From Paenibacillus lutimineralis (GTDB lineage Bacteria > Bacillota > Bacilli > Paenibacillales > Paenibacillaceae), in NCBI RefSeq assembly GCF_003991425.1, contig NZ_CP034346.1, forward strand, positions 2,579,501 to 2,643,500: 64,000 bases of DNA, in the 5' to 3' direction. The translations under genes and the position numbers were made by a program. The notes under the pieces were generated by a model. That model was not told the origin of the DNA and did no database searches. It was given only the letters and a program-made list of their open reading frames with translations. Positions 1-64,000 of the stretch are shown piece by piece (positions within the stretch are counted from its first letter, which is position 1; the number at the start of each line of letters is the position of its first letter).

Positions 1-2
1 CA

Positions 3-554
3 TTGCTTGTGAAGAAATATGCCCAAATTCTTGCCTCCCTTCATGCTCAATTACATGCATGTGAAGCGAGGGATTTAAAGAGAAAGCAAAAAGAAATACT
101 GGCTTATAACATTAAATCCGCACCATTATTAACTGAAGAAGAGAAGAACAAGATCATTACTTATTTGTATGAATTACCGGATGATTACAAGCTTTGTCAT
201 GGTGATTTCCATCCAGACAACATTATGCTTGGCGAGCAGCATTGGGTGATTGACTGGATGACCGGAGCTGTCGGCCATCCGGCAGGGGACGCCGCTAGGA
301 CTGTGATTTTATTAAGTTTTGGTGCGTTGCCTCCAGGAACCCCTAAATTTATGGGAACGATAATCCAGATGCTACGAAAAAAAATCAAGAATGAATATCT
401 GAAGCACTACTTAATGGTTACAGGAAGAGATTTTGCAGATATTGATCCATGGATATTGCCGATTGCGGCTGCCAGGCTTGTAGAATGGGTACCTGAAGAA
501 GAAAAAAATGAACTACTGCTGGAAATAAAAAAACGGCTAAGCAAAACTTTATAG
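3..554 (+). CDS. Aminoglycoside phosphotransferase-family kinase, C-terminal part
   Basis: The reading frame is open up to the left edge, so only the C-terminal 180 or so residues of an APH/choline-kinase-like enzyme are in the window. The catalytic loop is visible as HGDFHPDNIML (Brenner-type motif with the catalytic Asp and metal-binding Asn), followed by WVIDWMTGAVGHPAGDAAR, which holds the DFG-equivalent metal-binding Asp. Family members transfer phosphate from ATP to small hydroxyl compounds (aminoglycosides, macrolides, sugars, choline); the substrate cannot be told from this fragment. It is followed after 19 bp by a VOC protein gene in the same direction, probably one transcription unit of small accessory enzymes. 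The apparent first codon is only the first start-like codon inside the window; the true start lies upstream. Confidence 0.85.
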   Translation: MLVKKYAQILASLHAQLHACEARDLKRKQKEILAYNIKSAPLLTEEEKNKIITYLYELPDDYKLCHGDFHPDNIMLGEQHWVIDWMTGAVGHPAGDAARTVILLSFGALPPGTPKFMGTIIQMLRKKIKNEYLKHYLMVTGRDFADIDPWILPIAAARLVEWVPEEEKNELLLEIKKRLSKTL

Positions 555-573
555 ATAAATAGGGGGAAGAAGG

Positions 574-1242
574 ATGATTCTAGAAAAACTTGAATTGCTG
601 ACTGCAAATCTGCAAGCAACGAAGTCGTTCTATCAAGATGTGCTTGAATTGCAGCTTGTTGAAGACAAGGAAGATACTTTCACGGTACAGGCAGGGGCGA
701 CCCGCATCAGGTTTGAGGCAACGGAGGCATATGATCGTCCATTCTATCATTTTGCGTTGAATATTCCCGAGAATAAATTCCATGAAGCGAAGAGTTGGAT
801 TCAGTCCCGGGTGCCATTAATTCAGGAAGAAGGAGACGACGAGGTATTCTTTACCTCCTGGAATGCCCACTCGTTATATTTCGAAGATCCTTCGGGCAAT
901 ATTGTTGAATTTATCGCTCGTCATAACCTCTCTAATGCGATCTCTCATTCTTATAACAGCGGTGAGATCAACGGCGTGAGTGAGATCGGTGTAGTTGCTG
1001 AAGAGGTAATCCCGTTTGTGAGGACCTTGAATGAGATCGGTCTGCCTAACTGGAAAGAGGACAGTGAGGGACTTACTCCGGTGGGAGATGAGCTTGGCTT
1101 ATTCATCGTCGTCAAGAAGGGGAGGATCTGGTTCTTCTCGAATCAGAAGCCTGCCGAATATTACCCGCTGCGAGTTTCCATACAAGGGATTGGCTGGCTT
1201 ACCTTTGCAGAGGATTCAACGTTTACTGTTATAGAAGTATAG
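574..1242 (+). CDS. VOC (glyoxalase/bleomycin-resistance fold) protein
   Basis: A 222-residue protein of the vicinal oxygen chelate superfamily. Residues 1-115 form one VOC module: the start MILEKLELLTANL, the FYQDVLELQL helix, and the end LYFEDPSGNIVEFIAR, with the Glu that usually ligands the metal. Residues 130-220 look like a second, shorter module (GVSEIGVVAEEVIPFVRTL ...), so the protein may be a pseudo-dimer in one chain. VOC enzymes include lyases, dioxygenases and fosfomycin/bleomycin resistance proteins; nothing here selects among them. The start is well supported by GGGGGAAGAAGG just upstream of ATG. It lies between a phosphotransferase and a GNAT enzyme, a gene neighbourhood typical of small modification enzymes. 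Confidence 0.85.
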   Translation: MILEKLELLTANLQATKSFYQDVLELQLVEDKEDTFTVQAGATRIRFEATEAYDRPFYHFALNIPENKFHEAKSWIQSRVPLIQEEGDDEVFFTSWNAHSLYFEDPSGNIVEFIARHNLSNAISHSYNSGEINGVSEIGVVAEEVIPFVRTLNEIGLPNWKEDSEGLTPVGDELGLFIVVKKGRIWFFSNQKPAEYYPLRVSIQGIGWLTFAEDSTFTVIEV

Positions 1243-1257
1243 AGAGTAGGAATATAG

Positions 1258-1785
1258 GTGACTAATCTGACTTTGGAATTCCTATCGCAGGAGAACACGG
1301 AAGAAATTCTTGAATTTGAGAAGGAAAACCGGGATTTTTTTGAAGCCTTCGTCCCTTCGAGAGGGGATGAATATTATCAACCTGCTATTTTCCAGGGAAT
1401 CATAAACAGCCTGATTGAAGAACAGCTTCAGGATCTATGCTATATGTACGTTATTCGGAATCAGGAAGGCGAAATGGTCGGCCGGATAAATATAGTTAAT
1501 ATTGTGCAGGAAGGATGTAGAAGAGCGGAGCTTGGCTATCGAATTGGTCAGAAGCATGGCGGAAAGGGATATGCCACAGCGGCTGTGAAGCTTATTATGA
1601 GTGAAGCCTTTGGCCGACATCGGATAGAGCATTTGGATGCAGGTACTTCACCTTCCAATATGGGATCACAGATCGTACTCCTCAAGAATGGATTTGAATT
1701 TGTTCGCAGAGAAGAAAAGGCCGTGCAGGTGGGTGACCGCTGGGAGGACAGCATTTGGTTTATGAAGAAAAAGATGGCGGACTGA
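1258..1785 (+). CDS. GNAT acetyltransferase, RimJ/RimL-like
   Basis: A 175-residue N-acetyltransferase of the ribosomal-protein-acetylase-like branch. The acetyl-CoA pyrophosphate loop is visible as RIGQKHGGKGYATAAV (Q/R-x-x-G-x-G/A pattern), followed by the usual helix and the strand-to-helix end SNMGSQIVLLKNGFEFVRRE, which closes the fold. Translation probably starts at a GTG codon 15 bp after the preceding VOC stop, with AGAGTAGGA upstream. Acceptors in this family range from ribosomal protein N termini to small amines and antibiotics; the acceptor here is unknown. Same-strand and tightly spaced with the VOC gene, so co-transcription is likely. Confidence 0.85.
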   Translation: MTNLTLEFLSQENTEEILEFEKENRDFFEAFVPSRGDEYYQPAIFQGIINSLIEEQLQDLCYMYVIRNQEGEMVGRINIVNIVQEGCRRAELGYRIGQKHGGKGYATAAVKLIMSEAFGRHRIEHLDAGTSPSNMGSQIVLLKNGFEFVRREEKAVQVGDRWEDSIWFMKKKMAD

Positions 1786-1866
1786 GCGGTAAAGTTATTC
1801 GTAGGATTGAGTTGCAGCTTGTCATGACCGAAAAGAATTTGGATTTCGCCTAGGAGGAACCCAATT

Positions 1867-2289
1867 ATGTATGAACTCAAAACGAAAGAAACCGATGGTA
1901 GCGTTATTGAATTTATCGAGAGCATTGAGAATGTGAAAAAGCGTGAAGATGCATATCAACTGCTCGATATATTCACGGACACGACAGGCTATGAAGCGAA
2001 AATGTGGGGGCCAAGTATTATCGGCTTCGGAAGTTATCATTATAAATACGACTCCGGTCATGAGGGGGATGCTCCGCTCGTAGGTTTCTCACCTAGGAAA
2101 GCGAAGACGAGTCTGTATTTTGCCACAGGTGATTCTGGACGGGTGGAACTACTAAAGAGGTTCGGAAAACATACGGCCGGAAAGTCCTGTGTCTATATCA
2201 ACAAAACAGCAGATATTGATGTGACGATCTTGAAAGAACTGATCCAACAATCTGTTGAGTTCTTGAAAAGAACCTATCCGAATTCATAG
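1867..2289 (+). CDS. DUF1801 domain protein
   Basis: A 140-residue protein with the DUF1801 (YdhG-like) architecture: helix-rich N terminus ending in TGYEAKMWGPSIIGFGSYHYKY, then GFSPRKAKTSLYF and the RFGKHTAGKSCVYINK segment, and a C-terminal helix. The family is widespread and lacks an established biochemical role; it has the same fold as frataxin-like YdhG proteins. The start is set by TAGGAGG 12 bp before the ATG. It closes the first plus-strand run of genes and is followed by a hairpin terminator shared with the convergent regulator gene. Confidence 0.8.
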   Translation: MYELKTKETDGSVIEFIESIENVKKREDAYQLLDIFTDTTGYEAKMWGPSIIGFGSYHYKYDSGHEGDAPLVGFSPRKAKTSLYFATGDSGRVELLKRFGKHTAGKSCVYINKTADIDVTILKELIQQSVEFLKRTYPNS

Positions 2290-2296
2290 TAAATAA

Positions 2297-2342
2297 AGAA
2301 CCTCATCTCTGGAACAATGCCAGAGGCGAGGTTCTTCTTCTT
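2297..2342. terminator. Bidirectional hairpin terminator
   Basis: AGAACCTC (2297-2304) pairs with GAGGTTCT (2328-2335) and CTCTGG (2307-2312) with CCAGAG (2320-2325), with a small internal mismatch. Pyrimidine-rich DNA follows on the plus strand and A-rich DNA on the other side, so it can stop both the DUF1801 transcript and the convergent regulator transcript. Confidence 0.8.
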
Positions 2343-2357
2343 AATGGGCCTTAGCCT

Positions 2358-2915
2358 CTAGTTCACAGGGTAGTAAATAGTCATGCTTAGCCGAGTTAAA
2401 GTATTACTTGGATTATAGTAGGTATGCGGTCTGTCGGCCTTAAAGCGTAAGGAATCCCCTTTATTGATAGTGTATTCTGCTTCTCCTAACCGAATGGTTA
2501 CTTCTCCATCAAAGACAGTTATAAATTCTTCGGTTCCTTCCCGGTGAGAATCCGAGTTAACTATCCCCTTTGGATCAATCTCAATCGAATAAATTTCAAA
2601 ACGCTTGTCCTCTTGGAAATGGAAACAAGGAGATATCCGGTATCTTCCTTCGTCCTCGCACAATACCTGGATTTCATTGCTGCGGACTACTGTCGCATCA
2701 GGCTGAGGACTATAGATTAGCGAAGTGAAGGAAACTTTCAATCCGTTCGCTATTTTCCAAATGGTTGCCAGTGTTGGGCTGGACTCTCCTCTTTCGATTT
2801 GCCCAATCATCGTCTTGCTTACTCCGCTTAATTGAGACAGCTTCTCTAGACTTAATTTCTCCTTCTCCCGAATTGCTTTCAGATTTTTGGCTAGAGCAAG
2901 ATGAATTTCCTCCAA
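2358..2915 (-). CDS. XRE-family regulator with C-terminal cupin domain
   Basis: A 185-residue transcription factor. Residues 7-61 form a Cro/C1-type helix-turn-helix (LSQLSGVSKTMIGQIERGESSPTL is the recognition region); residues 105-180 form a cupin barrel (FDGEVTIRLGEAEYTINKGDSLRF, then DRPHTYYNPS). Such HTH-cupin proteins sense small ligands and commonly repress a divergently transcribed exporter or amino-acid gene. Here the divergent neighbour is a LysE-type exporter, and the shared 117-bp region holds an 11-bp perfect inverted repeat bracketing the exporter promoter, which is the obvious candidate operator. Start is probably TTG with GAGGGTG upstream. Ligand unknown; an amino acid or related compound is plausible from the neighbour. 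Confidence 0.9.
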   Translation of the reverse strand: MEEIHLALAKNLKAIREKEKLSLEKLSQLSGVSKTMIGQIERGESSPTLATIWKIANGLKVSFTSLIYSPQPDATVVRSNEIQVLCEDEGRYRISPCFHFQEDKRFEIYSIEIDPKGIVNSDSHREGTEEFITVFDGEVTIRLGEAEYTINKGDSLRFKADRPHTYYNPSNTLTRLSMTIYYPVN

Positions 2916-2938
2916 TATAGTACACCCTCTTTTTTTGG

Positions 2939-2990
2939 TTTACAATATAACGACCGATTTGTATAATAAAAAGCACAAACGTTATATTGT
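2939..2990 (+). promoter_or_regulatory. lysE promoter bracketed by an 11-bp inverted-repeat operator
   Basis: A sigma-A-like promoter TTTACA (2939-2944), 17-bp spacer, TATAAT (2962-2967) points at the exporter gene. ACAATATAACG (2942-2952) overlaps the -35 side and its exact reverse complement CGTTATATTGT lies at 2980-2990, just past the expected transcription start. The arrangement fits a repressor dimer pair, most likely the adjacent XRE-cupin protein. A second small dyad, TGTC (2988-2991) / GACA (2999-3002), overlaps the right half-site. Confidence 0.65.
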
Positions 2991-3032
2991 CCATTTTAGA
3001 CATTATAGCATACATAACGAGGGGGAGATCCA

Positions 3033-3617
3033 TTGTCTTGGCTATCTTTTATTTTATTTGTTGTAATTACTAGCTTCACTCCAGGGCCCAACAATTTTGT
3101 AGCGATGAATTATGCGCAGAAATTTGGCTTGAGAAGAATCATATCGTATTGCTGCGGTGTGGCTGGAGGTTTTTTTCTAATTATTCTGTTAAGCAGCATT
3201 TTTAATAGATTGCTTACAAAATTCATGCCGGTGATTGAGCTTCCATTGACCATTTTTGGCGCAGCCTATATGTTATACTTAGCGTTTAAAATAGTTACCA
3301 GTAAAAATTATGAATCCAGAAGTGTCAATGAAGTTCGTAATTTATTCATAGTAGGAATACTGCTGCAATTTATTAACCCGAAGGGGATCTTGTTTGGCAT
3401 AACGGTTGTCTCCGCCTTTATTCTCCCTTATTATGATAGTTATTCCAGCTATTTTGCTTTCGCACTTCTTTTGGGGACCATCGGTTTATTGAGTACATTT
3501 AGCTGGGGATTATTCGGAACCGTGTTTCAGAGGTTGATCTTGAATCATCAGAAGATTTTTAATGTAGTTATGGCAATTATGTTAGTATATAGTGCGATTT
3601 CAATCATGATTAAATAG
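3033..3617 (+). CDS. LysE/RhtB-family amino acid exporter
   Basis: A 194-residue, six-helix membrane protein of the LysE superfamily. The signature FTPGPNNFVAMNYAQKFG sits in the first loop/helix (residues 14-31), followed by GVAGGFFLIILLSS, a central helix with YMLYLAFKI, and the conserved LQFINPKGILFG motif. The family exports amino acids and related metabolites by proton antiport. Start is a TTG codon 8 bp after GAGGGGGAG. Divergent from the XRE-cupin regulator, which probably controls it. The substrate is not evident. Confidence 0.9.
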   Translation: MSWLSFILFVVITSFTPGPNNFVAMNYAQKFGLRRIISYCCGVAGGFFLIILLSSIFNRLLTKFMPVIELPLTIFGAAYMLYLAFKIVTSKNYESRSVNEVRNLFIVGILLQFINPKGILFGITVVSAFILPYYDSYSSYFAFALLLGTIGLLSTFSWGLFGTVFQRLILNHQKIFNVVMAIMLVYSAISIMIK

Positions 3618-3635
3618 AATGGGAGTTAAGAGAGT

Positions 3636-4265
3636 ATGAGAAATTGGCCCACACTGTTTATGGAACCGGAAATGTTGAGACAACGGATAGCCGCAATGAG
3701 TATTCTGGATGCTATATTGTGTTCAGAGGATTGGTTGCGCAGATACAAATATAACCTTCGGTGGGATGAGGATGCCACGCTGGCCTCAGTAAGCAATGGT
3801 GCAGGAGACGAAATGTATATCGTATTCACTCCCGAGGGTGTCATTGTGAAGGGGTTTGATCATGAATCAGACATGAGTCCTTATGCTACGGATGATGGGG
3901 AGATTTGGCCAGGAATCTATGAGCAGACACCGTCTTCCTTGCTTAGTAGGTTGAATGACGAAGCACTATGCAAGGAGGACGTTACATTCTGCTTGTGGAG
4001 AGAGCCTGGGGATCAAGTATGGAGATGCGGCGATATAGACTTCAAGGGACTGGATGACGGTTCTCGATTTCTGTTAGGAATGATCTATGAAGCTCCACAG
4101 GATTATGTAGACTGGGCAGAGGACTATTATGAAATAGAGCTGTCTATTGACGTAGTTGCAAAAATTTATAAGGGTGAGACCGTCGGTGAAGAGATGATCT
4201 TAGCCTTGAATCCGGAACGAGATGTACGGATAGCCCTGGAAGAGATTCGTGAGATAGGAAAATAG
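3636..4265 (+). CDS. Uncharacterised 209-residue protein
   Basis: No family recognised. The protein is soluble, acidic and has no signal peptide or membrane helix. It begins with a helical stretch (residues 1-40), then a beta-rich part with LRWDEDATLASVSNGAGD and VFTPEGVIVKGFDHES, a loop IWPGIYEQTPSS, a segment DVTFCLWREPGDQVWRCGDIDF, and a C-terminal helical region. It starts 18 bp after the lysE stop, preceded by GGGAG, so it may be co-transcribed with the exporter. The compact acidic build and the GFDHES/WR patterns recall small single-domain proteins scattered among Bacilli, but no function should be inferred. Confidence 0.7.
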   Translation: MRNWPTLFMEPEMLRQRIAAMSILDAILCSEDWLRRYKYNLRWDEDATLASVSNGAGDEMYIVFTPEGVIVKGFDHESDMSPYATDDGEIWPGIYEQTPSSLLSRLNDEALCKEDVTFCLWREPGDQVWRCGDIDFKGLDDGSRFLLGMIYEAPQDYVDWAEDYYEIELSIDVVAKIYKGETVGEEMILALNPERDVRIALEEIREIGK

Positions 4266-4366
4266 CATTACTCTAAAGATCAACTATGGCATGACCCAGC
4301 CTGAGTTAGAAATATCGAGGAGGGGATGTTCAATTCTTAACTTCAGAAGTTGCATAGAATTGAAAG

Positions 4367-4412
4367 AAGGGGCTGTCTCCTAAGTCTTTATTGACCTGGG
4401 GACGCCCCTTCG
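4367..4412. terminator. Hairpin terminator between convergent genes
   Basis: AAGGGGC-TGTCTCC (4367-4380) pairs imperfectly with GGGGACGCCCCTT (4398-4410). It separates the uncharacterised gene from the convergent membrane-protease gene. Confidence 0.7.
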
Positions 4413-4452
4413 CAGTTTTAAAAGGTGATATATCCATGCTTTAATTTAGGAT

Positions 4453-5172
4453 TTACATAGTTTTGCTCTTTCTAGTGGATAGTCCAGAGCTCCGATTTCC
4501 GCTTTTCCAATAAAATTGTAGCGCTAATCTTGCGCAGATGCATGCGATGAGTACGAACAGTAGAGCCCACACGACCGCAGGAAGGATTGTCATATTGGCC
4601 AGATTGGTTGCGTCACCCGCTTGACTAGGGCTGATGATAGATTGTGCCAGCAGGAAGATTGGACCTACGACTGATTCTTCGAGGCAGAGAAAGGCCAGCA
4701 GCAAGTAATAGAAATTGCGGACCCGTTCTCCTAAGAAGTAAATTAGTACATTTAATAGGATGAAAATGAGGAGCCACCATAGCCCATAGCCCGAATGCAC
4801 AAATAATACAATGGTAATCAAGGCCAGCGAGCTAATCACGATGAGTCCAGCTCCTTGCTTCTGCTTGTAATAGCCGTAGAACATGACGATAGAACATAAG
4901 GAGGATACGATGTAACCAGCAAGGGAGACGGTAATCTGGCTCCAGCCTGGTTGCAATAAAGAATAAGTCACTCCACTATGATCCGGATTAAGCTCAATGC
5001 GCAGTACGCTTCCGGACATGATCAACGTCAGCAGGGCATGGCCAAGCTCATGAAACATCGTATCGAGAATACGAAACCAGCCGGAGAACGGAATCAACCG
5101 GGTCAGAAATGCAGCGCCTAGCAGAAACAACAATGCCTTAAGCCATTTATTCATAGCGTACTTATTTTTCAT
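4453..5172 (-). CDS. M50-like membrane metallopeptidase
   Basis: A polytopic membrane protein of about 239 residues with the zinc motif HELGHALL near residue 41 (HExxH) in the first hydrophobic region, as in site-2-protease-like M50 peptidases. Six or so membrane segments follow (for example ITVSLAGYIVSSLCSIVMFYGYY and AVVWALLFVLIACICARLAL). The start at 5172 (MKNKYAM) is preferred because AAAGGA lies just before it; the in-frame ATG 15 bp upstream has no ribosome binding site. The third zinc ligand (LDG-type motif) was not recognised, so activity is uncertain. It is transcribed alone; targets unknown. Confidence 0.75.
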   Translation of the reverse strand: MKNKYAMNKWLKALLFLLGAAFLTRLIPFSGWFRILDTMFHELGHALLTLIMSGSVLRIELNPDHSGVTYSLLQPGWSQITVSLAGYIVSSLCSIVMFYGYYKQKQGAGLIVISSLALITIVLFVHSGYGLWWLLIFILLNVLIYFLGERVRNFYYLLLAFLCLEESVVGPIFLLAQSIISPSQAGDATNLANMTILPAVVWALLFVLIACICARLALQFYWKSGNRSSGLSTRKSKTM

Positions 5173-5458
5173 AGAGGATCCTTTCATAGGCTTATATTAT
5201 TGAAGATACAAACAAATACTCAGATACATATCATTATAAGGGAAAATATGCAAAATGCGACTGGAATTTCGGTATATCCCGAAACATTGAGTAGGAGATG
5301 AACTAATGAATTATTACTTCCTAGCAGTATAGAAATTAAGAAGTCACCAAAATGCTAGAATAAGGTCACAAGAATAGTAGTCTCCATTTTCGTTGTCCGT
5401 TTATAATCGGCGCGTAAGCATTTTAGTCACATCATTCTAAATCAAAGGTGGTTTTGAA

Positions 5459-7270
5459 ATGAGGACAAAGATGGTTAGAAAGCTGATGGCCGCTGTAATG
5501 AGCACATTGCTTCTGACAGTAATGACGATGCCGCTTACCACGCATGCCGCAGCTGCGGATGTCAGCATCAATTGGAATGACGTAAAGCAGGAAATCGACG
5601 GTTTTGGTGTCTCCCAGGCTGGATGGTCAGGTGCGATATATGATCTGCAGGAGCCGGCGAGGAGCGAAATTATGGATCTCTTATTTACGCAGGATCAAGG
5701 AATCGGCTTGTCTATTCTTCGGGGTGCTTTATTCGCCGAATTCAATCCAGCACCGGGTCAATTTGATTTTACCGTAAGACCGGATCAGGTTTGGGTTATG
5801 CAGCAAGCCAAGGCAAGAGGTGTCGACAAGCTGGTCGCATCGACCTGGAGTCCTCCGGCTTGGATGAAAACCAACAATTCAACGACGCATGGCGGATATC
5901 TGAAGCAGGAGAATTACGGCGACTATGCGCTTCTGATGTCCAAATTCATTAAAGAGTACAAACAGCAATTTGATCTTGACTTGTACGCTGTCTCTATCGC
6001 CAATGAACCGAATTCAATGACCTTCCTCACCTGGGATTCATCGGAGTGGAACTCAACGAACTTCCAGGTGTTCCTGAAGGATTATTTGAAGCAGGCGATG
6101 ATTAATGAAGGCGTGTCCCAGACGAGAGTAATCGCTGGTGAATCTTCCTGGTGGTCTGAGGATCTGATCAAGGATTCGTTAAATGACCCTGCCTCGGCCG
6201 AGAGACTTGACATCGTTGGGGGACATAACTACCCGATTCCAATTCTGAATTTGGAGCTTCCAACTACGCCGTTCTCTACGGCTGTCTCTAAAGGTAAAAA
6301 AGTATGGATGACCGAGGTGTCCAAGGTGGATTCCTATGATCCTAGCATCAATTCCGGTCTCAAATTCGCGAAGCAAACCCATGACTTCATGACGAAGGCG
6401 GGTGTCAATGCCTGGATGTACTGGACAGGGGCGATACCCGGCGACAATGATGAAGGATTGATTAATGTTGATAAAGATACCAGTACCTATAAGATGACGA
6501 AGCGTTATTATACATTCGGGAATTTTAGTAAATTTATTAAACCGGGATATGTCCGGATTGGTGCGACTGAGAATCCTAAATCCAATGTATATTTCTCGGC
6601 TTATAAAGATCCTGCTACAGACAAGTTTACGATTGTAGCGCTCAATACTGGTGACGCGACCGCAGAGGTCAATCTGATTCCAAACGGCTTTACAGCTGGA
6701 ACGTTGACCCCTTACACGACTGATGATCAATTGAATCTGGCCCAGGGGCCCGCTGTAGCGGCTAGCAATGGCAAATTCCAGACCATCATCCCAGCCCATA
6801 GCGTTGTTACTTTTGTCGGGCAGAAAGGCTCACCACCAGCTCCTCAAGAGCAGACCCTTGTTGATGAGTTGGACGATTGGTTCAAGACATCCTCCCATAC
6901 GAGTGGACTTGTGATGGACTCCAGCAATAGCGGTTATTTTAATGGTGATAGATCTCGGGTAAAGCGTCTGAATGGAACGACGGAGAGCTTCGTATATAAC
7001 CTCCCCAATATCAGTTCCTTTAGAGCAGATATGTATCAGTTCAGCGTATGGGATGGTATAGCCTTCTATGTTTCTTCCGATCAGGTGAATTGGACGAAAT
7101 TGGCTCATGCCAGCACCCCGGGAGTTTATACCGGCAGCCAGTGGTACCAGAAGACCTATTATTCTACAGAGCTTCCACCGCCGGGAACACAATATTTGAA
7201 GATCGAATTATCGGGTAGTGATTCCTGGGAGAAGCAGGTGTCCCGGATGACCATTAAATACGCGACGTAG
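5459..7270 (+). CDS. Secreted GH30 xylanase-like glycoside hydrolase
   Basis: A 603-residue exported enzyme. Residues 1-32 are a signal peptide ending in THAAAA. Residues 33-455 form a (beta/alpha)8 barrel plus the beta-side domain of GH30: INWNDVKQEIDGFGVSQAGW at the start, acid/base E183 in IANEPN, nucleophile E286 in WMTEVSK, and the closing KPGYVRIGATENP and PAHSVVTFVGQ. The arrangement is that of GH30 glucuronoxylanases (XynC), but the strand-8 loop that carries the glucuronate-binding Arg in XynC reads YWTGAIPGDNDEGL here, without it. Residues 465-603 form an extra beta-rich module after a proline-rich linker, probably carbohydrate-binding, family not recognised. Monocistronic, with a terminator right after. 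Confidence 0.88.
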   Translation: MRTKMVRKLMAAVMSTLLLTVMTMPLTTHAAAADVSINWNDVKQEIDGFGVSQAGWSGAIYDLQEPARSEIMDLLFTQDQGIGLSILRGALFAEFNPAPGQFDFTVRPDQVWVMQQAKARGVDKLVASTWSPPAWMKTNNSTTHGGYLKQENYGDYALLMSKFIKEYKQQFDLDLYAVSIANEPNSMTFLTWDSSEWNSTNFQVFLKDYLKQAMINEGVSQTRVIAGESSWWSEDLIKDSLNDPASAERLDIVGGHNYPIPILNLELPTTPFSTAVSKGKKVWMTEVSKVDSYDPSINSGLKFAKQTHDFMTKAGVNAWMYWTGAIPGDNDEGLINVDKDTSTYKMTKRYYTFGNFSKFIKPGYVRIGATENPKSNVYFSAYKDPATDKFTIVALNTGDATAEVNLIPNGFTAGTLTPYTTDDQLNLAQGPAVAASNGKFQTIIPAHSVVTFVGQKGSPPAPQEQTLVDELDDWFKTSSHTSGLVMDSSNSGYFNGDRSRVKRLNGTTESFVYNLPNISSFRADMYQFSVWDGIAFYVSSDQVNWTKLAHASTPGVYTGSQWYQKTYYSTELPPPGTQYLKIELSGSDSWEKQVSRMTIKYAT

Positions 7271-7287
7271 ATGTAAGAATAATTATT

Positions 7288-7322
7288 GAAGAGGGCGTGC
7301 ATCGTGCATGCTCTTTTTCTCT
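7288..7322 (+). terminator. Terminator after GH30 gene
   Basis: AGAGGGCGTGCA pairs with TGCATGCTCT across a short loop, followed by TTTTTCTCTTTT; a classical intrinsic terminator. Confidence 0.85.
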
Positions 7323-7402
7323 TTTCTCCAATAAATTAGGAGAGGAACTTAATATTAGTAACGAGAATATTAATGGAGATAGTAGAGATGGGAGGTTTGA
7401 CA

Positions 7403-8008
7403 TTGACTAGAATCTGCTTCGTCAGGCATGGGATTACTGAATGGAATAAGGAGAGACGGGCACAGGGCCAGTCGGATATTCCGCTCAATGACTCTGGAAA
7501 AATTCAGGCACAGTTGTTGGCTGCACGTATGAAGGAAGAAGGATGGGATCATATTTTCTCAAGCGATTTGTCGCGGGCTAAGGAAACGGCAGAAATTGTT
7601 GCAGCTGCTATCGGATTGCCGGTTTATACGGATCAGCGATTAAGAGAGATGCATAAAGGCGAAACCGAAGGAACGACCTTGAGGGAGAGAATCGCTAGAT
7701 GGGGAGAGGAATGGGAGAGCCTGGAATTGGGGATAGAAGCAGATCCATCTATTTCTAGTCGGGGCACTTCGTTTATTTCTGATGTTGTGGCTAGTTATCC
7801 GGGCAGGAACATTCTTGTAGTTAGTCATGGGGCATTGATTACTTTAACCGTCAAATCCCTTGTGCCTGAGCAGGATACTAACCAGCATTTGCATAATACG
7901 TCTGTGACTATATTAGAAAACAGTGGCATCGGTTGGAGATGCGAGCTCTTCAATTGCGCCCTACATCTAAAGGGAGCTGCACAGCAAATTCGCTGTTCAC
8001 TGTTGTAG
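7403..8008 (+). CDS. Histidine phosphatase (phosphoglycerate-mutase-like)
   Basis: About 201 residues of the histidine phosphatase superfamily. The catalytic RHG is in CFVRHGITEWNKERRAQGQSD at the N terminus; DHIFSSDLSRAKETAE supplies the second Arg, REMHKGETEGTT the acidic loop, and LVVSHGALI the second His. The family includes PhoE-type phosphatases, cobalamin pathway CobC and cofactor-dependent mutases; this one resembles broad-specificity PhoE-like phosphatases. Translation probably starts at TTG (7403), 7 bp after GGGAGG, giving LTRICFVRHG; an in-frame ATG at 7373 has no ribosome binding site. Transcribed alone between two polysaccharide-degradation loci. Confidence 0.85.
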   Translation: MTRICFVRHGITEWNKERRAQGQSDIPLNDSGKIQAQLLAARMKEEGWDHIFSSDLSRAKETAEIVAAAIGLPVYTDQRLREMHKGETEGTTLRERIARWGEEWESLELGIEADPSISSRGTSFISDVVASYPGRNILVVSHGALITLTVKSLVPEQDTNQHLHNTSVTILENSGIGWRCELFNCALHLKGAAQQIRCSLL

Positions 8009-8042
8009 TATCCTTAAGAATAAATACAGAAGAAGAAGGAGT

Positions 8043-8064
8043 CCGCGCGAAGGCGCGGATTTTT
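8043..8064 (+). terminator. Terminator after histidine phosphatase gene
   Basis: Perfect 6-bp stem CCGCGC-GAAG-GCGCGG followed by ATTTTTG. Confidence 0.85.
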
Positions 8065-8272
8065 GTGTGCAGCCATTGGCACCTAGGGATAGAAGATTTT
8101 AAACCAAGCTACAGAAAAATTTCAACTATACAAATACTACGCAGATCAATAATATAAAGGTGCAAGTTTTACTTTTTATTACATAAATATATTTTTTTAT
8201 TTTGTTGTCCATCACATAGGTTTAAAAGAAAATTTTTCATTCATTCTTCATCAAAAGAGATGCAATGTTTAT

Positions 8273-8286
8273 TGAAAGCGCATACC
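8273..8286 (+). promoter_or_regulatory. Candidate cre (CcpA) site
   Basis: TGAAAGCGCATACC matches 12 of 14 positions of the catabolite responsive element TGWAANCGNTNWCA. Its place upstream of a cellulase operon fits carbon catabolite repression, but a single degenerate match is weak evidence. Confidence 0.35.
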
Positions 8287-8481
8287 AAAACTCCGCATCA
8301 CGACACGTTGAATGGATTCTAATGATAAATGATGCTCTTAACCGCGTAACTTTTTTCCATTACATTCAAAGATTCATAGAGTTCATACCAGATACAGCCT
8401 TGTTAGGAACATACAGCTTTTAGCCTACTATTTATGTTTTGTCACATAGGCCCGGAGCGAACCTTCGCTCTAATAAAGGGG

Positions 8482-8586
8482 GTGGTGCCAAATAAATTCA
8501 AGGATGAGAAGCAGACGATTATTCCTTCATGGCACAGTAGACCGCTGACTGGAACAATAGTGACGGTGTACCGGACGGTACGCTAG
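8482..8586 (+). CDS. Possible leader peptide, 34 residues
   Basis: GTG-GTG start candidates directly follow AAAGGGGG, and the frame runs to TAG at 8584-8586, encoding a basic peptide with the stretch KFKDEKQTIIPSWHSRPLTG. The frame overlaps the long-range hairpin in the cellulase leader, so translation would affect folding. The ribosome binding site is almost in contact with the first GTG (better for the second), and there is no recognised homologue; it may be chance. Confidence 0.25.
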   Translation: MVPNKFKDEKQTIIPSWHSRPLTGTIVTVYRTVR

Positions 8587-8631
8587 TTAGGGAATTGAAC
8601 CGCAAACCATCAATAATTAAGGAGTGATCCC

Positions 8632-11061
8632 ATGAATTCGAAATTGTTCAAACGATTAGTGGCGATTACGGGAGTCGCGGCTTTGGCGCTGACGCTATTT
8701 CAGCCTTTTGGGGCAGAGAAGAGCTATGCTGCTGAAGCGCATGTCGACAATCCGTTCCTGGGTGCCACGATGTATGTGAACCCCGATTACGCGGCGCTGA
8801 TCGATACTTCCATCGCTCAAGTTAGCGACAGCACATTGAAGGCCAAGATGGAGACCGTTAAGTCATATCCTACAGCCGTCTGGCTAGACCGCATCGCGGC
8901 GATTAATGGCGGTGCAGAGAATGGTGGACGGAAGAGTCTGGAGCAGACGATGGATGCTATACTAGCTCAGAAGCAAGGAAGTACGCCTATCGTTGCTCAA
9001 TTTGTAATCTACGATTTGCCAGGCCGGGACTGTCACGCCTTGGCTTCCAATGGGGAGCTGCCTTTGACAGCCGCAGGCTTGCAAACTTATAAGACAGATT
9101 ATATTGACCGAATTGCCGGGATTTTTGCAAATCCGAAATATTCCAGCATCCGTATCGTTGCCATCATCGAGCCTGATTCGCTGCCGAATCTGGTGACGAA
9201 TCTGAGCGATTCCAGATGCGCTCAAGCGAATTCCAGCAATATTTATCGGGATGCCACGCGTTATGCACTCGATAAGCTGCATGCGATTCCTAATGTCTAC
9301 AATTACATGGACATTGGCCACTCCGGATGGTTAGGCTGGGACAGCAACCGTCAACCGACGATCGATCTCTTCACCTCGGTTGTTAGTGGGACTGCTGCAG
9401 GACTTGCCAGTGTGGACGGATTTATTTCGAATACAGCAAATACAACTCCACTTGAAGAGCCGAATCTGCCTGATCCGAATTTGACGATTAGTGGCAATCA
9501 GATCAAATCAGCAACTTATTATGAGTGGAATCCATATTTCGATGAAGCTGATTTCACCGCTGCTTTGTATTCGGGCTTCGTGGCCAAAGGCTGGCCATCC
9601 AGCATTGGCTTCCTGATTGATACCTCCCGGAACGGGTGGGGTGGACCAAACCGACCAACTAGTGCAAGTGGTACATCCGTTAATGCATATGTTGATTCCG
9701 GACGAGTCGACAAACGTCTTCATCGTGGTAACTGGTGTAATGCCAGTGGTGCTGGTATTGGGCAACCACCGCAAGCTGCGCCTGCGGGTTATCCGAACTC
9801 GCATCTCGATGCCTTTGTATGGGTGAAGCCGCCAGGTGAATCGGACGGTTCGAGCTCTGAAATTCCGAATAATGAAGGCAAAGGCTTCGATAGAATGTGT
9901 GACCCAACTTATACCAATGCCAATGGAACATTGACAGGTGCATTGCCAAACGCTCCAGTATCCGGACACTGGTTCCACAATCAATTCGTAGAGCTGGTTC
10001 AAAATGCATATCCGGCAATTCCAACAAATGGCGGTGGAACACCTACGGTTCCTTCTGCACCGGCAGGATTGACAGCTACCGCGGGCAATGCGCAAGTAAC
10101 GCTGAGCTGGGTAGCGACAAGCGGAGCGACAGGTTATAACGTGAAGCGAGCAACGACAAGCGGCGGCCCATACACGACGGTAACGACTGGAGTAACGGCA
10201 ACGAGTTATACGAATACGGGTCTGACGAACGGCACGCTGTATTACTATGTCGTTAGCGCAGTGAACAGCGCAGGCGAGAGTGTGAATTCTGCGCAGGTAA
10301 CAGCCACGCCGCAAGCGACAGCGACTGTACCAGCTGCGCCGACAGGATTAACAGCTACTGCGGGCAATGCGCAAGTAACGCTGAGCTGGGCAGCGACAAG
10401 CGGGGCGACAGGTTATAACGTGAAGCGAGCTACGACAAGCGGCGGCCCATACACGACGGTAGCGACCGGCGTAACGTCGACAAGCTATACGAATACGGGT
10501 CTGACGAACGGCACGCCGTATTATTATGTCGTTAGCGCAGTGAACAGCGCAGGCGAGAGCGCGAATTCTGAGCAGGTGACAGCAACGCCAAGCGGTGGTG
10601 GAACTGGAACGTCCAGTCTGGTGCTTCAATATCGGGTTGGGGACACTAGCGCTACTGACAATCAGATCAAGCCTCAATTGAATATCAAGAATAACGGCAC
10701 TTCTGCTGTGAACTTAAGTGACCTTAAAATTCGTTACTATTTCACGAAGGATGGCAATCAGGACGTTAATGCCTGGATCGACTGGGCACAGGTAGGTTCA
10801 GCCAACATTACTAATACTTTTGGCACAGTATCCGCTACGAAGGCGGACACCTATATCGAGCTGAGCTTTAGCGCTGCAGCCGGATCTATTGCAGCCGGAG
10901 GGCAGTCGGGAGATATTCAATTGCGGATGTCGAAGGCGGACTGGTCCAATTTTGACGAGAGTAATGATTATTCCTATGACGCCACAAAAACAGCCTACAC
11001 TGATTGGGATCATGTCACTTTGTATCTGAACGGCGTGCTGGTCTGGGGAATTGAGCCTTAA
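8632..11061 (+). CDS. Secreted GH6 cellulase with two Fn3 domains and CBM3
   Basis: An 809-residue modular exocellulase/endoglucanase. Residues 1-34 are a signal peptide (…EKSYAA). Residues 35-465 are the GH6 catalytic domain: YDLPGRDCHALASNGEL and IIEPDSLPNL hold the aspartates used by this inverting family, and GWLGWDSN and FDRMCDPTY complete it. Residues 473-560 and 566-653 are two nearly identical fibronectin type III modules; residues 660-809 are a CBM3 cellulose-binding module ([17 protein letters not shown] to LYLNGVLVWGIEP). GH6 enzymes with these features usually release cellobiose from cellulose ends. It precedes the GH5 gene by 66 bp with no terminator between, so the two are probably one operon. 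Confidence 0.93.
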   Translation: MNSKLFKRLVAITGVAALALTLFQPFGAEKSYAAEAHVDNPFLGATMYVNPDYAALIDTSIAQVSDSTLKAKMETVKSYPTAVWLDRIAAINGGAENGGRKSLEQTMDAILAQKQGSTPIVAQFVIYDLPGRDCHALASNGELPLTAAGLQTYKTDYIDRIAGIFANPKYSSIRIVAIIEPDSLPNLVTNLSDSRCAQANSSNIYRDATRYALDKLHAIPNVYNYMDIGHSGWLGWDSNRQPTIDLFTSVVSGTAAGLASVDGFISNTANTTPLEEPNLPDPNLTISGNQIKSATYYEWNPYFDEADFTAALYSGFVAKGWPSSIGFLIDTSRNGWGGPNRPTSASGTSVNAYVDSGRVDKRLHRGNWCNASGAGIGQPPQAAPAGYPNSHLDAFVWVKPPGESDGSSSEIPNNEGKGFDRMCDPTYTNANGTLTGALPNAPVSGHWFHNQFVELVQNAYPAIPTNGGGTPTVPSAPAGLTATAGNAQVTLSWVATSGATGYNVKRATTSGGPYTTVTTGVTATSYTNTGLTNGTLYYYVVSAVNSAGESVNSAQVTATPQATATVPAAPTGLTATAGNAQVTLSWAATSGATGYNVKRATTSGGPYTTVATGVTSTSYTNTGLTNGTPYYYVVSAVNSAGESANSEQVTATPSGGGTGTSSLVLQYRVGDTSATDNQIKPQLNIKNNGTSAVNLSDLKIRYYFTKDGNQDVNAWIDWAQVGSANITNTFGTVSATKADTYIELSFSAAAGSIAAGGQSGDIQLRMSKADWSNFDESNDYSYDATKTAYTDWDHVTLYLNGVLVWGIEP
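10048..10599 (+). repeat. Tandem 279-bp Fn3-coding repeat inside the GH6 gene
   Basis: The two Fn3 modules are nearly identical in DNA as well as protein: for example GGGCAATGCGCAAGTAACGC occurs at 10083 and again 279 bp later at 10362, and long identical tracts follow. The offset of 279 bp equals 93 codons. The single Fn3 of the neighbouring GH5 gene is clearly more diverged. This suggests a recent duplication or ongoing gene conversion. Confidence 0.85.
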
Positions 11062-11127
11062 TGAACGACTGGACCGATCTCATATTCATTCAAGTTAGCC
11101 TAAGTCCATGAAAGATGGTGAGAATGA

Positions 11128-13017
<1,890 letters not shown>

Positions 13018-13041
13018 AAGGAATGAGATTGAATTGGGAGA

Positions 13042-13072
13042 GGAGCCGCTTCGGCGGTTCTTTTCTTTTTTA
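13042..13072 (+). terminator. Terminator of the GH6-GH5 operon
   Basis: GAGCCGC-TTC-GGCGGTTC stem-loop (13043-13060) followed by TTTTCTTTTTTATTTT. Confidence 0.85.
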
Positions 13073-13250
13073 TTTTACAGCTCAAATTTATGTGTCAGGT
13101 TAAATAAGTCGATTTCATTATAATAGGGTGATTCTCAAAATATGGGATGCATGATATAACTGAAAAGAGTATTGGTAATCAAAAAGTTAAAGATCGAATC
13201 GTAAAATATGACGGTTAGGTATGAAAACAATGCGGAGGGGCGTGAAAAAT

Positions 13251-13592
13251 ATGGAATTGAGTCCGTCGGAATATGTAGTGAAGGAACGAATACCGGCCAA
13301 TCTATTTAGAAGTGTTGAAGCGGTCGGGGGAAGATTAACAATTACCAATGAAAGACTGCTGTTCACTCCGCATATGATTAACATTCAGACAGAATCTGTT
13401 GAGATCAATATGGCCGACATTGTCGGAGTCGAGAAGCGAAACACGATGGGGCTAGTACCTAATGGCATCAAGATCACGAATCGCTATGGTAGTGAATTCA
13501 AGTTTGTCGTATACAAAAGGGCTCAATTGATTGAGCTTATTAATCAGTACAGGGTTTATGGAATGTCACCAGATTCTAATAGGATCTATTAA
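13251..13592 (+). CDS. GRAM/PH-fold domain protein
   Basis: A protein of about 113 residues with a GRAM-like PH fold: LTITNERLLFTPHMIN, EINMADIVGVEKRNTMGLVPNGIKIT and FKFVVYKRAQLIELINQ are the strands and closing helix typical of the family. Eukaryotic GRAM domains bind membranes; the bacterial single-domain forms have no settled role. The start at 13251 is chosen because GGAGGGG ends 10 bp upstream; an in-frame ATG at 13221 lacks a ribosome binding site. It lies 34 bp upstream of a GyrI-like gene, possibly co-transcribed. Confidence 0.75.
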   Translation: MELSPSEYVVKERIPANLFRSVEAVGGRLTITNERLLFTPHMINIQTESVEINMADIVGVEKRNTMGLVPNGIKITNRYGSEFKFVVYKRAQLIELINQYRVYGMSPDSNRIY

Positions 13593-13626
13593 AGCTTTAA
13601 AATAACTATTTTAGGAGGAGCATATA

Positions 13627-14076
13627 ATGAGTCAAAATCCGATTAAAACCGTGCATTTGGAAGAGAAGAAATTCGTCGGGTTCCCCGTCACTTCCAGCTT
13701 TTCATTCCATGATCCTAACCGAATAGAAGAGGCAAAACGTCAATTTCTTGAGCGCAAGCATGAGATTAGAGATGTTGTCAATCCTGAAGAATACGTGTGC
13801 CCACACTTTGCCTCAGAGGTATTGTTTACTTACTTCTACTGTATGGAGGTTAGTGCACTTGAGGATATACCGGAAGGAATGATCGGTTTCACTATCCCAG
13901 CGCGCAATTATGTGACAACGAGAGCGAATGCCGATCCTTACGAAGTACTCCATGCCTACATCAAAGATAACGGAATCGATCACCATCCAAGAGCGCTTGC
14001 TTTGGAAGTGTATCCATTTGCCGACCCGGAATGGCCTGGAAAAGTCGATGTGTTTGTTCCGATTATGGAAGTATAG
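13627..14076 (+). CDS. GyrI-like / effector-binding domain protein
   Basis: A 149-residue stand-alone protein of the SOUL/GyrI-like effector-binding fold (bacterial transcription activator effector-binding type). It opens with TVHLEEKKFVGFPVTSSFSF, has the central HFASEVLFTYFYCMEVSA strand and GMIGFTIPARNYVTTRANADP, and ends LEVYPFADPEWPGKVDVFVPI, the conserved Glu-containing terminal strand. Family members bind hydrophobic or cationic small molecules, sometimes hydrolysing them or sequestering toxins. There is no DNA-binding domain. The start is preceded by TAGGAGGAGC. It precedes the broken alpha/beta hydrolase by about 50 bp. Confidence 0.8.
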   Translation: MSQNPIKTVHLEEKKFVGFPVTSSFSFHDPNRIEEAKRQFLERKHEIRDVVNPEEYVCPHFASEVLFTYFYCMEVSALEDIPEGMIGFTIPARNYVTTRANADPYEVLHAYIKDNGIDHHPRALALEVYPFADPEWPGKVDVFVPIMEV

Positions 14077-14126
14077 TCGAAGATACAGATATCTCTCCAT
14101 CATACAGGTGCCGGAGGTTAGAGCGT

Positions 14127-14880
14127 ATGCCGCACGTACAAGTTCAAGATTTGCAGATGTTTTACGAGAAGCTGGGTACAGGGGAACCGATCATTTTTTT
14201 TACATAGCAGCTATTCTCGGGGAATTCTGGCTTTTGCGAGCCAACTGCTCGATTTTCAAAAGAGTTACACTTGTTATTATCCCGATTTCAGGGGCCATGG
14301 CCGGACACGTTGCGAGAGTATGGACTGGAATTCTCCTCGGCTTGCCGAGGATATCATTAATTTCATGGATATGCTTCATATTCCTAAGGCCCATCTGTTT
14401 GGCTATAGCTTAGGAGCGAATGTTGCGCTGTATTGTGCTGTTGAGCACCCGGAGCGAGTTGCTTCCATCATTACGATTGGAACAAGCGGCTTTGCTGAAC
14501 CCGCCGGTGTCGAGGAGTTTGAGCCGGAGTGGCTGGCCCGGCACGGACAGCAAGAGCTGATTGAGCAAATGCTCGAAAGACATGAAGAAGCACACTTGGG
14601 AAACTGGCAGGAATTTATGCGTCAATCGGCCAATGAATGGCGTTATTATCCACAGTTGACGGTGGAGCAGTTAAGTGGGATTCGCTGCCCATCCTTGTTC
14701 ATTACCGGTGAGCATGATCCTTTTGCAGGAGAAGAGAAGATTAGGAAGTTAAGCTCGCTCGTTCAAGGGTCGCAGTATCTGGTCATTTCCGACTGCAGCC
14801 ATAGGCCACACACAGTTAGAGAGAAGCCGGTGCTCGTTAATGACTCGATCCTTCAGTTTCTTAGTCGAACTTCAATTTAA
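14127..14880 (+). pseudogene. Alpha/beta hydrolase, interrupted by one extra T in a T8 run
   Basis: Starting at ATG 14127 (CGGAGG upstream) the frame reads a typical hydrolase N terminus, GTGEPIIFF, and then hits TAG just after a run of eight T (14194-14201). With seven T the frame continues as IIFLHSSYSRGILAFASQLL, then YYPDFRGHGRTRCES, and joins without a break to the downstream frame that carries the nucleophile elbow GYSLGAN, the acid segment FITGEHDPF and the terminal His in CSHRPHT. The restored protein would be about 250 residues, normal for the family, with Ser-Asp-His all present. The lesion is therefore a single-base homopolymer insertion: either a sequencing error or a recent or slippage-prone frameshift. 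Confidence 0.85.
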
Positions 14881-14926
14881 GCTTGCCAGAGCTATTTCTT
14901 ATATTAGATTAGAAGGTGGTGTACAT

Positions 14927-15628
14927 ATGGACTTGAAGCAAAGGAAATGTTGGAACGAGAATCACAAGCAATTAACGAACCTGATCTTTACGATGGACAA
15001 GCATGCGCAGGCAGTTGAGCTTTTTCTGAATCAGCACGCTCTATTGCATTCTTCGCAAATGAGCCATTCGAGTGTTACGACGTTAGAGGATTATTTATTA
15101 GATCAGATGGCCGAGCATGCTTTTCGCACATATCCAGTGAAAGTTCCAGGTACGAAGAACTCCATTGCCTGGCATTTATGGCATATCACCAGAATCGAGG
15201 ATATGACAATGAATGTCCTTCTGAACGATGAGGAACAGATCTTCGAGATGGGGAATTGGAAAGAAAGGCTCCAGGTGAATTATTTCCACACGGGGAACGG
15301 GATGATGGAGGAAGAAGTTGCTGATTTGAGCTCGAATATAAATCTTTCCGCGTTGTTAGCGTATCGGCTTGAAGTTGGGCGCAGGACTCGTGAGATCGTA
15401 GCCTCTATGCTGCCGGGACAGTTCAACCAGAAGGTTGACCCAATCAGAATCAAGAAGCTGAATGATAATGGAGCTGTTAAGCAGGGAGAATCATGGCTGC
15501 TTGAATATTGGGGTAACAAAAGGCTAGGTGGTTTAATTCTGATGCCTGCGACCCGACATCTTTTTCTGCATTTGAATAAAGCGGTGCGGATAAAAGAGAA
15601 GCTGCAAAAACTCAATGAACTTGGCTAG
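14927..15628 (+). CDS. DinB-superfamily protein
   Basis: About 233 residues, all-helical, of the DinB/YfiT-like superfamily. The metal-binding His-x3-His pattern is visible as SIAWHLWHITRIEDMTMN, typical of the four-helix-bundle DinB fold, and a third His is expected near ATRHLFLHLNKA. Some members act as thiol-dependent transferases, most are uncharacterised; DNA-damage induction is known only for the name-giving B. subtilis protein. The start at 14927 follows AAGGTGG. Its transcript ends at a shared bidirectional terminator. Confidence 0.8.
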   Translation: MDLKQRKCWNENHKQLTNLIFTMDKHAQAVELFLNQHALLHSSQMSHSSVTTLEDYLLDQMAEHAFRTYPVKVPGTKNSIAWHLWHITRIEDMTMNVLLNDEEQIFEMGNWKERLQVNYFHTGNGMMEEEVADLSSNINLSALLAYRLEVGRRTREIVASMLPGQFNQKVDPIRIKKLNDNGAVKQGESWLLEYWGNKRLGGLILMPATRHLFLHLNKAVRIKEKLQKLNELG

Positions 15629-15674
15629 AGAATGGTTAGGAAATCGATCTGCTGCTAGTAGTGAATACATATAA

Positions 15675-15722
15675 AAAGACGCTTCTACCCAATAGTATCG
15701 TGGTTAAGAAGCGTCTTTACGC
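15675..15722. terminator. Bidirectional terminator
   Basis: Perfect 12-bp stem: AAAGACGCTTCT (15675-15686) and AGAAGCGTCTTT (15707-15718), with A-rich and T-rich flanks on either side. Serves the DinB gene and the convergent pseudouridine synthase gene. Confidence 0.85.
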
Positions 15723-15724
15723 AT

Positions 15725-16489
15725 TTACATACTACTGCTCGAGACTAAGTTCTCAGCAATCTGCGAATATGTCCGTGAATCCCACAAATCCCATGGAAAT
15801 TGGGATGGGGGGGAGGAGACAAGGTCGACAGGCTCCTTGGTTACCGGATGAGGGAAGCCAACATACAGCGACCAGAGTGCGATTTGCTGGCCTGGCTTGT
15901 TAATGTGTGCCCCATATTTCTGATCACCGTATAACGGACAGCCAAGCTGATTCATCTGCACGCGGATTTGGTGTGGGCGCCCGGTGTGTAGCTCGATTTG
16001 TACCAACGACAGTCCGTGCTCAGCTGAAACGCCAAGCACATGATAATCGAGAATTGCTTCCTTGCTGCCAGGCGTCCCCTTGGCCACGACGGATACCGTA
16101 TTGGTCCGCTCATCCTTCAGCAACGTGTCGATCAGGCGCCCACGCTGCTGCGGTGGCTGTCCATGAACGACGGCAACATAGGACTTAGCGAATTTCCGTG
16201 TACGCACAGCATCGGAGAGGCGGGAAGCAGCCTTGGACGTCTTCGCGAAGATCATGGCTCCGCCGACTGGACGATCCAGGCGGTGGACAAGGCCAAGATA
16301 TACATTCCCGGGCTTATTAAATCTTTCCTTAATATCTACTTTCAGCAGATTTAATAAGTCCGGATCTCCGCTAGCATCCTCTTGGGTCGGAATGTTCACA
16401 GGCTTCTCAATGCCGAGCAGATGATTGTCCTCATACAAAATTTTCATTGCTGGATGTCCCGTCGTCCAAGACACTGCAGGATCCATCAT
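15725..16489 (-). CDS. RluA-family pseudouridine synthase
   Basis: About 254 residues. The N terminus reads ILYEDNHLLGIEKPVNIPTQ and the catalytic motif is GLVHRLDRPVGGAMIFAKT, where the Asp of HRLDR is the conserved nucleophile. ELHTGRPHQIRVQMNQLGCPLYGDQKYG is the second family signature. There is no S4 domain at the N terminus, as in the RluC/RluD-minus-S4 subgroup (YjbO/YlyB-like shorter forms). The enzyme would convert uridine to pseudouridine in rRNA or tRNA. The stop of the upstream methyltransferase overlaps this start (TAATG), with GGGAGG inside the end of that gene: translational coupling. An alternative ATG is 3 bp further in (16486). Confidence 0.9.
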   Translation of the reverse strand: MMDPAVSWTTGHPAMKILYEDNHLLGIEKPVNIPTQEDASGDPDLLNLLKVDIKERFNKPGNVYLGLVHRLDRPVGGAMIFAKTSKAASRLSDAVRTRKFAKSYVAVVHGQPPQQRGRLIDTLLKDERTNTVSVVAKGTPGSKEAILDYHVLGVSAEHGLSLVQIELHTGRPHQIRVQMNQLGCPLYGDQKYGAHINKPGQQIALWSLYVGFPHPVTKEPVDLVSSPPSQFPWDLWDSRTYSQIAENLVSSSSM

Positions 16490-17352
16490 TATTCCTCCCA
16501 GCGGCCTAGAATACCACAAGGCAGATTCATGCCGGACTTCGTAATCGGGAGACCAAGCTCACCAGCAGAGATACGTCCGCCGTACCGTTGCTTCACAGTC
16601 ATCGTTAAAATGTTGTTCAGTACCGTTGGCGAAATTCCTGTTGTATAGGAATTGATCAGGAAGAACAACGGCTTATCCGAGAGGATTGACAAGCAGGATT
16701 CCACGAACGGATACAGGCTCTGTTCCAGCTTCCACGTCTCCCCCGATGGTCCCCTGCCGTAAGAAGGGGGGTCCATGATGATCGCATCGTAGTGATTGCC
16801 GCGCCGCTGCTCGCGTTGTACGAACTTGAATACATCGTCCGTAATGAAACGGACAGGACGATCGCCGAGTCCAGATAGAGCGAGATTCTCCTTGGCCCAT
16901 TGCACCATTCCCTTTGCCGCATCGACATGCACAACAGAAGCGCCAGCAGATGCGCAAGCGACGGAAGCGCCGCCTGTATAGGCGAACAGGTTAAGCACAT
17001 TAATCGGGCGCTTTGCATTGGAGATCTTGTCCATCATCCAGCGCCAGTTGGCAGCTTGCTCCGGGAAGAGACCCGTATGCTTGAAGCTGGTCGGTTTAAT
17101 ATAAAATTTGAGCTGATCAAAAGAAATCGTCCAGCGTTCAGGAATCGGCTTCTTCATCTCCCAGCTGCCCCCGCCGGAAGAGCTGCGGTGATAGTGTCCG
17201 TGCACATCCCGCCATGCCTTATCCTCGTTAGCGATCGGCCAGATAATTTGCGGATCTGGACGGCGCAGAATTACGTCGCCCCAACGCTCCAACTTCTCTC
17301 CATTTCCTGTATCGATAACTTCATAGTCATTCCATTCATTAGAAACGTACAT
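16489..17352 (-). CDS. Class I SAM-dependent methyltransferase, RlmI-like
   Basis: A 287-residue Rossmann-fold methyltransferase. SAM motif I is NLFAYTGGASVACASAGA (about residues 120-137), followed by VVHVDAAKGMVQWAKEN, and motif IV is DAIIMDPPSYGRG. The layout and the DPPSYGRG motif match the RlmI/RlmK-type family of rRNA (cytosine or guanine) methyltransferases, minus the PUA domain. It overlaps and is translationally coupled to the pseudouridine synthase gene, so two RNA modification enzymes are made together. No function-specific residue beyond these motifs was identified. Confidence 0.87.
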   Translation of the reverse strand: MYVSNEWNDYEVIDTGNGEKLERWGDVILRRPDPQIIWPIANEDKAWRDVHGHYHRSSSGGGSWEMKKPIPERWTISFDQLKFYIKPTSFKHTGLFPEQAANWRWMMDKISNAKRPINVLNLFAYTGGASVACASAGASVVHVDAAKGMVQWAKENLALSGLGDRPVRFITDDVFKFVQREQRRGNHYDAIIMDPPSYGRGPSGETWKLEQSLYPFVESCLSILSDKPLFFLINSYTTGISPTVLNNILTMTVKQRYGGRISAGELGLPITKSGMNLPCGILGRWEE

Positions 17353-17593
17353 TTACTATAATCCTTCCTTCCAAGACAAGGTAGTTCATTGAATTCCCGA
17401 TCACCAGTAGGCCTCCGGGACGATTCATTCGGTAGTTATTGTACCTTATTTAAGGGTCTCCATGCTACTGATTGATGAATCTTGACCGAACCAAGAATAA
17501 TTATAACTGACTTGGGACTGTGAAAAGACTCATAACTGTGATAATCTTTACACAAAAATGCTTCCTGCATGACAGATTGGAGAGAACGCCGAA

Positions 17594-19312
17594 ATGCTTC
17601 GAGATTTTTTTTCATATTATCGTCCTTATAAGAATCTGTTCCTATTAGACTTCACCTGCGCTGTCGTCGCAGGGCTGCTGGAGCTGGGATTCCCGATTGC
17701 AGTCAACCAATTCGTGGACAAGCTGCTTCCCGGCAAGGACTGGTCACTAATCGCGATGGCCTGTGCCGCGCTGCTCGGAATATATATTTTGAACACGGTA
17801 TTGAACTATATTGTTACTTACTGGGGACATATGTTAGGGGTTAACATCGAGACGGATATGCGTAAGAACATGTTCGAGCACTTACAGAAGCTGAGCTTCA
17901 AATTTTATGACAATCACAAGACCGGTCACTTAATGTCCCGCTTGTCGAATGATCTCGACAATATCGGGGAGGTCGCTCACCACGGGCCGGAGGATGTATT
18001 TATCGCGGGTATGACCTTGGTCGGTTCATTTCTGCTTATGCTGTCGATCAATTGGAAGCTGGCTGTGTTGACCTTCTTAGTTGTGCCCGTTCTCGTCTGG
18101 GCTGCGCTGCATTTCAATCGGCAGATGACGAAGACCTACCGTGGGCTGTTCGGGGCACTGGCAGATTTCAACTCCCGGGTTGAAGAGAATATTGGCGGCA
18201 TTCGTGTCGTTCAGGCTTTTGCCAATGAAGAGCATGAGAATAAGCTGTTCGCCGAGAACAATGGACTCTATCGCCGTACGAAGCTGCGTGCTTATAAGAT
18301 TATGGCTGGCAGCTTCTCCGTCAACTATATGCTGATACGGCTAGTCTCTTTATTCGTCATGATTTGCGGGACTTGGTTCGTTATTCGCGGCGAGCTGTCC
18401 TATGGGGAATTCGTTGGATTCTTGCTTCTAGCTAACGTCTTCGTTCGACCGATCGAGAAGATCAATGCGATCATTGAGAGTTATCCGAAAGGGATTGCCG
18501 GATTCAAGCGCTATATGGAGATCATGAATACGGAGCCAGATGTAGCGGATAAAGCGGACGCATTGGAAGTGGGGCAGTTAAAGGGAGATATCGCCTTCCA
18601 GAATGTGAGCTTTGGATACGACGGCAAAGACAGAGTGTTGAACAATATTAGTCTGAATATTCACGCTGGGGAGACCATCGCCTTTGTCGGGCCTTCCGGT
18701 GCTGGCAAGACAACGTTGTGCAGCCTGCTGCCACGGTTCTATGAGGTGGATGGGGGCCGGATTACAGTGGATGGCACAGATATCCGAGATGTTACCCTAT
18801 CCTCATTACGCCGCAACATCGGGATCGTCCAGCAAGACGTATATTTATTCTCCGGCAGTATCCGCGAGAATATTGCTTACGGTAAACTAGGGGCCAGCGA
18901 CGAAGAGATTTGGACGGCGGCGCGGCGCGCCCAGCTTGAGGATTTCATTGAAGCACAGCCCGAGGGAATGAATACCGTAATTGGGGAGCGCGGTGTGAAG
19001 CTCTCTGGCGGACAGAAGCAACGTCTGGCTATTGCCCGTATGTTCCTGAAGAATCCTCCAATTCTGATCCTGGACGAGGCTACCTCGGCACTGGATACGG
19101 AGACGGAGCTGGCGATCCAACAATCTCTTGCCGAATTATCGGAAGGGAGGACTACGCTCGTGATTGCGCATCGACTGGCAACGATCAAGAATGCCGATCG
19201 TATCGTCGTTGTAACGGAAGAGGGCATATCAGAGCAGGGACGTCATCAGGAGCTGGTGACCGCAGGCGGCCATTACAGCCGCCTGCACCAGGCACAATTT
19301 GGTGCTATTTAA
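17594..19312 (+). CDS. ABC exporter, fused permease and ATPase
   Basis: A 572-residue half-transporter. Residues 15-310 carry six membrane helices (first: FLLDFTCAVVAGLLELGFPI); residues 335-572 are the nucleotide-binding domain with Walker A GPSGAGKTT (about 365-373), Q-loop IGIVQQDVYLF, signature LSGGQKQ, Walker B ILILDEATSALD and H-loop IAHRLAT. All catalytic residues are intact, so a homodimer could be active. It belongs to the MsbA/LmrA/YknU-like group that exports lipids, peptides or drugs. Transcribed alone; its stop codon overlaps the stop of the convergent GNAT gene in a TTAA. Confidence 0.9.
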   Translation: MLRDFFSYYRPYKNLFLLDFTCAVVAGLLELGFPIAVNQFVDKLLPGKDWSLIAMACAALLGIYILNTVLNYIVTYWGHMLGVNIETDMRKNMFEHLQKLSFKFYDNHKTGHLMSRLSNDLDNIGEVAHHGPEDVFIAGMTLVGSFLLMLSINWKLAVLTFLVVPVLVWAALHFNRQMTKTYRGLFGALADFNSRVEENIGGIRVVQAFANEEHENKLFAENNGLYRRTKLRAYKIMAGSFSVNYMLIRLVSLFVMICGTWFVIRGELSYGEFVGFLLLANVFVRPIEKINAIIESYPKGIAGFKRYMEIMNTEPDVADKADALEVGQLKGDIAFQNVSFGYDGKDRVLNNISLNIHAGETIAFVGPSGAGKTTLCSLLPRFYEVDGGRITVDGTDIRDVTLSSLRRNIGIVQQDVYLFSGSIRENIAYGKLGASDEEIWTAARRAQLEDFIEAQPEGMNTVIGERGVKLSGGQKQRLAIARMFLKNPPILILDEATSALDTETELAIQQSLAELSEGRTTLVIAHRLATIKNADRIVVVTEEGISEQGRHQELVTAGGHYSRLHQAQFGAI

Positions 19313-20142
19313 GTTCGATCATAAGTAAAATAGTCCTGCGCACTGCGCAGCTGAAACCCGGCTGTCTCATAGAGCTTCATGGCAGCCGGGTTTTCTATGG
19401 CGACATCTAGCCATATGCTGCGCCCGGCGGCATGCTCCCGAGCGATAACCTGCTGCAATACAGCATGTCCAATCCCTCCGCCTCTATAGCGGGAGTGAAT
19501 AACGAAGCCATAGATCCAGCTCCGATCTTCTAGCCTCGAGACGCGGATCTTGCCGACGGTCTGGCCATCAGCAATGATCAGTTCGTTCTCGGCGATGTCC
19601 TTCGGGCTCAACCGGATATTATCCTGTAGCGTCTGTTCATAGTCACACTGAAAGCCGTCCGCGTCCAGCTGGCTGAGCGATTCCGCATCTTCCGGTGTGG
19701 CAGGACACAGCGATATGCCTGGCCGCACATTGCTCAGTTTGTTCTCCGCCGCAACATATTGCATCTGGTTTTCGGTGAAGGAATAGCGACATCTGACAGT
19801 CTTCAGGAAAGCTTGGCCTGAGGCAGATGCCGCTGGCGTATTCAACAAGATGGAAGAGTACCTTACTGCTTCTTCTCTAGTAATTCCACTTTGCAGCAAT
19901 CTTGTGAAAATCCCTTGTCTTCGGAAATCAGGATGTACCATCCCGCAAATCTCCATATTTCCGCCGATGATATACTTGCCTAAGAAGGCAAGGAGCCGTC
20001 CATCCCGATATTCTGTGAGGTGAAGGCTGTTGTCTTCCTCCGGATTAAGCAGCATATCCCAATTCAGCTTGAGGCCGATCTGATCATTTTGTTCGCAGGT
20101 CGCCTGCAACTCTTGCAATTCATCTACATTTAGTCTCAACAT
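19309..20142 (-). CDS. GNAT acetyltransferase (two-lobed)
   Basis: About 277 residues containing two GNAT-like halves. The first half has ICGMVHPDFRRQGIFTRLLQSG (acetyl-CoA loop RRQGIF) and the second FVIHSRYRGGGIGHAVLQQVI (RGGGIG) followed by SIWLDVAIENPAAMKLYETAGF, the standard GNAT ending. Tandem GNAT proteins often have one active and one structural half. The start at 20142 is chosen for AAAGGATGG upstream; the frame is open 26 codons further but without a ribosome binding site. Convergent with the ABC exporter gene, sharing four bases. Confidence 0.82.
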   Translation of the reverse strand: MLRLNVDELQELQATCEQNDQIGLKLNWDMLLNPEEDNSLHLTEYRDGRLLAFLGKYIIGGNMEICGMVHPDFRRQGIFTRLLQSGITREEAVRYSSILLNTPAASASGQAFLKTVRCRYSFTENQMQYVAAENKLSNVRPGISLCPATPEDAESLSQLDADGFQCDYEQTLQDNIRLSPKDIAENELIIADGQTVGKIRVSRLEDRSWIYGFVIHSRYRGGGIGHAVLQQVIAREHAAGRSIWLDVAIENPAAMKLYETAGFQLRSAQDYFTYDRT

Positions 20143-20310
20143 ATATCTACCATCCTTTGCTAGTATTCTAGTATAAGGAACAACGAGATAGCAATATAAC
20201 AGGATCAAGGATTCATTCACCTGCTGAATACATCAAATTCTTGACAAATTCATTCCGGCAGAGTAGCTTGGGATTATTATACAAAAAACGGAGGAAGGCA
20301 GGGGAGAGCT

Positions 20311-21093
20311 ATGGAGAAGAATGTTGTAGAGATGAAGGGTGTGAGCTGGCGGCGCGAAGGGAAGACGGTGCTGCAGCAAATCGATTGGACGGTACAAGAA
20401 GGAGAGCACTGGGCTTTATTTGGCCTCAATGGCTCAGGCAAGACTACTCTGCTTAATTTACTCTGCGGTTATATCTGGCCGACCAGCGGACAGATCAGCG
20501 TACTCGGCCATAAATTTGGCGAGGTAGATTTAAGAGAATTGCGCAAATCCATCGGCTGGGTCAGCTCTTCGCTACAAGAGCGGCTGCACGGGAATGAGAA
20601 AGCGCAAAATCTCGTTGTGAGCGGTAAATTTGCCTCCATTGGTCTTTATGAGAAGCCGACGGAGGCGGATTACGAACAAGCTTCAGCCCTCATGGAGCAA
20701 TTGCGCTGTGGGCATTTGCTGGATCGCACTTACCAAACCTGTTCTCAAGGAGAGAAGCAGAAGCTGCTGATTGCCAGAGCTTTAATGGCGGCACCGCGTC
20801 TGCTTATTCTTGATGAAGCGGCAAATGGGCTTGATTTTATATCGAAGGAAGGCTTGCTTGACAGTATCAGTGAGCTGGCGAAGCAACCTGATGCCCCAAG
20901 CATGATTTATGTGACACACCATACGGAGGAAATTTTACCGATCTTCTCCCATTCCTTATTGATTCGGCGCGGAGAGATCTTTGCCCAGGGCAAGACGCAG
21001 GAAGTACTGAATAGCGACCAATTGTCCGATTTCTTCGAGATGTCGGTTGATCTGAATTGGAATCAAGGCCGTGCCTGGCTATCGCGAAAATAA
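20311..21093 (+). CDS. ABC transporter ATP-binding protein, YlmA-like
   Basis: A 260-residue stand-alone nucleotide-binding protein. Walker A is GLNGSGKTT (about 38-46), the Q-loop region SIGWVSSSLQERLHGNE, the signature CSQGEKQK (an SQGEK variant of LSGGQ), Walker B LLILDEAANGLD and switch His in YVTHHTEEI. The SQGEK signature and EAANGLD are typical of the YlmA/ModF-like group, whose permease partner is often unknown; no permease gene lies nearby. GGGGAGAG precedes the ATG. Followed by a repeat element and the prohibitin-like gene. Confidence 0.87.
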   Translation: MEKNVVEMKGVSWRREGKTVLQQIDWTVQEGEHWALFGLNGSGKTTLLNLLCGYIWPTSGQISVLGHKFGEVDLRELRKSIGWVSSSLQERLHGNEKAQNLVVSGKFASIGLYEKPTEADYEQASALMEQLRCGHLLDRTYQTCSQGEKQKLLIARALMAAPRLLILDEAANGLDFISKEGLLDSISELAKQPDAPSMIYVTHHTEEILPIFSHSLLIRRGEIFAQGKTQEVLNSDQLSDFFEMSVDLNWNQGRAWLSRK

Positions 21094-21146
21094 ACTCTGT
21101 TGCAAATTTTGCTACTTTTTCCAGAGTGCAACGTACTATTAGTAAT

Positions 21147-21254
21147 GTACGTTCAAAAAGGCCGGTTTTCAGTACTGAAGCTTATGCTTCCGATGTGCAT
21201 TTTTTCAAAATGCTTCAGTTGGATGTGGCAGGGTGGACTTTTTGAGCAACCTCT
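21147..21254. repeat. MITE-like dispersed element, copy A
   Basis: About 108 bp, starting GTACGTTCAAAAAGGCCGG and ending GGACTTTTTGAGCAACCTCT. The ends form an imperfect inverted repeat (CAAAAAG / CTTTTTG). A second, longer copy with the same ends but a different centre lies at 53105-53233. No reading frame inside. Confidence 0.7.
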
Positions 21255-21285
21255 ACAGAATAGCAAAATAAACGGAGGGATCCAT

Positions 21286-22125
21286 ATGGAGATGGGAACA
21301 AACCCTGGAGTGAAGAAGCCAGTCAAGCTACGAGGATTAACAGGTGTTATTATTACGGTCATTATTGTCGGAATTATTGCGATGGGCAGCTTTACGCAGG
21401 TAGAATTCGGCCATGTTGGGTTGTATAAAACATTTGGGAAATTGAATAGCGAAGTGTTGTCTCCAGGGATTCACTTCAAGATTCCGTTCATTCAGTCCGT
21501 CATTCAGGTGAACACCCAGGTGACCAAAGCGGAGACGGATACAACAGCTTCTTCAAAGGATTTGCAGCCAGTGTCAACACATGTTGCCGTCAACTATTCT
21601 GTAAATAAAGTGTCGGCCTACAATCTAATGAACAATATTGGAGGAGCCTTCGATACGATCATTATTAACCCGGCCGTACAGGAGATTGTCAAAGAGGTGA
21701 CCGCGAGATATCAGGCCGAGGATCTGATTGCCAAGCGGGATGTCGTTGCTGGAGAGATTAGCGAACTGCTGACAGCCCGTCTCGCAAAGTACGATCTTAT
21801 TGTCAATGAGATTAACATCGTCGACTTTAAATTTTCCGATGCTTTCAATCAGTCAATTGAAGCGAAGCAGGTAGCTCAGCAACAGGCACTCAAAGCCAGT
21901 AATGATCTGAAGCGGGTTGAGATCGAGGCTAAGCAGAAGATTGCCCAAGCCCAAGCCGAGGCGGAGTCTCTTAAGCTGAAGAAGCAGGAAGTTACGCCAG
22001 AGCTCATCCAATTGAAGCAGATCGAGGTTCAAGAGAAGGCGCTGGAGAAATGGGATGGGAAGCTTCCATCTGTAACAGGAGGAGCAACACCATTCATCGA
22101 TATTCAATCGTTAACTAGCAAATAA
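21286..22125 (+). CDS. Prohibitin-like SPFH domain protein
   Basis: A 280-residue membrane-anchored protein. A single N-terminal helix (GVIITVIIVGIIAMGSFTQV, about residues 20-40) is followed by the SPFH/prohibitin domain (GHVGLYKTFGKLNSEVLSPGIHFKIP) and a long C-terminal coiled coil rich in Ala, Glu and Lys (EAKQVAQQQALKASNDLKR). Prohibitin homologues oligomerise in the membrane and organise microdomains or chaperone membrane protein turnover. Start is set by CGGAGGGATCC before ATG at 21286; the frame upstream of it lies in the repeat element and is not coding. Ends at a bidirectional terminator. Confidence 0.87.
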   Translation: MEMGTNPGVKKPVKLRGLTGVIITVIIVGIIAMGSFTQVEFGHVGLYKTFGKLNSEVLSPGIHFKIPFIQSVIQVNTQVTKAETDTTASSKDLQPVSTHVAVNYSVNKVSAYNLMNNIGGAFDTIIINPAVQEIVKEVTARYQAEDLIAKRDVVAGEISELLTARLAKYDLIVNEINIVDFKFSDAFNQSIEAKQVAQQQALKASNDLKRVEIEAKQKIAQAQAEAESLKLKKQEVTPELIQLKQIEVQEKALEKWDGKLPSVTGGATPFIDIQSLTSK

Positions 22126-22142
22126 TCTACATTTGTGAAATT

Positions 22143-22174
22143 AAAAATGCCGCCTCTTTGGGCGGTATTTTTAT
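22143..22174. terminator. Bidirectional terminator
   Basis: AAAAATGCCGCC (22143-22154) pairs with GGCGGTATTTTT (22161-22172), one G-T wobble, six-base loop. It overlaps the stop codon of the convergent germination gene. Confidence 0.85.
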
Positions 22175-23274
22175 GTTTGCTGCTGCCCGGGCTTAGAGGA
22201 ACGACTACGGATCAGATAGGAGATCCAATAGATGATAGGTATTAGAATCTCACACACGATTAGCAATCCGGGCAATTTGAAGGAATATAGATCATTCAGT
22301 TCGGTCTGAGTCCTGATCATTATCATGGATAGTATCGTTATGAAGGCGGTCAGAGACAGTGTAAAAGGTCGATGATCCTTGACTTTAGTAAGCTGTGAGA
22401 TGCAGAACGTGGTCATGAAGACCGTGAAGCATATTTTGACAAATAGGCTCGTTAGCCACAGGATGATCAGAATCGGGTCACCTGTCTGCAGGAATGAACC
22501 GGTCGAAATGAAGGTCGTTATTTCCAGATCCGGGTAAGACAAATTTGCCGTGATCTCGGGTCCGAAGGCGGACAATACAACGAATAAATGCGACAAATTC
22601 ATAAAAACTGAGAGTACAATTGCCCACAGTATAGTTTTATGTGCTTTTTTCGGAGTTTTCATATAAGGCATTAATAGGAACAGGAAGGATATTTCGCCGA
22701 ACATGGCGATGTTTAAAAAAATTCCATTCCCCAATTGAGCGGGTTCAAGATGCGTAAGGAAGGCCGGTAACATCTCTACCTGTAGCTCCCCAGCAGCCAG
22801 AAACGGAAGAATAAAATAGGACAGGGCACTAAGTAGAAAAATGCCCTGTGCAGCCCGGAATATCGTAAACACACCGGAATAGACAGCATAAGCTATAGCC
22901 AGACTGAAGGTGAGGAGAACAGCCCAGGACGGCGTGCCGATTAAATACTCCGTGAGCAGGAAGTTTGACATTTGTCTTATGTTGATCGCGGCAAGCATTA
23001 TATTGGTAAATATCACCAAAGCCATAAAAAAGGTATGCGGCCACTTGCCGACCAGTTCATGCCCGTATTCGACAGCAAATTCATCGGGTCTGGCCCGGCT
23101 TACTTTCAAGGCAGGGTAGATCAGCAGCCAGGCCAGAAATGGGCCTATTAGTGAGGCGAGGAGAGAGGAATATTTGCTGGTATCGGCCAGAGGGTTTTCG
23201 ATAAAGGCCGCGAAAGTCGTATACATCGACATACTGTACAACGTAAAAATCTGAAGTGAAGTAATTTTCTTCAT
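22171..23274 (-). CDS. Spore germination GerAB-type permease
   Basis: A 367-residue, ten-helix membrane protein of the GerB family (APC superfamily, endospore germination). It begins KKITSLQIFTLYSMSMYTTF and has the expected hydrophobic segments up to IIYWISYLIRSR. In germinant receptors this subunit binds or senses the nutrient within the membrane. It is the last gene of a minus-strand operon in the order A-C-D-B. The neighbours confirm the assignment; the germinant cannot be predicted. Confidence 0.9.
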   Translation of the reverse strand: MKKITSLQIFTLYSMSMYTTFAAFIENPLADTSKYSSLLASLIGPFLAWLLIYPALKVSRARPDEFAVEYGHELVGKWPHTFFMALVIFTNIMLAAINIRQMSNFLLTEYLIGTPSWAVLLTFSLAIAYAVYSGVFTIFRAAQGIFLLSALSYFILPFLAAGELQVEMLPAFLTHLEPAQLGNGIFLNIAMFGEISFLFLLMPYMKTPKKAHKTILWAIVLSVFMNLSHLFVVLSAFGPEITANLSYPDLEITTFISTGSFLQTGDPILIILWLTSLFVKICFTVFMTTFCISQLTKVKDHRPFTLSLTAFITILSMIMIRTQTELNDLYSFKLPGLLIVCEILIPIIYWISYLIRSRSSKPGQQQT

Positions 23275-23295
23275 TTTCGCTGTTCCTCCTCTAGG

Positions 23296-23517
23296 CTATT
23301 TTCTTCCCGGCCCTATCAAGATGTGATTTTCAATATAGTCTAACACCGTGTAAAGGTTGCACGTCTCCTTGAATGCGTACTGCAGTTCAATCAGGATCAG
23401 CAGAAGGATTGTTATCGATAGACCGATGATTTTTTTCTTCAGACTTGCCTTTAGGCTACGCAGTTTGAACCAGTCAAAGATGATAATCAGAACAAACAAG
23501 AATCCGATCCAGCCCAT
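23296..23517 (-). CDS. Small two-helix membrane protein, GerD-subunit-like (YfkS type)
   Basis: A 73-residue protein with two hydrophobic segments (IGFLFVLIIIFDWF and IIGLSITILLLILIELQ) and a short polar tail. Its place between the C and B genes of a germinant receptor operon, its size and topology match the optional fourth subunit of such receptors (for example YfkS in the B. subtilis yfkQRST operon), which modulates receptor behaviour. Assignment rests mainly on context; the sequence is too short to be distinctive. GAGGGAGGA precedes the start. Confidence 0.7.
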   Translation of the reverse strand: MGWIGFLFVLIIIFDWFKLRSLKASLKKKIIGLSITILLLILIELQYAFKETCNLYTVLDYIENHILIGPGRK

Positions 23518-23544
23518 ATCCTCCCTCCGCAGCTCAATTTTTTT

Positions 23545-24729
23545 CTATCGTTCTGTAGAGCGATAGAAAGTCCCCGTATGATTTAATGTAATATCTACAT
23601 CGATTTCGATCTTTAGTTGATCGGCATAATAGTCATCCCATTGATGCTGTATCTGTCTCCATGCCTTTGGATAACGCCAGTCCAAGTAGTCGCTGAGCCG
23701 GAAAGCATCGCATTTTATCTGTTTCGTAGATTGAAATGTTTGATGCATAAGTCGTGCCAGATCTTTATTTAATGTTTCCCGCAGTTTGATCAACATCTCA
23801 CTATTCTTGATATCAAGATTCGAGTTGGATGAGAAGATATATGCGGCTCCCCGGCTCTTGACCTGAAAGCTGATTTGATTGTTATTAAACATAGGCTTTA
23901 TCTTTGTTTTAATATCGCTGATTCTAAATGTTATCTCTTTACTGTCCGTTGGGGATTTGATAGAAGATATAGCTTCATCAATTTGTGATGTGATCCAGAG
24001 AGCACCCCTAAGCTCATCATAGGACAGATGGCGGCCAGCGACCATTTTGCCATTCTTGAATAATGCAGCACCGTCCGGTCTGGCCCAGAGATGTTTGTCC
24101 GGATTAACAACATCGCTATTTTGGAACTCTTTGAAGCTGAGCCGTGGTATTAGAATATCCCCGGTCCTTTTCTTGGCCATTAAGAAATCCTTGACCGTTG
24201 TATTGAGTGTCAGATGCTCGTCAATAAACTTGCTAAGAACTGTTGAGATGAAGCGTTCGCCTACCGCAGGAGATTTCTTAATATCCTCGACCGAATCCTC
24301 GGTTACGAATAAGTTGGCGCTAATATGAAAATTAGGCTGTCGACTGATTAAATCAATGATGGGATCCATTCCTTGTTCTGCGAAACGACTACCAACGACA
24401 ATGACACGTGTCTGGCCGAAGAAGATATCTCTCGTCGTATCTAATTGAAGATCCCGTAAAATTTGTCCAATCTCTTTACCCTTTTTAGAAATGAAGGTGA
24501 ACGGCTCCCCGCCGCCCTTGCTTTGGCCCCCCGTCTGGCTCGGGACCATCCGGTTGGGAAGAGGAATGCCGAAAGAGACTTCCAGATGACCGTCCTCCAA
24601 CAGATCGATCGTCATAATCGTTGGAAAAACCCTGTTATTTAACTCAGAGGATGACCAGCATCCGCCCAACATAAGCACTAACAATAGCAGCGGCGCAGTA
24701 AAGTATAGCCTAGCCGGCCATTTCTTCAT
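23545..24729 (-). CDS. Spore germination GerAC-type lipoprotein
   Basis: A 394-residue Ger(x)C protein. The N terminus is a lipoprotein signal with lipobox LGGC (Cys about residue 24), followed by WSSSELNNRVFPTIM and the conserved GKEIGQILRDLQLDTTRDIFFGQTRVIV segment. The C-terminal half contains the third domain with DYLDWRYPKAWRQIQHQWDDYY. The protein is anchored outside the inner spore membrane and is required for receptor function. Its ATG overlaps the stop of the upstream GerA gene (ATGA), so translation is coupled. Confidence 0.92.
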   Translation of the reverse strand: MKKWPARLYFTAPLLLLVLMLGGCWSSSELNNRVFPTIMTIDLLEDGHLEVSFGIPLPNRMVPSQTGGQSKGGGEPFTFISKKGKEIGQILRDLQLDTTRDIFFGQTRVIVVGSRFAEQGMDPIIDLISRQPNFHISANLFVTEDSVEDIKKSPAVGERFISTVLSKFIDEHLTLNTTVKDFLMAKKRTGDILIPRLSFKEFQNSDVVNPDKHLWARPDGAALFKNGKMVAGRHLSYDELRGALWITSQIDEAISSIKSPTDSKEITFRISDIKTKIKPMFNNNQISFQVKSRGAAYIFSSNSNLDIKNSEMLIKLRETLNKDLARLMHQTFQSTKQIKCDAFRLSDYLDWRYPKAWRQIQHQWDDYYADQLKIEIDVDITLNHTGTFYRSTER

Positions 24730-26315
24730 TCATTCTCACCCTTCGGCTTGGCCCATCCGCGGGCATTCTTTGAAACTCGATGACGATTATTAGAGGTAAG
24801 GGGAGAGCGGGTACGCATGGATGTCCAGGGTCCCCTTATCAACGTATCGCTCTGATCTTCCATAATAAACGGCGTCAATGGAGATAAATAAGGAATTCCA
24901 AATGATTGGAGATTAACTAGGTGAATGTAGATTAAGATCAGGGCGCAGGCAATCCCGTAAAGTCCGAACAAGGATGCTAAGATCATGGTAGGGAAGCGAA
25001 GTATCCTAATTGCAATTCCAAGATCATAATGCGGGATAATGAACGAGGCAATGCCAGTTAACGAGACGATGATCACCATAGCAGCGGATACGATTCCCGC
25101 TTGTACCGCAGCCGTGCCGATAATGAGCGCGCCAATAATGGATACTGCCTGACCGATCGATTTAGGGATACGGATCGAGGCTTCCCGCAGCGCCTCGAAG
25201 GCGATCTCCATCATGAACGCTTCATAGATGACCGGAAAGGGTACAATCTCCCGGGAGGAAGCGATTGTAACCAGCAGCGGAAAGGGAATCATCTGCGGAT
25301 GAAATGTAGTGATTGCAATGTATAGAGACGGCAGCAGAAGGGAGACAAAAAAGAAGAAATAACGGATCAGTCGAATAAAAGATCCAGCGATGAACCAAAT
25401 ATTATAATCGTCCGCCGATTGCATCAGCATAGACAAAGTAACGGGCGCAACCAGGCAGACGGGAGTTCCGTTCATCATAATCGCTATTCTTCCCTCCAGC
25501 AGAGAGGCTGTAACGGTATCCGGTCTTTCCGTATATTCAACCTGAGGGAAAGGGGAGTAAGGATTGTCCTTAAGGAATTCCTCAATATAGAATGTCCCTA
25601 CAATGCCATCTATCTCAATGTAGGATAATCTCCGTTTCACCTCTTCTACGAGTTCTGGCTTACATACGCCTTCAATATAACTGATGATTAGTTTGGTCTG
25701 GGTCTTCTTGCCGATAATAATACTCTCTGTTTTGAGGGCCGGTGTTTTCAAATGCCGACGCAGCATAGTTAAATTGGTTGGCAGATCCTCAATAAAAGAT
25801 TCCCGTGAACCGCGGATAATGGACTCATTCGGTGTCTCCTCGATGGAGCGAGTCGTATAAGAGGCCACTTCAAAGTTGATCATTCGGTTATCCCCATCAA
25901 TGAGCAGGGAGGCACAGGAACTAAGGATATGGGTTAGACATTGGTTCATGTCGGAAGTAACAGTATAGTGTGAGACGGACAGGGACCTGCGTTCAAATAG
26001 AGTCTTATAGACATTTGAAGAGTCCGATGCTTCAGTTAATAGATCGTGCAATATGAAGTGCTGAAGTGAGTTCTGGTCTATCATTCCATTGAGATAGATA
26101 ATGGCGCAGCCCTCGCCAGAGGATAGTTCAAATTCCCGAAAAATAACGTCCGAGCAATTGTTAAATTGCTGCTTGAACCAGTCCAGACGTGGTTTGAGGT
26201 ACTTGTCAGTCGTCTCTAGGGCAGGCAATTCTGTACGTGGAGGTTGTCCGCTTTTGGAAGGTGATGATTTTGGATTACGATCATGAACGCGTCTTTTGCG
26301 TCCCCAGGGCCACAT
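24726..26315 (-). CDS. Spore germination GerAA-type protein
   Basis: About 529 residues. A basic hydrophilic N terminus (WPWGRKRRVHDRN) leads to the N-terminal domain (about 50-290) with FEVASYTTRSIEETPNESIIRGSRESFIEDL, the family hallmark, and LLEGRIAIMMNGTP; the C-terminal half has several membrane helices (FFFFVSLLLPSLYIAITTFHP, IVPFPVIYEAFMMEIAFEALREA). GerA subunits form the germinant-gated oligomer in the inner spore membrane. The start at 26315 is chosen because AAAGGAG lies just upstream; another ATG lies 18 bp earlier without a site. First gene of the A-C-D-B operon. Confidence 0.92.
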   Translation of the reverse strand: MWPWGRKRRVHDRNPKSSPSKSGQPPRTELPALETTDKYLKPRLDWFKQQFNNCSDVIFREFELSSGEGCAIIYLNGMIDQNSLQHFILHDLLTEASDSSNVYKTLFERRSLSVSHYTVTSDMNQCLTHILSSCASLLIDGDNRMINFEVASYTTRSIEETPNESIIRGSRESFIEDLPTNLTMLRRHLKTPALKTESIIIGKKTQTKLIISYIEGVCKPELVEEVKRRLSYIEIDGIVGTFYIEEFLKDNPYSPFPQVEYTERPDTVTASLLEGRIAIMMNGTPVCLVAPVTLSMLMQSADDYNIWFIAGSFIRLIRYFFFFVSLLLPSLYIAITTFHPQMIPFPLLVTIASSREIVPFPVIYEAFMMEIAFEALREASIRIPKSIGQAVSIIGALIIGTAAVQAGIVSAAMVIIVSLTGIASFIIPHYDLGIAIRILRFPTMILASLFGLYGIACALILIYIHLVNLQSFGIPYLSPLTPFIMEDQSDTLIRGPWTSMRTRSPLTSNNRHRVSKNARGWAKPKGENE

Positions 26316-26541
26316 GTTAACATCTCCTTTCAACCCAAATTATGTGATTCAGATTATAAGGTTCGCGAATAGAGGAAGTTTTATGCAAATGAATCTTAAG
26401 TACTATTTAGAGAAAGCGTTTTTTATTCGATATTAATAGTGCAAAGTATCGTGATTATTGTGATTCAGTTACATACACCTATACTTAATAGATCCGTCAG
26501 ACTAAGAAGGCCTAAATTTGTCGAGAGGAGGCTGAATATTT

Positions 26542-27585
26542 ATGAAAATGCATATTACTGATCTCAAGGACGGGGACCGGTTACAATCCGATTTGTTCAA
26601 TCGTGCCGGGCTCCACGTATTAGCGAAGGGAACGAGCGTACATAAAGAAGAAATTGCTCTTCTGTACAGGCAGAGCATCGACTATATCGATATCGAGCCG
26701 CGGGTTGATTCAACCGCTCTATTCGGGCTGGATCGCAGCGGATTCTCCAGCCGATTGCAAGAGAACTTCGAGCTCACGGTCAAGGGGTACCAGTCGATCT
26801 TTCTGGAGGCGTTGACTACCGGGAAATTCAATCAAGCGATGGTGGATGACAAGCTTCAGCCCATGCTTGAGGTTATAGATGAGAAGAAGGATGTCGTGTC
26901 CTTGTTGATTTATTTCGGGCAAGATGACGTCAATATTTATAATCATTCCTTACAAGTGGGACTCTTGTCTTATTACATCGCATATTGGTTAGGTTATTCC
27001 CAGCAAGAGTGTGTAGATGTCAGTAAAGCGGGGTATTTGCATGATATAGGCAAGAGCAGGGTACCGCAGGAAATTCGCAATCAGTCCCATCCTTTGAACG
27101 ATGAGGAGAAGGTGGAGCTTCGAAAACATACGAGATACGGTTATGAGATTATCAAGGATTCGATGTCTGATGAACGGATCGCCTTGGCGGCCTTGCAGCA
27201 TCATGAGCGGGAGGATGGCTCCGGCCATCCGCATGGATTGTACAAAGATCAAATCCATCCGTATGCTCAAATCGTGGCGGTAGCGAATGCTTACGTTGAT
27301 ATGACTGCCCCGGATGAGAACGGCAACAAGCTTACGTTATTGACGGTGCTTCGCAAAATATATGAACTTGGTTTCGGTGTATTGAATGAACGCGCAGTTC
27401 AAGTGCTGACCCGTAATCTGATGCCCAACTTTATTGGAAAGAAGGTACGACTCAGCAACGGGGAGACCGCAACCATTGTATGGACGAACCCTTCGGATAT
27501 TTTCAGACCGTTAGTTCAATCTGAGCAGAATTTTTACGATTTATCCACGGAACGGAATATCGAGATTACAGATGTTTTTATGTAA
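26542..27585 (+). CDS. HD-GYP domain protein, probable cyclic-di-GMP phosphodiesterase
   Basis: A 347-residue soluble protein. Residues 1-120 form an N-terminal domain of the kind often fused to HD-GYP proteins in Bacilli; residues 125-300 form the HD-GYP domain with HSLQVGLLSYYIA, the metal-binding YLHDIGKSRVP (HD about 168-169), KHTRYGYEII, and the GYP region HHEREDGSGHPHG, where the canonical Gly-Tyr-Pro reads Gly-His-Pro. The C-terminal 45 residues form a small beta domain. Such proteins hydrolyse cyclic-di-GMP to pGpG or GMP. GAGAGGAGG precedes the start; monocistronic with a strong terminator. Confidence 0.87.
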   Translation: MKMHITDLKDGDRLQSDLFNRAGLHVLAKGTSVHKEEIALLYRQSIDYIDIEPRVDSTALFGLDRSGFSSRLQENFELTVKGYQSIFLEALTTGKFNQAMVDDKLQPMLEVIDEKKDVVSLLIYFGQDDVNIYNHSLQVGLLSYYIAYWLGYSQQECVDVSKAGYLHDIGKSRVPQEIRNQSHPLNDEEKVELRKHTRYGYEIIKDSMSDERIALAALQHHEREDGSGHPHGLYKDQIHPYAQIVAVANAYVDMTAPDENGNKLTLLTVLRKIYELGFGVLNERAVQVLTRNLMPNFIGKKVRLSNGETATIVWTNPSDIFRPLVQSEQNFYDLSTERNIEITDVFM

Positions 27586-27588
27586 TTT

Positions 27589-27643
27589 ACAACATCAAGG
27601 CCGCTGCCGGAATTTTCCGGTCAGCGGCCTTGATGTTGTTTAT
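27589..27643. terminator. Very strong terminator between HD-GYP gene and mprF remnant
   Basis: ACAACATCAAGGCCGCTG-CCGG pairs with CCGG-T-CAGCGGCCTTGATGTTGT over about 22 bp with one bulge and a six-base AATTTT loop. Confidence 0.85.
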
Positions 27644-27682
27644 AGGGTTTCAGCCCCGTATCTTTAGATGGAGCCGCTCGCT

Positions 27683-30227
27683 TTAGTTCCGCAGTTTGTG
27701 CGGCTTGCGTGATAACAAGCTGACCAACTCGAGTAGCAGTACAGGCAGAGATACATTTGTCGGATAAGCCAGATATCGGGGTTCCCATCCGGGCGTAAAT
27801 TTCTCTTTATAGTTCCTTGTTCCCTGGCGAATTCGAACAGACTGATGAACAGCTGATCCATGGTTCCATTTGGAACTTCAGGAAGATGGCGCATGAGGTC
27901 TACGGACAGAGTTACGTCATGGTCGTAGACAGGAGCGACGGAAGCGAAGGCGATAACCTTATTTTCTTGATCGATAATCAGAGCAAGGGGAGCGAGTTGT
28001 AAGTAATTCTCATCGAACCAGCCGATCGAGAATCCTTTTTCTTTTTTCCCTCGAAGCCATTGATCTGAAATATATTTCAACCTCTCCATCAGCTTCTCCT
28101 GATGGGGAGGAGATGCAACCTCGAACCGGAAGCCCTCTTGTTCGAAGCGGTTGTGAACCGCTCTAAGTGCAGCATTTCGCTTGCCTCTCAAGGTGAAGCT
28201 GCTCAAGTCAACTAGCGCTTCTTCGCCCAGCTTGAAGAAGCGGTACCCATTCTCATGGTAGAGCGGCAAATAGTCAGGAGTCGTCTGATAGAACACAGTC
28301 TCTAATGCATATTGGTCAGCATAGTTCTGAAATTGCTGGATAGCTTCGCTTAACCATTTCCCTTGGTCCTAGCGGATCACCTAATACGACGAGCTTGTTA
28401 TGCATCTTTGCATAAGGGATCAACACTTGATGTCCATCGCCCAGAAGAAGCCCTTATCTCCCGAAAATAACATATGGGTAAGCATATTACCGGGATATTG
28501 CTCTAGGAAATCACTTAATTTAGCATGATCTACATTACTAATGCTGGGCATATTCAGCTGCTTTGGACGGAGTAAGTAATACAGGGTTAGCAGAAGCCAA
28601 GCAAGAAGCAGCCCACTCACTGCCGAGAGAATGAATGCACTGGATCCGAGCAGCTTTGGCGCATGCTCACCAACGTGAAAATGAAAAGGCTTCTTCAGAA
28701 AAGGGCGTGTACTGGCCCCGATGAAGTAATAAACTCCAGCAATACATGCCGTAATGATCATCCAACCGATGATATGATATTTTCTGAGAGGAACCGACAA
28801 TCTGTAAAATTGTTGTCTGGACATCCAAAGCAAGAGTGCGATGACCAGTAAAATGATGGCCTCTTCATAATCAAATGCGTTGGCAAAAGTAAAGATAGCA
28901 CCGGTACAAAGCAGGAGCAGCGTCCAGGAATAAGCACGTTTGACGCGCAGCGTTATTCCCCTTGACAGCACGATCAGCATAATGCCGATATCGGTAATGA
29001 AAGAATATTCTCTATATAATGAAACCGATATAGAAGGGCAGGAGTAGCCGCCGATAGAATCAACAGCGCACCCGCGCCGAAGACAAGCTTGCTTAGTGAC
29101 CAGGCGCTGACTTCTCCGATGAAACCGAGAGGGCCTGGCTAACTGCGAAGCTTCCGCCACGTATTTGCGACAGTTGCCGCCTCACCGCTCTCATCCAATG
29201 GCTTCTTTGCAGGCATCACTTGAGATGATTCGTCAGATGCGGGAGAAGCCCCTTTCTTACGATCCCGTGAAAACTCATAGGCCGCCATAATAAGGCCGAT
29301 CAACCAAGGCAGAATGTAATACAGGATTCTGAACAGAATGAGTACAACTGCGCTTTTCTCAGGAGAATGCCCTAGCAGTTGAAGTCCAAGGAGGGCCGTC
29401 AGATCGAAGCCACCAATCCCGCTGGGCGCCATACTGATCATACCAGCAATTGCTGCTACGATGTATATCCCGAAGATAGCGGTAAAGGATAGATTCGGGA
29501 AAAAAGCTCTGCAAATGAGCCAGAAAGTGAGCCCGGCGAACAACCATTCCATGAAGGAGACGGTGATTACAGAGACAATCGTTCGCCACTGCATTTGTCC
29601 ACGGTCGCGATTGAACCATTTAGAGAACAGCGTCGTTCGCTGCAAAAGTACAAATAACGGCAAATATAATGCCGAACCCCATACTGCGTATATGAGCCAG
29701 TGATGAACCTCTGTAATTTGACTGGCGGGGAAGACAGCAAAAATATTGAACCAGGCAAGCAATGATAATCCGGTAAACGGGATGGTCGATAGGAAACCAA
29801 CAGCAGCGGCAATTGTGGAATACGAGGTTCCGCGGCTGCGCAGCAGCGCAGTCCTTATGCCAGCTCCGGTCAGACCAGCGAAGCCTAGCAGGTTGCTGGA
29901 GGTATTCGCGATCCATCCATATCTGAAAGTCTGCCAGCGGCTTAGTGGAAGCTGGAAATGACGTCTGATTAACAGGTCATATAGGGTCATGATCGAGACT
30001 GCAATGAGGGAGAAGCAGAATAAGAACAATAATGTCTCTGGGTGAATATGGCGCAGATAGTACAAGGTTTTGCCCCAATGAATCGTGCGGAATTCCTTTT
30101 GCCCTTCCCAATATACGAGACCGATGATAACGATCGGTGGAATGAGCCTAAGTACTTTAATTTGATACAGGGTGGAGATCCATTTTTTTATCTGTAATCT
30201 ATCGATGAGACTTCGAATGCGCTGCAT
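27683..30227 (-). pseudogene. mprF: mprF (lysylphosphatidylglycerol synthase/flippase), multiply broken
   Basis: The whole gene is recognisable over about 2.55 kb but cannot encode one protein. The flippase part (30227-29139) is intact with LLGFAGLTGAGIRTALLR and APSGIGGFDLTALLGLQL, then meets an in-frame TAG at 29139-29141, after which the same frame continues as PGPLGFIGEVSAWSLSKLVFG. Further frame changes with small losses occur near 28990-29010, near 28440 and near 28350. The synthase part reads TVFYQTTPDYLPLYHENGYRFF and SVDLMRHLPEVPNGTMDQLF, then at about 27815 jumps to KEKFTPGWEPRYLAYP in another frame: the region that normally contains the NLGMAPL motif, some 40 codons, is gone. The ancestral stop is at 27683. 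MprF adds lysine to phosphatidylglycerol and flips it, giving resistance to cationic peptides; that function should be absent. Confidence 0.9.
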
Positions 30228-30563
30228 ATTGAATGAGCTCCCTTATGACATAAGTAATTATATTATGGTGTCCAGTAAAAGAATATGTCAAACATTGCCG
30301 TCATACCGAATCATAATAGGCGCTGCTAAGGATGGATCCAATAGGCTACTTTACCCGTAGCGTGCCTATTGCATTAATGAGGAGGATTATGCGAAGGCGG
30401 TGGGGCCTATTCAGGAGGCAGTCATCTTAGGTCCTCCGGTCGGTTGCTATAATGAATCAACAAATGTATCTTCAAATATGAAAAGCTCCTAATCATTTTT
30501 GGTATGAAATGATATAATGGGGTATCGGGTATACACTTGGATTTATATTAATGAGGTGGAACT
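30228..30563. other. Gene-free stretch between mprF remnant and GNAT gene
   Basis: Holds the GGGAG ribosome binding site of mprF on the minus strand and, at about 30512-30517, a TATAAT that may be the -10 of the plus-strand acetyltransferase gene. A GGAGGATT-ATG start at 30385-30392 opens a frame of only 13 codons. Nothing else recognised. Confidence 0.5.
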
Positions 30564-31202
30564 ATTTGTAGTAAATTACTTCAAGTCGGTCGGCAGGACA
30601 TTCCTAGAGTGGCTGCTGTAATGGCCGAAGCTTTTGCTAAGGATGACCCGCTGTATCGATACATTTTGCCGAACGAGAAAACAAGATTGCAAGTGCTGAA
30701 TATATTTTTCAAGTATTATATCGAGATGTTATACCCCTATTCCGACCTAGTGACAACTTCGGATCGCTATGAAGCGGTAGCCCTGATCTTCCATTCGGAA
30801 CTGGAGCCGAAGACATGGCGTTCAAAAGTGAGCTATTGGCGTGAAATCGCCAGGGCTATAGGTAAATCTTTGCCGATCTGCCGCTATATAGGGCTTCGCG
30901 GATTCGTACGCGGCATAACGATTCTTCGCCAAATGGACTCATCCTGGCTGTCAATGCTTGGAGGGCATAGATATTTACATCTGGATATGTTAGCCGTTCA
31001 GGAGCAGTATCAGGGGCAAGGCTATGTTTCGCAGATTGTTAGACCTCTATTGGAGAAATGCCAGGAGGAAAAGACGATATGCTCGCTGGAGACACAGACG
31101 GAGAGCAACCTGCCGATGTATGAGCATTATAATTACCATATCGTCAAGACAATTCCATTGCCCGGAAGTTCATTGCAGCAGTATTGCCTGCTACATTATT
31201 GA
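30564..31202 (+). CDS. GNAT acetyltransferase with no regular start codon at its ribosome binding site
   Basis: A GNAT protein of about 210 residues: the N-terminal strand LLQVGRQDIPRVAAVMAEAF, the acetyl-CoA loop DMLAVQEQYQGQGYVSQIVRPLLE, and the C-terminal ETQTESNLPMYEHYNYHIVK. The complete first strand begins upstream of the first regular in-frame start (GTG at 30609). The ribosome binding site GAGGTGG at 30553-30559 is followed 4 bp later by ATT TGT AGT AAA in this frame, so either a rare ATT start is used or an ATG mutated. The truncated form from 30609 would lack the first strand. Acceptor unknown. Confidence 0.75.
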   Translation: MCSKLLQVGRQDIPRVAAVMAEAFAKDDPLYRYILPNEKTRLQVLNIFFKYYIEMLYPYSDLVTTSDRYEAVALIFHSELEPKTWRSKVSYWREIARAIGKSLPICRYIGLRGFVRGITILRQMDSSWLSMLGGHRYLHLDMLAVQEQYQGQGYVSQIVRPLLEKCQEEKTICSLETQTESNLPMYEHYNYHIVKTIPLPGSSLQQYCLLHY

Positions 31203-31254
31203 TGTAATTGTAAGCGGCCCTGCTTCTAAAGCTTTCGAACAGAAATATCATAAG

Positions 31255-31296
31255 AAAGAGCATTTTCGACTTGACGGAGGATGCTCTTTTTTTATT
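31255..31296 (+). terminator. Terminator after GNAT gene
   Basis: AAAGAGCAT (31255-31263) and ATGCTCTTT (31281-31289) pair, followed by a T-rich run TTTTTTTATT. Confidence 0.8.
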
Positions 31297-31410
31297 CTTA
31301 TGTTTGCATATAATAGCATTTACTGGATTTACATTGATAGGTTTAATTGCTATTATAGCATCTGTAAACTCCTGAAGTTTTTAGGATTCAGTATTATTTA
31401 GGAAGGGAAG

Positions 31411-32193
31411 ATGTTGATGGGGGAAAAGCAGCGTAAAGAACATCCTATATTGTTCTCATTAATGCTGGGGATTGTATTAACGTTGATAGTGGCAATTGCA
31501 TCCGCTGTTGCGACTATTCTGGAGTCTCATGATCGAGGTATTATGATGGCACAAGGCATCGCTTTCTTGGTAATGGCGATCATTATCACATTTTATATGA
31601 GGAAGAGAGATGCTTCACTCGGAATATTCGGATTTAAAGGCATGAATATGTCGCAGGCAAAAGCTGTTCTTTACTATGTCCCTTTGCTTGTGATTGTGAT
31701 GGTTCAGCCGATCATCGGCGGGCTTAATACTTCACTTTCAGTGATTGATATCGTTATCATCCTATTTTTTTCTCTCCTTGTCGGTTATACGGAGGAATCC
31801 ATTTTCCGGGGGATACTCCGGGAGAGATTACGCCCCAAAGGCGCTGCTTTCTTTATTGTTTTTTCTTCTTTGTTTTTTGGCATTCTTCATATGGCCAATG
31901 CGTTTAATGGCAGCGGCTTTCTCCATATTTTCCTGCAAGTCGTTAATGCACTGCTAATTGGTTTTATTCTGGCATTAATCATTGAGGCAACGAACAGTAT
32001 ATTTCCACTTATCTTGTTTCATTTCTTGTTTGATGCCTTGGCGCAATTGACCAGCAACTCCATCCTAGAGAAGGAAGTGTTGGCCGTATCCATTCTGAAT
32101 ATATTGTATCTATTATATGGAATTTATCTGGTTTACATATTGTTAAAGCGCAAAAGGACAGCAATCCATGCTACTGGGCACATAAGTCAATAG
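31411..32193 (+). CDS. CPBP-family intramembrane glutamic protease
   Basis: A 260-residue, eight-helix membrane protein of the CAAX protease and bacteriocin-processing family. Motif 1 is YTEESIFRGILRERL (EExxxR, residues about 125-139), motif 2 SLFFGILHMAN (FxxxH), and motif 3 ILFHFLFD. These carry the catalytic Glu and His residues. Bacterial members process peptides such as bacteriocins, mediate self-immunity, or have unknown substrates; no bacteriocin genes lie here. GGAAGGG precedes the start; either of two ATG codons 6 bp apart could be used. Transcribed alone. Confidence 0.88.
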   Translation: MLMGEKQRKEHPILFSLMLGIVLTLIVAIASAVATILESHDRGIMMAQGIAFLVMAIIITFYMRKRDASLGIFGFKGMNMSQAKAVLYYVPLLVIVMVQPIIGGLNTSLSVIDIVIILFFSLLVGYTEESIFRGILRERLRPKGAAFFIVFSSLFFGILHMANAFNGSGFLHIFLQVVNALLIGFILALIIEATNSIFPLILFHFLFDALAQLTSNSILEKEVLAVSILNILYLLYGIYLVYILLKRKRTAIHATGHISQ

Positions 32194-32204
32194 TCAATAT
32201 AAAA

Positions 32205-32240
32205 TGTAGGGGACCCCAAAGAGGTCCCCTACAGCTGCTA
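32205..32240. terminator. Bidirectional terminator
   Basis: Perfect 11-bp stem TGTAGGGGACC (32205-32215) and GGTCCCCTACA (32223-32233) with a 7-base loop, between convergent genes. Confidence 0.8.
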
Positions 32241-33416
32241 TTAAAGCATTCTTTCAATAGCTCCTTTGAATTGGTCCAGCGCTTTGCTAAGTAGAGGTCG
32301 AGGACAGGCCAAATTGATACGAAGGAAGCCTGTACCTTGTTCACCATACAACGAACCTTCATTGAAGGCGATCTTGGCTTCTTGATACATCAATTGCTTC
32401 AAAGCATCTGTGTTCAGACCGAGCTTGCGGCAATCCACCCATAGCAGGTAGGTTCCTTCTGATACGATCGGATTCAGCATAGGCATTTGGTCCTTGATGA
32501 AGGAGATCGCATACTCCATATTGCCGCGTACATAGTTCAACAATGCTTCAAGCCAATCTTCACTTTCGTTATAGGCAGCAATTGTAGCAGGAGGTCCGAA
32601 GAAGCTGACTCCGCCTACAGCAAGTGTCTGAACCTGTTCATCGAATAACCGCTTCATCTCTGGATTCGAGATGCAAGTAAATGAGGAATTAAGGCCAGGC
32701 ATATTGAAGGTCTTAGACGGTGCGAGACAGGTGACTGTCCGTTCAGCGATCGTCTCTGATAGGGTTGCGAACGGAATATGTTTCTTGTCGGCCAGTATCA
32801 AATCACAATGGATCTCATCGGAAATGACGCGGACATCATATTGCTCGCATAGCCGTCCCAAATGCTCTAGTTCCTCACGATCCCATACGCGGCCGCCTGG
32901 GTTATGGGGACTGCAGAGCAACAATAACTTGGCACCGTCACGCATCAGACTCTCCAGCTGTTCATAATCCATCTCATAACGACCATTACGGAGCACTAAT
33001 GGATTCTGGGCAACCTGGCGGCCGTTCTTGCGAATGACATCGTAGAATGGATTATATACTGGTGATTGAAGAATCACCTGATCACCTGGTTCGGACAATA
33101 CTTGAATAGCGACGCCGAGTGCAGGAACGACTCCTGGTGTATCCGTCAACCATTCAGGCTGGATCTGCCAATGATGGCGCCTGCTGAACCAGCTCGTAAT
33201 TGCATCTAAATACTCATGAGTTCTAATCGTATAACCATACATTCCTAATTCAGCCCGCTGCTTAACGGTCTCGATGATAGCTGGCGGACAACGGAAGTCC
33301 ATGTCTGCTACCCATAGTGGGAGAACATCCGGATCGCCGAACAAGCTTTCAGCTTGATCCCATTTTAAAGAAAGTGTCCCTTTTCGTTCGAACTGTTCGT
33401 CAAACTGATAAGTCAT
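32241..33416 (-). CDS. MalY/PatB-type PLP-dependent C-S lyase
   Basis: A 391-residue fold-type I PLP enzyme. Key stretches are LPLWVADMDFRCPPAI, MYGYTIRTHEYLDAI, LCSPHNPGGRVW, VISDEIHCDLIL (Asp that contacts the pyridine nitrogen) and the PLP lysine in LAPSKTFNMPGLNSS. These match the MalY/PatB group, cystathionine beta-lyase-like enzymes that cleave C-S bonds of cystathionine or cysteine conjugates. The start at 33416 (MTYQFDEQ) follows AAAGGAAGG. It lies 63 bp downstream of the carbonic anhydrase gene in the same direction, so the two likely form an operon from a promoter at about 34113-34141. Confidence 0.88.
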   Translation of the reverse strand: MTYQFDEQFERKGTLSLKWDQAESLFGDPDVLPLWVADMDFRCPPAIIETVKQRAELGMYGYTIRTHEYLDAITSWFSRRHHWQIQPEWLTDTPGVVPALGVAIQVLSEPGDQVILQSPVYNPFYDVIRKNGRQVAQNPLVLRNGRYEMDYEQLESLMRDGAKLLLLCSPHNPGGRVWDREELEHLGRLCEQYDVRVISDEIHCDLILADKKHIPFATLSETIAERTVTCLAPSKTFNMPGLNSSFTCISNPEMKRLFDEQVQTLAVGGVSFFGPPATIAAYNESEDWLEALLNYVRGNMEYAISFIKDQMPMLNPIVSEGTYLLWVDCRKLGLNTDALKQLMYQEAKIAFNEGSLYGEQGTGFLRINLACPRPLLSKALDQFKGAIERML

Positions 33417-33479
33417 AGATTTGTTGCCTTCCTTTCTAAGCTGCAATATTATCTATTAATCTGCAGATGTATCATGCTG

Positions 33480-34040
33480 TTATTCATACCCATTAATGAG
33501 CAGTTCTAGTTCCCCGGTGGTCGAGTCGATCAGCATGCCGTGAACCGGAAGGTTGGCTGGAAGCAGGGGATGATTTTTAACAATCCCAACCGTATGGATA
33601 ACGCCTTCCTTCTCATTATTCACACCACGCAGCCATTTGTTCAGTCTAATCCCGGAATGCTCCAATGTGTCCAAGACTTCGTTGGAAATGCCGCGTTCCC
33701 GCATCGCTTCGATAACTCTATCCGAGTTTATGGCAGCCATCCCGCATCCAGTGTGTCCGACGATGAACACTTCTTCTGCTTTTAACTCATAGATAGCTAC
33801 GATAAGACTACGCATAACGCTACCGAAAGGCTGCGAAATAATTGCACCGGCATTTTTTATGATTTTGGCATCGCCGTTTTTCAGATTCATTGCCTTCGGA
33901 AGCAATTCCACTAATCTGGTATCCATACAGGTGACAATAGCTAGCTTCTTATCGGGAAATTTGTCAGTAATATAAGACTCGTAATCCTTGTTCTCAACAA
34001 AGTGGCGGTTATGATCTAGAATAGTTTCTACACGGTTCAT
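33480..34040 (-). CDS. Beta-class carbonic anhydrase
   Basis: A 186-residue beta-carbonic anhydrase. Zinc ligands and catalytic dyad are visible: C38-x-D40-x-R42 in TCMDTRLVEL, then H96 and C99 in VGHTGCGM. It interconverts carbon dioxide and bicarbonate in the cytoplasm. The protein resembles the short YtiB-like form of Bacillus. GAAAGGAGG lies just upstream of the ATG. A promoter with 17-bp spacing is found on the minus strand upstream; the downstream gene is the C-S lyase. Confidence 0.9.
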   Translation of the reverse strand: MNRVETILDHNRHFVENKDYESYITDKFPDKKLAIVTCMDTRLVELLPKAMNLKNGDAKIIKNAGAIISQPFGSVMRSLIVAIYELKAEEVFIVGHTGCGMAAINSDRVIEAMRERGISNEVLDTLEHSGIRLNKWLRGVNNEKEGVIHTVGIVKNHPLLPANLPVHGMLIDSTTGELELLINGYE

Positions 34041-34112
34041 AGCGTGAACCTCCTTTCAAATTAAGCGGAGCTCTGATAATGGAAAACAAATAATAAATCC
34101 GCTTAAAATTTA

Positions 34113-34141
34113 ATTATACGTATTTAAAAAAGTATCAGCAA
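34113..34141 (-). promoter_or_regulatory. Promoter of carbonic anhydrase/C-S lyase operon
   Basis: On the minus strand TTGCTG (complement of 34136-34141), a 17-bp spacer and TATAAT (complement of 34113-34118) form a good sigma-A promoter about 75 bp before the carbonic anhydrase start. Confidence 0.6.
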
Positions 34142-34367
34142 GAGAAATGACCAAATAAAAAGAACCTGCATTGTGGGCCTAGTCTGTTTGTACTTACATA
34201 AAATTCTGACGTGTATACGATCTCAGGTAGTTGCTTCTTCTTAGGTCACGTTGAATTCTGTGGCTCGTCTGTGATAATGTCATGGTGTATTAGTCCTTCT
34301 ATATGGATGACATCGTCTCAGATAATGAACAGAAAGTGGTTTAAATTAAAAAAGAGGTGAAAATCGA
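34142..34367. other. Gene-free stretch before carboxypeptidase
   Basis: Part of the 327-bp gap between the divergent carbonic anhydrase and carboxypeptidase genes. GATAAT near 34320 is a possible -10 for the carboxypeptidase gene, without a convincing -35. Ribosome binding site AAAGAGGTGA at about 34351-34360. No RNA structure recognised. Confidence 0.4.
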
Positions 34368-35886
34368 ATGAATCAAAAAACGACGGAAATATGGGAGCAG
34401 TTCCGGGAACTTCTTCGCAAAATGACAAGTTATGATGAAGCAGTTGCCTTATTGCACTGGGACCTGCGAACCGGAGCGCCGAAGAACGGGGCCGAGGCGC
34501 GTGCCGCTACGATTGGCACGCTGGCTACGGAACATTTCAAGCTGCAAACTTCCGAGGAAATGGGCGTTTACTTAGCTTATTTGAACCGGCCCGAGGTACT
34601 GGCTGAGCTTGATGAGACGGGCAAACGTCTCGTTAGCACTGTGCAGGAACAATATGACTATAACGTAAAGATTCCGCCGCAGAAGTTCCAGGAGTACACG
34701 GAGCTCGTCTCACATGCGGAGACGCTCTGGACCGACTTCAAGAGAAATAGTGATTATGCTGGCTTCGAGCCTTACCTTACTAAAATTGTGGAAAAAAACA
34801 CAGGAATTCATTGACTACTGGGGACCGAAAGCCACCCGTTACGACACGCTCTTACATATGTATGAACCAGAGCTGACGGTAGAGAAATTGGATGAAGTGT
34901 TCGGACGTCTCCGTAATCGGCTTGTACCTTTGGTCCAGCAAATTGCAGAAGCTTCGGACAGACCGGATGCGTCTTTCCTGGACAATACATTTGATATTGC
35001 TGAGCAGCATAAATTCAGCCTGGCTATGCTGAAGGAAATCGGCTATGATCTCGACGGTGGTCGGGTCGATGAGACGGAGCATCCATTTGAGACGACGATT
35101 AATCCGGGAGATGTGCGGATAACTACGCATTATTACGAGGATGATCTGACAAGCGCTTTGTTCAGTTCGCTGCATGAGGGCGGTCACGCGCTCTACGAAC
35201 AGAATGTAGATTCCAAGCTGAATGGTACTCCGCTTAGCCAAGGTACTTCGATGGGGATTCACGAATCCCAATCCCGCTTCTGGGAGAATTTTATTGGTCG
35301 CAGCCGTGAGTTCTGGAATCGCTACTATGTAGAGTTGAAACAACATTTCTCTGAACAACTGAAGGATGTTTCTGTCGATCAATTCTATCGGGCGATCAAC
35401 CGGGTGGAGAGCTCGCTGATTCGTATTGAGGCAGACGAGTTAACCTATAACCTCCATGTCATTATTCGTTATGAGATCGAGAAGATGATCTTCAACGAAG
35501 GCTTGCCAGTTAGTGATTTACCGAAAGTATGGAATGAGAAGTACCAGTCCTATCTCGGAGTTACCCCTTCCAATGATGGAGAAGGAGTGCTGCAGGACGT
35601 GCACTGGTCCGGGGGGAGCTTCGGGTACTTCCCTTCCTACGCGCTCGGCAATATGTACGCAGCCCAATTTGCCCATACGATCCGCAAGGAGCTGCCTGAG
35701 TTCGACAGTCTGGTTGCTGCCGGCAATCTGAAGCCGATCAAGGATTGGCTTACAGACAAAATCTATAAATACGGCAAGTCGCTGAAGCCTGCGGAAATTA
35801 TTAAGCAGGTGACAGGCGAGGATCTTAATCCGGATTATTTGGCCGATTATTTGGAGCAGAAGTACAAAGAGGTTTACAAATTATAA
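34368..35886 (+). pseudogene. M32 metallocarboxypeptidase, frameshifted in an A7 run
   Basis: The gene is complete in length (about 505 codons) but split in two frames. The first part, from ATG 34368, reads EIWEQFRELLRKMTSYDEAVALLHWDL to YLTKIVEKNTGIH and stops at 34814. The second part reads QEFIDYWGPKATRYDTLLHMYEP and has the zinc motif SLHEGGHALYEQ (HExxH), the third ligand region MGIHESQSRFWENF and the family ending WSGGSFGYFPSYALGNMYAAQ. Removing one A from the seven-A run at 34792-34798 restores IVEKTQEFIDYW. M32 enzymes remove C-terminal residues with broad specificity. The lesion is a single homopolymer insertion, so sequencing error is possible. All catalytic residues are intact. Confidence 0.87.
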
Positions 35887-35981
35887 GCTTGAAAAGTTAT
35901 AAATGACTTATCATCATGAAGCGAATAGGGGCTGTTTATTAAACGGTCAAAAATGACCGTCCGAGTGATCAGGTCAAACGC

Positions 35982-36034
35982 AATAGAGGCGTCTCCAAGT
36001 CAGAAAATCGACTTTGAGACGCCTCTATTTTTAT
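35982..36034 (+). terminator. Strong terminator after the carboxypeptidase gene
   Basis: AATAGAGGCGTCTC-CAAGTC (35982-36001) pairs with GACTTTGAGACGCCTCTATT (36010-36029), followed by TTTATTAT. Confidence 0.85.
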
Positions 36035-36062
36035 TATAGTGGGCCTATAAAATGAGTAGTTT

Positions 36063-36281
36063 TTAATCTACTTGCTTAAGAGTTTTCTCAATATTAGTTA
36101 AGCGGGTGTTTATTTCTTGTATTTGTTGCTGCAGCAGATTTGCATTTTCTTTGTCTAGTTTTAGACGCTCGTCTGCCCGTCTTTCCATACGGCGGACGAC
36201 ACCAGTAACAAAAACAATAATGATGATAAATATTAAAATAGGAATTAGCGATATGAATAAATTGGGCCAGATGATATGCAA
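36063..36281 (-). CDS. Small membrane protein with coiled-coil tail (DUF4083-like)
   Basis: A 72-residue protein with one N-terminal membrane helix (LFISLIPILIFIIIIVFVTGVV) and a charged amphipathic tail (DERLKLDKENANLLQQQIQE) that should form a coiled coil. Size and build fit the DUF4083 family of small Bacillus membrane proteins, but this is not certain. The start is probably TTG, 10 bp after AAAGGAG. It follows the gene for a small helix-turn-helix protein in the same direction, which may be its regulator. Confidence 0.55.
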   Translation of the reverse strand: MHIIWPNLFISLIPILIFIIIIVFVTGVVRRMERRADERLKLDKENANLLQQQIQEINTRLTNIEKTLKQVD

Positions 36282-36335
36282 AATGATCCAACTCCTTTGC
36301 TTAATTTTATTTTCTCTACTAAATAAAAACGCGAT

Positions 36336-36554
36336 TTATTCTTGTTTGTTTTTGATGGTTAAACTACTTGCTGCTTGAGCGAGCAAATCCTCATTTAACT
36401 CGATGCTGAAGGGATTGATTTCATAATACTTCATCGCTTTTCCGTTGTCGGAAATTTCATGATACCCTTTGACAAGCTTAGCGTCCTCCAATCTTTGTAG
36501 ATGCAAATAAAGCAGCGGTCTGCTAATGCCTAATTCTCTGGCCAGCTGGCTCAC
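36336..36554 (-). CDS. Winged-helix regulator, N terminus apparently damaged
   Basis: The protein from GTG 36554 is 72 residues and contains the recognition part of an ArsR/PadR-like winged helix: QLARELGISRPLLYLHLQRLEDAKLVKGY, then wing SDNGKAMKYYEINP. The frame is open further upstream and encodes what looks like the missing first helix, SRTRLTIIAKLHQEKKYV, but that stretch has no start codon in frame; an ATG at about 36612 is out of frame by one base, and no ribosome binding site is visible before either. It may be a decaying gene, or a short form is made. Confidence 0.55.
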   Translation of the reverse strand: MSQLARELGISRPLLYLHLQRLEDAKLVKGYHEISDNGKAMKYYEINPFSIELNEDLLAQAASSLTIKNKQE

Positions 36555-36646
36555 ATATTTCTTTTCTTGATGAAGTTTAGCAATTATAGTGAGCCGAGTT
36601 CTCGAAAATCATAAAAAATAAATTTGATAAAATATGAAAATCCCTG

Positions 36647-36675
36647 TTGACGTGTAAGCGCTTTTAAAATACAAT
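36647..36675 (+). promoter_or_regulatory. Promoter of the lacI/sugar island with a cre site in its spacer
   Basis: TTGACG (36647-36652), 17-bp spacer, TACAAT (36670-36675) is a near-consensus sigma-A promoter pointing to the lacI gene. The spacer itself is TGTAAGCGCTTTTA (36653-36666) plus three bases, which matches 13 of 14 positions of the CcpA catabolite responsive element. CcpA binding here would directly block RNA polymerase. Confidence 0.7.
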
Positions 36676-36676
36676 A

Positions 36677-36741
36677 AAAACGTATTAGCAAAACGTATTA
36701 GCAAAACGTATTAGCAAAACGTATTAGCAAAACGTATTAGC
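36677..36741 (+). repeat. Five perfect tandem copies of a 13-bp repeat over the lacI transcription start
   Basis: AAAACGTATTAGC is repeated five times without change (36677, 36690, 36703, 36716, 36729). It starts one base after the -10 box, so it covers the transcription start and first transcribed bases. Each unit contains the near-palindrome AAAACGTATT with central CG, as in LacI-family operators. Two more related sites lie downstream: AATACGTTT (36800-36808, inverted) and ACGTATT (36815-36821). Confidence 0.85.
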
Positions 36742-36920
36742 GGGTTGGGTTTATTAGAATATTCGTTTCAGATCCTTATCCGCTATGTTGCCTAAGCTCA
36801 ATACGTTTAGTCTGACGTATTCGTGAAATTGTGTTAATGAATTGATCTGATCTCGCCTAAGCATATACAATGGATTAGGATATTTTGCCAATATGATGAA
36901 AGTTATGAGGTGTTATTAGC
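36742..36920 (+). promoter_or_regulatory. Leader between repeat array and lacI gene
   Basis: About 180 bp, transcribed if the promoter at 36647-36675 is used. Besides the two extra ACGTATT-type sites it shows no clear hairpin. The lacI ribosome binding site is GAGGTG at about 36908-36913. Confidence 0.4.
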
Positions 36921-37934
36921 ATGGCAAGCATTAAGGAAATAGCCCAACTTGCAAAAGTATCGCAAGGCACGGCTTCCATGGTGTTGAATGGCAAAGGGGA
37001 TAAATACCGGATATCTGCCGCGACCCAGTTGAAAATATTAGAAGCTGCCAGAGAACTGAATTATCAGCCGAATATTTCGGCTAGACGGCTGCGGAGCGGA
37101 GGAGAAACGGTGCTGCCGATCATTGCCTTGTTCTGGACGCTCGACACGCGAACAGCACTTGTTGGCCGCTACCTAAAAGGCTTTCAACACGCCCTGAACG
37201 AGCTAGAGGATGAATATGAGCTATTGATTCAGCCCTATGTAGGTACTAAATTGCATGAGGTGAGAAGCTTAGTAACGGGAACAAGGTTCAATGGAGCGAT
37301 CATTGCTAACTCCACCGAGGAGGATGACGAATTTCTTGAGCAGGCCGAATTGAACGTTCCGATCGTGCTGCACCAACGTGAATCAAGCAAATATTCATCG
37401 GTTAACGTCGATAGCCGCAAAAGCGGCGAGATGGTGGCAGAGAGATTATACAGGAGAAATCACAAGAAGGTAGGACTGATTGTCCCGGACGTTTCCTCCA
37501 AAGCGATCACGCTGCGCAGGGAAGGATTTCAGGATAAAGCGGCCGAGCTTGGCTTGGAGATTGATGAGGAGCATCTGATGTATGAAGACTTCTCGGAGCA
37601 GGGCGGCTACGAAGCGGTTATGAGAATGAAGGAGCAGTCGGGCTCCTTGCCTACCGGTGTATTTTCGATTAGTGACCAGATGGCTGTAGGGGCGTTGAAG
37701 GCGCTGAATGAAATCGATATTAGAGTGCCGGAGGACATGGAGATCATAGGATATGATAATGACGAAGTAACCAATTTTACGATACCTACATTATCTACAG
37801 TTCATTTACCGGTAGAAGAAATGGCGAAAGAGAGTCTGAGAATGCTGACGGATATGATGCTATACAAGACCAATGTCAAGGTTCATAAAATGTTTGACAC
37901 ACACATCGTAACCCGTAGATCCTGCGGGGAGTAA
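36921..37934 (+). CDS. LacI-family transcriptional regulator
   Basis: A 337-residue LacI/GalR regulator. Residues 1-25 are the helix-turn-helix ASIKEIAQLAKVSQGTASMVLN; the hinge helix is near NYQPNISARRLRSGG; residues 65-335 are the periplasmic-binding-protein-like core with GVFSISDQMAVGALKALNE and EIIGYDNDEVTNFTIPTLSTV. It is the first gene of the sugar island and probably its local repressor, released by a sugar or sugar phosphate from the pathway. The 13-bp repeat array at its promoter is the best candidate for its binding site (autoregulation). Confidence 0.9.
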   Translation: MASIKEIAQLAKVSQGTASMVLNGKGDKYRISAATQLKILEAARELNYQPNISARRLRSGGETVLPIIALFWTLDTRTALVGRYLKGFQHALNELEDEYELLIQPYVGTKLHEVRSLVTGTRFNGAIIANSTEEDDEFLEQAELNVPIVLHQRESSKYSSVNVDSRKSGEMVAERLYRRNHKKVGLIVPDVSSKAITLRREGFQDKAAELGLEIDEEHLMYEDFSEQGGYEAVMRMKEQSGSLPTGVFSISDQMAVGALKALNEIDIRVPEDMEIIGYDNDEVTNFTIPTLSTVHLPVEEMAKESLRMLTDMMLYKTNVKVHKMFDTHIVTRRSCGE

Positions 37935-37975
37935 GCTGACACGAACTGATAGTATTATAGCCTTGTTTTGACCTA

Positions 37976-38011
37976 ACCGGGAGGGGACGGTGATCGTTTT
38001 CTCCCTGGTTA
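37976..38011 (+). promoter_or_regulatory. Hairpin between lacI and transporter genes
   Basis: AACCGGGAG (37976-37984) can pair with CTCCCTGGTT (38002-38011) with one bulge. T-rich DNA lies in the loop rather than after the stem, so it is not a standard terminator; it may reduce read-through or stabilise the downstream mRNA. Confidence 0.4.
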
Positions 38012-38080
38012 GTGGATATATGCTACACACCATAATTCACTGCCTGAAGGGGGGTGAGCGTTAAATCGGGATCGCATTAA

Positions 38081-38094
38081 AGAAAGCGCTTACA
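38081..38094 (-). promoter_or_regulatory. Second cre-like site, before the transporter genes
   Basis: AGAAAGCGCTTACA; its complement TGTAAGCGCTTTCT matches 13 of 14 positions of the cre consensus and shares TGTAAGCGCTTT with the site in the lacI promoter. It sits about 45 bp before the solute-binding protein gene. Confidence 0.6.
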
Positions 38095-38139
38095 TTATTT
38101 TGGCAGGCAAGTTTAACTAATCCTTAAAGGGGGATAAAC

Positions 38140-39468
38140 GTGAGAACAAAAAGATGGCTTGCAAGTTTCCTTATCGTAATGCTGTTAGCTTTACCGTTGG
38201 CAGGTTGTGCTGCCGACCCAAAACAGAAAGCGACGAATTCACCGGCATCAGCAAATAACGGCGGCAGTGGCAAGGTTGTCAACATCGATTTTTGGGGCGG
38301 ATGGACAGGACCTGACCTCAATACGATGGAAGGGCTAGTTAACAAGTTTAACCAGGAACAAAGCGGCATTCATGTTGAATTCACTTCCCTGCAATGGACA
38401 CCGCTCTTCACTAAATTTTTGACGGAAATGAAAGGCGGAAACCCGCCGGATGTATTGGTCATGCATCCTTTCGAATTGGGACAATTCGTGGAAATGGGTG
38501 TCCTGGACAGCAAGCCGATTGCCGATGTAGGCATAGAGACAGTGAATTACTCCTCATTTGCCTGGGGCGGGACGTTCTATAAAGGGGAGCAATATGCGGT
38601 TCCGTTAGACGTTCACATGCATGGCTTGTATTACAACAAGGAGCTTTACAATGAATCCGGAATAGCAAATCCTCCTTTGACCGGCGACGAGTTGATCGCG
38701 ACAGCCCAGAAGCTGACGATCGACAACAATGGCAAACATGCCGACGAAGAAGGCTTCGACGAGAATAACATCGTACAATACGGTCTTGGCTTCTCCATGA
38801 ACCACCATGTGTTCTATCAAATCTATGCTCTACTGAATCAGCAAGGTCATAATCCGTTCACCGAAGATATGAAAGCGGTTGAATTGGACGAGGACAAGAT
38901 GGCTAACGCAATTGCTTTCCTGCAAGACCTTGTATTCAAATATAAAGTCGTGCCAAAAGGCGAGAAATCCCCGGTTGATGATTTTATGGGCGGAAAAGTA
39001 GCGATGTTCATTGACGGACCATGGCAAATGCCGAAGTTGGAAGATTCCAATATCCAATGGGCAAGCGCGCCTTATCCTAAAGTATTCGACAAGTCAGCCG
39101 CTTGGGGAGCTGCTGAAATACTTACCTTCCCGCTCAAGAAAGATAATGATCCTGAAAAAGCCAAAGCAGCGATCGAATTCGTCAAATGGCTGGACAATAA
39201 CTCCGGAGAATGGGCTAGATCCGGTCAGCTTCCATCAAGCAATGCAGGCATGCAAACCGCCCTAAGCTTGGAAGGCAGAGAAGCATTTATTAACAGCTTA
39301 GATAACAGCGTTCTGCTTCCATCCCATCCGAAAGCGGCGCAAATTTTCTCAAGTACGGCTCCAAGCCCGATTCTGACTGCCGCTCAGGATGCCATTTTGA
39401 ATAATAAAGATCCTCATGAAATTGCCAAGCAATTGAAGAAAGAGATGGACAGTCTGCTACAAGAGTAG
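38140..39468 (+). CDS. CUT1 sugar ABC transporter solute-binding lipoprotein
   Basis: A 442-residue lipoprotein. The signal peptide ends in the lipobox LAGC (Cys about residue 23), then a Ser/Asn/Gly-rich tether, then the type I extracellular sugar-binding fold: VVNIDFWGGWTGPDLNTMEGL, PPDVLVMHPFELGQFVEMGVL, GKVAMFIDGPWQMPKLEDSN. CUT1 proteins bind mono- to oligosaccharides. GTG start, with AAAGGGGG upstream. It leads a seven- or eight-gene run of sugar catabolic genes. No ATPase gene is in the cluster, which is normal for CUT1 systems using a shared MsmK/MsmX. Confidence 0.9.
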   Translation: MRTKRWLASFLIVMLLALPLAGCAADPKQKATNSPASANNGGSGKVVNIDFWGGWTGPDLNTMEGLVNKFNQEQSGIHVEFTSLQWTPLFTKFLTEMKGGNPPDVLVMHPFELGQFVEMGVLDSKPIADVGIETVNYSSFAWGGTFYKGEQYAVPLDVHMHGLYYNKELYNESGIANPPLTGDELIATAQKLTIDNNGKHADEEGFDENNIVQYGLGFSMNHHVFYQIYALLNQQGHNPFTEDMKAVELDEDKMANAIAFLQDLVFKYKVVPKGEKSPVDDFMGGKVAMFIDGPWQMPKLEDSNIQWASAPYPKVFDKSAAWGAAEILTFPLKKDNDPEKAKAAIEFVKWLDNNSGEWARSGQLPSSNAGMQTALSLEGREAFINSLDNSVLLPSHPKAAQIFSSTAPSPILTAAQDAILNNKDPHEIAKQLKKEMDSLLQE

Positions 39469-39613
39469 AGAGCATCCGTTACGTCGTTGGCACGAAATGA
39501 CTCGATACGGCATGGGGGGGACCTGCCTTTGTCGTATCGGGTTCATGTACCACTCTATAAATGCGAGTTCAGAACTCTATAATAACCTTAGTGGTAGAAA
39601 GGTTGACAACTTC

Positions 39614-40471
39614 ATGAAATCACAAGGGAAAGTCGCGGCACTGTTCTTGCTGCCTTATTTGCTCGTATTCCTTGTCTTTCGCTTTGGACCGAGTGTAGCA
39701 GGGCTGTTCATCGGCTTTATGAAATGGAATATCGTTGGCGATGCCGAGTTTGCGGGGCTGGCCAACTTTAAGAAGCTATTTAATGATCCGATATTTTGGG
39801 TCTCTTTGAAAAATACATTGCTGTTTCTCTTATTAACATTGCCGCCGCTGATTGTGTTCAGCCTTTTGATGGCAGTACTGCTGAATCAGAAGCTGCGTTT
39901 CCGGAATGCTGTAAGAACGATTTCCATCATTCCTTACGTATTGATTCCGGCTGTCGTCGGTATTATTTGGAACTGGCTTTACGATAACAACTTCGGAATT
40001 CTCAACTACTACTTGAAGCTGATTGGTCTCGGGCCGATCGAATGGCTGACGAGTGAAAAATGGGCCCTTTTCTCGATCGCTCTTGTCACCGTATGGTCGT
40101 ACCTCGGCTACAACATGATCTTGTATCTTGCCGGTCTTCAGGATATTTCGGCGGACTTATACGAAGCTGCCAAAATTGACGGAGCCACAGGCGCTCAGGC
40201 GTTCATGAGAATTACCTTGCCTATGCTAAAGCCGATTACCTCGATGGTGATTACGCTGACCCTCGTGAATACGATTCAAATTTTTGACCAAATTTTCGTC
40301 ATGACGAACGGTGGGCCTGGAACGGCTACGCTCACAATAGTGCAATATTTGTACGGAACCGCATTCCAGAACTACAATCTTGGCTACGGCTCTGTGCTTG
40401 GCATAGCGACATTGGTCATTCTGATCGTATTTGTGCAAATTCAATCCAGATTGCTGAAGCTGGATGACTAG
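39614..40471 (+). CDS. CUT1 sugar ABC transporter permease (MalF/UgpA-like)
   Basis: About 286 residues with six membrane helices, first FLLPYLLVFLVFRFGPSVAG. The EAA loop is YEAAKIDGATGAQAFMRITLPMLKPI, which contacts the ATPase. The start at 39614 (MKSQGKVAALF) is preferred because GAAAGG lies upstream and the longer frame has no plausible start. Partner of the next permease; together they form the channel. Confidence 0.9.
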   Translation: MKSQGKVAALFLLPYLLVFLVFRFGPSVAGLFIGFMKWNIVGDAEFAGLANFKKLFNDPIFWVSLKNTLLFLLLTLPPLIVFSLLMAVLLNQKLRFRNAVRTISIIPYVLIPAVVGIIWNWLYDNNFGILNYYLKLIGLGPIEWLTSEKWALFSIALVTVWSYLGYNMILYLAGLQDISADLYEAAKIDGATGAQAFMRITLPMLKPITSMVITLTLVNTIQIFDQIFVMTNGGPGTATLTIVQYLYGTAFQNYNLGYGSVLGIATLVILIVFVQIQSRLLKLDD

Positions 40472-40485
40472 GGGAGGCTCACGGC

Positions 40486-41310
40486 ATGAAATTAAAAAAC
40501 ACTTTGACCTATGTTGCCATGGCATTCATGGGTGTCATATTTCTATTTCCCTTACTGTGGTCTGTCGTTTCTTCGCTAAAGCCGGAAGCGGAAATTATGA
40601 ATTACCCGCCGAAATGGATCGCTGATTTCACGCTTATTAACTATAAATCCGTTCTGGCTCAGTATCCGTACACTGGCTGGATGATGAACAGCTTAATTAT
40701 TACCATATTGTCCACGTTGTTCGTGTTAGTTCTGACGACGCCTGCGGCTTATGCATTCGGACGGCTTAACTTTAAGGGGAAAAAAGTTATTTTTACTCTG
40801 ATCGTCTCTATGCTGCTTATTCCGATTCAGGCTTACATCGTTCCTTTATTTTTGCTTGTTTCCAAATTGAAGCTGCTAAATACATTTGCTGCGCTGATTT
40901 TGGTAGCGGGCGCGAACGTCATTAGCGTGTATATTCTAACCAGCTTCTTCAAGGGGATTCCAAATGAGCTGGAGGAAGCCGCGAGAATCGATGGCTGCAA
41001 GGATTTCGGGATATTCTGGAAGATTATGCTGCCATTAACGAAACCCGCTGTCTCCACGGTAACGATCCTAATGTTCATCTCAAACTGGAACAACTTCCTG
41101 TGGCCGATGATAGCGATTCGTGCTAACGCCTTAAAGCCGCTGACAGTAGGGATCGCGCAGTTTATGGGTGGGGCGAATTCCACCGCACAATTCCAATACG
41201 GCACATCGCTTGCCGCTGCTTGTATGGCTATTATCCCGTCCGTGATCGTGTTCTTGTCTTTGCAGCGCTATTTTGTGGAAGGAATCACGAATTCAGGGAT
41301 TAAGGGTTAA
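40486..41310 (+). CDS. CUT1 sugar ABC transporter permease (MalG/UgpE-like)
   Basis: A 274-residue six-helix permease. The EAA loop is EEAARIDGCKDFGIFWKIMLPLTKPA and the ending is QRYFVEGITNSGIKG, the conserved MalG-type C terminus that inserts into the ATPase dimer. AGGGGAGG precedes the ATG, 14 bp after the previous stop, so the genes are co-transcribed. Confidence 0.92.
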   Translation: MKLKNTLTYVAMAFMGVIFLFPLLWSVVSSLKPEAEIMNYPPKWIADFTLINYKSVLAQYPYTGWMMNSLIITILSTLFVLVLTTPAAYAFGRLNFKGKKVIFTLIVSMLLIPIQAYIVPLFLLVSKLKLLNTFAALILVAGANVISVYILTSFFKGIPNELEEAARIDGCKDFGIFWKIMLPLTKPAVSTVTILMFISNWNNFLWPMIAIRANALKPLTVGIAQFMGGANSTAQFQYGTSLAAACMAIIPSVIVFLSLQRYFVEGITNSGIKG

Positions 41311-41335
41311 AGAAATATCAGGAGGGAATTTCAGC

Positions 41336-42355
41336 ATGTTCAATGAGATTGCCAATGAATTGATTATGGGTATGGACAAATCTTTTGCCAGCTGTCACGC
41401 TTCACATCTAGCTGTCCTGCCTAGCGGAGATATGCTGGCTGTCTGGTTTGCGGGGAGCAAGGAAGGTGCGGATGACAGCGCGATCTGGTGCTCTGGCAGA
41501 ACAGGCGGGAACTGGTCGCAGCCGGTGAAAATTGCCGCTGGAGTAGAGGAACCATGCTGGAATCCGGTACTTATGAATTTGCCGGGCGGCGAGCTGCTGC
41601 TGTTCTATAAAATCGGACGCCTTATCAAGGAATGGCGAACCCTCTATAAAATTTCCAAGGATGAGGGAAGAACCTGGTCGGAGGCGAGTGAGCTTGTTCC
41701 CGGAGATCGGGGCGGCAGAGGCCCGGTTCGCAATAAAGTGGTCGTTCTTTCGGATGGAACCTGGATTGCTCCGGCTTCCGCCGAGGACGGAATTTGGACG
41801 TCATTTGCGGATCGCTCGCAAGATCAAGGCCTGACCTGGAGGAGGAGCGAGGACATCGGCATCGCCGGGATTGATCGGAGTGACATCCATGCGGTGAAAA
41901 GTGAAATTCCGGTGTCGGAGCAATCTTTTTATGGCCGAGGGGTCATTCAGCCGTCTGTATGGGAGTCTCAACCGTGCCAGGTTCATATGCTTATGAGAAG
42001 CTCGGAAGGCTTCATTCATCGCAGTGATTCGCAGGATGGCGGCGTTCATTGGAGCGCGGCTTATCCTACGATCGTTCCGAATAATAACAGCGGTATGGAT
42101 GTTGTACGCATGGATGATGGAACTCTGGTGCTCTGCTGTAACCCCGTTGGGACCAATTGGGGGCCCCGCACACCGCTTGTATTGATGGTGTCCTCGGATA
42201 ATGGACTGACCTGGGTGGAGGAAGTTGTGCTGGAAGAAGAGGAGGGAGAATTCTCGTATCCGGCGATTATTGCCCGAGATGATCATATCTACCTGACTTA
42301 TACATGGAATAGAGTCAATATCGCCTTTAGAGAGTTTAGTAGGATCTCGAAGTAA
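41336..42355 (+). CDS. Cytoplasmic Asp-box (sialidase-fold, BNR) protein
   Basis: About 340 residues. Four Asp-boxes (S-x-D-x-G-x-x-W) are visible: SKDEGRTW from S107, then SQDQGLTW, SQDGGVHW and SSDNGLTW, giving a six-bladed beta-propeller. The start HASHLAVLPSGDMLAVWFAG and RGPVRNKVVVLSDGTWIAPAS are typical of the BNR_2 sialidase-like group common in Bacilli. There is no signal peptide, so any glycosidase or lyase activity would be on imported oligosaccharides. Sialic acid is not implied: other enzymes of this cluster point to 6-deoxyhexoses or pentoses. AGGAGGGA precedes the ATG. Confidence 0.82.
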   Translation: MFNEIANELIMGMDKSFASCHASHLAVLPSGDMLAVWFAGSKEGADDSAIWCSGRTGGNWSQPVKIAAGVEEPCWNPVLMNLPGGELLLFYKIGRLIKEWRTLYKISKDEGRTWSEASELVPGDRGGRGPVRNKVVVLSDGTWIAPASAEDGIWTSFADRSQDQGLTWRRSEDIGIAGIDRSDIHAVKSEIPVSEQSFYGRGVIQPSVWESQPCQVHMLMRSSEGFIHRSDSQDGGVHWSAAYPTIVPNNNSGMDVVRMDDGTLVLCCNPVGTNWGPRTPLVLMVSSDNGLTWVEEVVLEEEEGEFSYPAIIARDDHIYLTYTWNRVNIAFREFSRISK

Positions 42356-42454
42356 TTTAGGTGATCGTGATCCGAATTTTGAAAATATTGCAGGGGCAAA
42401 AGGTTAACGGATAGGAATTGTTGTTTATTGATTACATTCGTGGAGGGAACATAG

Positions 42455-43390
42455 ATGTTGAATCAGCCGCAATCACATATTCCGAACGGTGTGTGGCCGA
42501 CGATGGTCACGCCGTTTAAAGAGAACGGAGAAATCGACTTTTTCGCCCAGGAGCGGGCGGTCGAGTGGTATATCCGGCATGGCGTGGACGGTCTGTTCGC
42601 GGTTTGCCAATCGAGTGAAATGTTTCATTTAAGTTTGGAAGAAAGAGTGAAGCTGGCCTCTTTTATTAAGGAAAAAGCAGCAGGGCGAGTGCCTGTTATT
42701 GCTTCAGGGCATATTTCTGACGATATCGAAGACCAGATTGAGGAGCTAGCGGCTATGGCCGCAACGGGCATCGATGCGCTCGTACTGATCACGAACCGGG
42801 TGGCTCGCGAGGATGAGTCGGATGATGTTTGGAAGATCAATCTTGAGAAGCTGCTGAGCAGATTGCCGGAGGAAATTCCGCTGAGCTTCTATGAGTGTCC
42901 GTATCCCTATAAAAGAATCATTTCTCCAGAGCTGCTTAGGTGGTGCGCAAGTACGGGCAGATTCCACTTTTTGAAAGATACTAGCTGTGATGCGGACAAT
43001 ATTCGGCAGAAGCTGAAGGCCGTACAAGACAGCTCTTTGAAAATATATAATGCAAACTCAGCAACGCTGCTGGAGACGCTTCGCCTAGGCATTGCGGGAT
43101 ATAGCGGCGTGATGGCGAATTTCCACCCTGACTTATACGTTTGGCTGCTAAGAAATTGGGAAAACGAGCCGAATAGAGCAGAAACGCTCATTAATTTCCT
43201 AAGTATGACCTCTCTTATTGAGAAACAATTATACCCGGTAAATGCCAAGTACTATTTAATGCTAGAAGGCGTCTTTGATAACTATTATTGTCGGGTGAAG
43301 AATCATCATGAATTCACGGCGACGAACCGCTTGGAAATCCATCAGCTGCATCAATTATCCAGGCAGTTATCAGAGCAATTCATTTTATAA
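42455..43390 (+). CDS. DHDPS/NAL-family aldolase with altered GxxGE motif
   Basis: A 311-residue class I (Schiff-base) aldolase of the dihydrodipicolinate synthase / N-acetylneuraminate lyase family. The Schiff-base lysine is K174 in HFLKDTSCD and the catalytic tyrosine Y146 in SFYECPYPY, 28 residues apart as usual. The pyruvate carboxylate loop, normally Gly-Ser/Thr-Thr-Gly-Glu, reads AVCQSSEMFHLS, so a different keto acid or aldehyde is likely. NAL-family enzymes split 2-keto-3-deoxy sugar acids to pyruvate and an aldehyde. Here it stands between an Asp-box protein and FucI, where an L-fuculose-1-phosphate aldolase would be expected. Start follows GGAGGGAAC. Reaction not predictable. Confidence 0.87.
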   Translation: MLNQPQSHIPNGVWPTMVTPFKENGEIDFFAQERAVEWYIRHGVDGLFAVCQSSEMFHLSLEERVKLASFIKEKAAGRVPVIASGHISDDIEDQIEELAAMAATGIDALVLITNRVAREDESDDVWKINLEKLLSRLPEEIPLSFYECPYPYKRIISPELLRWCASTGRFHFLKDTSCDADNIRQKLKAVQDSSLKIYNANSATLLETLRLGIAGYSGVMANFHPDLYVWLLRNWENEPNRAETLINFLSMTSLIEKQLYPVNAKYYLMLEGVFDNYYCRVKNHHEFTATNRLEIHQLHQLSRQLSEQFIL

Positions 43391-43402
43391 GGAGGCTTAT
43401 TC

Positions 43403-45196
43403 ATGAGTACACCGATGATTGTAAACCGATTAGAGGGCGATATGCCCAAAATAGGCATACGTCCGGTCATTGACGGACGGCGCGGTGGAATCCGCGAATC
43501 GCTCGAGGAGCCAACGATGAATTTGGCGCTGGCTTGCGCCCGTTTTCTCTCGGAAAATCTTCGTCATGCCAATGGATTGCCTGTAGAATGCGTGGTGGCA
43601 GATACGACGATTGGCGGAGTTCGTGAGGCGGCCAGTACGGCTGAGAAATTCCGCCGGGAAGGCGTTGGCCTAACGATTACGGTTACCCCATCCTGGTGCT
43701 ATCCGCTCGAGACGATCGATACAGATCCATGGATGCCGAAGGCGATCTGGGGCTTCAATGGGACGGAGCGTCCGGGAGCGGTCTATTTGGCAGCAGCGCT
43801 GGCCGCTCATAATCAGAAGGGCTTGCCCACGTTTAGCATTTATGGACGGGATGTACAGGATATTGGCGATGACAGTATTCCGGAGGATGTGCAGGCCAAA
43901 TTGCTGAATTTCGCTAAGGCGGGGCTTGCTGTAGCTACGATCCGTGGTAAATCCTATTTGTCGATGGGAACGGTGTCGATGGGCATTGCCGGATGTATCG
44001 TGGACGAAGGCTTTTTCCAGAACTACCTCGGCATGCGCAATGAGTACGTCGATATGACCGAGTTCATCCGGAGGATGGAGCGGGGCATTTACGATAAGGA
44101 AGAATATGAGCGCGCGTTGGCGTGGACGAAGGAGAACTGCAAGGAAGGGGAAGATATTAACCCGCCGGAACGGCGAAGAACAGCGGAGCAGAAAGTAGAG
44201 GATTGGGAGACCGTGGTCAAGATGGCGCTGATCGCCCGCGACCTCATGGTCGGCAATCCGAAGCTCGCGGAAATGGGATATGGTGAGGAAGCCGAGGGGC
44301 GTAATGCCATTGCCGCCGGATTTCAGGGACAGAGAGCCTGGACGGATCATTTGCCTACCGGCGATTTCATGGAGGCGATCCTGAGCAGCTCCTTCGATTG
44401 GAACGGTATTCGTGAGCCGTATATGCTGGCAACGGAGAATGACAATTTGAACGCGGTCTCGATGCTGCTCGGTCATCAATTGACGAACGGTGCACAAATT
44501 TTTGCCGATGTTCGTACGTATTGGAGCCCGGAGGCTGTCGAGCGCGTTACCGGGAAGAAGCTGGAAGGACGTGCAGCATGCGGAGTGATCCATCTGATTA
44601 ACTCCGGCCCGGCTTCCCTGGACGGTACAGGTCAGCAGTCGCTGAACGGTCAGCCGGCCATGAAGCCTTTCTGGGAAATAAGCGAAGAGGAAGTTCAGAA
44701 GTGCCTTGATGCAGCAGCCTGGTGTTCGGCGAAGGATTTCTTCCCGTCCGGCGGTTTTTCAACAGATTTCACGACACGTGGCGGCATGCCGCTGACGATG
44801 GCTCGGATCAACCTGATCCATGAAATCGGCCCAGTACTGCAAATTGCCGAGGGATATTCCGTAGAATTGCCGGAGGATGTACATGACGTACTTGATCGCC
44901 GGTCTGATCCTACATGGCCGACCACATGGTTTGTGCCGAGATTGACCGGAACGGGAGCTTTCAAGGATGTTTACACCGTCATGAACAATTGGGGCTCTAA
45001 CCATTGCGCCGTCAGTTATGGCCATGTTGGTCCCCAGTTAATTACGCTTGCTTCGATGCTGCGTATTCCGGTAAATATGCATAACGTACCTGAGGAAGAT
45101 ATTTTCCGTCCAAGCGTATGGTCGGCCTTCGGCGCTAATGATGTAACCGGAGCGGATTACCGAGCATGTGCTGCCTTTGGACCTCTGTATAAATAA
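43403..45196 (+). CDS. fucI: L-fucose isomerase
   Basis: A 597-residue L-fucose / D-arabinose isomerase, same length as E. coli FucI (591). Hallmarks: [19 protein letters not shown] at the N terminus, [56 protein letters not shown] (catalytic Glu/Asp, Mn binding) and [11 protein letters not shown] (third metal ligand). It converts L-fucose to L-fuculose and usually also D-arabinose to D-ribulose. It starts 12 bp after the aldolase gene and 42 bp before the kinase gene. Purine-rich AAGGAGG precedes the ATG. Confidence 0.95.
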
Positions 45197-45238
45197 TTGC
45201 TAGTGCGGAACTGGAGAGAAGAGGGGAGGAGCATAGAT

Positions 45239-46918
45239 ATGGATGTACGGTATGTACTCGGAATTGATTATGGCACGGAGTCAGGGCGTGTTGTACTTGT
45301 AGATGTGAGTGATGGCCAGGAGATAGCTTGGCATGTGACGCCTTATCCTCATGGCGTCATGGATGTGGAGCTTTCGGGAACTGGGGTCAAGCTGGGAGCG
45401 GAGTGGGCGCTGCAGCATCCTCAGGATTATGTGGAGGTGCTGAGGAAATCCGTTCCCAAAGTTCTGGAGATTTCCGGCGCTCAGCCGGAGCAGATTATTG
45501 GGATTGGTGTCGATTTTACCTCCAGCACGATACTTCCCGTCGATCAAGATGCTAATCCGTTATGCTATGCCGAGGAGTTCCGCGGTGAGCCTCATGCTTA
45601 TGTAAAGCTGTGGAAGCATCATGCAGCCCAGCACGAGGCTAATCTTATCAACGAGCTTGCAGCTTCGCGGGCAGAGAGTTTCCTCGGAAGGTACGGCGGC
45701 AAGGTGTCTTCCGAATGGATGACGGCCAAAGCTCTCCAGGTGCTTCGGGAACGCCCCGATATTTATGACGCGGCAGACCGCTTTGTAGAGGCTGCGGATT
45801 GGATCGTATTTGTCATGACCGGGGCTTTGAAGCGAAATAGCGGGTGCGCTGGTTATAAATCGCTTTGGCATCGCAGAGAGGGATATCCTTCGACGGAATT
45901 TTATCGGAATCTGGATCCCCGCTTTGCTTCGTTTGCTGAGGTTAAACTGAAGGGAGATATCGTGACACTGGGCGAGTCGGCAGGCTTACTCACGGAAGAG
46001 GCTGCAGGCATGATGGGCCTGCGACCAGGTATAGCCGTGGCCCCGGGCATTATTGACGCTCACGCAGCGGTCCCGGGGGTTGGAGCGACCACATCCGGAG
46101 ATATGGTACTGTCGATGGGAACCTCGTTATGCCATTTACTGCTTAGCGATCAGGAAATTCAAGTGGAAGGCATTTGCGGCATAGTGGAGGACGGAATTAT
46201 TCCCGGGCTGTATGCTTATGAAGCCGGCCAGCCGGCTGTAGGGGATATGTTCGGCTGGTATGTGAAGCAGGGGATACCTGCTTATGTGGAAAGGCAGGCC
46301 GAACAGGCGGGCGTGTCAGTTCATGAATGGCTGGAAGCCAGAGCGGCTAAGCTACTGCCCGGCGAGAGCGGGTTGATCGCACTCGATTGGTGGAACGGGA
46401 ACCGTTCGAACTTGGTGAATTCCGAGCTCAGCGGCATGATTATCGGCCTAACACTGCAAACAAGACCCGAGGAGATTTACCGGGCTTTACTGGAATCTGC
46501 GGCGTTTGGGACTCGCCATATTATCGAGGCGTTTGAAGCTGTCGGGGTAGAGGTTCAGGAACTGTACGCTTGCGGCGGATTGCCGCAGAAAAACAAGCTC
46601 CTGATGCAGCTATATGCGGATATCACTGGTCGAGAGATTAAAATTGCCGCTTCAGCACAGACTCCCGCACTAGGAGCAGCGATGTTTGGGGCGGTAGCAG
46701 CTGGTTCCTTACGAGGCGGCTATGATACGATTCAGGAAGCAGCCAAGCATATGGTTCATCTCCAGGAACAGAGCTATTCGCCGAACACAGCGCATCAAGC
46801 AATGTATGATGAGCTATATAGGGAGTATCGCCGACTGCATGATTATTTCGGCCGGGGCAGTAATTATGTAATGCCTAGATTAAAGCAGCTGCAGAAAAAG
46901 GCCGTTACGACTTCCTGA
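45239..46918 (+). CDS. FGGY sugar kinase, ribulokinase (AraB)-like
   Basis: About 559 residues of the FGGY kinase family. The N terminus [17 protein letters not shown] holds the phosphate loop; [20 protein letters not shown] and [20 protein letters not shown] are the second-domain motifs. The stretch [22 protein letters not shown] and [20 protein letters not shown] closely resembles bacillar L-ribulokinase AraB rather than fuculokinase FucK. It may therefore phosphorylate L-fuculose or ribulose, at C1 or C5. The ATG at 45239 follows GGGGAGGAG; the frame is open upstream without a proper site. Confidence 0.88.
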
Positions 46919-46985
46919 CTCTTTACAACGAAGCGATATCAACCTTAGATTTAATTACATTTGTAAAAAGAAGGAAGGAAAACCG

Positions 46986-47510
46986 ATGATACTGGGTGAC
47001 ATCAGGAACCTGGATCAAGAGAAGCATTTATACCCTTCGGCTGTACGAAGAGGGCTGGAATATATAATGCTGCATCAGCTAGAGGATGCTCCACCCGGTA
47101 AATATGAGCTGGAAAGTGAAGAGATGTTTGCTATTGTCCAGGAGTATACTACGATGCCGATTTGTGGTCAGCAATACGAATCTCACTACAGCTATATCGA
47201 TATTCAGTATTTGGTGAGCGGTATGGAACGGATCGGCTGGAAAAGATATGATGAGAGCTTGAAGATTAGCGTAAACCGCCTTTGCGAGGACGATATACAA
47301 TTTTATGAGGATGGCTTCAGCTTAAGCGAGACAGATAAATTGTCCGGTAAAGAGAGTTGGCAAAGGGAAGGCAGTGACTTGATTATGGAGCCAGGGTTGT
47401 TCGCTGTGTTCTTCCCAACGGATCTGCATCGCCCATGTGGTCACGTGCACAGAGAGAGCAGAATTCGCAAGATCGTTATAAAAATTCACCGAAGTCTCTT
47501 CATGATTTAA
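46986..47510 (+). CDS. YhcH/YjgK/YiaL-family protein
   Basis: A 174-residue beta-sandwich protein of the YhcH/YiaL/EbgC family: MILGDIRNLDQEKHLYPSAV at the start, ESHYSYIDIQYLVSGMERIGW and VFFPTDLHRPCGHVHRESRIRKIVIKI, with conserved His and Glu residues that bind a metal. Relatives sit in sialic acid, ascorbate and beta-galactoside clusters, and are thought to act on sugar anomers or related intermediates. Last gene of the sugar island, 67 bp after the kinase. AGAAGGAAGG precedes the start. Confidence 0.85.
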   Translation: MILGDIRNLDQEKHLYPSAVRRGLEYIMLHQLEDAPPGKYELESEEMFAIVQEYTTMPICGQQYESHYSYIDIQYLVSGMERIGWKRYDESLKISVNRLCEDDIQFYEDGFSLSETDKLSGKESWQREGSDLIMEPGLFAVFFPTDLHRPCGHVHRESRIRKIVIKIHRSLFMI

Positions 47511-47591
47511 TAAATCCAACAAGGTAGAAATCCGTTCACAAAGGCGAATGCAGCATAGGCTTCCGAAGCAGCTGTTCTTTTGTTCTTAGTT

Positions 47592-47630
47592 CCCTCAGTT
47601 CATTTTAATAGAACTGAGGGTTTTGTTTTC
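47592..47630 (+). terminator. Terminator of the sugar island
   Basis: Perfect 10-bp stem CCCTCAGTTC (47592-47601) and GAACTGAGGG (47611-47620) followed by TTTTGTTTTC. Confidence 0.85.
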
Positions 47631-47712
47631 TCTTCTCATTTTATGCGGGAAGTCGAAATTCGTTGGGTGACAAGCCATTTAAACACTCTGTATAGCGGTA
47701 ATTTCCTATCAC

Positions 47713-48282
47713 TTAGTCTTCAATCAAAATAAACTCTTTAAGGTTGTCTCGAATATAACTGCCAATTTTTTGTATGGTTAATGGAGAGGCTTCATTGAAT
47801 TTATTGGACAAAGGGCTTATTAATTCAAACAGTTCTTGATTACGGACAATATCTTCACGCGTCACATTAAACTCATCCAAACTTCTCGGATGATGATATG
47901 TTTTAAGAACCGACTCGACGCTTTCGAGGATTTGTAGCATATGTTCATCCCTATAATAGTTGACTCCAGATTTGATTGCTGACCAAATTCTAGGCTGAGC
48001 AAAAAAATAAGCACTCCACCAATAAAACTCTTCCAGGGATTCAACTGCGTGATCATAAAATACGTGAAAAGAGAACAACGCCCGTTGACCATCGGTAAGA
48101 TCACTATAAAATTTTTCCTTGATCATCGAGCTATTCTCTAAGGTATGATCGGCCATTCTTTGCTTGTAAGCGCGTATTAGCGGCTCGAAACAAACATGGC
48201 ACACTTCTTCAAGACTTAGCGAATCCAATTCCCATCTTTTCACCTTTGAAATCAATATATAAATCACTCTCCTCTCCAACAT
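47713..48282 (-). CDS. Uncharacterised helical protein
   Basis: No family recognised. The protein of 160-190 residues is all-helical and charged: RWELDSLSLEEVCHVCFEPL, a central YSDLTDGQRALFSFHVFYDH, FYWWSAYFFAQPRIW, and a C-terminal SPLTIQKIGSYIRDNLKEF. It has no signal peptide. The start is uncertain: GGAGAGGAG lies upstream of TTG (48255) and an ATG at 48282 precedes that site. The frame runs further upstream without a plausible start. It lies alone on the minus strand between two plus-strand operons. Confidence 0.65.
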   Translation of the reverse strand: MLERRVIYILISKVKRWELDSLSLEEVCHVCFEPLIRAYKQRMADHTLENSSMIKEKFYSDLTDGQRALFSFHVFYDHAVESLEEFYWWSAYFFAQPRIWSAIKSGVNYYRDEHMLQILESVESVLKTYHHPRSLDEFNVTREDIVRNQELFELISPLSNKFNEASPLTIQKIGSYIRDNLKEFILIED

Positions 48283-48431
48283 TATACAGGAGAAGATCGA
48301 AATGGATATACATGATGTGCATCTTGACAATGGAGCATCGCCCCCTTCCTGGTACTTAACCATTTGCCCAGTTCACGCATACACATAGAACAAAGCCTAA
48401 TTTTATGGTGACTGTGAAAGAGGTGACAGGC

Positions 48432-49436
48432 ATGATCAAGCGAAATGCGATGCTGCTGATTGCCCTCCTGGTGCTGTTTACGTCGGGATTGGCGGGTTGT
48501 GCAGGCGGTAGCGGGGCAAAGATCAGAATCGGTGAGGTTACGCGTTCGGTCTTCTATGCACCCGAATATGTTGCTCTGGAGAAGGGATTCTTCAAGGAAG
48601 AAGGTCTTGATGTTGAGCTGCAGACGACAGCTGGCGGAGACAAGACCATGACGGCGTTGCTGTCCGGTGCAATAGACGTAGCTCTGGTCGGAGCTGAGAC
48701 ATCCATATACGTATACCAGCAAGGTGCGGAAGACCCGGTCATTAACTTTGCCCAGCTGACACAGACGGACGGTACCTTCCTTGTTGCACGGGAAGAGACA
48801 GGTGAATTCGATTGGTCGAAATTGAATGGGAGTGTCTTCCTCGGTCAAAGAAAAGGCGGTATGCCGCAGATGGCTGGTGAGTTTACACTCAAGAAGCATG
48901 GAATCGACCCTCACGCCGATCTGGAATTGATCCAAAATATTGAATTCGCCAACATAGCCGCTGCGTTCGCATCAGGTACGGGACAATATGTTCAATTGTT
49001 CGAACCGCAAGCTTCGATATTTGAACGTGAAGGCAAGGGCCATGTTGTAGCTTCGTTTGGTACGGAGAGCGGACAGCTGCCCTATACCGTATTCATGACC
49101 AAGCAGAGTTATATGAACAAGCATAAAGATGCAGTCCAGAAGTTTACGAACGCGATCTATAAAGCCCAGATGTGGGTTGGATCACATACGCCGGAGGAGA
49201 CCGCGAAGACGATAGCACCCTACTTCAAAGATACAGATATGGACATTCTGACCAGCTCAGTGAAGCGCTATCTCGAGCAAGGAACCTACGCTTCAACACC
49301 AGCCCTACATGAAGAAGCCTGGAACAATCTGCTTGATGTTATGGATAGTGCGGGAGAACTGAAGGGACGCGTAGAGATGGCGAAGGTGGTTAACAATGAT
49401 TTTGCGGAATCTGCAGTTAAGGCAAGTTCCAAATAA
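48432..49436 (+). CDS. NMT1/SsuA-like ABC solute-binding lipoprotein
   Basis: A 334-residue lipoprotein (lipobox LAGC, Cys about residue 23) with the NMT1/THI5-like fold: GEVTRSVFYAPEYVALEKGF, GLDVELQTTAGGDKTMTALL, GAIDVALVGAETSIYVY. The family binds pyrimidines, sulfonates, riboflavin or aromatic compounds. It heads a three-gene operon with an ATPase and a permease of the taurine/nitrate-type importers. GAGGTGA precedes the start at 48432. There is no thiamine or FMN riboswitch signature before it, so thiamine-related uptake is not supported. Confidence 0.88.
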   Translation: MIKRNAMLLIALLVLFTSGLAGCAGGSGAKIRIGEVTRSVFYAPEYVALEKGFFKEEGLDVELQTTAGGDKTMTALLSGAIDVALVGAETSIYVYQQGAEDPVINFAQLTQTDGTFLVAREETGEFDWSKLNGSVFLGQRKGGMPQMAGEFTLKKHGIDPHADLELIQNIEFANIAAAFASGTGQYVQLFEPQASIFEREGKGHVVASFGTESGQLPYTVFMTKQSYMNKHKDAVQKFTNAIYKAQMWVGSHTPEETAKTIAPYFKDTDMDILTSSVKRYLEQGTYASTPALHEEAWNNLLDVMDSAGELKGRVEMAKVVNNDFAESAVKASSK

Positions 49437-49463
49437 TTAACCGGACGGAAGGGAGTGTGAGCG

Positions 49464-50273
49464 GTGGTTCCTGTCGTAGAACTGAAGGATTTGGATCATT
49501 TATATTTAACGGATCGGGAAGCGATACTTGCACTCAAGGGGATCAATCTGGCCGTGAATGCGGGTGAATTTATCAGCTTGGTTGGCCCTAGCGGCTGCGG
49601 CAAGACCACGCTTCTATCACTGATTGCCGGATTATTGTCCCCGTCCCGGGGACAGGTGCTGCTGCATGGCAAGCCGATCATGGGGCCAACACCTGAGATC
49701 GGCTACATGCTGCAGCAGGACTATTTATTTCCTTGGCGGACGATTCTAAGTAATGCACAACTTGGTCTTGAATTAACCAGAAGATTGAATGAACGTAGCA
49801 CCCTTATGGTCATGGAGCTTCTGGAGGGGATGGGGCTAGGGAATACAGCGAATCAGTATCCGCATCAACTCTCAGGGGGGATGCGGCAGCGTGTGGCGCT
49901 CGTCCGTACTTTGGCAACGGACCCGGACCTGCTGCTTCTGGATGAGCCTTTCTCGGCGCTCGATTATCAGACGAAGCTTCAGCTGGAGGATCTTGTCGTT
50001 GATACGCTTAGGCAAAGGGGCAAGACCGGGATACTGGTCACGCATGATTTGTCAGAAGCTATTGCGGTGAGCGATCGGGTTATTGTCCTTGCCGCGAAGC
50101 CGGGAAGAATGAAGAGCACTTATGATATCCCGGACAACATTCGAAAACTACAACCTTTCTATGCCAGAGAGGAAGAAGGCTTCAACGAGTTATTCCAGGA
50201 AATATGGCGTGATCTGGAGACTTCGGAGGAGAGGGGGATGAAGGATGTCGCTCACACAAACTTTGAAGGTTAA
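49464..50273 (+). CDS. ABC importer ATPase (nitrate/sulfonate type)
   Basis: A 269-residue ATPase: Walker A GPSGCGKTT (about 41-49), Q-loop GYMLQQDYLFPWRTI, signature LSGGMRQR, Walker B LLLLDEPFSALD, H-loop ILVTHDLSEAI. The LSGGMRQR and FPWRTI features are typical of SsuB/TauB/NrtD. GTG start after GAAGGGAG. It overlaps the next gene by 29 bp, so translation is coupled. Confidence 0.92.
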   Translation: MVPVVELKDLDHLYLTDREAILALKGINLAVNAGEFISLVGPSGCGKTTLLSLIAGLLSPSRGQVLLHGKPIMGPTPEIGYMLQQDYLFPWRTILSNAQLGLELTRRLNERSTLMVMELLEGMGLGNTANQYPHQLSGGMRQRVALVRTLATDPDLLLLDEPFSALDYQTKLQLEDLVVDTLRQRGKTGILVTHDLSEAIAVSDRVIVLAAKPGRMKSTYDIPDNIRKLQPFYAREEEGFNELFQEIWRDLETSEERGMKDVAHTNFEG

Positions 50274-51081
50274 TCATGGGGAGAAGGATTGGATCAAGGA
50301 GCAATGGCACAGGCATCGTCGGCAAAAAAGCATGCGTAGACGTCTTGTACTAAGTACTCAACTAGCGCTTCTGTTTATATTCATCGGGTTATGGGAGCTG
50401 GCTGGTCAATTGAAATGGATTGACGTCTTAATCTTCAGCTACCCATCCAAGGTCGCTCGGCAAATTGCCAAGGATGCCTTGTCCGGCGAACTGTGGCCAC
50501 ACCTTGGGATTACGGTGGCTGAGACGGCGGTCGGTTTCTTACTTGGAACGTTGATCGGAACTGCCCTAGCGGTTGTAATCTGGTGGTCGCCGTTCCTGTG
50601 CAGGGTGCTGGATCCTTATATGGTCGTGTTCAACAGCATGCCTAAGGTTGCGCTAGGGCCGATATTTATCGTGATGTTCGGAGCGGGTTATACAGCGATC
50701 GTCATTACGACACTGTCCATTACGGTCATCGTTACGACCCTAGTGGTATATAACAGCTTTAACGAGGTGGATCAGAACTTGATCAAGGTTATTCGAACGT
50801 TTGGCGGCACACGCCGTGACGTGTTCTTAAAGGCGATTCTGCCAGCCTCATTCCCTACGATCGTATCCACCTTAAAGGTGAACGTCGGCATGGCTTGGGT
50901 AGGTGTCATCGTTGGAGAATTTCTCGTCGCAAAAATAGGGCTAGGCTATTTGATCGTCTATGGTTTTCAAGTGTTTAATTTCACCCTGGTGCTGTCCAGC
51001 CTGGTCATTATTGCTATTGTGGCGACGGCGATGTATCAACTGGTCGTATATATTGAACGCAAACTGCTGAAGGAGCGGTAA
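50245..51081 (+). CDS. ABC importer permease (SsuC/TauC-like)
   Basis: A 278-residue permease with about six helices and the binding-protein-dependent signature GGTRRDVFLKAILPASFPTIVSTLKVN. It begins inside the end of the ATPase gene and ends in a terminator whose loop holds the stop codon. With the two upstream genes it forms a complete importer of unknown, probably small anionic or aromatic, substrate. Confidence 0.9.
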   Translation: MSLTQTLKVNHGEKDWIKEQWHRHRRQKSMRRRLVLSTQLALLFIFIGLWELAGQLKWIDVLIFSYPSKVARQIAKDALSGELWPHLGITVAETAVGFLLGTLIGTALAVVIWWSPFLCRVLDPYMVVFNSMPKVALGPIFIVMFGAGYTAIVITTLSITVIVTTLVVYNSFNEVDQNLIKVIRTFGGTRRDVFLKAILPASFPTIVSTLKVNVGMAWVGVIVGEFLVAKIGLGYLIVYGFQVFNFTLVLSSLVIIAIVATAMYQLVVYIERKLLKER

Positions 51082-51097
51082 GCTCCTTCTTTTTTTG
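51068..51097 (+). terminator. Terminator overlapping the permease stop codon
   Basis: GAAGGAGC (51069-51076) pairs with GCTCCTTC (51082-51089), followed by TTTTTTTG; the loop GGTAA contains the TAA stop of the permease gene. Confidence 0.85.
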
Positions 51098-51237
51098 TTG
51101 CCATCGCATTGCCCGTCTTTGGCAAATCGAGTACGATGATGAAGTGAAATAGATGAATTTTGAATCCAGGAATTCAGGTTAATTTTGCGCAAATGTTCAA
51201 AAGGTATATCTAGAGTCTGTTAATAAAGGGTGATTAG

Positions 51238-52221
51238 ATGGGATTCAGAGTAATTAAGACAGCGATCGCCACGGTACTGGCTATCATCATATCTGACGCG
51301 TTTAACATCGAAGGCGCACTATCCGCCGGCCTGCTGGCCATTCTGGGGGTTGATGTAACGCGCAAGCGCAGCATTGCAACGGTATCTTCCCGATTCTTTG
51401 CCTCCATCTTGGGCCTCATTATGGCGTTTATTCTTTTCTACATACTTGGCTTCCATATTTGGGTGTTGGCCGTCTACATCTTAATCGCATTCCCGCTCCT
51501 TTCCCGCGCGAATTTCAAAGAAGGAATCGTCACGAGCTCTGTCGTGGTGTTCCGTGTATTTGGTGGTGAGGTGATTAGTCTGCAGGTGATGGCAACGCAG
51601 ATCGAATTACTATTGATCGGCCTTGGCTCCGCCATGATCGTGAATCTGCTATATATGCCGAAGGAGGAAGATAAGCTGTTCAAGATCCGCCTTAAAGTAG
51701 ACGGGCTATTCTCGGTTATTTTCAAGCATATTGCGACATCCCTTCGTGATCCGGAGCATCTATGGGATGGCAAAGAGTTAATTGAGGCAGGCAAATTGGT
51801 TGACGAAGGGCTAGCCTCTGCAAATCGAGCCCTTGAGAACCAGTTGATCTCGCCGAACGAGGCATGGAATGTCTATTTCTATATGCGTAAACAGCAATTG
51901 GATCGAATCGAAGGGATGCTTGAAATGATCTCTCTCGTCTATGAACGGATTCCACAAGGTGAAGCCGTGGCCACGCTATTTGAGCAGCTAAGTGTCGATG
52001 TAACCCGGGAGTTCTATTCAGGGCAGACGGAGGAAATGCAGATCCAGCTTGACCAGCAATTCAAACAGATGAGGCTCCCTGCATCGCGGGAAGAGTTCGA
52101 ATTACGAGCCCATCTCCTGCAACTCTCCCGCGAGCTAGCTTATTTCCTAGAGATCGCTAAGAAGGACAAGTCACGTCGTACGGTTCAGAATTCGGCTGGA
52201 GCTGATGCAGAAGAGTCTTGA
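51238..52221 (+). CDS. Aromatic acid exporter family (FUSC-like) protein, YqjA-like
   Basis: A 327-residue protein. The N-terminal 150 residues contain four or so membrane helices (VIKTAIATVLAIIISDAFNI, RFFASILGLIMAFILFYILG) with the GVDVTRKRSIATVSSRF loop of the ArAE_1 family; the C-terminal half is a long helical cytoplasmic domain (NEAWNVYFYMRKQQLDRIEG). It resembles B. subtilis YqjA (322 residues), whose role is unknown; related FUSC proteins export aromatic acids. GGGTGATTAG lies just before the ATG. Confidence 0.82.
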   Translation: MGFRVIKTAIATVLAIIISDAFNIEGALSAGLLAILGVDVTRKRSIATVSSRFFASILGLIMAFILFYILGFHIWVLAVYILIAFPLLSRANFKEGIVTSSVVVFRVFGGEVISLQVMATQIELLLIGLGSAMIVNLLYMPKEEDKLFKIRLKVDGLFSVIFKHIATSLRDPEHLWDGKELIEAGKLVDEGLASANRALENQLISPNEAWNVYFYMRKQQLDRIEGMLEMISLVYERIPQGEAVATLFEQLSVDVTREFYSGQTEEMQIQLDQQFKQMRLPASREEFELRAHLLQLSRELAYFLEIAKKDKSRRTVQNSAGADAEES

Positions 52222-52264
52222 GCCAAGGAAATATGTATGTTTAGTTCATATTGTAGGCAATAAC

Positions 52265-52312
52265 GAACCTCTCGGGGGTGCTTTTGCACAGAAGCCCGAG
52301 AGGTTCTTTGTA
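52265..52312 (+). terminator. Terminator after the ArAE-like gene
   Basis: GAACCTCTCGGG (52265-52276) and CCCGAGAGGTTC (52295-52306) form a 12-bp stem, followed by TTTG. Perfect stem, only a short T tract. Confidence 0.75.
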
Positions 52313-52492
52313 AATTGCAGAATAACCAGAGAACATATATTTTGAGTTATCATTACATATATATATTTTAAGGATTTGGATGGATAAAGCTTGACTTATA
52401 GGCATTCACATAATTATTTATGCTTACATATTCAACATTTGCCTATGTCCCGCATACATATGTATGGAATGATGTATGGAGGAGGTTCTAAC

Positions 52493-53035
52493 ATGTCATT
52501 GAAATATCAAAGTAGAGAGATTATCACGAAAGCGATCTGCGGAAAAGGTCGTAAGTTCTCTACCGTAACACATACCGTGACTCCGCCTCATAAGCCGTCT
52601 AGCATTCTGGGGGCCTGGATTATCAACCACCAGTATGAAGCGGTAGCGGCCGGCGACGGAATTGAAGTTATTGGTACTTACGATATCAACATCTGGTACT
52701 CCTATGATAAAAATTCGCAGACTGAAGTAGCAAAGGAAACGGTGTCTTATGTAGATAACGTTCCGCTCAATTACCTGGATTCCAGACACCGCCCTTCAAC
52801 GGTAGAGGTTACTGCGGAGGCAACGCAGGAGCCTAGCACCGTTGAGGCAAGTGTGACTGGCGACGGACGGGTATCGATTCGTGTAGAACGTGAATTCGCC
52901 GTAGAACTCGTGGCAGAGACGAAATTGAATGTTCTTGTCGTGCCTGGCAATGCTGAAGACAAAGAATATGATTTCGGATCTGACTCCGAAGATTACGAGG
53001 ATTTAGATCCAGACCTCCTCGACGACGAGCTTTAG
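52493..53035 (+). CDS. cotE: Outer spore coat morphogenetic protein CotE
   Basis: A 180-residue protein matching CotE in length and sequence: YQSREIITKAICGKGRKFST, ILGAWIINHQYEAVAAGDGIEV, IWYSYDKNSQTEVAKETVSY, and a strongly acidic C-terminal tail (DFGSDSEDYEDLDPDLLDDE). CotE is made in the mother cell and directs assembly of the outer coat; the acidic tail binds coat partners. GGAGGAGG precedes the ATG at 52493. A candidate sigma-E-type -10, CATACATA (52453-52460), lies upstream, with a poorly spaced ATATT (52428-52432) as -35. The cotE-to-mutS order is conserved in Bacilli. Confidence 0.93.
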   Translation: MSLKYQSREIITKAICGKGRKFSTVTHTVTPPHKPSSILGAWIINHQYEAVAAGDGIEVIGTYDINIWYSYDKNSQTEVAKETVSYVDNVPLNYLDSRHRPSTVEVTAEATQEPSTVEASVTGDGRVSIRVEREFAVELVAETKLNVLVVPGNAEDKEYDFGSDSEDYEDLDPDLLDDEL

Positions 53036-53104
53036 GAGAGTGCTTCAAGAAGCGAGCTGCTGCATTGCAGTTTGAGCCCCGAAGCTTTTTGACATCCTTA
53101 AAAC

Positions 53105-53233
53105 GTATGTTCAAAAAGTCAGACCTTCAGCACCAAGCAGCACCGAGATTCCTGCTCCGATAAGCGTTGTCTTGATAAGCTTTGGCTGATCGTCTAAATC
53201 GTGATCCGAGGGGGACTTTTTGAGCTACCTCTT
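53105..53233. repeat. MITE-like dispersed element, copy B
   Basis: About 129 bp, starting CGTATGTTCAAAAAGTCAG and ending GGGACTTTTTGAGCTACCTCT. Same ends as copy A at 21147-21254, different centre. The ends CAAAAAGTC/GACTTTTTG are perfect inverted repeats in this copy. Confidence 0.7.
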
Positions 53234-53287
53234 AAGAAGTGGGTAATTGGATTATAGTCTACTATATGCGGCAGGGGCGTCGTCGTC

Positions 53288-53314
53288 GAGGGCGGCTGCC
53301 CTCTTTTTGTTTTT
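53288..53314 (+). terminator. Terminator before the amidoligase gene
   Basis: Perfect GAGGGC-GGCT-GCCCTC stem-loop (53288-53303) followed by TTTTTGTTTTT. Confidence 0.85.
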
Positions 53315-53417
53315 AATTTGAGGATTGAGTGGTCCATGCCTAGGTAGTTGTTAACGGTTATCTATGAAGGGAAATCCAAACTTTGTTAATTCCAAGCTGA
53401 GTGGGGGTATCAATGAA

Positions 53418-54866
53418 ATGAATTCTAAAAAAAGCCATATCCTACGAATTTGTATGCCCACCAGTGCATCTTCACGGGAAATGACCTATAAGCTCAACTC
53501 GTTGGCTGGGCCCTATCGTGTTCTGCAAGACCCTGTCGCCAATCCACGACCGTGGGGGAATGAATCTGCGACCGCCATGAACAACGTCGTCTATGGGCTG
53601 CCAGAGGCCTATCTAGCGGATGAGGTTGTTGAATGGAATATCAACCGCGAACTTGGCCGCTATATGAAGCTTACCTCAACCGAACGAGAGCGACGTTTGG
53701 TTACTGCTGGTTTACTTGCTTCTTTTGAATCCTCAAGATCAGGCAGACAACGAATATACAAGCGCCGGTTCGTAGTGAGCGTATTTCATCTGCGTACCTT
53801 GCGTGCAATTCCGCTAGGCCGTTCAGGAGTTGTCCGGTCACCCGGGCTTGAGCCGGAACAGGGCACGCCGCTATGTAGGCGACTGGGGAAGACGGCGATC
53901 CGGGCCCTGTACGCGTTCGGTCTTGACATGGGGGATGTGGTTATCGCTGCAGGCGAGGAAGGCCAGTATACAGTTGAAGAGGTCTCACCGATTCCTGACT
54001 TTACTGATACCGCAACAGTACAGCTGTACGCGGATGCGATGGCGGATCATTTGCGGGAGCTAGATCAGTTCTCTAACGAGGAGGCTGAGGTGCTCATCGG
54101 GATGGATCCGGAATTTATACTCTTTAACCACAATACGGGCAAAGTCGTACCTGCTTCGCGGTTCCTCAGTCATCACGGAGAAGCGGGTTGCGATGTGCTG
54201 CGTTTCCAGGGACGTAGATTGCTGCCGCTTGCGGAACTGCGTCCTGCGCCAGGGCGCGACCCTGAAGAAGTTGTCCGCCATCTGTTGCATGCTTTTCGAA
54301 CGGCGAACACCTACATTTCCGACCGGAATCTACTCTGGCAGGCCGGGGGGATGCCACAACGCGGCTTTCCGTTAGGCGGGCATGTTCATTTCAGCGGAGT
54401 CCCACTGACGAGCGAATTTCTACGAGTTCTAGACAATTACTTGGCGCTGCCCGTATTTCTACTCGAGGACAACAGCAGCTTTCGGCGCAGGCCGAACTAT
54501 GGATTTCTGGGCGACTACCGAATCAAGAGCTATGGTGGATTCGAATACCGCACACTGCCAAGTTTTCTCATCTCGCCTTTAGTCACCAAAGGAGTCATTG
54601 CCCTGGCTAAGCTAATCGCGGAAGATCCAGAACATTTCAAGCGCAGACCATTGCAGAACGAGGAAGTGTTCCGTGCTTTTTACAGCGGCCAGCCGGGGCG
54701 AATCCGGCAATCCATACTTCCGCTATTGTCGGATATCGTGGAGGCTGAAGGCTTTAGTCGTTATGAGAAATATTTGGGTCCCTTTCTAGCAGCGGTAAAG
54801 TCAGGAGTAACTTGGGATGAATCCACCGACATTCGCAGGCCCTGGAAAATACAAAACCACTCGTAA
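53418..54866 (+). CDS. Putative type 2 COOH-NH2 amidoligase domain protein
   Basis: About 482 residues of an amidoligase-like family (COOH-NH2 ligase, glutamine-synthetase/GCS fold). Visible features are SGRQRIYKRRFVVSVFHLRTL (N-terminal domain), the catalytic-domain start LIGMDPEFILFNHNTGKVV with the metal-binding Glu, LLPLAELRPAPGRDPEEVVRHL (second Glu), GGMPQRGFPLGGHVHFSGV (His motif) and GFEYRTLPSFL (Arg). Such enzymes couple ATP hydrolysis to amide bonds, often on peptides or cell-wall components. Its stable place between cotE and mutS suggests a spore-coat or spore-envelope role; this is inference. The ATG at 53418 follows GTGGGGG; an earlier ATG at 53364 lacks a ribosome binding site. 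Confidence 0.8.
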   Translation: MNSKKSHILRICMPTSASSREMTYKLNSLAGPYRVLQDPVANPRPWGNESATAMNNVVYGLPEAYLADEVVEWNINRELGRYMKLTSTERERRLVTAGLLASFESSRSGRQRIYKRRFVVSVFHLRTLRAIPLGRSGVVRSPGLEPEQGTPLCRRLGKTAIRALYAFGLDMGDVVIAAGEEGQYTVEEVSPIPDFTDTATVQLYADAMADHLRELDQFSNEEAEVLIGMDPEFILFNHNTGKVVPASRFLSHHGEAGCDVLRFQGRRLLPLAELRPAPGRDPEEVVRHLLHAFRTANTYISDRNLLWQAGGMPQRGFPLGGHVHFSGVPLTSEFLRVLDNYLALPVFLLEDNSSFRRRPNYGFLGDYRIKSYGGFEYRTLPSFLISPLVTKGVIALAKLIAEDPEHFKRRPLQNEEVFRAFYSGQPGRIRQSILPLLSDIVEAEGFSRYEKYLGPFLAAVKSGVTWDESTDIRRPWKIQNHS

Positions 54867-54961
54867 GCCTCCATTCCTTTCTGTTATAATAGACTTCTAG
54901 TGCGAGTTTAAAAATGGACTCTTTGAATGTCTTTTTATGAATGGTAAGGTGGAGGTTTCTC

Positions 54962-57880
54962 ATGGCTAACTATACGCCGATGATTCAACAATATTTGAGT
55001 GTGAAGGCTCAGGCGAAGGATTCCTTTCTGTTTTTTCGTTTGGGCGATTTTTATGAAATGTTCTTTGATGACGCAATTCTGGCATCCAAGGAGCTGGAGA
55101 TTACGTTAACCGGCCGCGACGGAGGCACTTCTGAGAAGATCCCAATGTGCGGTGTTCCCTATCATTCGGCTGAGAACTATATTCAGCGTCTGATTGAAAA
55201 GGGGTATAAAGTGGCGATTTGTGAGCAGGTTGAAGATCCTGCCACGGCCAAAGGCGTCGTCCGACGTGAAATTGTACGTGTGGTCACGCCAGGCACGATT
55301 ATGGAAGGCAAGACGGTAGCGGAGCATACGAATAACTACATACTATGCGTTACCGAACAAGGCGGCAATATGGCGCTGGTGGTCTGTGATCTCTCTACAG
55401 GGGAGCTCTATGTAACTTCGGCTCCTGCCAATAAAGAATGGTTGCGTGATGAGATCGGATTATATGATCCGTCCGAAATTATTGGCGATGCCGAACTGCT
55501 TGAATGGATCAAGAGTCAGGCGTCCACGATTGGAAAGCCAGTAGTGTATACCCCCTGGGATCGAGGGAAGGAAGAGACGGGACGCAAGCAATTCGGTGAG
55601 GCAGCTTGGCTTAGACTTGAACCGGAGCGTCAGCAGGGAATTTCTCTGCTTGTCGGATATCTGAGTGAGACCCAGAAGCGTTCACTTGGGCAGCTTACAA
55701 AGATCACTGCCTATGAGCCAGAGCAATATATGATCCTCGATCCGTTTACCCGTCGTAATCTGGAACTAGTCGAAACGGTGCGGGAACGCTCTAAGAAGGG
55801 CTCCTTACTGTGGCTGCTTGATAAGACCGAGACATCGATGGGTGCGCGCCTGCTGCGCCGTTGGGTTGATAAACCGCTGCTGCAGAGGAGTAAAATTGAG
55901 GAGCGGCTGGAGGCGGTTGATGCGCTGCATCGCGACTTCATATTGCGAGAGGATCTCCGCATCTTGCTTGGTGAGATCTATGATCTGGAGCGCCTGACCG
56001 GACGGATTGCCTTTGGTAGTGCAAATGGACGGGACCTGATCGCCCTGAAATCTTCCTTACGACAAGCACCAGCATTGAAGCAGCTGTGCGCGACTTCAGC
56101 ATCTGACACGCTGCATAAGATCGCTGCCAGCATAGATATATGCGAGGACTTGGCCGAGATGATCGAGACCTCGATTGCGGACGAGCCCCCGATATCGCTG
56201 CGTGATGGTGGAATTATCAAGAAGGGCTTCCATGCTCATCTGGATGAGCTCCGGGAAGCGGGGATGAACGGAAAACGCTGGATCGCCGAACTGGAGGTAT
56301 CGGAGAGGAAATTGACCGGGATCAAGTCATTGAAGATCGGTTATAACAAAGTGTTCGGTTACTACATCGAGGTGACAAAGGCCAATTTGTCCATGCTGCC
56401 GGAGGGCCGTTATGAACGGAAGCAGACACTGGCGAATGCCGAACGCTATGTAACGCCAGAGCTTAAGGAGAAAGAACGTCTCATCCTTGAAGCAGAGGAG
56501 CAAATGGTCGATCTGGAGTATGCGCTGTTCCAGGAAGTGCGTGAGAAGATCGCTGCCGAGATAACGAGATTACAGTCACTGGCAGAGAGAATCGCTGAGA
56601 TCGATGTGTATCGTTCACTGGCTGTCGTTGCATCGGATGGGAAATTCGTCCGGCCGGTCCTCAGCGAAGGCTATGACATGGTCATTGAACAAGGTCGCCA
56701 TCCTGTGGTGGAGTCGGTGCTGAACGATGCGGCATTTATTGCCAATGGAACTGATCTGCGCAAGGATGCAGCAAGTATTCTATTGATTACCGGTCCGAAT
56801 ATGGCCGGGAAGAGTACGTATATGCGTCAGGTTGCACTTATTTCCATTCTGGCGCAAATCGGCAGCTTCGTACCGGCGGGAAAAGCGGAAATACCGTTGA
56901 TTGACCGTATATTTACGCGGATCGGGGCAGCTGATGATTTGATTGGTGGGCAGAGTACTTTCATGGTCGAGATGGCCGACATTCAGATCATGACGGAAAA
57001 AGCGACTCCGCGCAGTTTGATTATTATCGATGAGCTAGGGCGCGGAACGTCGACTAGCGAAGGTATGGCGATCGCTCAAGCCGTAATCGAATATGTACAT
57101 GATCATATCGGCTGTAAGGCGCTCGTCTCAACGCATTTCCATGAGCTGGCTATGCTGGAGAAGAGTCTGGCGAATCTCCACAATTACAGCATGGCTGTTC
57201 AGGAGAGCGGTGATAAGGTCCACTTCCTGCGCAAGCTGATCCCAGGCGCCGCAGACTCCAGCTACGGGATCTACTGCGCTCGCCTGGCAGGGCTTCCCGA
57301 AGGCATCATTGACCGCGCATACGGTTTGCTGCAGGGCTTTGAACTGTCGGCGGCGGAAGCAGCGGCAGCTCAGCAGGAAGATCATGATGCATCGGTTACT
57401 GGGAATCGTGGAACAAATGGTGCTAGCCTCGGCATGAGCCGTCAACATACATCTGAAGATGTGAAGAGCGTGGTTTCGAGTCAACAGGCCTTTGCGGACA
57501 GAAATGGGATTGACTCCGATGTTAGTGAGGCTGGTGCGGATTACAGGGCACTGCAAAGCTCGGATATGGCCGGAACTAGTCAGCCGGAAGGGCTTGGTAT
57601 TAGTGGTAGTGGAACAGGAAGTATGGGCGTCCCATTGGGTGAAGTCGATACTAGTAATCCTAGTGAAGTTCAGGTTGCTGCCGGTGAGGTTGTCCAGCTA
57701 TCGATGTTCGAGGATGATCTGCCCGAGCCGAGACATGGCAAGCAAGCATCTGCTGTTCATCAGCCGGCGGCGCTGAAGCAAATGGTAAGCATGGTGAAGC
57801 ATGCTGACTTGATGAACATGACACCGATTCAGGCGATGCAATTGATTAATGAGTTGAAGATGAAGGCGAATGAGCTGTGA
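54962..57880 (+). CDS. mutS: DNA mismatch repair protein MutS
   Basis: A 972-residue MutS, longer than the usual 850-900. Domain I has DSFLFFRLGDFYEMFFDDA (mismatch-reading Phe-x-Glu), then connector, lever and clamp; the ATPase domain has Walker A GPNMAGKST (about 612-620), DDLIGGQSTFMVEM, Walker B LIIIDELGRGTST. The C-terminal region contains a 110-residue low-complexity insert (QEDHDASVTGNRGTNGASLG onward) before the sliding-clamp motif QLSMF and the terminal helix-turn-helix dimerisation segment MTPIQAMQLINELKMK. GGTGGAGG precedes the ATG at 54962. Works with MutL downstream. Confidence 0.96.
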   Translation: MANYTPMIQQYLSVKAQAKDSFLFFRLGDFYEMFFDDAILASKELEITLTGRDGGTSEKIPMCGVPYHSAENYIQRLIEKGYKVAICEQVEDPATAKGVVRREIVRVVTPGTIMEGKTVAEHTNNYILCVTEQGGNMALVVCDLSTGELYVTSAPANKEWLRDEIGLYDPSEIIGDAELLEWIKSQASTIGKPVVYTPWDRGKEETGRKQFGEAAWLRLEPERQQGISLLVGYLSETQKRSLGQLTKITAYEPEQYMILDPFTRRNLELVETVRERSKKGSLLWLLDKTETSMGARLLRRWVDKPLLQRSKIEERLEAVDALHRDFILREDLRILLGEIYDLERLTGRIAFGSANGRDLIALKSSLRQAPALKQLCATSASDTLHKIAASIDICEDLAEMIETSIADEPPISLRDGGIIKKGFHAHLDELREAGMNGKRWIAELEVSERKLTGIKSLKIGYNKVFGYYIEVTKANLSMLPEGRYERKQTLANAERYVTPELKEKERLILEAEEQMVDLEYALFQEVREKIAAEITRLQSLAERIAEIDVYRSLAVVASDGKFVRPVLSEGYDMVIEQGRHPVVESVLNDAAFIANGTDLRKDAASILLITGPNMAGKSTYMRQVALISILAQIGSFVPAGKAEIPLIDRIFTRIGAADDLIGGQSTFMVEMADIQIMTEKATPRSLIIIDELGRGTSTSEGMAIAQAVIEYVHDHIGCKALVSTHFHELAMLEKSLANLHNYSMAVQESGDKVHFLRKLIPGAADSSYGIYCARLAGLPEGIIDRAYGLLQGFELSAAEAAAAQQEDHDASVTGNRGTNGASLGMSRQHTSEDVKSVVSSQQAFADRNGIDSDVSEAGADYRALQSSDMAGTSQPEGLGISGSGTGSMGVPLGEVDTSNPSEVQVAAGEVVQLSMFEDDLPEPRHGKQASAVHQPAALKQMVSMVKHADLMNMTPIQAMQLINELKMKANEL

Positions 57881-57898
57881 TCAAGTTTTTATAAACTC

Positions 57899-58081
57899 TA
57901 ACGAAACTATAGATCGTTATTTCCGCAAAAGCAGCGCTTAATAAAATTTAACGAAACTACAGATCGTTATTTGGCAGAATTCAACATTTTGAGCTGATAA
58001 TTTGATTAAATAACGATACCCAGTTTCGTTATGATTTCTAGCGTCACTGTTTCGGCTAAATAGCGATATCCAGTTTCGTTA
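57899..58081. repeat. Four 24-bp repeats, two direct and two inverted, at exact 50-bp spacing
   Basis: Units at 57899-57922 and 57949-57972 read TAACGAAACT-AYAG-type-ATCGTTATTT forward; units at 58008-58031 and 58058-58081 are reverse copies (AAATAACGATACCCAGTTTC and GTTA). Within each pair, starts are exactly 50 bp apart with 26-bp unrelated spacers. Each unit is itself an imperfect palindrome (AACGA … TCGTT). Confidence 0.85.
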
Positions 58082-58207
58082 GAGATTGGAGACAATCTGC
58101 TAAATACGGTTATTTTCTGCAAATGAGCTCTAAATAGACTGAAAAGTTAATGTTCGGAACTAATATAGTGTCTCAGGATAACTAAAAACGATCAATAAGC
58201 GCATAAC

Positions 58208-58330
58208 ATACACTTAAAAATCTCAAGTAATCGATTTTTCTGTAATAATTGTAATTTGTACACTTAGAATTGCTCGTGTTCGTAGAATCTATAAAAACAA
58301 ATACTTTAAGTGTACGTCATACATTTAAAA
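58208..58330. repeat. Cluster of RTACACTTAAA-type sites upstream of mutL
   Basis: ATACACTTAAA (58208-58218), GTACACTTAGAA (58258-58269), the inverted copy CTTTAAGTGTAC (58304-58315) and the variant ATACATTTAAAA (58319-58330). The first, second and third share TACACTTA. May be regulator sites or remnants of a repeat. Confidence 0.45.
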
Positions 58331-58436
58331 TAGTGTTTATACGGATTGTTACTTTTTTAGTTGTACTTTTTGCAATTGGTTGAAACACCATATTGAAGCA
58401 TGATGATGAATGGGTTGACTGAGGGGGGAATGAACA

Positions 58437-60536
58437 ATGGCTAAAATTGTAGTCCTAGATGAGCATATTGCCAATCAGATCGCCGCAGGGGAAGTAGTAG
58501 AAAGGCCCGCCTCTGTGGTGAAAGAGCTGGTGGAGAATGCAATCGACGCAGGTGCTACGAGCATCGAGGTACAGGCGGAGGAAGGGGGACTGTCCCTGAT
58601 TCGGGTCATCGATAAAGGCTCAGGGATCGATCCTGACGACTGTGAGGCGGCGTTCTATCGTCATGCGACGAGCAAGCTGCTGCAGGGCCGCGACTTGTTC
58701 CAAATCCGCAGCCTTGGCTTCCGAGGCGAGGCTCTGCCAAGTATCGCCGCTGTTGCCAAGGTAAGATTGGTTACGGCAAATAGCGATCAGGGCTTGGGAC
58801 GGGCTATTGAGATCGAAGGCGGGAGTTTGAAGCTGAACGAAGAAATCGCCACCCCCCAAGGAACAGATATTACCGTTAAGGAATTGTTCTACAACACGCC
58901 GGCAAGGCTGAAATATATGAAGACGATTCAGACCGAACTCGGTCATATCTCTGATGTCATGTATCGGCAGGCGCTCTCCCATCCAGAGATTGCGTTCACC
59001 TTCCGCCACAACGGAAATACGCTGCTGCAAAGCCAAGGTGGCGGGGATCTGCTGCAGGTTATTGCGGCGATCTATGGAGTGAATACTTCTAAGGGAATGG
59101 TGGCCATCGAGGCGGAAAACCTGGATTACCACTTAACTGGTTATATTGGCCGACCTGAGCTGACACGCTCGAATCGCAGCGGAATGTCGACGATCGTTAA
59201 CGGCAGATATATCCGTAATCAGGGCTTGCATCAGGCAGTCCTTCGCGCCTATCACACGCTGCTGCCGATTAATCGCTATCCGCTTGGCGTGCTGATGTTG
59301 GACATGCATCCCTCACTGGTCGATGTCAATGTGCATCCGGCCAAGCTGGAGGTGCGATTCAGTAAGGAGCCGGAGCTAAATGGCTTCATTGAGGAGAGCA
59401 TCCGCTCCCTGTTGTCTGAGCAGGTGCTGATTCCCCAGGTGGTGAAGCAGAACATCGGCAGAGGCAACACCCAGGCTGTGATTCAAGAACAGTTCCACTT
59501 CACGCGTCCTGAGGTGACGAAGGACGCAGAGGAGGGCCGCGAGGGAACAAGCGGCGCTGTTGGTGGTTCGGCCGCCAGTGATGTGTCGGGCGGCGTGGAT
59601 AATGCGGCCGCTCGCGAGCAGGCGGCCGCCGGCCGGGAAGCCGCGCCAGCCTCCGGCGGCGCGGCAGGGCCGGGCGCAGGCGCTGGCTACAGCGCGCCTG
59701 CCGGGGGCAGCGCAGCCGCTTACGCGCTGCGCGAACAAGCCGCGGGCGGCTACGCCAGCGGCAGCGGCGGCGGTGCATCCGCCGCTGCGGCCAGCCGCCG
59801 CCCGGCGGCATCCGGCGCGTACGCAGAGCGTGCGCCGGGAGCGGCCAGCCCGGGTAGCTATGCCCCGGGCGGCCGGGGGCAGGCCGCGCCAGCTGCAAGA
59901 GGCGCGGCGCCGCGGGCGCTGTACGGCGCTCCGCAGGAAGCGCCGGAGTTGCCGGCCTTCCCTGAGCTGGAGCTGATCGGTCAGCATCACGGCACATACC
60001 TGATTGCACAAAATCAGGAAGGCCTATACCTGATCGACCAACATGCCGCGCATGAGCGCGTGAATTACGAATATTACTATGAGAAATTCGGGCATCCAGC
60101 AGATGCTTCTCAAGAGTTGCTGCTGCCGATTACCCTCGAATTTACGCCATCTGACAGCGAGAAGCTGAAGGAGAGATTGTCCTGGTTCGAAAGGGTCGGA
60201 GTTATCCTCGAACACTTCGGCGGAGGAACCTTCCGCGTCGTATCACACCCATACTGGTTCCCGAGCGGTGAAGAAACTTCGATCATCGAGGAGATGGCGG
60301 AATGGGTGCTTAGCGAACGAGCGATCGACCTCTCCAAGCTGCGGGAGAAATCATCTACCTTAGTATCCTGCAAGGCCTCGATTAAGGCGAATCAGAAGAT
60401 TACGGTGGAAGAGGCAGATACTTTATTGCAGCGGCTTGCCGCCTGCAAGCAGCCTTATACTTGTCCGCACGGACGGCCAATCATTATTTCATTCTCGAAT
60501 TATGATCTGGAGAAGTTGTTCAAGCGGGTTATGTGA
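58437..60536 (+). CDS. mutL: DNA mismatch repair protein MutL
   Basis: A 699-residue MutL. The N-terminal GHKL ATPase has ELVENAIDAGATSIEV, DKGSGIDPDD, and SLGFRGEALPSIAAV; the C-terminal domain has the endonuclease motif DQHAAHERVNYE and QPYTCPHGRPIII. The two are joined by an extreme Ala/Gly/Pro-rich linker of about 145 residues (370-515), encoded by very GC-rich DNA. MutL nicks the new strand after MutS recognises a mismatch. Start follows GGGGGGAATGAAC. Followed closely by the methyltransferase gene. Confidence 0.96.
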   Translation: MAKIVVLDEHIANQIAAGEVVERPASVVKELVENAIDAGATSIEVQAEEGGLSLIRVIDKGSGIDPDDCEAAFYRHATSKLLQGRDLFQIRSLGFRGEALPSIAAVAKVRLVTANSDQGLGRAIEIEGGSLKLNEEIATPQGTDITVKELFYNTPARLKYMKTIQTELGHISDVMYRQALSHPEIAFTFRHNGNTLLQSQGGGDLLQVIAAIYGVNTSKGMVAIEAENLDYHLTGYIGRPELTRSNRSGMSTIVNGRYIRNQGLHQAVLRAYHTLLPINRYPLGVLMLDMHPSLVDVNVHPAKLEVRFSKEPELNGFIEESIRSLLSEQVLIPQVVKQNIGRGNTQAVIQEQFHFTRPEVTKDAEEGREGTSGAVGGSAASDVSGGVDNAAAREQAAAGREAAPASGGAAGPGAGAGYSAPAGGSAAAYALREQAAGGYASGSGGGASAAAASRRPAASGAYAERAPGAASPGSYAPGGRGQAAPAARGAAPRALYGAPQEAPELPAFPELELIGQHHGTYLIAQNQEGLYLIDQHAAHERVNYEYYYEKFGHPADASQELLLPITLEFTPSDSEKLKERLSWFERVGVILEHFGGGTFRVVSHPYWFPSGEETSIIEEMAEWVLSERAIDLSKLREKSSTLVSCKASIKANQKITVEEADTLLQRLAACKQPYTCPHGRPIIISFSNYDLEKLFKRVM

Positions 60537-60553
60537 ACGGAGGAATTTAAGTT

Positions 60554-61333
60554 TTGATTATAACAACAGGTGATCATAGCGCTGCGGAGCCGGTGCAGCG
60601 CGCTATGGCCCTCTCCAAGAAATCAGGGGCCAGATTCGTTCCGCGAAATCGGACGTCTCTGACCAAATTGGCTAAACGCTACGGAGATGACGATATTCTC
60701 GTTATTCTGGAGGGTGGTGCAAGGCTGCACCGGACTGGGTCCGAGCCGCTTACCTTCCATCCCAGCATGGCTTTCGTCCGGGCGAAGCGCCTGCTTCGCG
60801 GCGAGCCGGACACGATGCTCGAAGCGGCTGGCGTACGTCCTGGCGATAAGATTATCGATTGCACGGCTGGGCTGGGCGCTGATTCTTCGGTGTTCTCGCT
60901 GGGCACTGGGCCTTCTGGGCATGTTATCTCCCTGGAGGATTCCTTATCTCTCTGGGCGCTGCTAACGGAAGGACTCACTTATTATGAGTCGGGCGTAGCT
61001 GAATATAATGCAGCGCTGCGGAGGATCGAGACCAGACATGTCCATCACTTACAGGCGCTTCGGGGGATGCCCGACAAGAGTGCGGATATTGTCTATTTCG
61101 ATCCCATGTTCCGCGATCCAATTATGGAATCGGCAGCCATCTCTCCGCTTCGTACTTTTGCCAACAATGAAGGGCTAAGTCAGGAGACGGTTCAGGAAGC
61201 CTGCCGGGTTGCCCGCAGAAGCGTCGTGCTGAAAGAGAAGAAGGGGAGCGAAGAGTTTGCAAGACTTGGCTTCCAGGAGGTTGGACGTGCTCATACCAAA
61301 ATTGTTTACGGAGTGATTTCACTTGATGATTAA
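60554..61333 (+). CDS. SAM-dependent methyltransferase, RsmJ-like
   Basis: A 259-residue protein of the PF04445-type methyltransferase family. The SAM loop is IDCTAGLGADSSVFSLG (about residues 98-114) and the catalytic-type motif is DIVYFDPMFRDP. RsmJ methylates guanine 1516 of 16S rRNA in E. coli; Bacillus relatives are largely uncharacterised. TTG start, 10 bp after GGAGG. It overlaps miaA by a few bases, so it is translated in the same operon. Confidence 0.82.
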   Translation: MIITTGDHSAAEPVQRAMALSKKSGARFVPRNRTSLTKLAKRYGDDDILVILEGGARLHRTGSEPLTFHPSMAFVRAKRLLRGEPDTMLEAAGVRPGDKIIDCTAGLGADSSVFSLGTGPSGHVISLEDSLSLWALLTEGLTYYESGVAEYNAALRRIETRHVHHLQALRGMPDKSADIVYFDPMFRDPIMESAAISPLRTFANNEGLSQETVQEACRVARRSVVLKEKKGSEEFARLGFQEVGRAHTKIVYGVISLDD

Positions 61334-62297
61334 CGACAAACCGAACTTGCTCGTACTGGTCGGCCCGACAGCGGTCGGCAAGACGAAGCTGAGCATTGAG
61401 ATCGCCAAGGCCTTCTCCTGTGAGATCATATCCGGTGACTCTATGCAAGTATATCGTGGTATGGACATCGGCACTGCCAAAATACAGTCTTCCGAAATGG
61501 AAGGAATCCCCCACCATTTGATCGATGTGCTGAATCCGGATGAACCATTCTCGGTAGCGCAGTTTCAGGATAGCTGCCGGCAGTTGATCCCCGAGATTGG
61601 GGAGCGAGGCAAGTTGCCGTTCATTGTCGGAGGAACGGGCCTGTATGTCGAATCTGTCTGTTATGAGTATCAATTCACAGATACAGGTGCCGACGAAGGA
61701 TTCCGGTCACAGATGCAGAATATAGCTGATGAGGAAGGGAATGAGGCGCTGCACGCGAGATTGGCGGCTGTCGATCCGCAATCCGCAGAGAGACTGCATC
61801 CTAATGATGTGCGCCGGGTAATCCGGGCTCTAGAAATTTATCATATGAGCGGGACGACTTTATCCTCCCAGCTGGAGTCACAAAATAAGCAGTCTCCGTA
61901 CAACTTATGCATCATCGGTTTGACAATGGACCGTCAAATGCTATATAACCGTATTGAGCAGCGAATCGATGAGATGATGGATGCTGGACTTGTAAATGAG
62001 GTCAGAAGTTTGCTCGGACGGGGCTTCACCCGGAACCTTATTTCTATGCAGGGGTTAGGCTACAAGGAGATTCTCGAGCACTTGGAAGACGGGGTTCCTT
62101 TAGAGGATGCTGTGACCAAGTTGAAGCGGGATACGAGACGATTCGCCAAGAGACAGCTCTCCTGGTTTCGGCATATGAAGGATATTTCCTGGGTGGATGT
62201 GACCGATCATAAAAATTTTTCCGGGAATTTAGAGGCTGTACGTGCTATAATAGCAGGAAAGTTTCAATTAAATCTTGAATATAAATCTAAATACTAA
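61326..62297 (+). CDS. miaA: tRNA dimethylallyltransferase MiaA
   Basis: A 323-residue MiaA. Walker A is VLVGPTAVGKTKLS (residues about 11-20), then IISGDSMQVYRGMDIGTAKI, GIPHHLIDVLNPDEPFSVAQF and FIVGGTGLYVESV, all standard MiaA motifs; the zinc-free C terminus ends FAKRQLSWFRHMKDISW. It adds dimethylallyl to A37 of tRNAs reading UNN codons. ATG 61326 is preferred (GGAGTGA upstream); a TTG is directly before it. Followed by hfq after 24 bp, the conserved miaA-hfq pair. Confidence 0.95.
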   Translation: MINDKPNLLVLVGPTAVGKTKLSIEIAKAFSCEIISGDSMQVYRGMDIGTAKIQSSEMEGIPHHLIDVLNPDEPFSVAQFQDSCRQLIPEIGERGKLPFIVGGTGLYVESVCYEYQFTDTGADEGFRSQMQNIADEEGNEALHARLAAVDPQSAERLHPNDVRRVIRALEIYHMSGTTLSSQLESQNKQSPYNLCIIGLTMDRQMLYNRIEQRIDEMMDAGLVNEVRSLLGRGFTRNLISMQGLGYKEILEHLEDGVPLEDAVTKLKRDTRRFAKRQLSWFRHMKDISWVDVTDHKNFSGNLEAVRAIIAGKFQLNLEYKSKY

Positions 62298-62321
62298 TTG
62301 ATCCTATTGGGGGTACGACGA

Positions 62322-62561
62322 ATGAACAAATCCATTAACATCCAAGATACATTTTTGAACCAGCTTCGCAAAGAAAATATACCCGTAACCGTATTTTTGA
62401 CGAACGGCTTCCAAATTCGCGGAACGATCAAAGCATTCGATAACTTTACGATTGTCATTGACAGCGATGGACGCCAGCAAATGGTGTACAAGCATGCCAT
62501 TTCTACCTTCCAACCACAGCGCAATGTATCCCTGATGCAGGAGTCTGCGGGAGAGGTATAA
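62322..62561 (+). CDS. hfq: RNA chaperone Hfq
   Basis: A 79-residue Hfq: [21 protein letters not shown], then the Sm1 motif [20 protein letters not shown] and Sm2 YKHAISTF. It forms a hexamer that binds small RNAs and A-rich mRNA. In Bacilli its role is milder than in enterics. The start at 62322 follows GGGGGT. Ends at a terminator. Confidence 0.95.
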
Positions 62562-62618
62562 TTTGGATTTTGAAACTTTTTGATCTTCAGTACGTTTAAA
62601 GGTATAGGATTAAGAGTG

Positions 62619-62652
62619 GAGCAACCTGATCAAAGGTTGTTCTTTTCTTTCC
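62619..62652 (+). terminator. Terminator after hfq
   Basis: GAGCAACCT (62619-62627) pairs with AGGTTGTTC (62634-62642), one wobble, then TTTTCTTTCC. Confidence 0.75.
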
Positions 62653-62738
62653 GACTAAGAATACTGGTCAGAGAAATACGATCATCTATCGAATCTGCTA
62701 TCAGGTGAGACTGGTATGAAGGGAGTCAGAGAAAATCA

Positions 62739-64000
62739 ATGTCTACTAAGAGACCTTCCAGACTGGAAAGGAGCAGCAAGCCGAGTCACAAGCCGGCCAA
62801 GCCGAAGGGAACAAAAAAGAGAAAACTTACGGCAAGACGGATTATGTGGACGTTATTTTTCACCGTAGCGATAGCCATTATATGTGCGATTGCGGGATAT
62901 CTCTATATTACCGTCAACGGTGAGAGGATCCTAAGCGAGAATGAAGATAAGATGTTTATTTATGAAACTTCGAAGGTATATGACCGCAATGGAAATATGA
63001 TGGGTGAATTGTCGGTGGACCGCAGCGAGCCTGTAGATTCCGATAAAATCCCTGATCTTGTTAAAAAAGCATTTGTAGCTACAGAAGATAGACGCTTCTA
63101 TGAACATAAAGGCGTTGACCTATGGTCTATCGGACGCGCTGCTGTGAAAGACGTCATGGCCCGTTCACTCGTTGAAGGGGGCAGTACGATTACGCAACAG
63201 CTCGCCAAGAACATCTTCTTAAGCCGCGACAAGACCTTCTTCCGTAAAGCAACCGAAATGTCGATTGCGATGGCACTCGAGAACCACAAGACGAAGGATG
63301 AGATCATTACACTCTATTTGAACCGGATTTTCTTCGGTCAGAAAGCGTATGGAATCAAGGCCGCGTCACAGCGTTATTTCGGAGTTAGCAACTTGGAAGA
63401 TCTGGAGCTGTGGCAAATCGCCTCTTTGGCGGCCATTCCAAAGGGCCCGTCCAAGTACAATCCGGTATCCAATCCGGAACTGTCCAAACAGCGTCGGGCA
63501 GTTGTACTTGATCTAATGTTTGAGCAAGGTTATATTTCGGCCGAGGAACGTGATGAAGCGAAAGCTGTGGATTATGACTATACTCCACCAGTGAAGAATG
63601 AGAGCTACCTGGCTTTCAAGGATTATGTCATTAAGGAAGCTGAGGAGAAATACGGGTTGACGGAAGACGACCTGAACCGCGGCGGATATAAGATTTATAC
63701 AACGATGGACGCTCAGGCACAGAAAGCTGTTGAGAAAGCGTTCGACAACGATGATTTCTTTGAGAAGAGTAAGGATGATCAGCCGGTTCAGGCTTCGATC
63801 GTCATTATGAATCATGAGAATGGCAGCTTGATTGCTCTGCTGGGCGGACGCGACTATCAGCGCAAAGGCTTCAGTCGTATTGAAAGCCGCAGACAGCCTG
63901 GTTCAGCCTTTAAACCGATCGTATCCTATGGCCCTGCGCTGGAGTCCGGCAAGTTCAACGTGAACTCGCAGATCAGCAATGAGAAGCAGTGCTTCGGCGA
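62739..64000 (+). CDS. Class A penicillin-binding protein, PBP1A-like, 3' end beyond window
   Basis: The first 420 residues of a bifunctional peptidoglycan synthase. A basic cytoplasmic tail (STKRPSRLERSSKPSHKPAK) precedes one membrane helix (WTLFFTVAIAIICAIAGYLY, about 36-56). The glycosyltransferase domain has VATEDRRFYEHKGVD (catalytic Glu about 115) and EGGSTITQQLAKNIFL; a linker follows, then the transpeptidase start with the active-site motif SRRQPGSAFKPI (SxxK). GGGAG lies about 13 bp before the ATG. It polymerises and crosslinks cell wall. The gene runs off the right edge; the SxN and KTG motifs are not in view. Confidence 0.92.
   Translation, partial: MSTKRPSRLERSSKPSHKPAKPKGTKKRKLTARRIMWTLFFTVAIAIICAIAGYLYITVNGERILSENEDKMFIYETSKVYDRNGNMMGELSVDRSEPVDSDKIPDLVKKAFVATEDRRFYEHKGVDLWSIGRAAVKDVMARSLVEGGSTITQQLAKNIFLSRDKTFFRKATEMSIAMALENHKTKDEIITLYLNRIFFGQKAYGIKAASQRYFGVSNLEDLELWQIASLAAIPKGPSKYNPVSNPELSKQRRAVVLDLMFEQGYISAEERDEAKAVDYDYTPPVKNESYLAFKDYVIKEAEEKYGLTEDDLNRGGYKIYTTMDAQAQKAVEKAFDNDDFFEKSKDDQPVQASIVIMNHENGSLIALLGGRDYQRKGFSRIESRRQPGSAFKPIVSYGPALESGKFNVNSQISNEKQCFG

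Follow-up and report, generated by a model that had tools for sequence, protein, structure and literature searches.

A candidate pathway for Kdo catabolism centred on an altered DHDPS-family aldolase in Paenibacillus lutimineralis

A window of 64,000 nt (the whole stretch of Paenibacillus lutimineralis DNA that was analyzed) contains a sugar island that probably imports, splits and burns Kdo by a single linear route, with the aldolase placed upstream of FucI. A CUT1 ABC transporter would bring in a Kdo-containing oligosaccharide, from which a sialidase-fold Asp-box protein would free Kdo in the cytoplasm. A YhcH protein may aid ring opening before a Schiff-base aldolase with a CQSSEMF loop would cleave Kdo into pyruvate and D-arabinose (EC 4.1.2.23). 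FucI would convert D-arabinose into D-ribulose, which an AraB-type kinase would phosphorylate to D-ribulose-5-phosphate, feeding the pentose phosphate pathway with no need for FucA. D-arabinose is very likely the product of the aldolase and Kdo its likely substrate. We infer every substrate in this scheme from gene order, protein families, fold, conservation, linkage, gene fusions and a separate fucose gene set, all of which were established with computational tools.

The island genes lie on the + strand between positions 36921 and 47510, as determined by an open reading frame check and Pfam and NCBIfam searches:

36921..37934, + strand, LacI-family regulator (Pfam LacI/Peripla_BP_3)
38140..39468, + strand, CUT1 sugar-binding lipoprotein (Pfam SBP_bac_1; lipobox judged by eye)
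39614..40471, + strand, CUT1 permease A (Pfam BPD_transp_1; start moved from 39497)
40486..41310, + strand, CUT1 permease B (Pfam BPD_transp_1)
41336..42355, + strand, Asp-box protein with sialidase fold, putative Kdo glycosidase (reading frame open from 41273)
42455..43390, + strand, DHDPS-family class I aldolase with AVCQSSEMF loop, putative Kdo aldolase (PF00701, 95.3 bits)
43403..45196, + strand, FucI, putative D-arabinose isomerase (NCBIfam fucI, 1029.2/850)
45239..46918, + strand, AraB-type FGGY kinase, putative D-ribulokinase (NCBIfam ribulokinase, 739.5/428; reading frame open from 45197)
46986..47510, + strand, YhcH-family protein, putative sugar-acid anomerase (PF04074 and TIGR00022, above cut-off)

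These searches recovered every family that an earlier reading of the sequence alone had assigned (LacI, CUT1, Asp-box, DHDPS-family, FucI, AraB-like kinase and YhcH). They also bore out its statement that no class II aldolase, dehydrogenase or dehydratase is encoded here, as none was found among the nine scanned island proteins. The starts of permease A (39614), the Asp-box protein (about 41336) and the kinase (about 45239) are probably the correct ones, that of permease A on the basis of a length of 285 aa in the relatives L006 and L007. LacI copies that are 94-96% identical head the same operon in L006, L007, L068 and L069. Paenibacillus woosongensis and P. ihumii are among the species that carry this operon. 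Looking for conserved LacI-type operator sites brought no usable result, the promoter scan remained at chance level (16 found, 15.4 expected) and the terminator scan was barely above it (15 found, 10.5 expected).

The aldolase combines Tyr146 and Lys174 with an AVCQSSEMF loop. Both residues and C51-Q52-S53-S54-E55 were invariant in all 51 aligned aldolases (the window sequence, three loci and a subset of 47 of the 120 listed matches), which confirms the earlier description of an intact Tyr/Lys pair with this loop in place of Gly-x-x-Gly-Glu. A sequencing error does not explain the AVCQSSEM loop, which is invariant in these 51 sequences and present in the best 120 of 6,989 matches. A predicted model (pLDDT 93.3) has the NAL/DHDPS fold, so that the fold, the Schiff-base Lys and the catalytic Tyr of class I pyruvate aldolases are all present, and structure comparison gave a tie between NAL and DHDPS. 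Scores were below the cut-off of the DapA equivalog TIGR00674 (83.7 vs 206.15) and far below those of the N-acetylneuraminate lyase equivalogs (43.1/281 and 36.6/382). Absent is the G-x-x-G-E carboxylate-binding loop of canonical DapA/NanA-type members; C-Q-S-S-E aligns at the place of G-T-T-G-E, a loop that presumably holds residues binding the pyruvate carboxylate in NAL/DHDPS proteins. The altered loop could mean a different donor, which counts against the Kdo scheme. The enzyme likely acts on a 2-keto-3-deoxy acid, as had been suggested, and NAL-family enzymes are described as both making and cleaving Kdo in vitro (PMC4016182, PMC13220900).

FucI scored above both L-fucose isomerase cut-offs (1054.3/775 and 1029.2/850), thresholds that do not distinguish between use of D-arabinose and of L-fucose. 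Enzymes of this type accept sugars of the L-fuco/D-arabino pattern, and the best PDB match of the window protein is 3a9r, titled 'D-arabinose isomerase'. In a midpoint-rooted tree of 28 rows the window FucI groups with those of D-arabinan operons, apart from the FucA/FucU-linked ones; the FucI of locus L107 falls on the fucose side. The genome also carries a separate FucI - FucA-like - FucK-like - FucU set (L108, about 1.737-1.741 Mb), whose isomerase is homologous to the window FucI (68% identical). This set has a class II aldolase, a rhamnulokinase-like kinase and RbsD/FucU, whereas the island lacks all three. Its FucA and FucK are named by context, both scoring below the NCBIfam cut-offs (fucA 93.7/400.25, rhamnulokinase 464.6/527.95), and the former is one of five PF00596 (class II aldolase) genes elsewhere in the genome. 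L-fucose was rejected as the main substrate of the window FucI because of this separate set and the grouping in the FucI tree.

The kinase exceeded both L-ribulokinase (AraB) cut-offs (739.5/428 and 688.3/583.25) and matched the ribulokinase 3qdk with 803.5 bits. A role in L-arabinose use is unlikely, since the araD-araA set of the same genome has its own XylB-like kinase (103.1/380.25) and the window kinase is without a close paralogue; at E 1e-20 the genome contains just one further match to it, 28% identical. Among 16 FucI loci picked by hand, FucI-AraB occurs without the aldolase beside DUF2961/GH172 and DUF4185/GH183 in seven of D-arabinan type (Pfam was run on L132), while five are of FucA/FucU type and four of neither (L124, L125, L126 and L130, the last near a contig end). 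GH172 and GH183 have been shown to cut D-arabinan. Of the 6-deoxyhexose or pentose branch that the earlier reading had drawn through FucI and the AraB-like kinase, the pentose option looks right.

Linkage of the aldolase to FucI was found in 11 genomes, of which five match the window or are closely related to it (FucI at least 94% identical). The carriers differ (CUT1 in seven loci, TRAP in two, MFS in two), AraB is present in 10 of the 11 (L073 is without it nearby), and a 2-hydroxyacid dehydrogenase with no role in the Kdo scheme adjoins the MFS versions. All seven CUT1 versions contain the Asp-box gene, for which no match at E 1e-15 was detected genome-wide in the four TRAP/MFS-type genomes. 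Of 34 Paenibacillaceae loci fetched for a CQSSEM-type or related aldolase, 29 had no FucI nearby, and linkage therefore fails to connect the majority of the family there with D-arabinose; the 34 were fetched from 38 places, leaving out the window's own, L006 and L007 (already in the set) and G060 (a near-copy of G038). FucI-linked aldolases are scattered over the aldolase tree, which forces at least three changes. In genome lists compiled by eye, FucI was present in 29/30 aldolase-positive and 135/215 aldolase-negative genomes (Fisher 4e-5, genome size uncontrolled), and a FucI at least 75% identical in 11/30 and 20/215 (2.5e-4). The latter association stems from the linked FucIs, because without them it is not significant (4/22 vs 20/215, p 0.17). 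Two wider samples hold few further triads: 6 of 398 genomes with an aldolase match, all of the family already sampled and including the window's own, and 2 of 397, one of which was new (L107).

One locus, L011 from Oscillospiraceae, places in one row the Asp-box gene, the CQSSEMF aldolase, TctCBA, a ribokinase-like kinase, a KpsF/GutQ/KdsD-like SIS protein and RbsD/FucU. The ribokinase-like and arabinose-5-P-isomerase-like (SIS) proteins stand in place of FucI and AraB, and either set would fit a conversion of D-arabinose to Ru5P. Among 89 loci (L006-L059, L068-L101, L107), an arabinose-5-P-isomerase-like gene was detected at E 1e-8 in L011 only. As L011 pairs the Asp-box gene with TctCBA, the rule that this gene occurs only with an oligosaccharide carrier is limited to FucI-linked loci. 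A search that retained proteins of 0.55-1.75 times the seed length and scored 7,994 candidates yielded aldolase-Asp-box fusions in 85 of 113 clusters (counted by eye from the Pfam column), which is no frequency among all aldolases because the search was length-filtered and seeded with one natural fusion. Three of the 113 clusters contain CQSSEMF aldolases fused to a SIS isomerase of the same KpsF/GutQ/KdsD-like type as in L011. The fusions support the pairing of the Asp-box protein with the aldolase that the sequence-only reading had made.

That reading had also considered two converging branches acting on one imported oligosaccharide. In such a scheme a deoxy sugar acid (for example KDG-like or another ulosonic acid) would go to the Asp-box protein and the aldolase, and D-arabinose from another residue to FucI and the kinase. 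The separate modules exist, as Asp-box-aldolase pairs and many CQSSEM aldolases without FucI nearby and as FucI-AraB without the aldolase. A single linear route nevertheless fits better and parallel branches are unlikely, because loci with TRAP and MFS carriers retain the aldolase-FucI-AraB triad in the absence of the Asp-box protein and L011 keeps the aldolase but swaps FucI/AraB for another likely D-arabinose route, whose isomerase-like domain is also found fused to the aldolase. Even less probable is a different C8/C9 ulosonic acid that supplies FucI with its aldehyde half, for example an oxidized or phosphorylated Kdo, its C4 epimer or a nonulosonic acid yielding an L-fucose/L-galactose-type sugar. 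The L-fuco/D-arabino tolerance of FucI would permit this, and the SIS domain of fusion P0342 resembles phosphosugar isomerases, making a phosphorylated substrate possible in those fusions; however, the AraB-type and ribokinase-like kinases point to an unphosphorylated pentose, and among natural compounds of this shape Kdo is the common one. The suggestion that the aldolase has taken over the role of FucA by acquiring ketose-phosphate cleavage, for which it speaks that none of the nine island proteins is a class II aldolase, was rejected as highly improbable. The pyruvate-aldolase Lys and Tyr are invariant, D-ribulose-5-phosphate can be used without an aldolase, the fusions with a sialidase-fold protein and with an arabinose-5-P-isomerase-like domain would be hard to explain, and a separate FucA-linked set exists in the genome.

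The weakest step of the Kdo route is release of the sugar by the Asp-box protein, for which the case is evenly balanced. This BNR_2-family protein has four S-x-D-x-G-x-x-W boxes and the sialidase beta-propeller fold of GH33; no signal peptide was seen by eye, and it is judged cytoplasmic. When it was searched by itself against the PDB, one choice of start produced no match at E 0.001, and the other choice produced a match at 0.00076. Its Q203 is invariant in 52/52 sequences (51 of 120 listed matches were used). An alignment with NanA, weak at 34 bits, sets Q203 opposite a Glu that we take to be the catalytic one activating the Tyr nucleophile in GH33 sialidases, so an invariant Gln occupies the place of this residue. 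In the same weak alignment, whose span excludes the first Arg and the acid Asp, Y306 and R219 align with the nucleophile Tyr and the second Arg of the triad in NanA, and R276 is displaced by two columns from the third Arg. A Kdo hydrolase activity is helped by the listing of such an activity in GH33 (PMC9120202, PMC11214529) and hurt by the tricarboxylate-type carrier beside the Asp-box gene in L011. The YhcH protein may equally well be an anomerase or not: it is above the subfamily TIGR00022 cut-off (101.7/45.5), below that of the N-acetylneuraminate anomerase model NF040884 (101.2 vs 160) and present in just 6 of the 11 aldolase-FucI loci.

Tentatively, and with somewhat more doubt than belief, the whole CQSSEM branch of the DHDPS superfamily, fusions included, is proposed as the missing Kdo aldolase, and its fused or adjacent Asp-box partners as a new family of glycosidases (or lyases) that act on ulosonic acids inside the cell and have a modified sialidase active site; with two interchangeable D-arabinose modules they might form a widespread Kdo catabolic system of Bacillota. 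Gram-negative outer membranes invariably contain Kdo. The sugar is also described as part of the pectin rhamnogalacturonan II (PMC12282258), and on both counts one would expect to find it commonly in soil and gut. If correct, the proposal would provide a complete Kdo catabolic pathway, assign a gene to an activity that was formerly catalogued as orphan, and correct the annotation of a large DHDPS-like family, some 'L-fucose isomerases' and some 'sialidases'.

The Kdo aldolase reaction (EC 4.1.2.23, named in PMC4412817) is the same cleavage to pyruvate and D-arabinose as proposed here, and a 2007 orphan-enzyme survey table marks it 'difficult' (PMC1940265). No gene assigned to it, nor a gene set for Kdo use, was recognized among the open-licence papers found, and the present family supplies a candidate gene. 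The known GH33 Kdo hydrolase, compared by description only, would share the sialidase-family fold and a Kdo glycoside substrate with the Asp-box protein, which differs from GH33 by Gln at the catalytic Glu site. With the NanA sialic acid pathway (sialidase, anomerase) the island shares the kinds of parts, namely a sialidase-fold protein, YhcH and a DHDPS-family aldolase, but its downstream genes fit D-arabinose rather than ManNAc and its loop reads C-Q-S-S-E instead of G-x-x-G-E. The Campylobacter L-fucose pathway likewise has a DapA-like aldolase of the DHDPS family in a fucose-named cluster, but needs a dehydrogenase and a dehydratase before it, both absent from the island. Closest in its second half are the D-arabinan operons of Paenibacillaceae (FucI, AraB, GH172, GH183), which carry the same FucI-AraB module (FucI 76-78% and kinase 61-63% identical to the window); D-arabinose there would come from D-arabinan hydrolysis, whereas in the window island it would come from aldol cleavage.

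Nine genes of the island run head to tail with spacings of 0-205 bases, and the families named for them by the sequence-only reading were borne out:

36921-47510, + strand: LacI; CUT1 binding lipoprotein; two permeases; BNR_2 protein (the Asp-box protein); DHDPS-family aldolase; FucI; AraB-type FGGY kinase; YhcH-family protein

The same holds for Tyr146, Lys174 and the loop AVCQSSEMF of the aldolase (CQSSEM aldolase). Its top-scoring match, 96% identical, is named Paenibacillus motobuensis; the source genome is a single contig of 6.50 Mb. An imperfect palindrome at 38078-38097, between the LacI and binding-protein genes, is a possible operator. By eye, the next genes downstream of the island, at 48405-51081, resemble those of an ABC transporter of the NitT/TauT type, with a binding protein, an ATPase and a permease.

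The island quite likely encodes a single linear pathway, in which the Asp-box protein would free Kdo from an imported oligosaccharide and the aldolase, FucI and kinase would lead via D-arabinose to D-ribulose-5-phosphate (D-Ru5P). This route supersedes the earlier proposals of two converging branches or of an aldolase substituting for FucA. If the aldolase yields pyruvate and D-arabinose, it is a Kdo aldolase (the C4 epimer of Kdo apart). According to excerpts of the respective papers, NAL-family enzymes condense D-arabinose and pyruvate into Kdo, with LaNAL reaching 80% conversion in 120 h yet showing 1.5% relative activity (PMC4016182), Kdo is cleaved by E. coli NanA and human NPL (PMC13220900), and an orphan-enzyme survey from 2007 marked EC 4.1.2.23 as 'difficult' (PMC1940265). 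Among the papers listed by literature searches, mostly open-access ones, no gene was recognised for Kdo catabolism.

The FucI-AraB pair is probably a D-arabinose module. FucI, AraB, DUF2961 and DUF4185 genes are adjacent in 7/16 FucI loci picked from a wider FucI match list (Pfam was run on one of the seven, L132). DUF2961 (GH172) and DUF4185 (GH183) have exo-D-arabinofuranosidase and endo-D-arabinanase activities, and a predicted fucose isomerase was the most abundant carbohydrate-active enzyme of Dysgonomonas gadei on D-arabinan (both from parts of PMC10115798). In the midpoint-rooted FucI tree (n=28), the window FucI groups with those of D-arabinan operons and other aldolase operons, and the six FucA/FucU-linked FucIs form one separate starred group (100/98); one aldolase-linked FucI on a long branch (L107) falls on the fucose-group side. 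In the PDB, the window FucI matches 3a9r, 'D-arabinose isomerase', best (1008 bits). The seven loci with FucI, AraB, GH172 and GH183 (L123, L127, L128, L129, L131, L132 and L133) are putative Paenibacillaceae D-arabinan operons, and LacI and CUT1-like genes were seen in most of them. Genome G027 carries a D-arabinose-type FucI near TctB, TctA, a ROK protein and an ORF that looks sulfatase-like by eye (L126:1211-9300), and its CQSSEM aldolases are located elsewhere.

The CQSSEM aldolase adjoins FucI in eleven genomes, in three versions:

LacI, CUT1 and Asp-box version (n=7): window, L006, L007, L068 and L069, which are closely related, as well as L070 and L073
TRAP DctPQM version (n=2): L008 (Bacillus), L010 (Mesobacillus)
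MFS carrier and 2-hydroxyacid dehydrogenase version (n=2): L079, which also has a CUT1 permease-like gene at its outer edge, and L107

AraB adjoins FucI in ten of these eleven loci (exception L073), and YhcH is found in six. TRAP carriers import mostly carboxylates. In the aldolase tree (49 rows) the FucI-linked members are scattered and require 5 changes, of which starred branches force no fewer than 3; the linkage was therefore kept or made several times. The aldolase and the D-arabinose module travel jointly with different carriers. A 2-hydroxyacid dehydrogenase gene lies beside CQSSEM aldolases in four loci (L079:15829-16926; L107:7586-8551, where the call is backed by Pfam; L075; L077).

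A second route from D-arabinose is suggested by an Oscillospiraceae MAG:

L011, in order: IclR; Asp-box protein (50% identity); CQSSEMF aldolase (57%); TctC; TctB; TctA; ribokinase-like kinase; SIS protein; RbsD/FucU

No FucI or AraB match was detected within this 20.9 kb stretch. The protein names are likely rather than proven because NCBIfam scores fall below curated cut-offs: the kinase reaches 288 bits (cut-off 299.65), the SIS protein 122.9 for KpsF/GutQ (203.7) and 114.4 for KdsD (505), and RbsD/FucU 47.7 for ribose pyranase (93), the last scoring 103.6 in Pfam (cut-off 25). The SIS protein matches 2xhz, 'ARABINOSE 5-PHOSPHATE ISOMERASE', in the PDB (92 bits). Moreover, three clusters (P0342, P0345, P0350) carry a CQSSEMF-type aldolase, 47% identical to the window enzyme in P0342, and an SIS domain of this kind on a single chain. 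D-arabinose would reach D-Ru5P by isomerase then kinase in the FucI/AraB loci, or by kinase then arabinose-5-phosphate isomerase in the L011 type. These would be unrelated solutions with a common start and end, giving independent support for D-arabinose.

The Asp-box gene is present in 7/7 CUT1 versions of the aldolase-FucI loci, and no match (E 1e-15) was found in the whole genomes of the four TRAP/MFS versions. Among FucI-linked loci this pattern fits an Asp-box protein needed upon oligosaccharide import. L011 breaks this rule, as its Asp-box gene accompanies TctCBA; for Kdo release, this carrier counts against and a GH33 Kdo hydrolase for, and the two offset each other. Ten clusters (P0326, P0329, P0330, P0332, P0335, P0338, P0341, P0344, P0348, P0353) fuse the Asp-box domain to an FAD-dependent oxidoreductase (PF12831), a redox step at odds with a simple glycosidase, which hints that the Asp-box protein may have another role in some lineages. 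In a further cluster of the source genome (L120, ~4.863-4.875 Mb), another BNR_2 gene stands with genes for YhcH, an RraA-like protein, a 2-hydroxyacid dehydrogenase, permeases and a DHDPS-family enzyme whose loop reads G-S-T-G-E; this is perhaps a related pathway for a different sugar acid.

Counted against the linear Kdo pathway are the changed carboxylate loop and the 2-hydroxyacid dehydrogenase of the MFS versions. FucI is missing nearby in 29 of the 34 fetched Paenibacillaceae loci of the aldolase family, while an Asp-box protein of the window type occurs in 11 of the 34 and a more distantly related BNR_2-like protein in 7; the remaining family may use other sugar acids. FucI occurs in 29/30 aldolase-positive versus 135/215 other genomes (Fisher 4e-5, genome size not controlled). 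When only FucIs with 75% identity or more are counted, the figures are 11/30 versus 20/215 (2.5e-4), and 4/22 versus 20/215 with linked genomes left out (p 0.17).

The idea that the aldolase replaces FucA is not retained, as the proposed island pathway needs no FucA and a FucA-like gene sits in a separate FucI set. Five genes of the class II aldolase family are present in the source genome:

one in the FucI set
one with AraA
one RhaD
one MtnB
one of unclear type

The separate set (L003/L108, ~1.7367-1.7411 Mb), in the order FucI, FucA-like, rhamnulokinase-like kinase and RbsD/FucU, is presumably the true L-fucose operon. The window kinase has one other match in this genome at E 1e-20 (28% identical). 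The reaction types of the Kdo pathway are already known; the gene assignment and assembly look new. Compared with the L-fucose set, the island shares a homologous FucI (68% identity), whereas the FucA-like aldolase, rhamnulokinase-like kinase and RbsD/FucU are features of the former.
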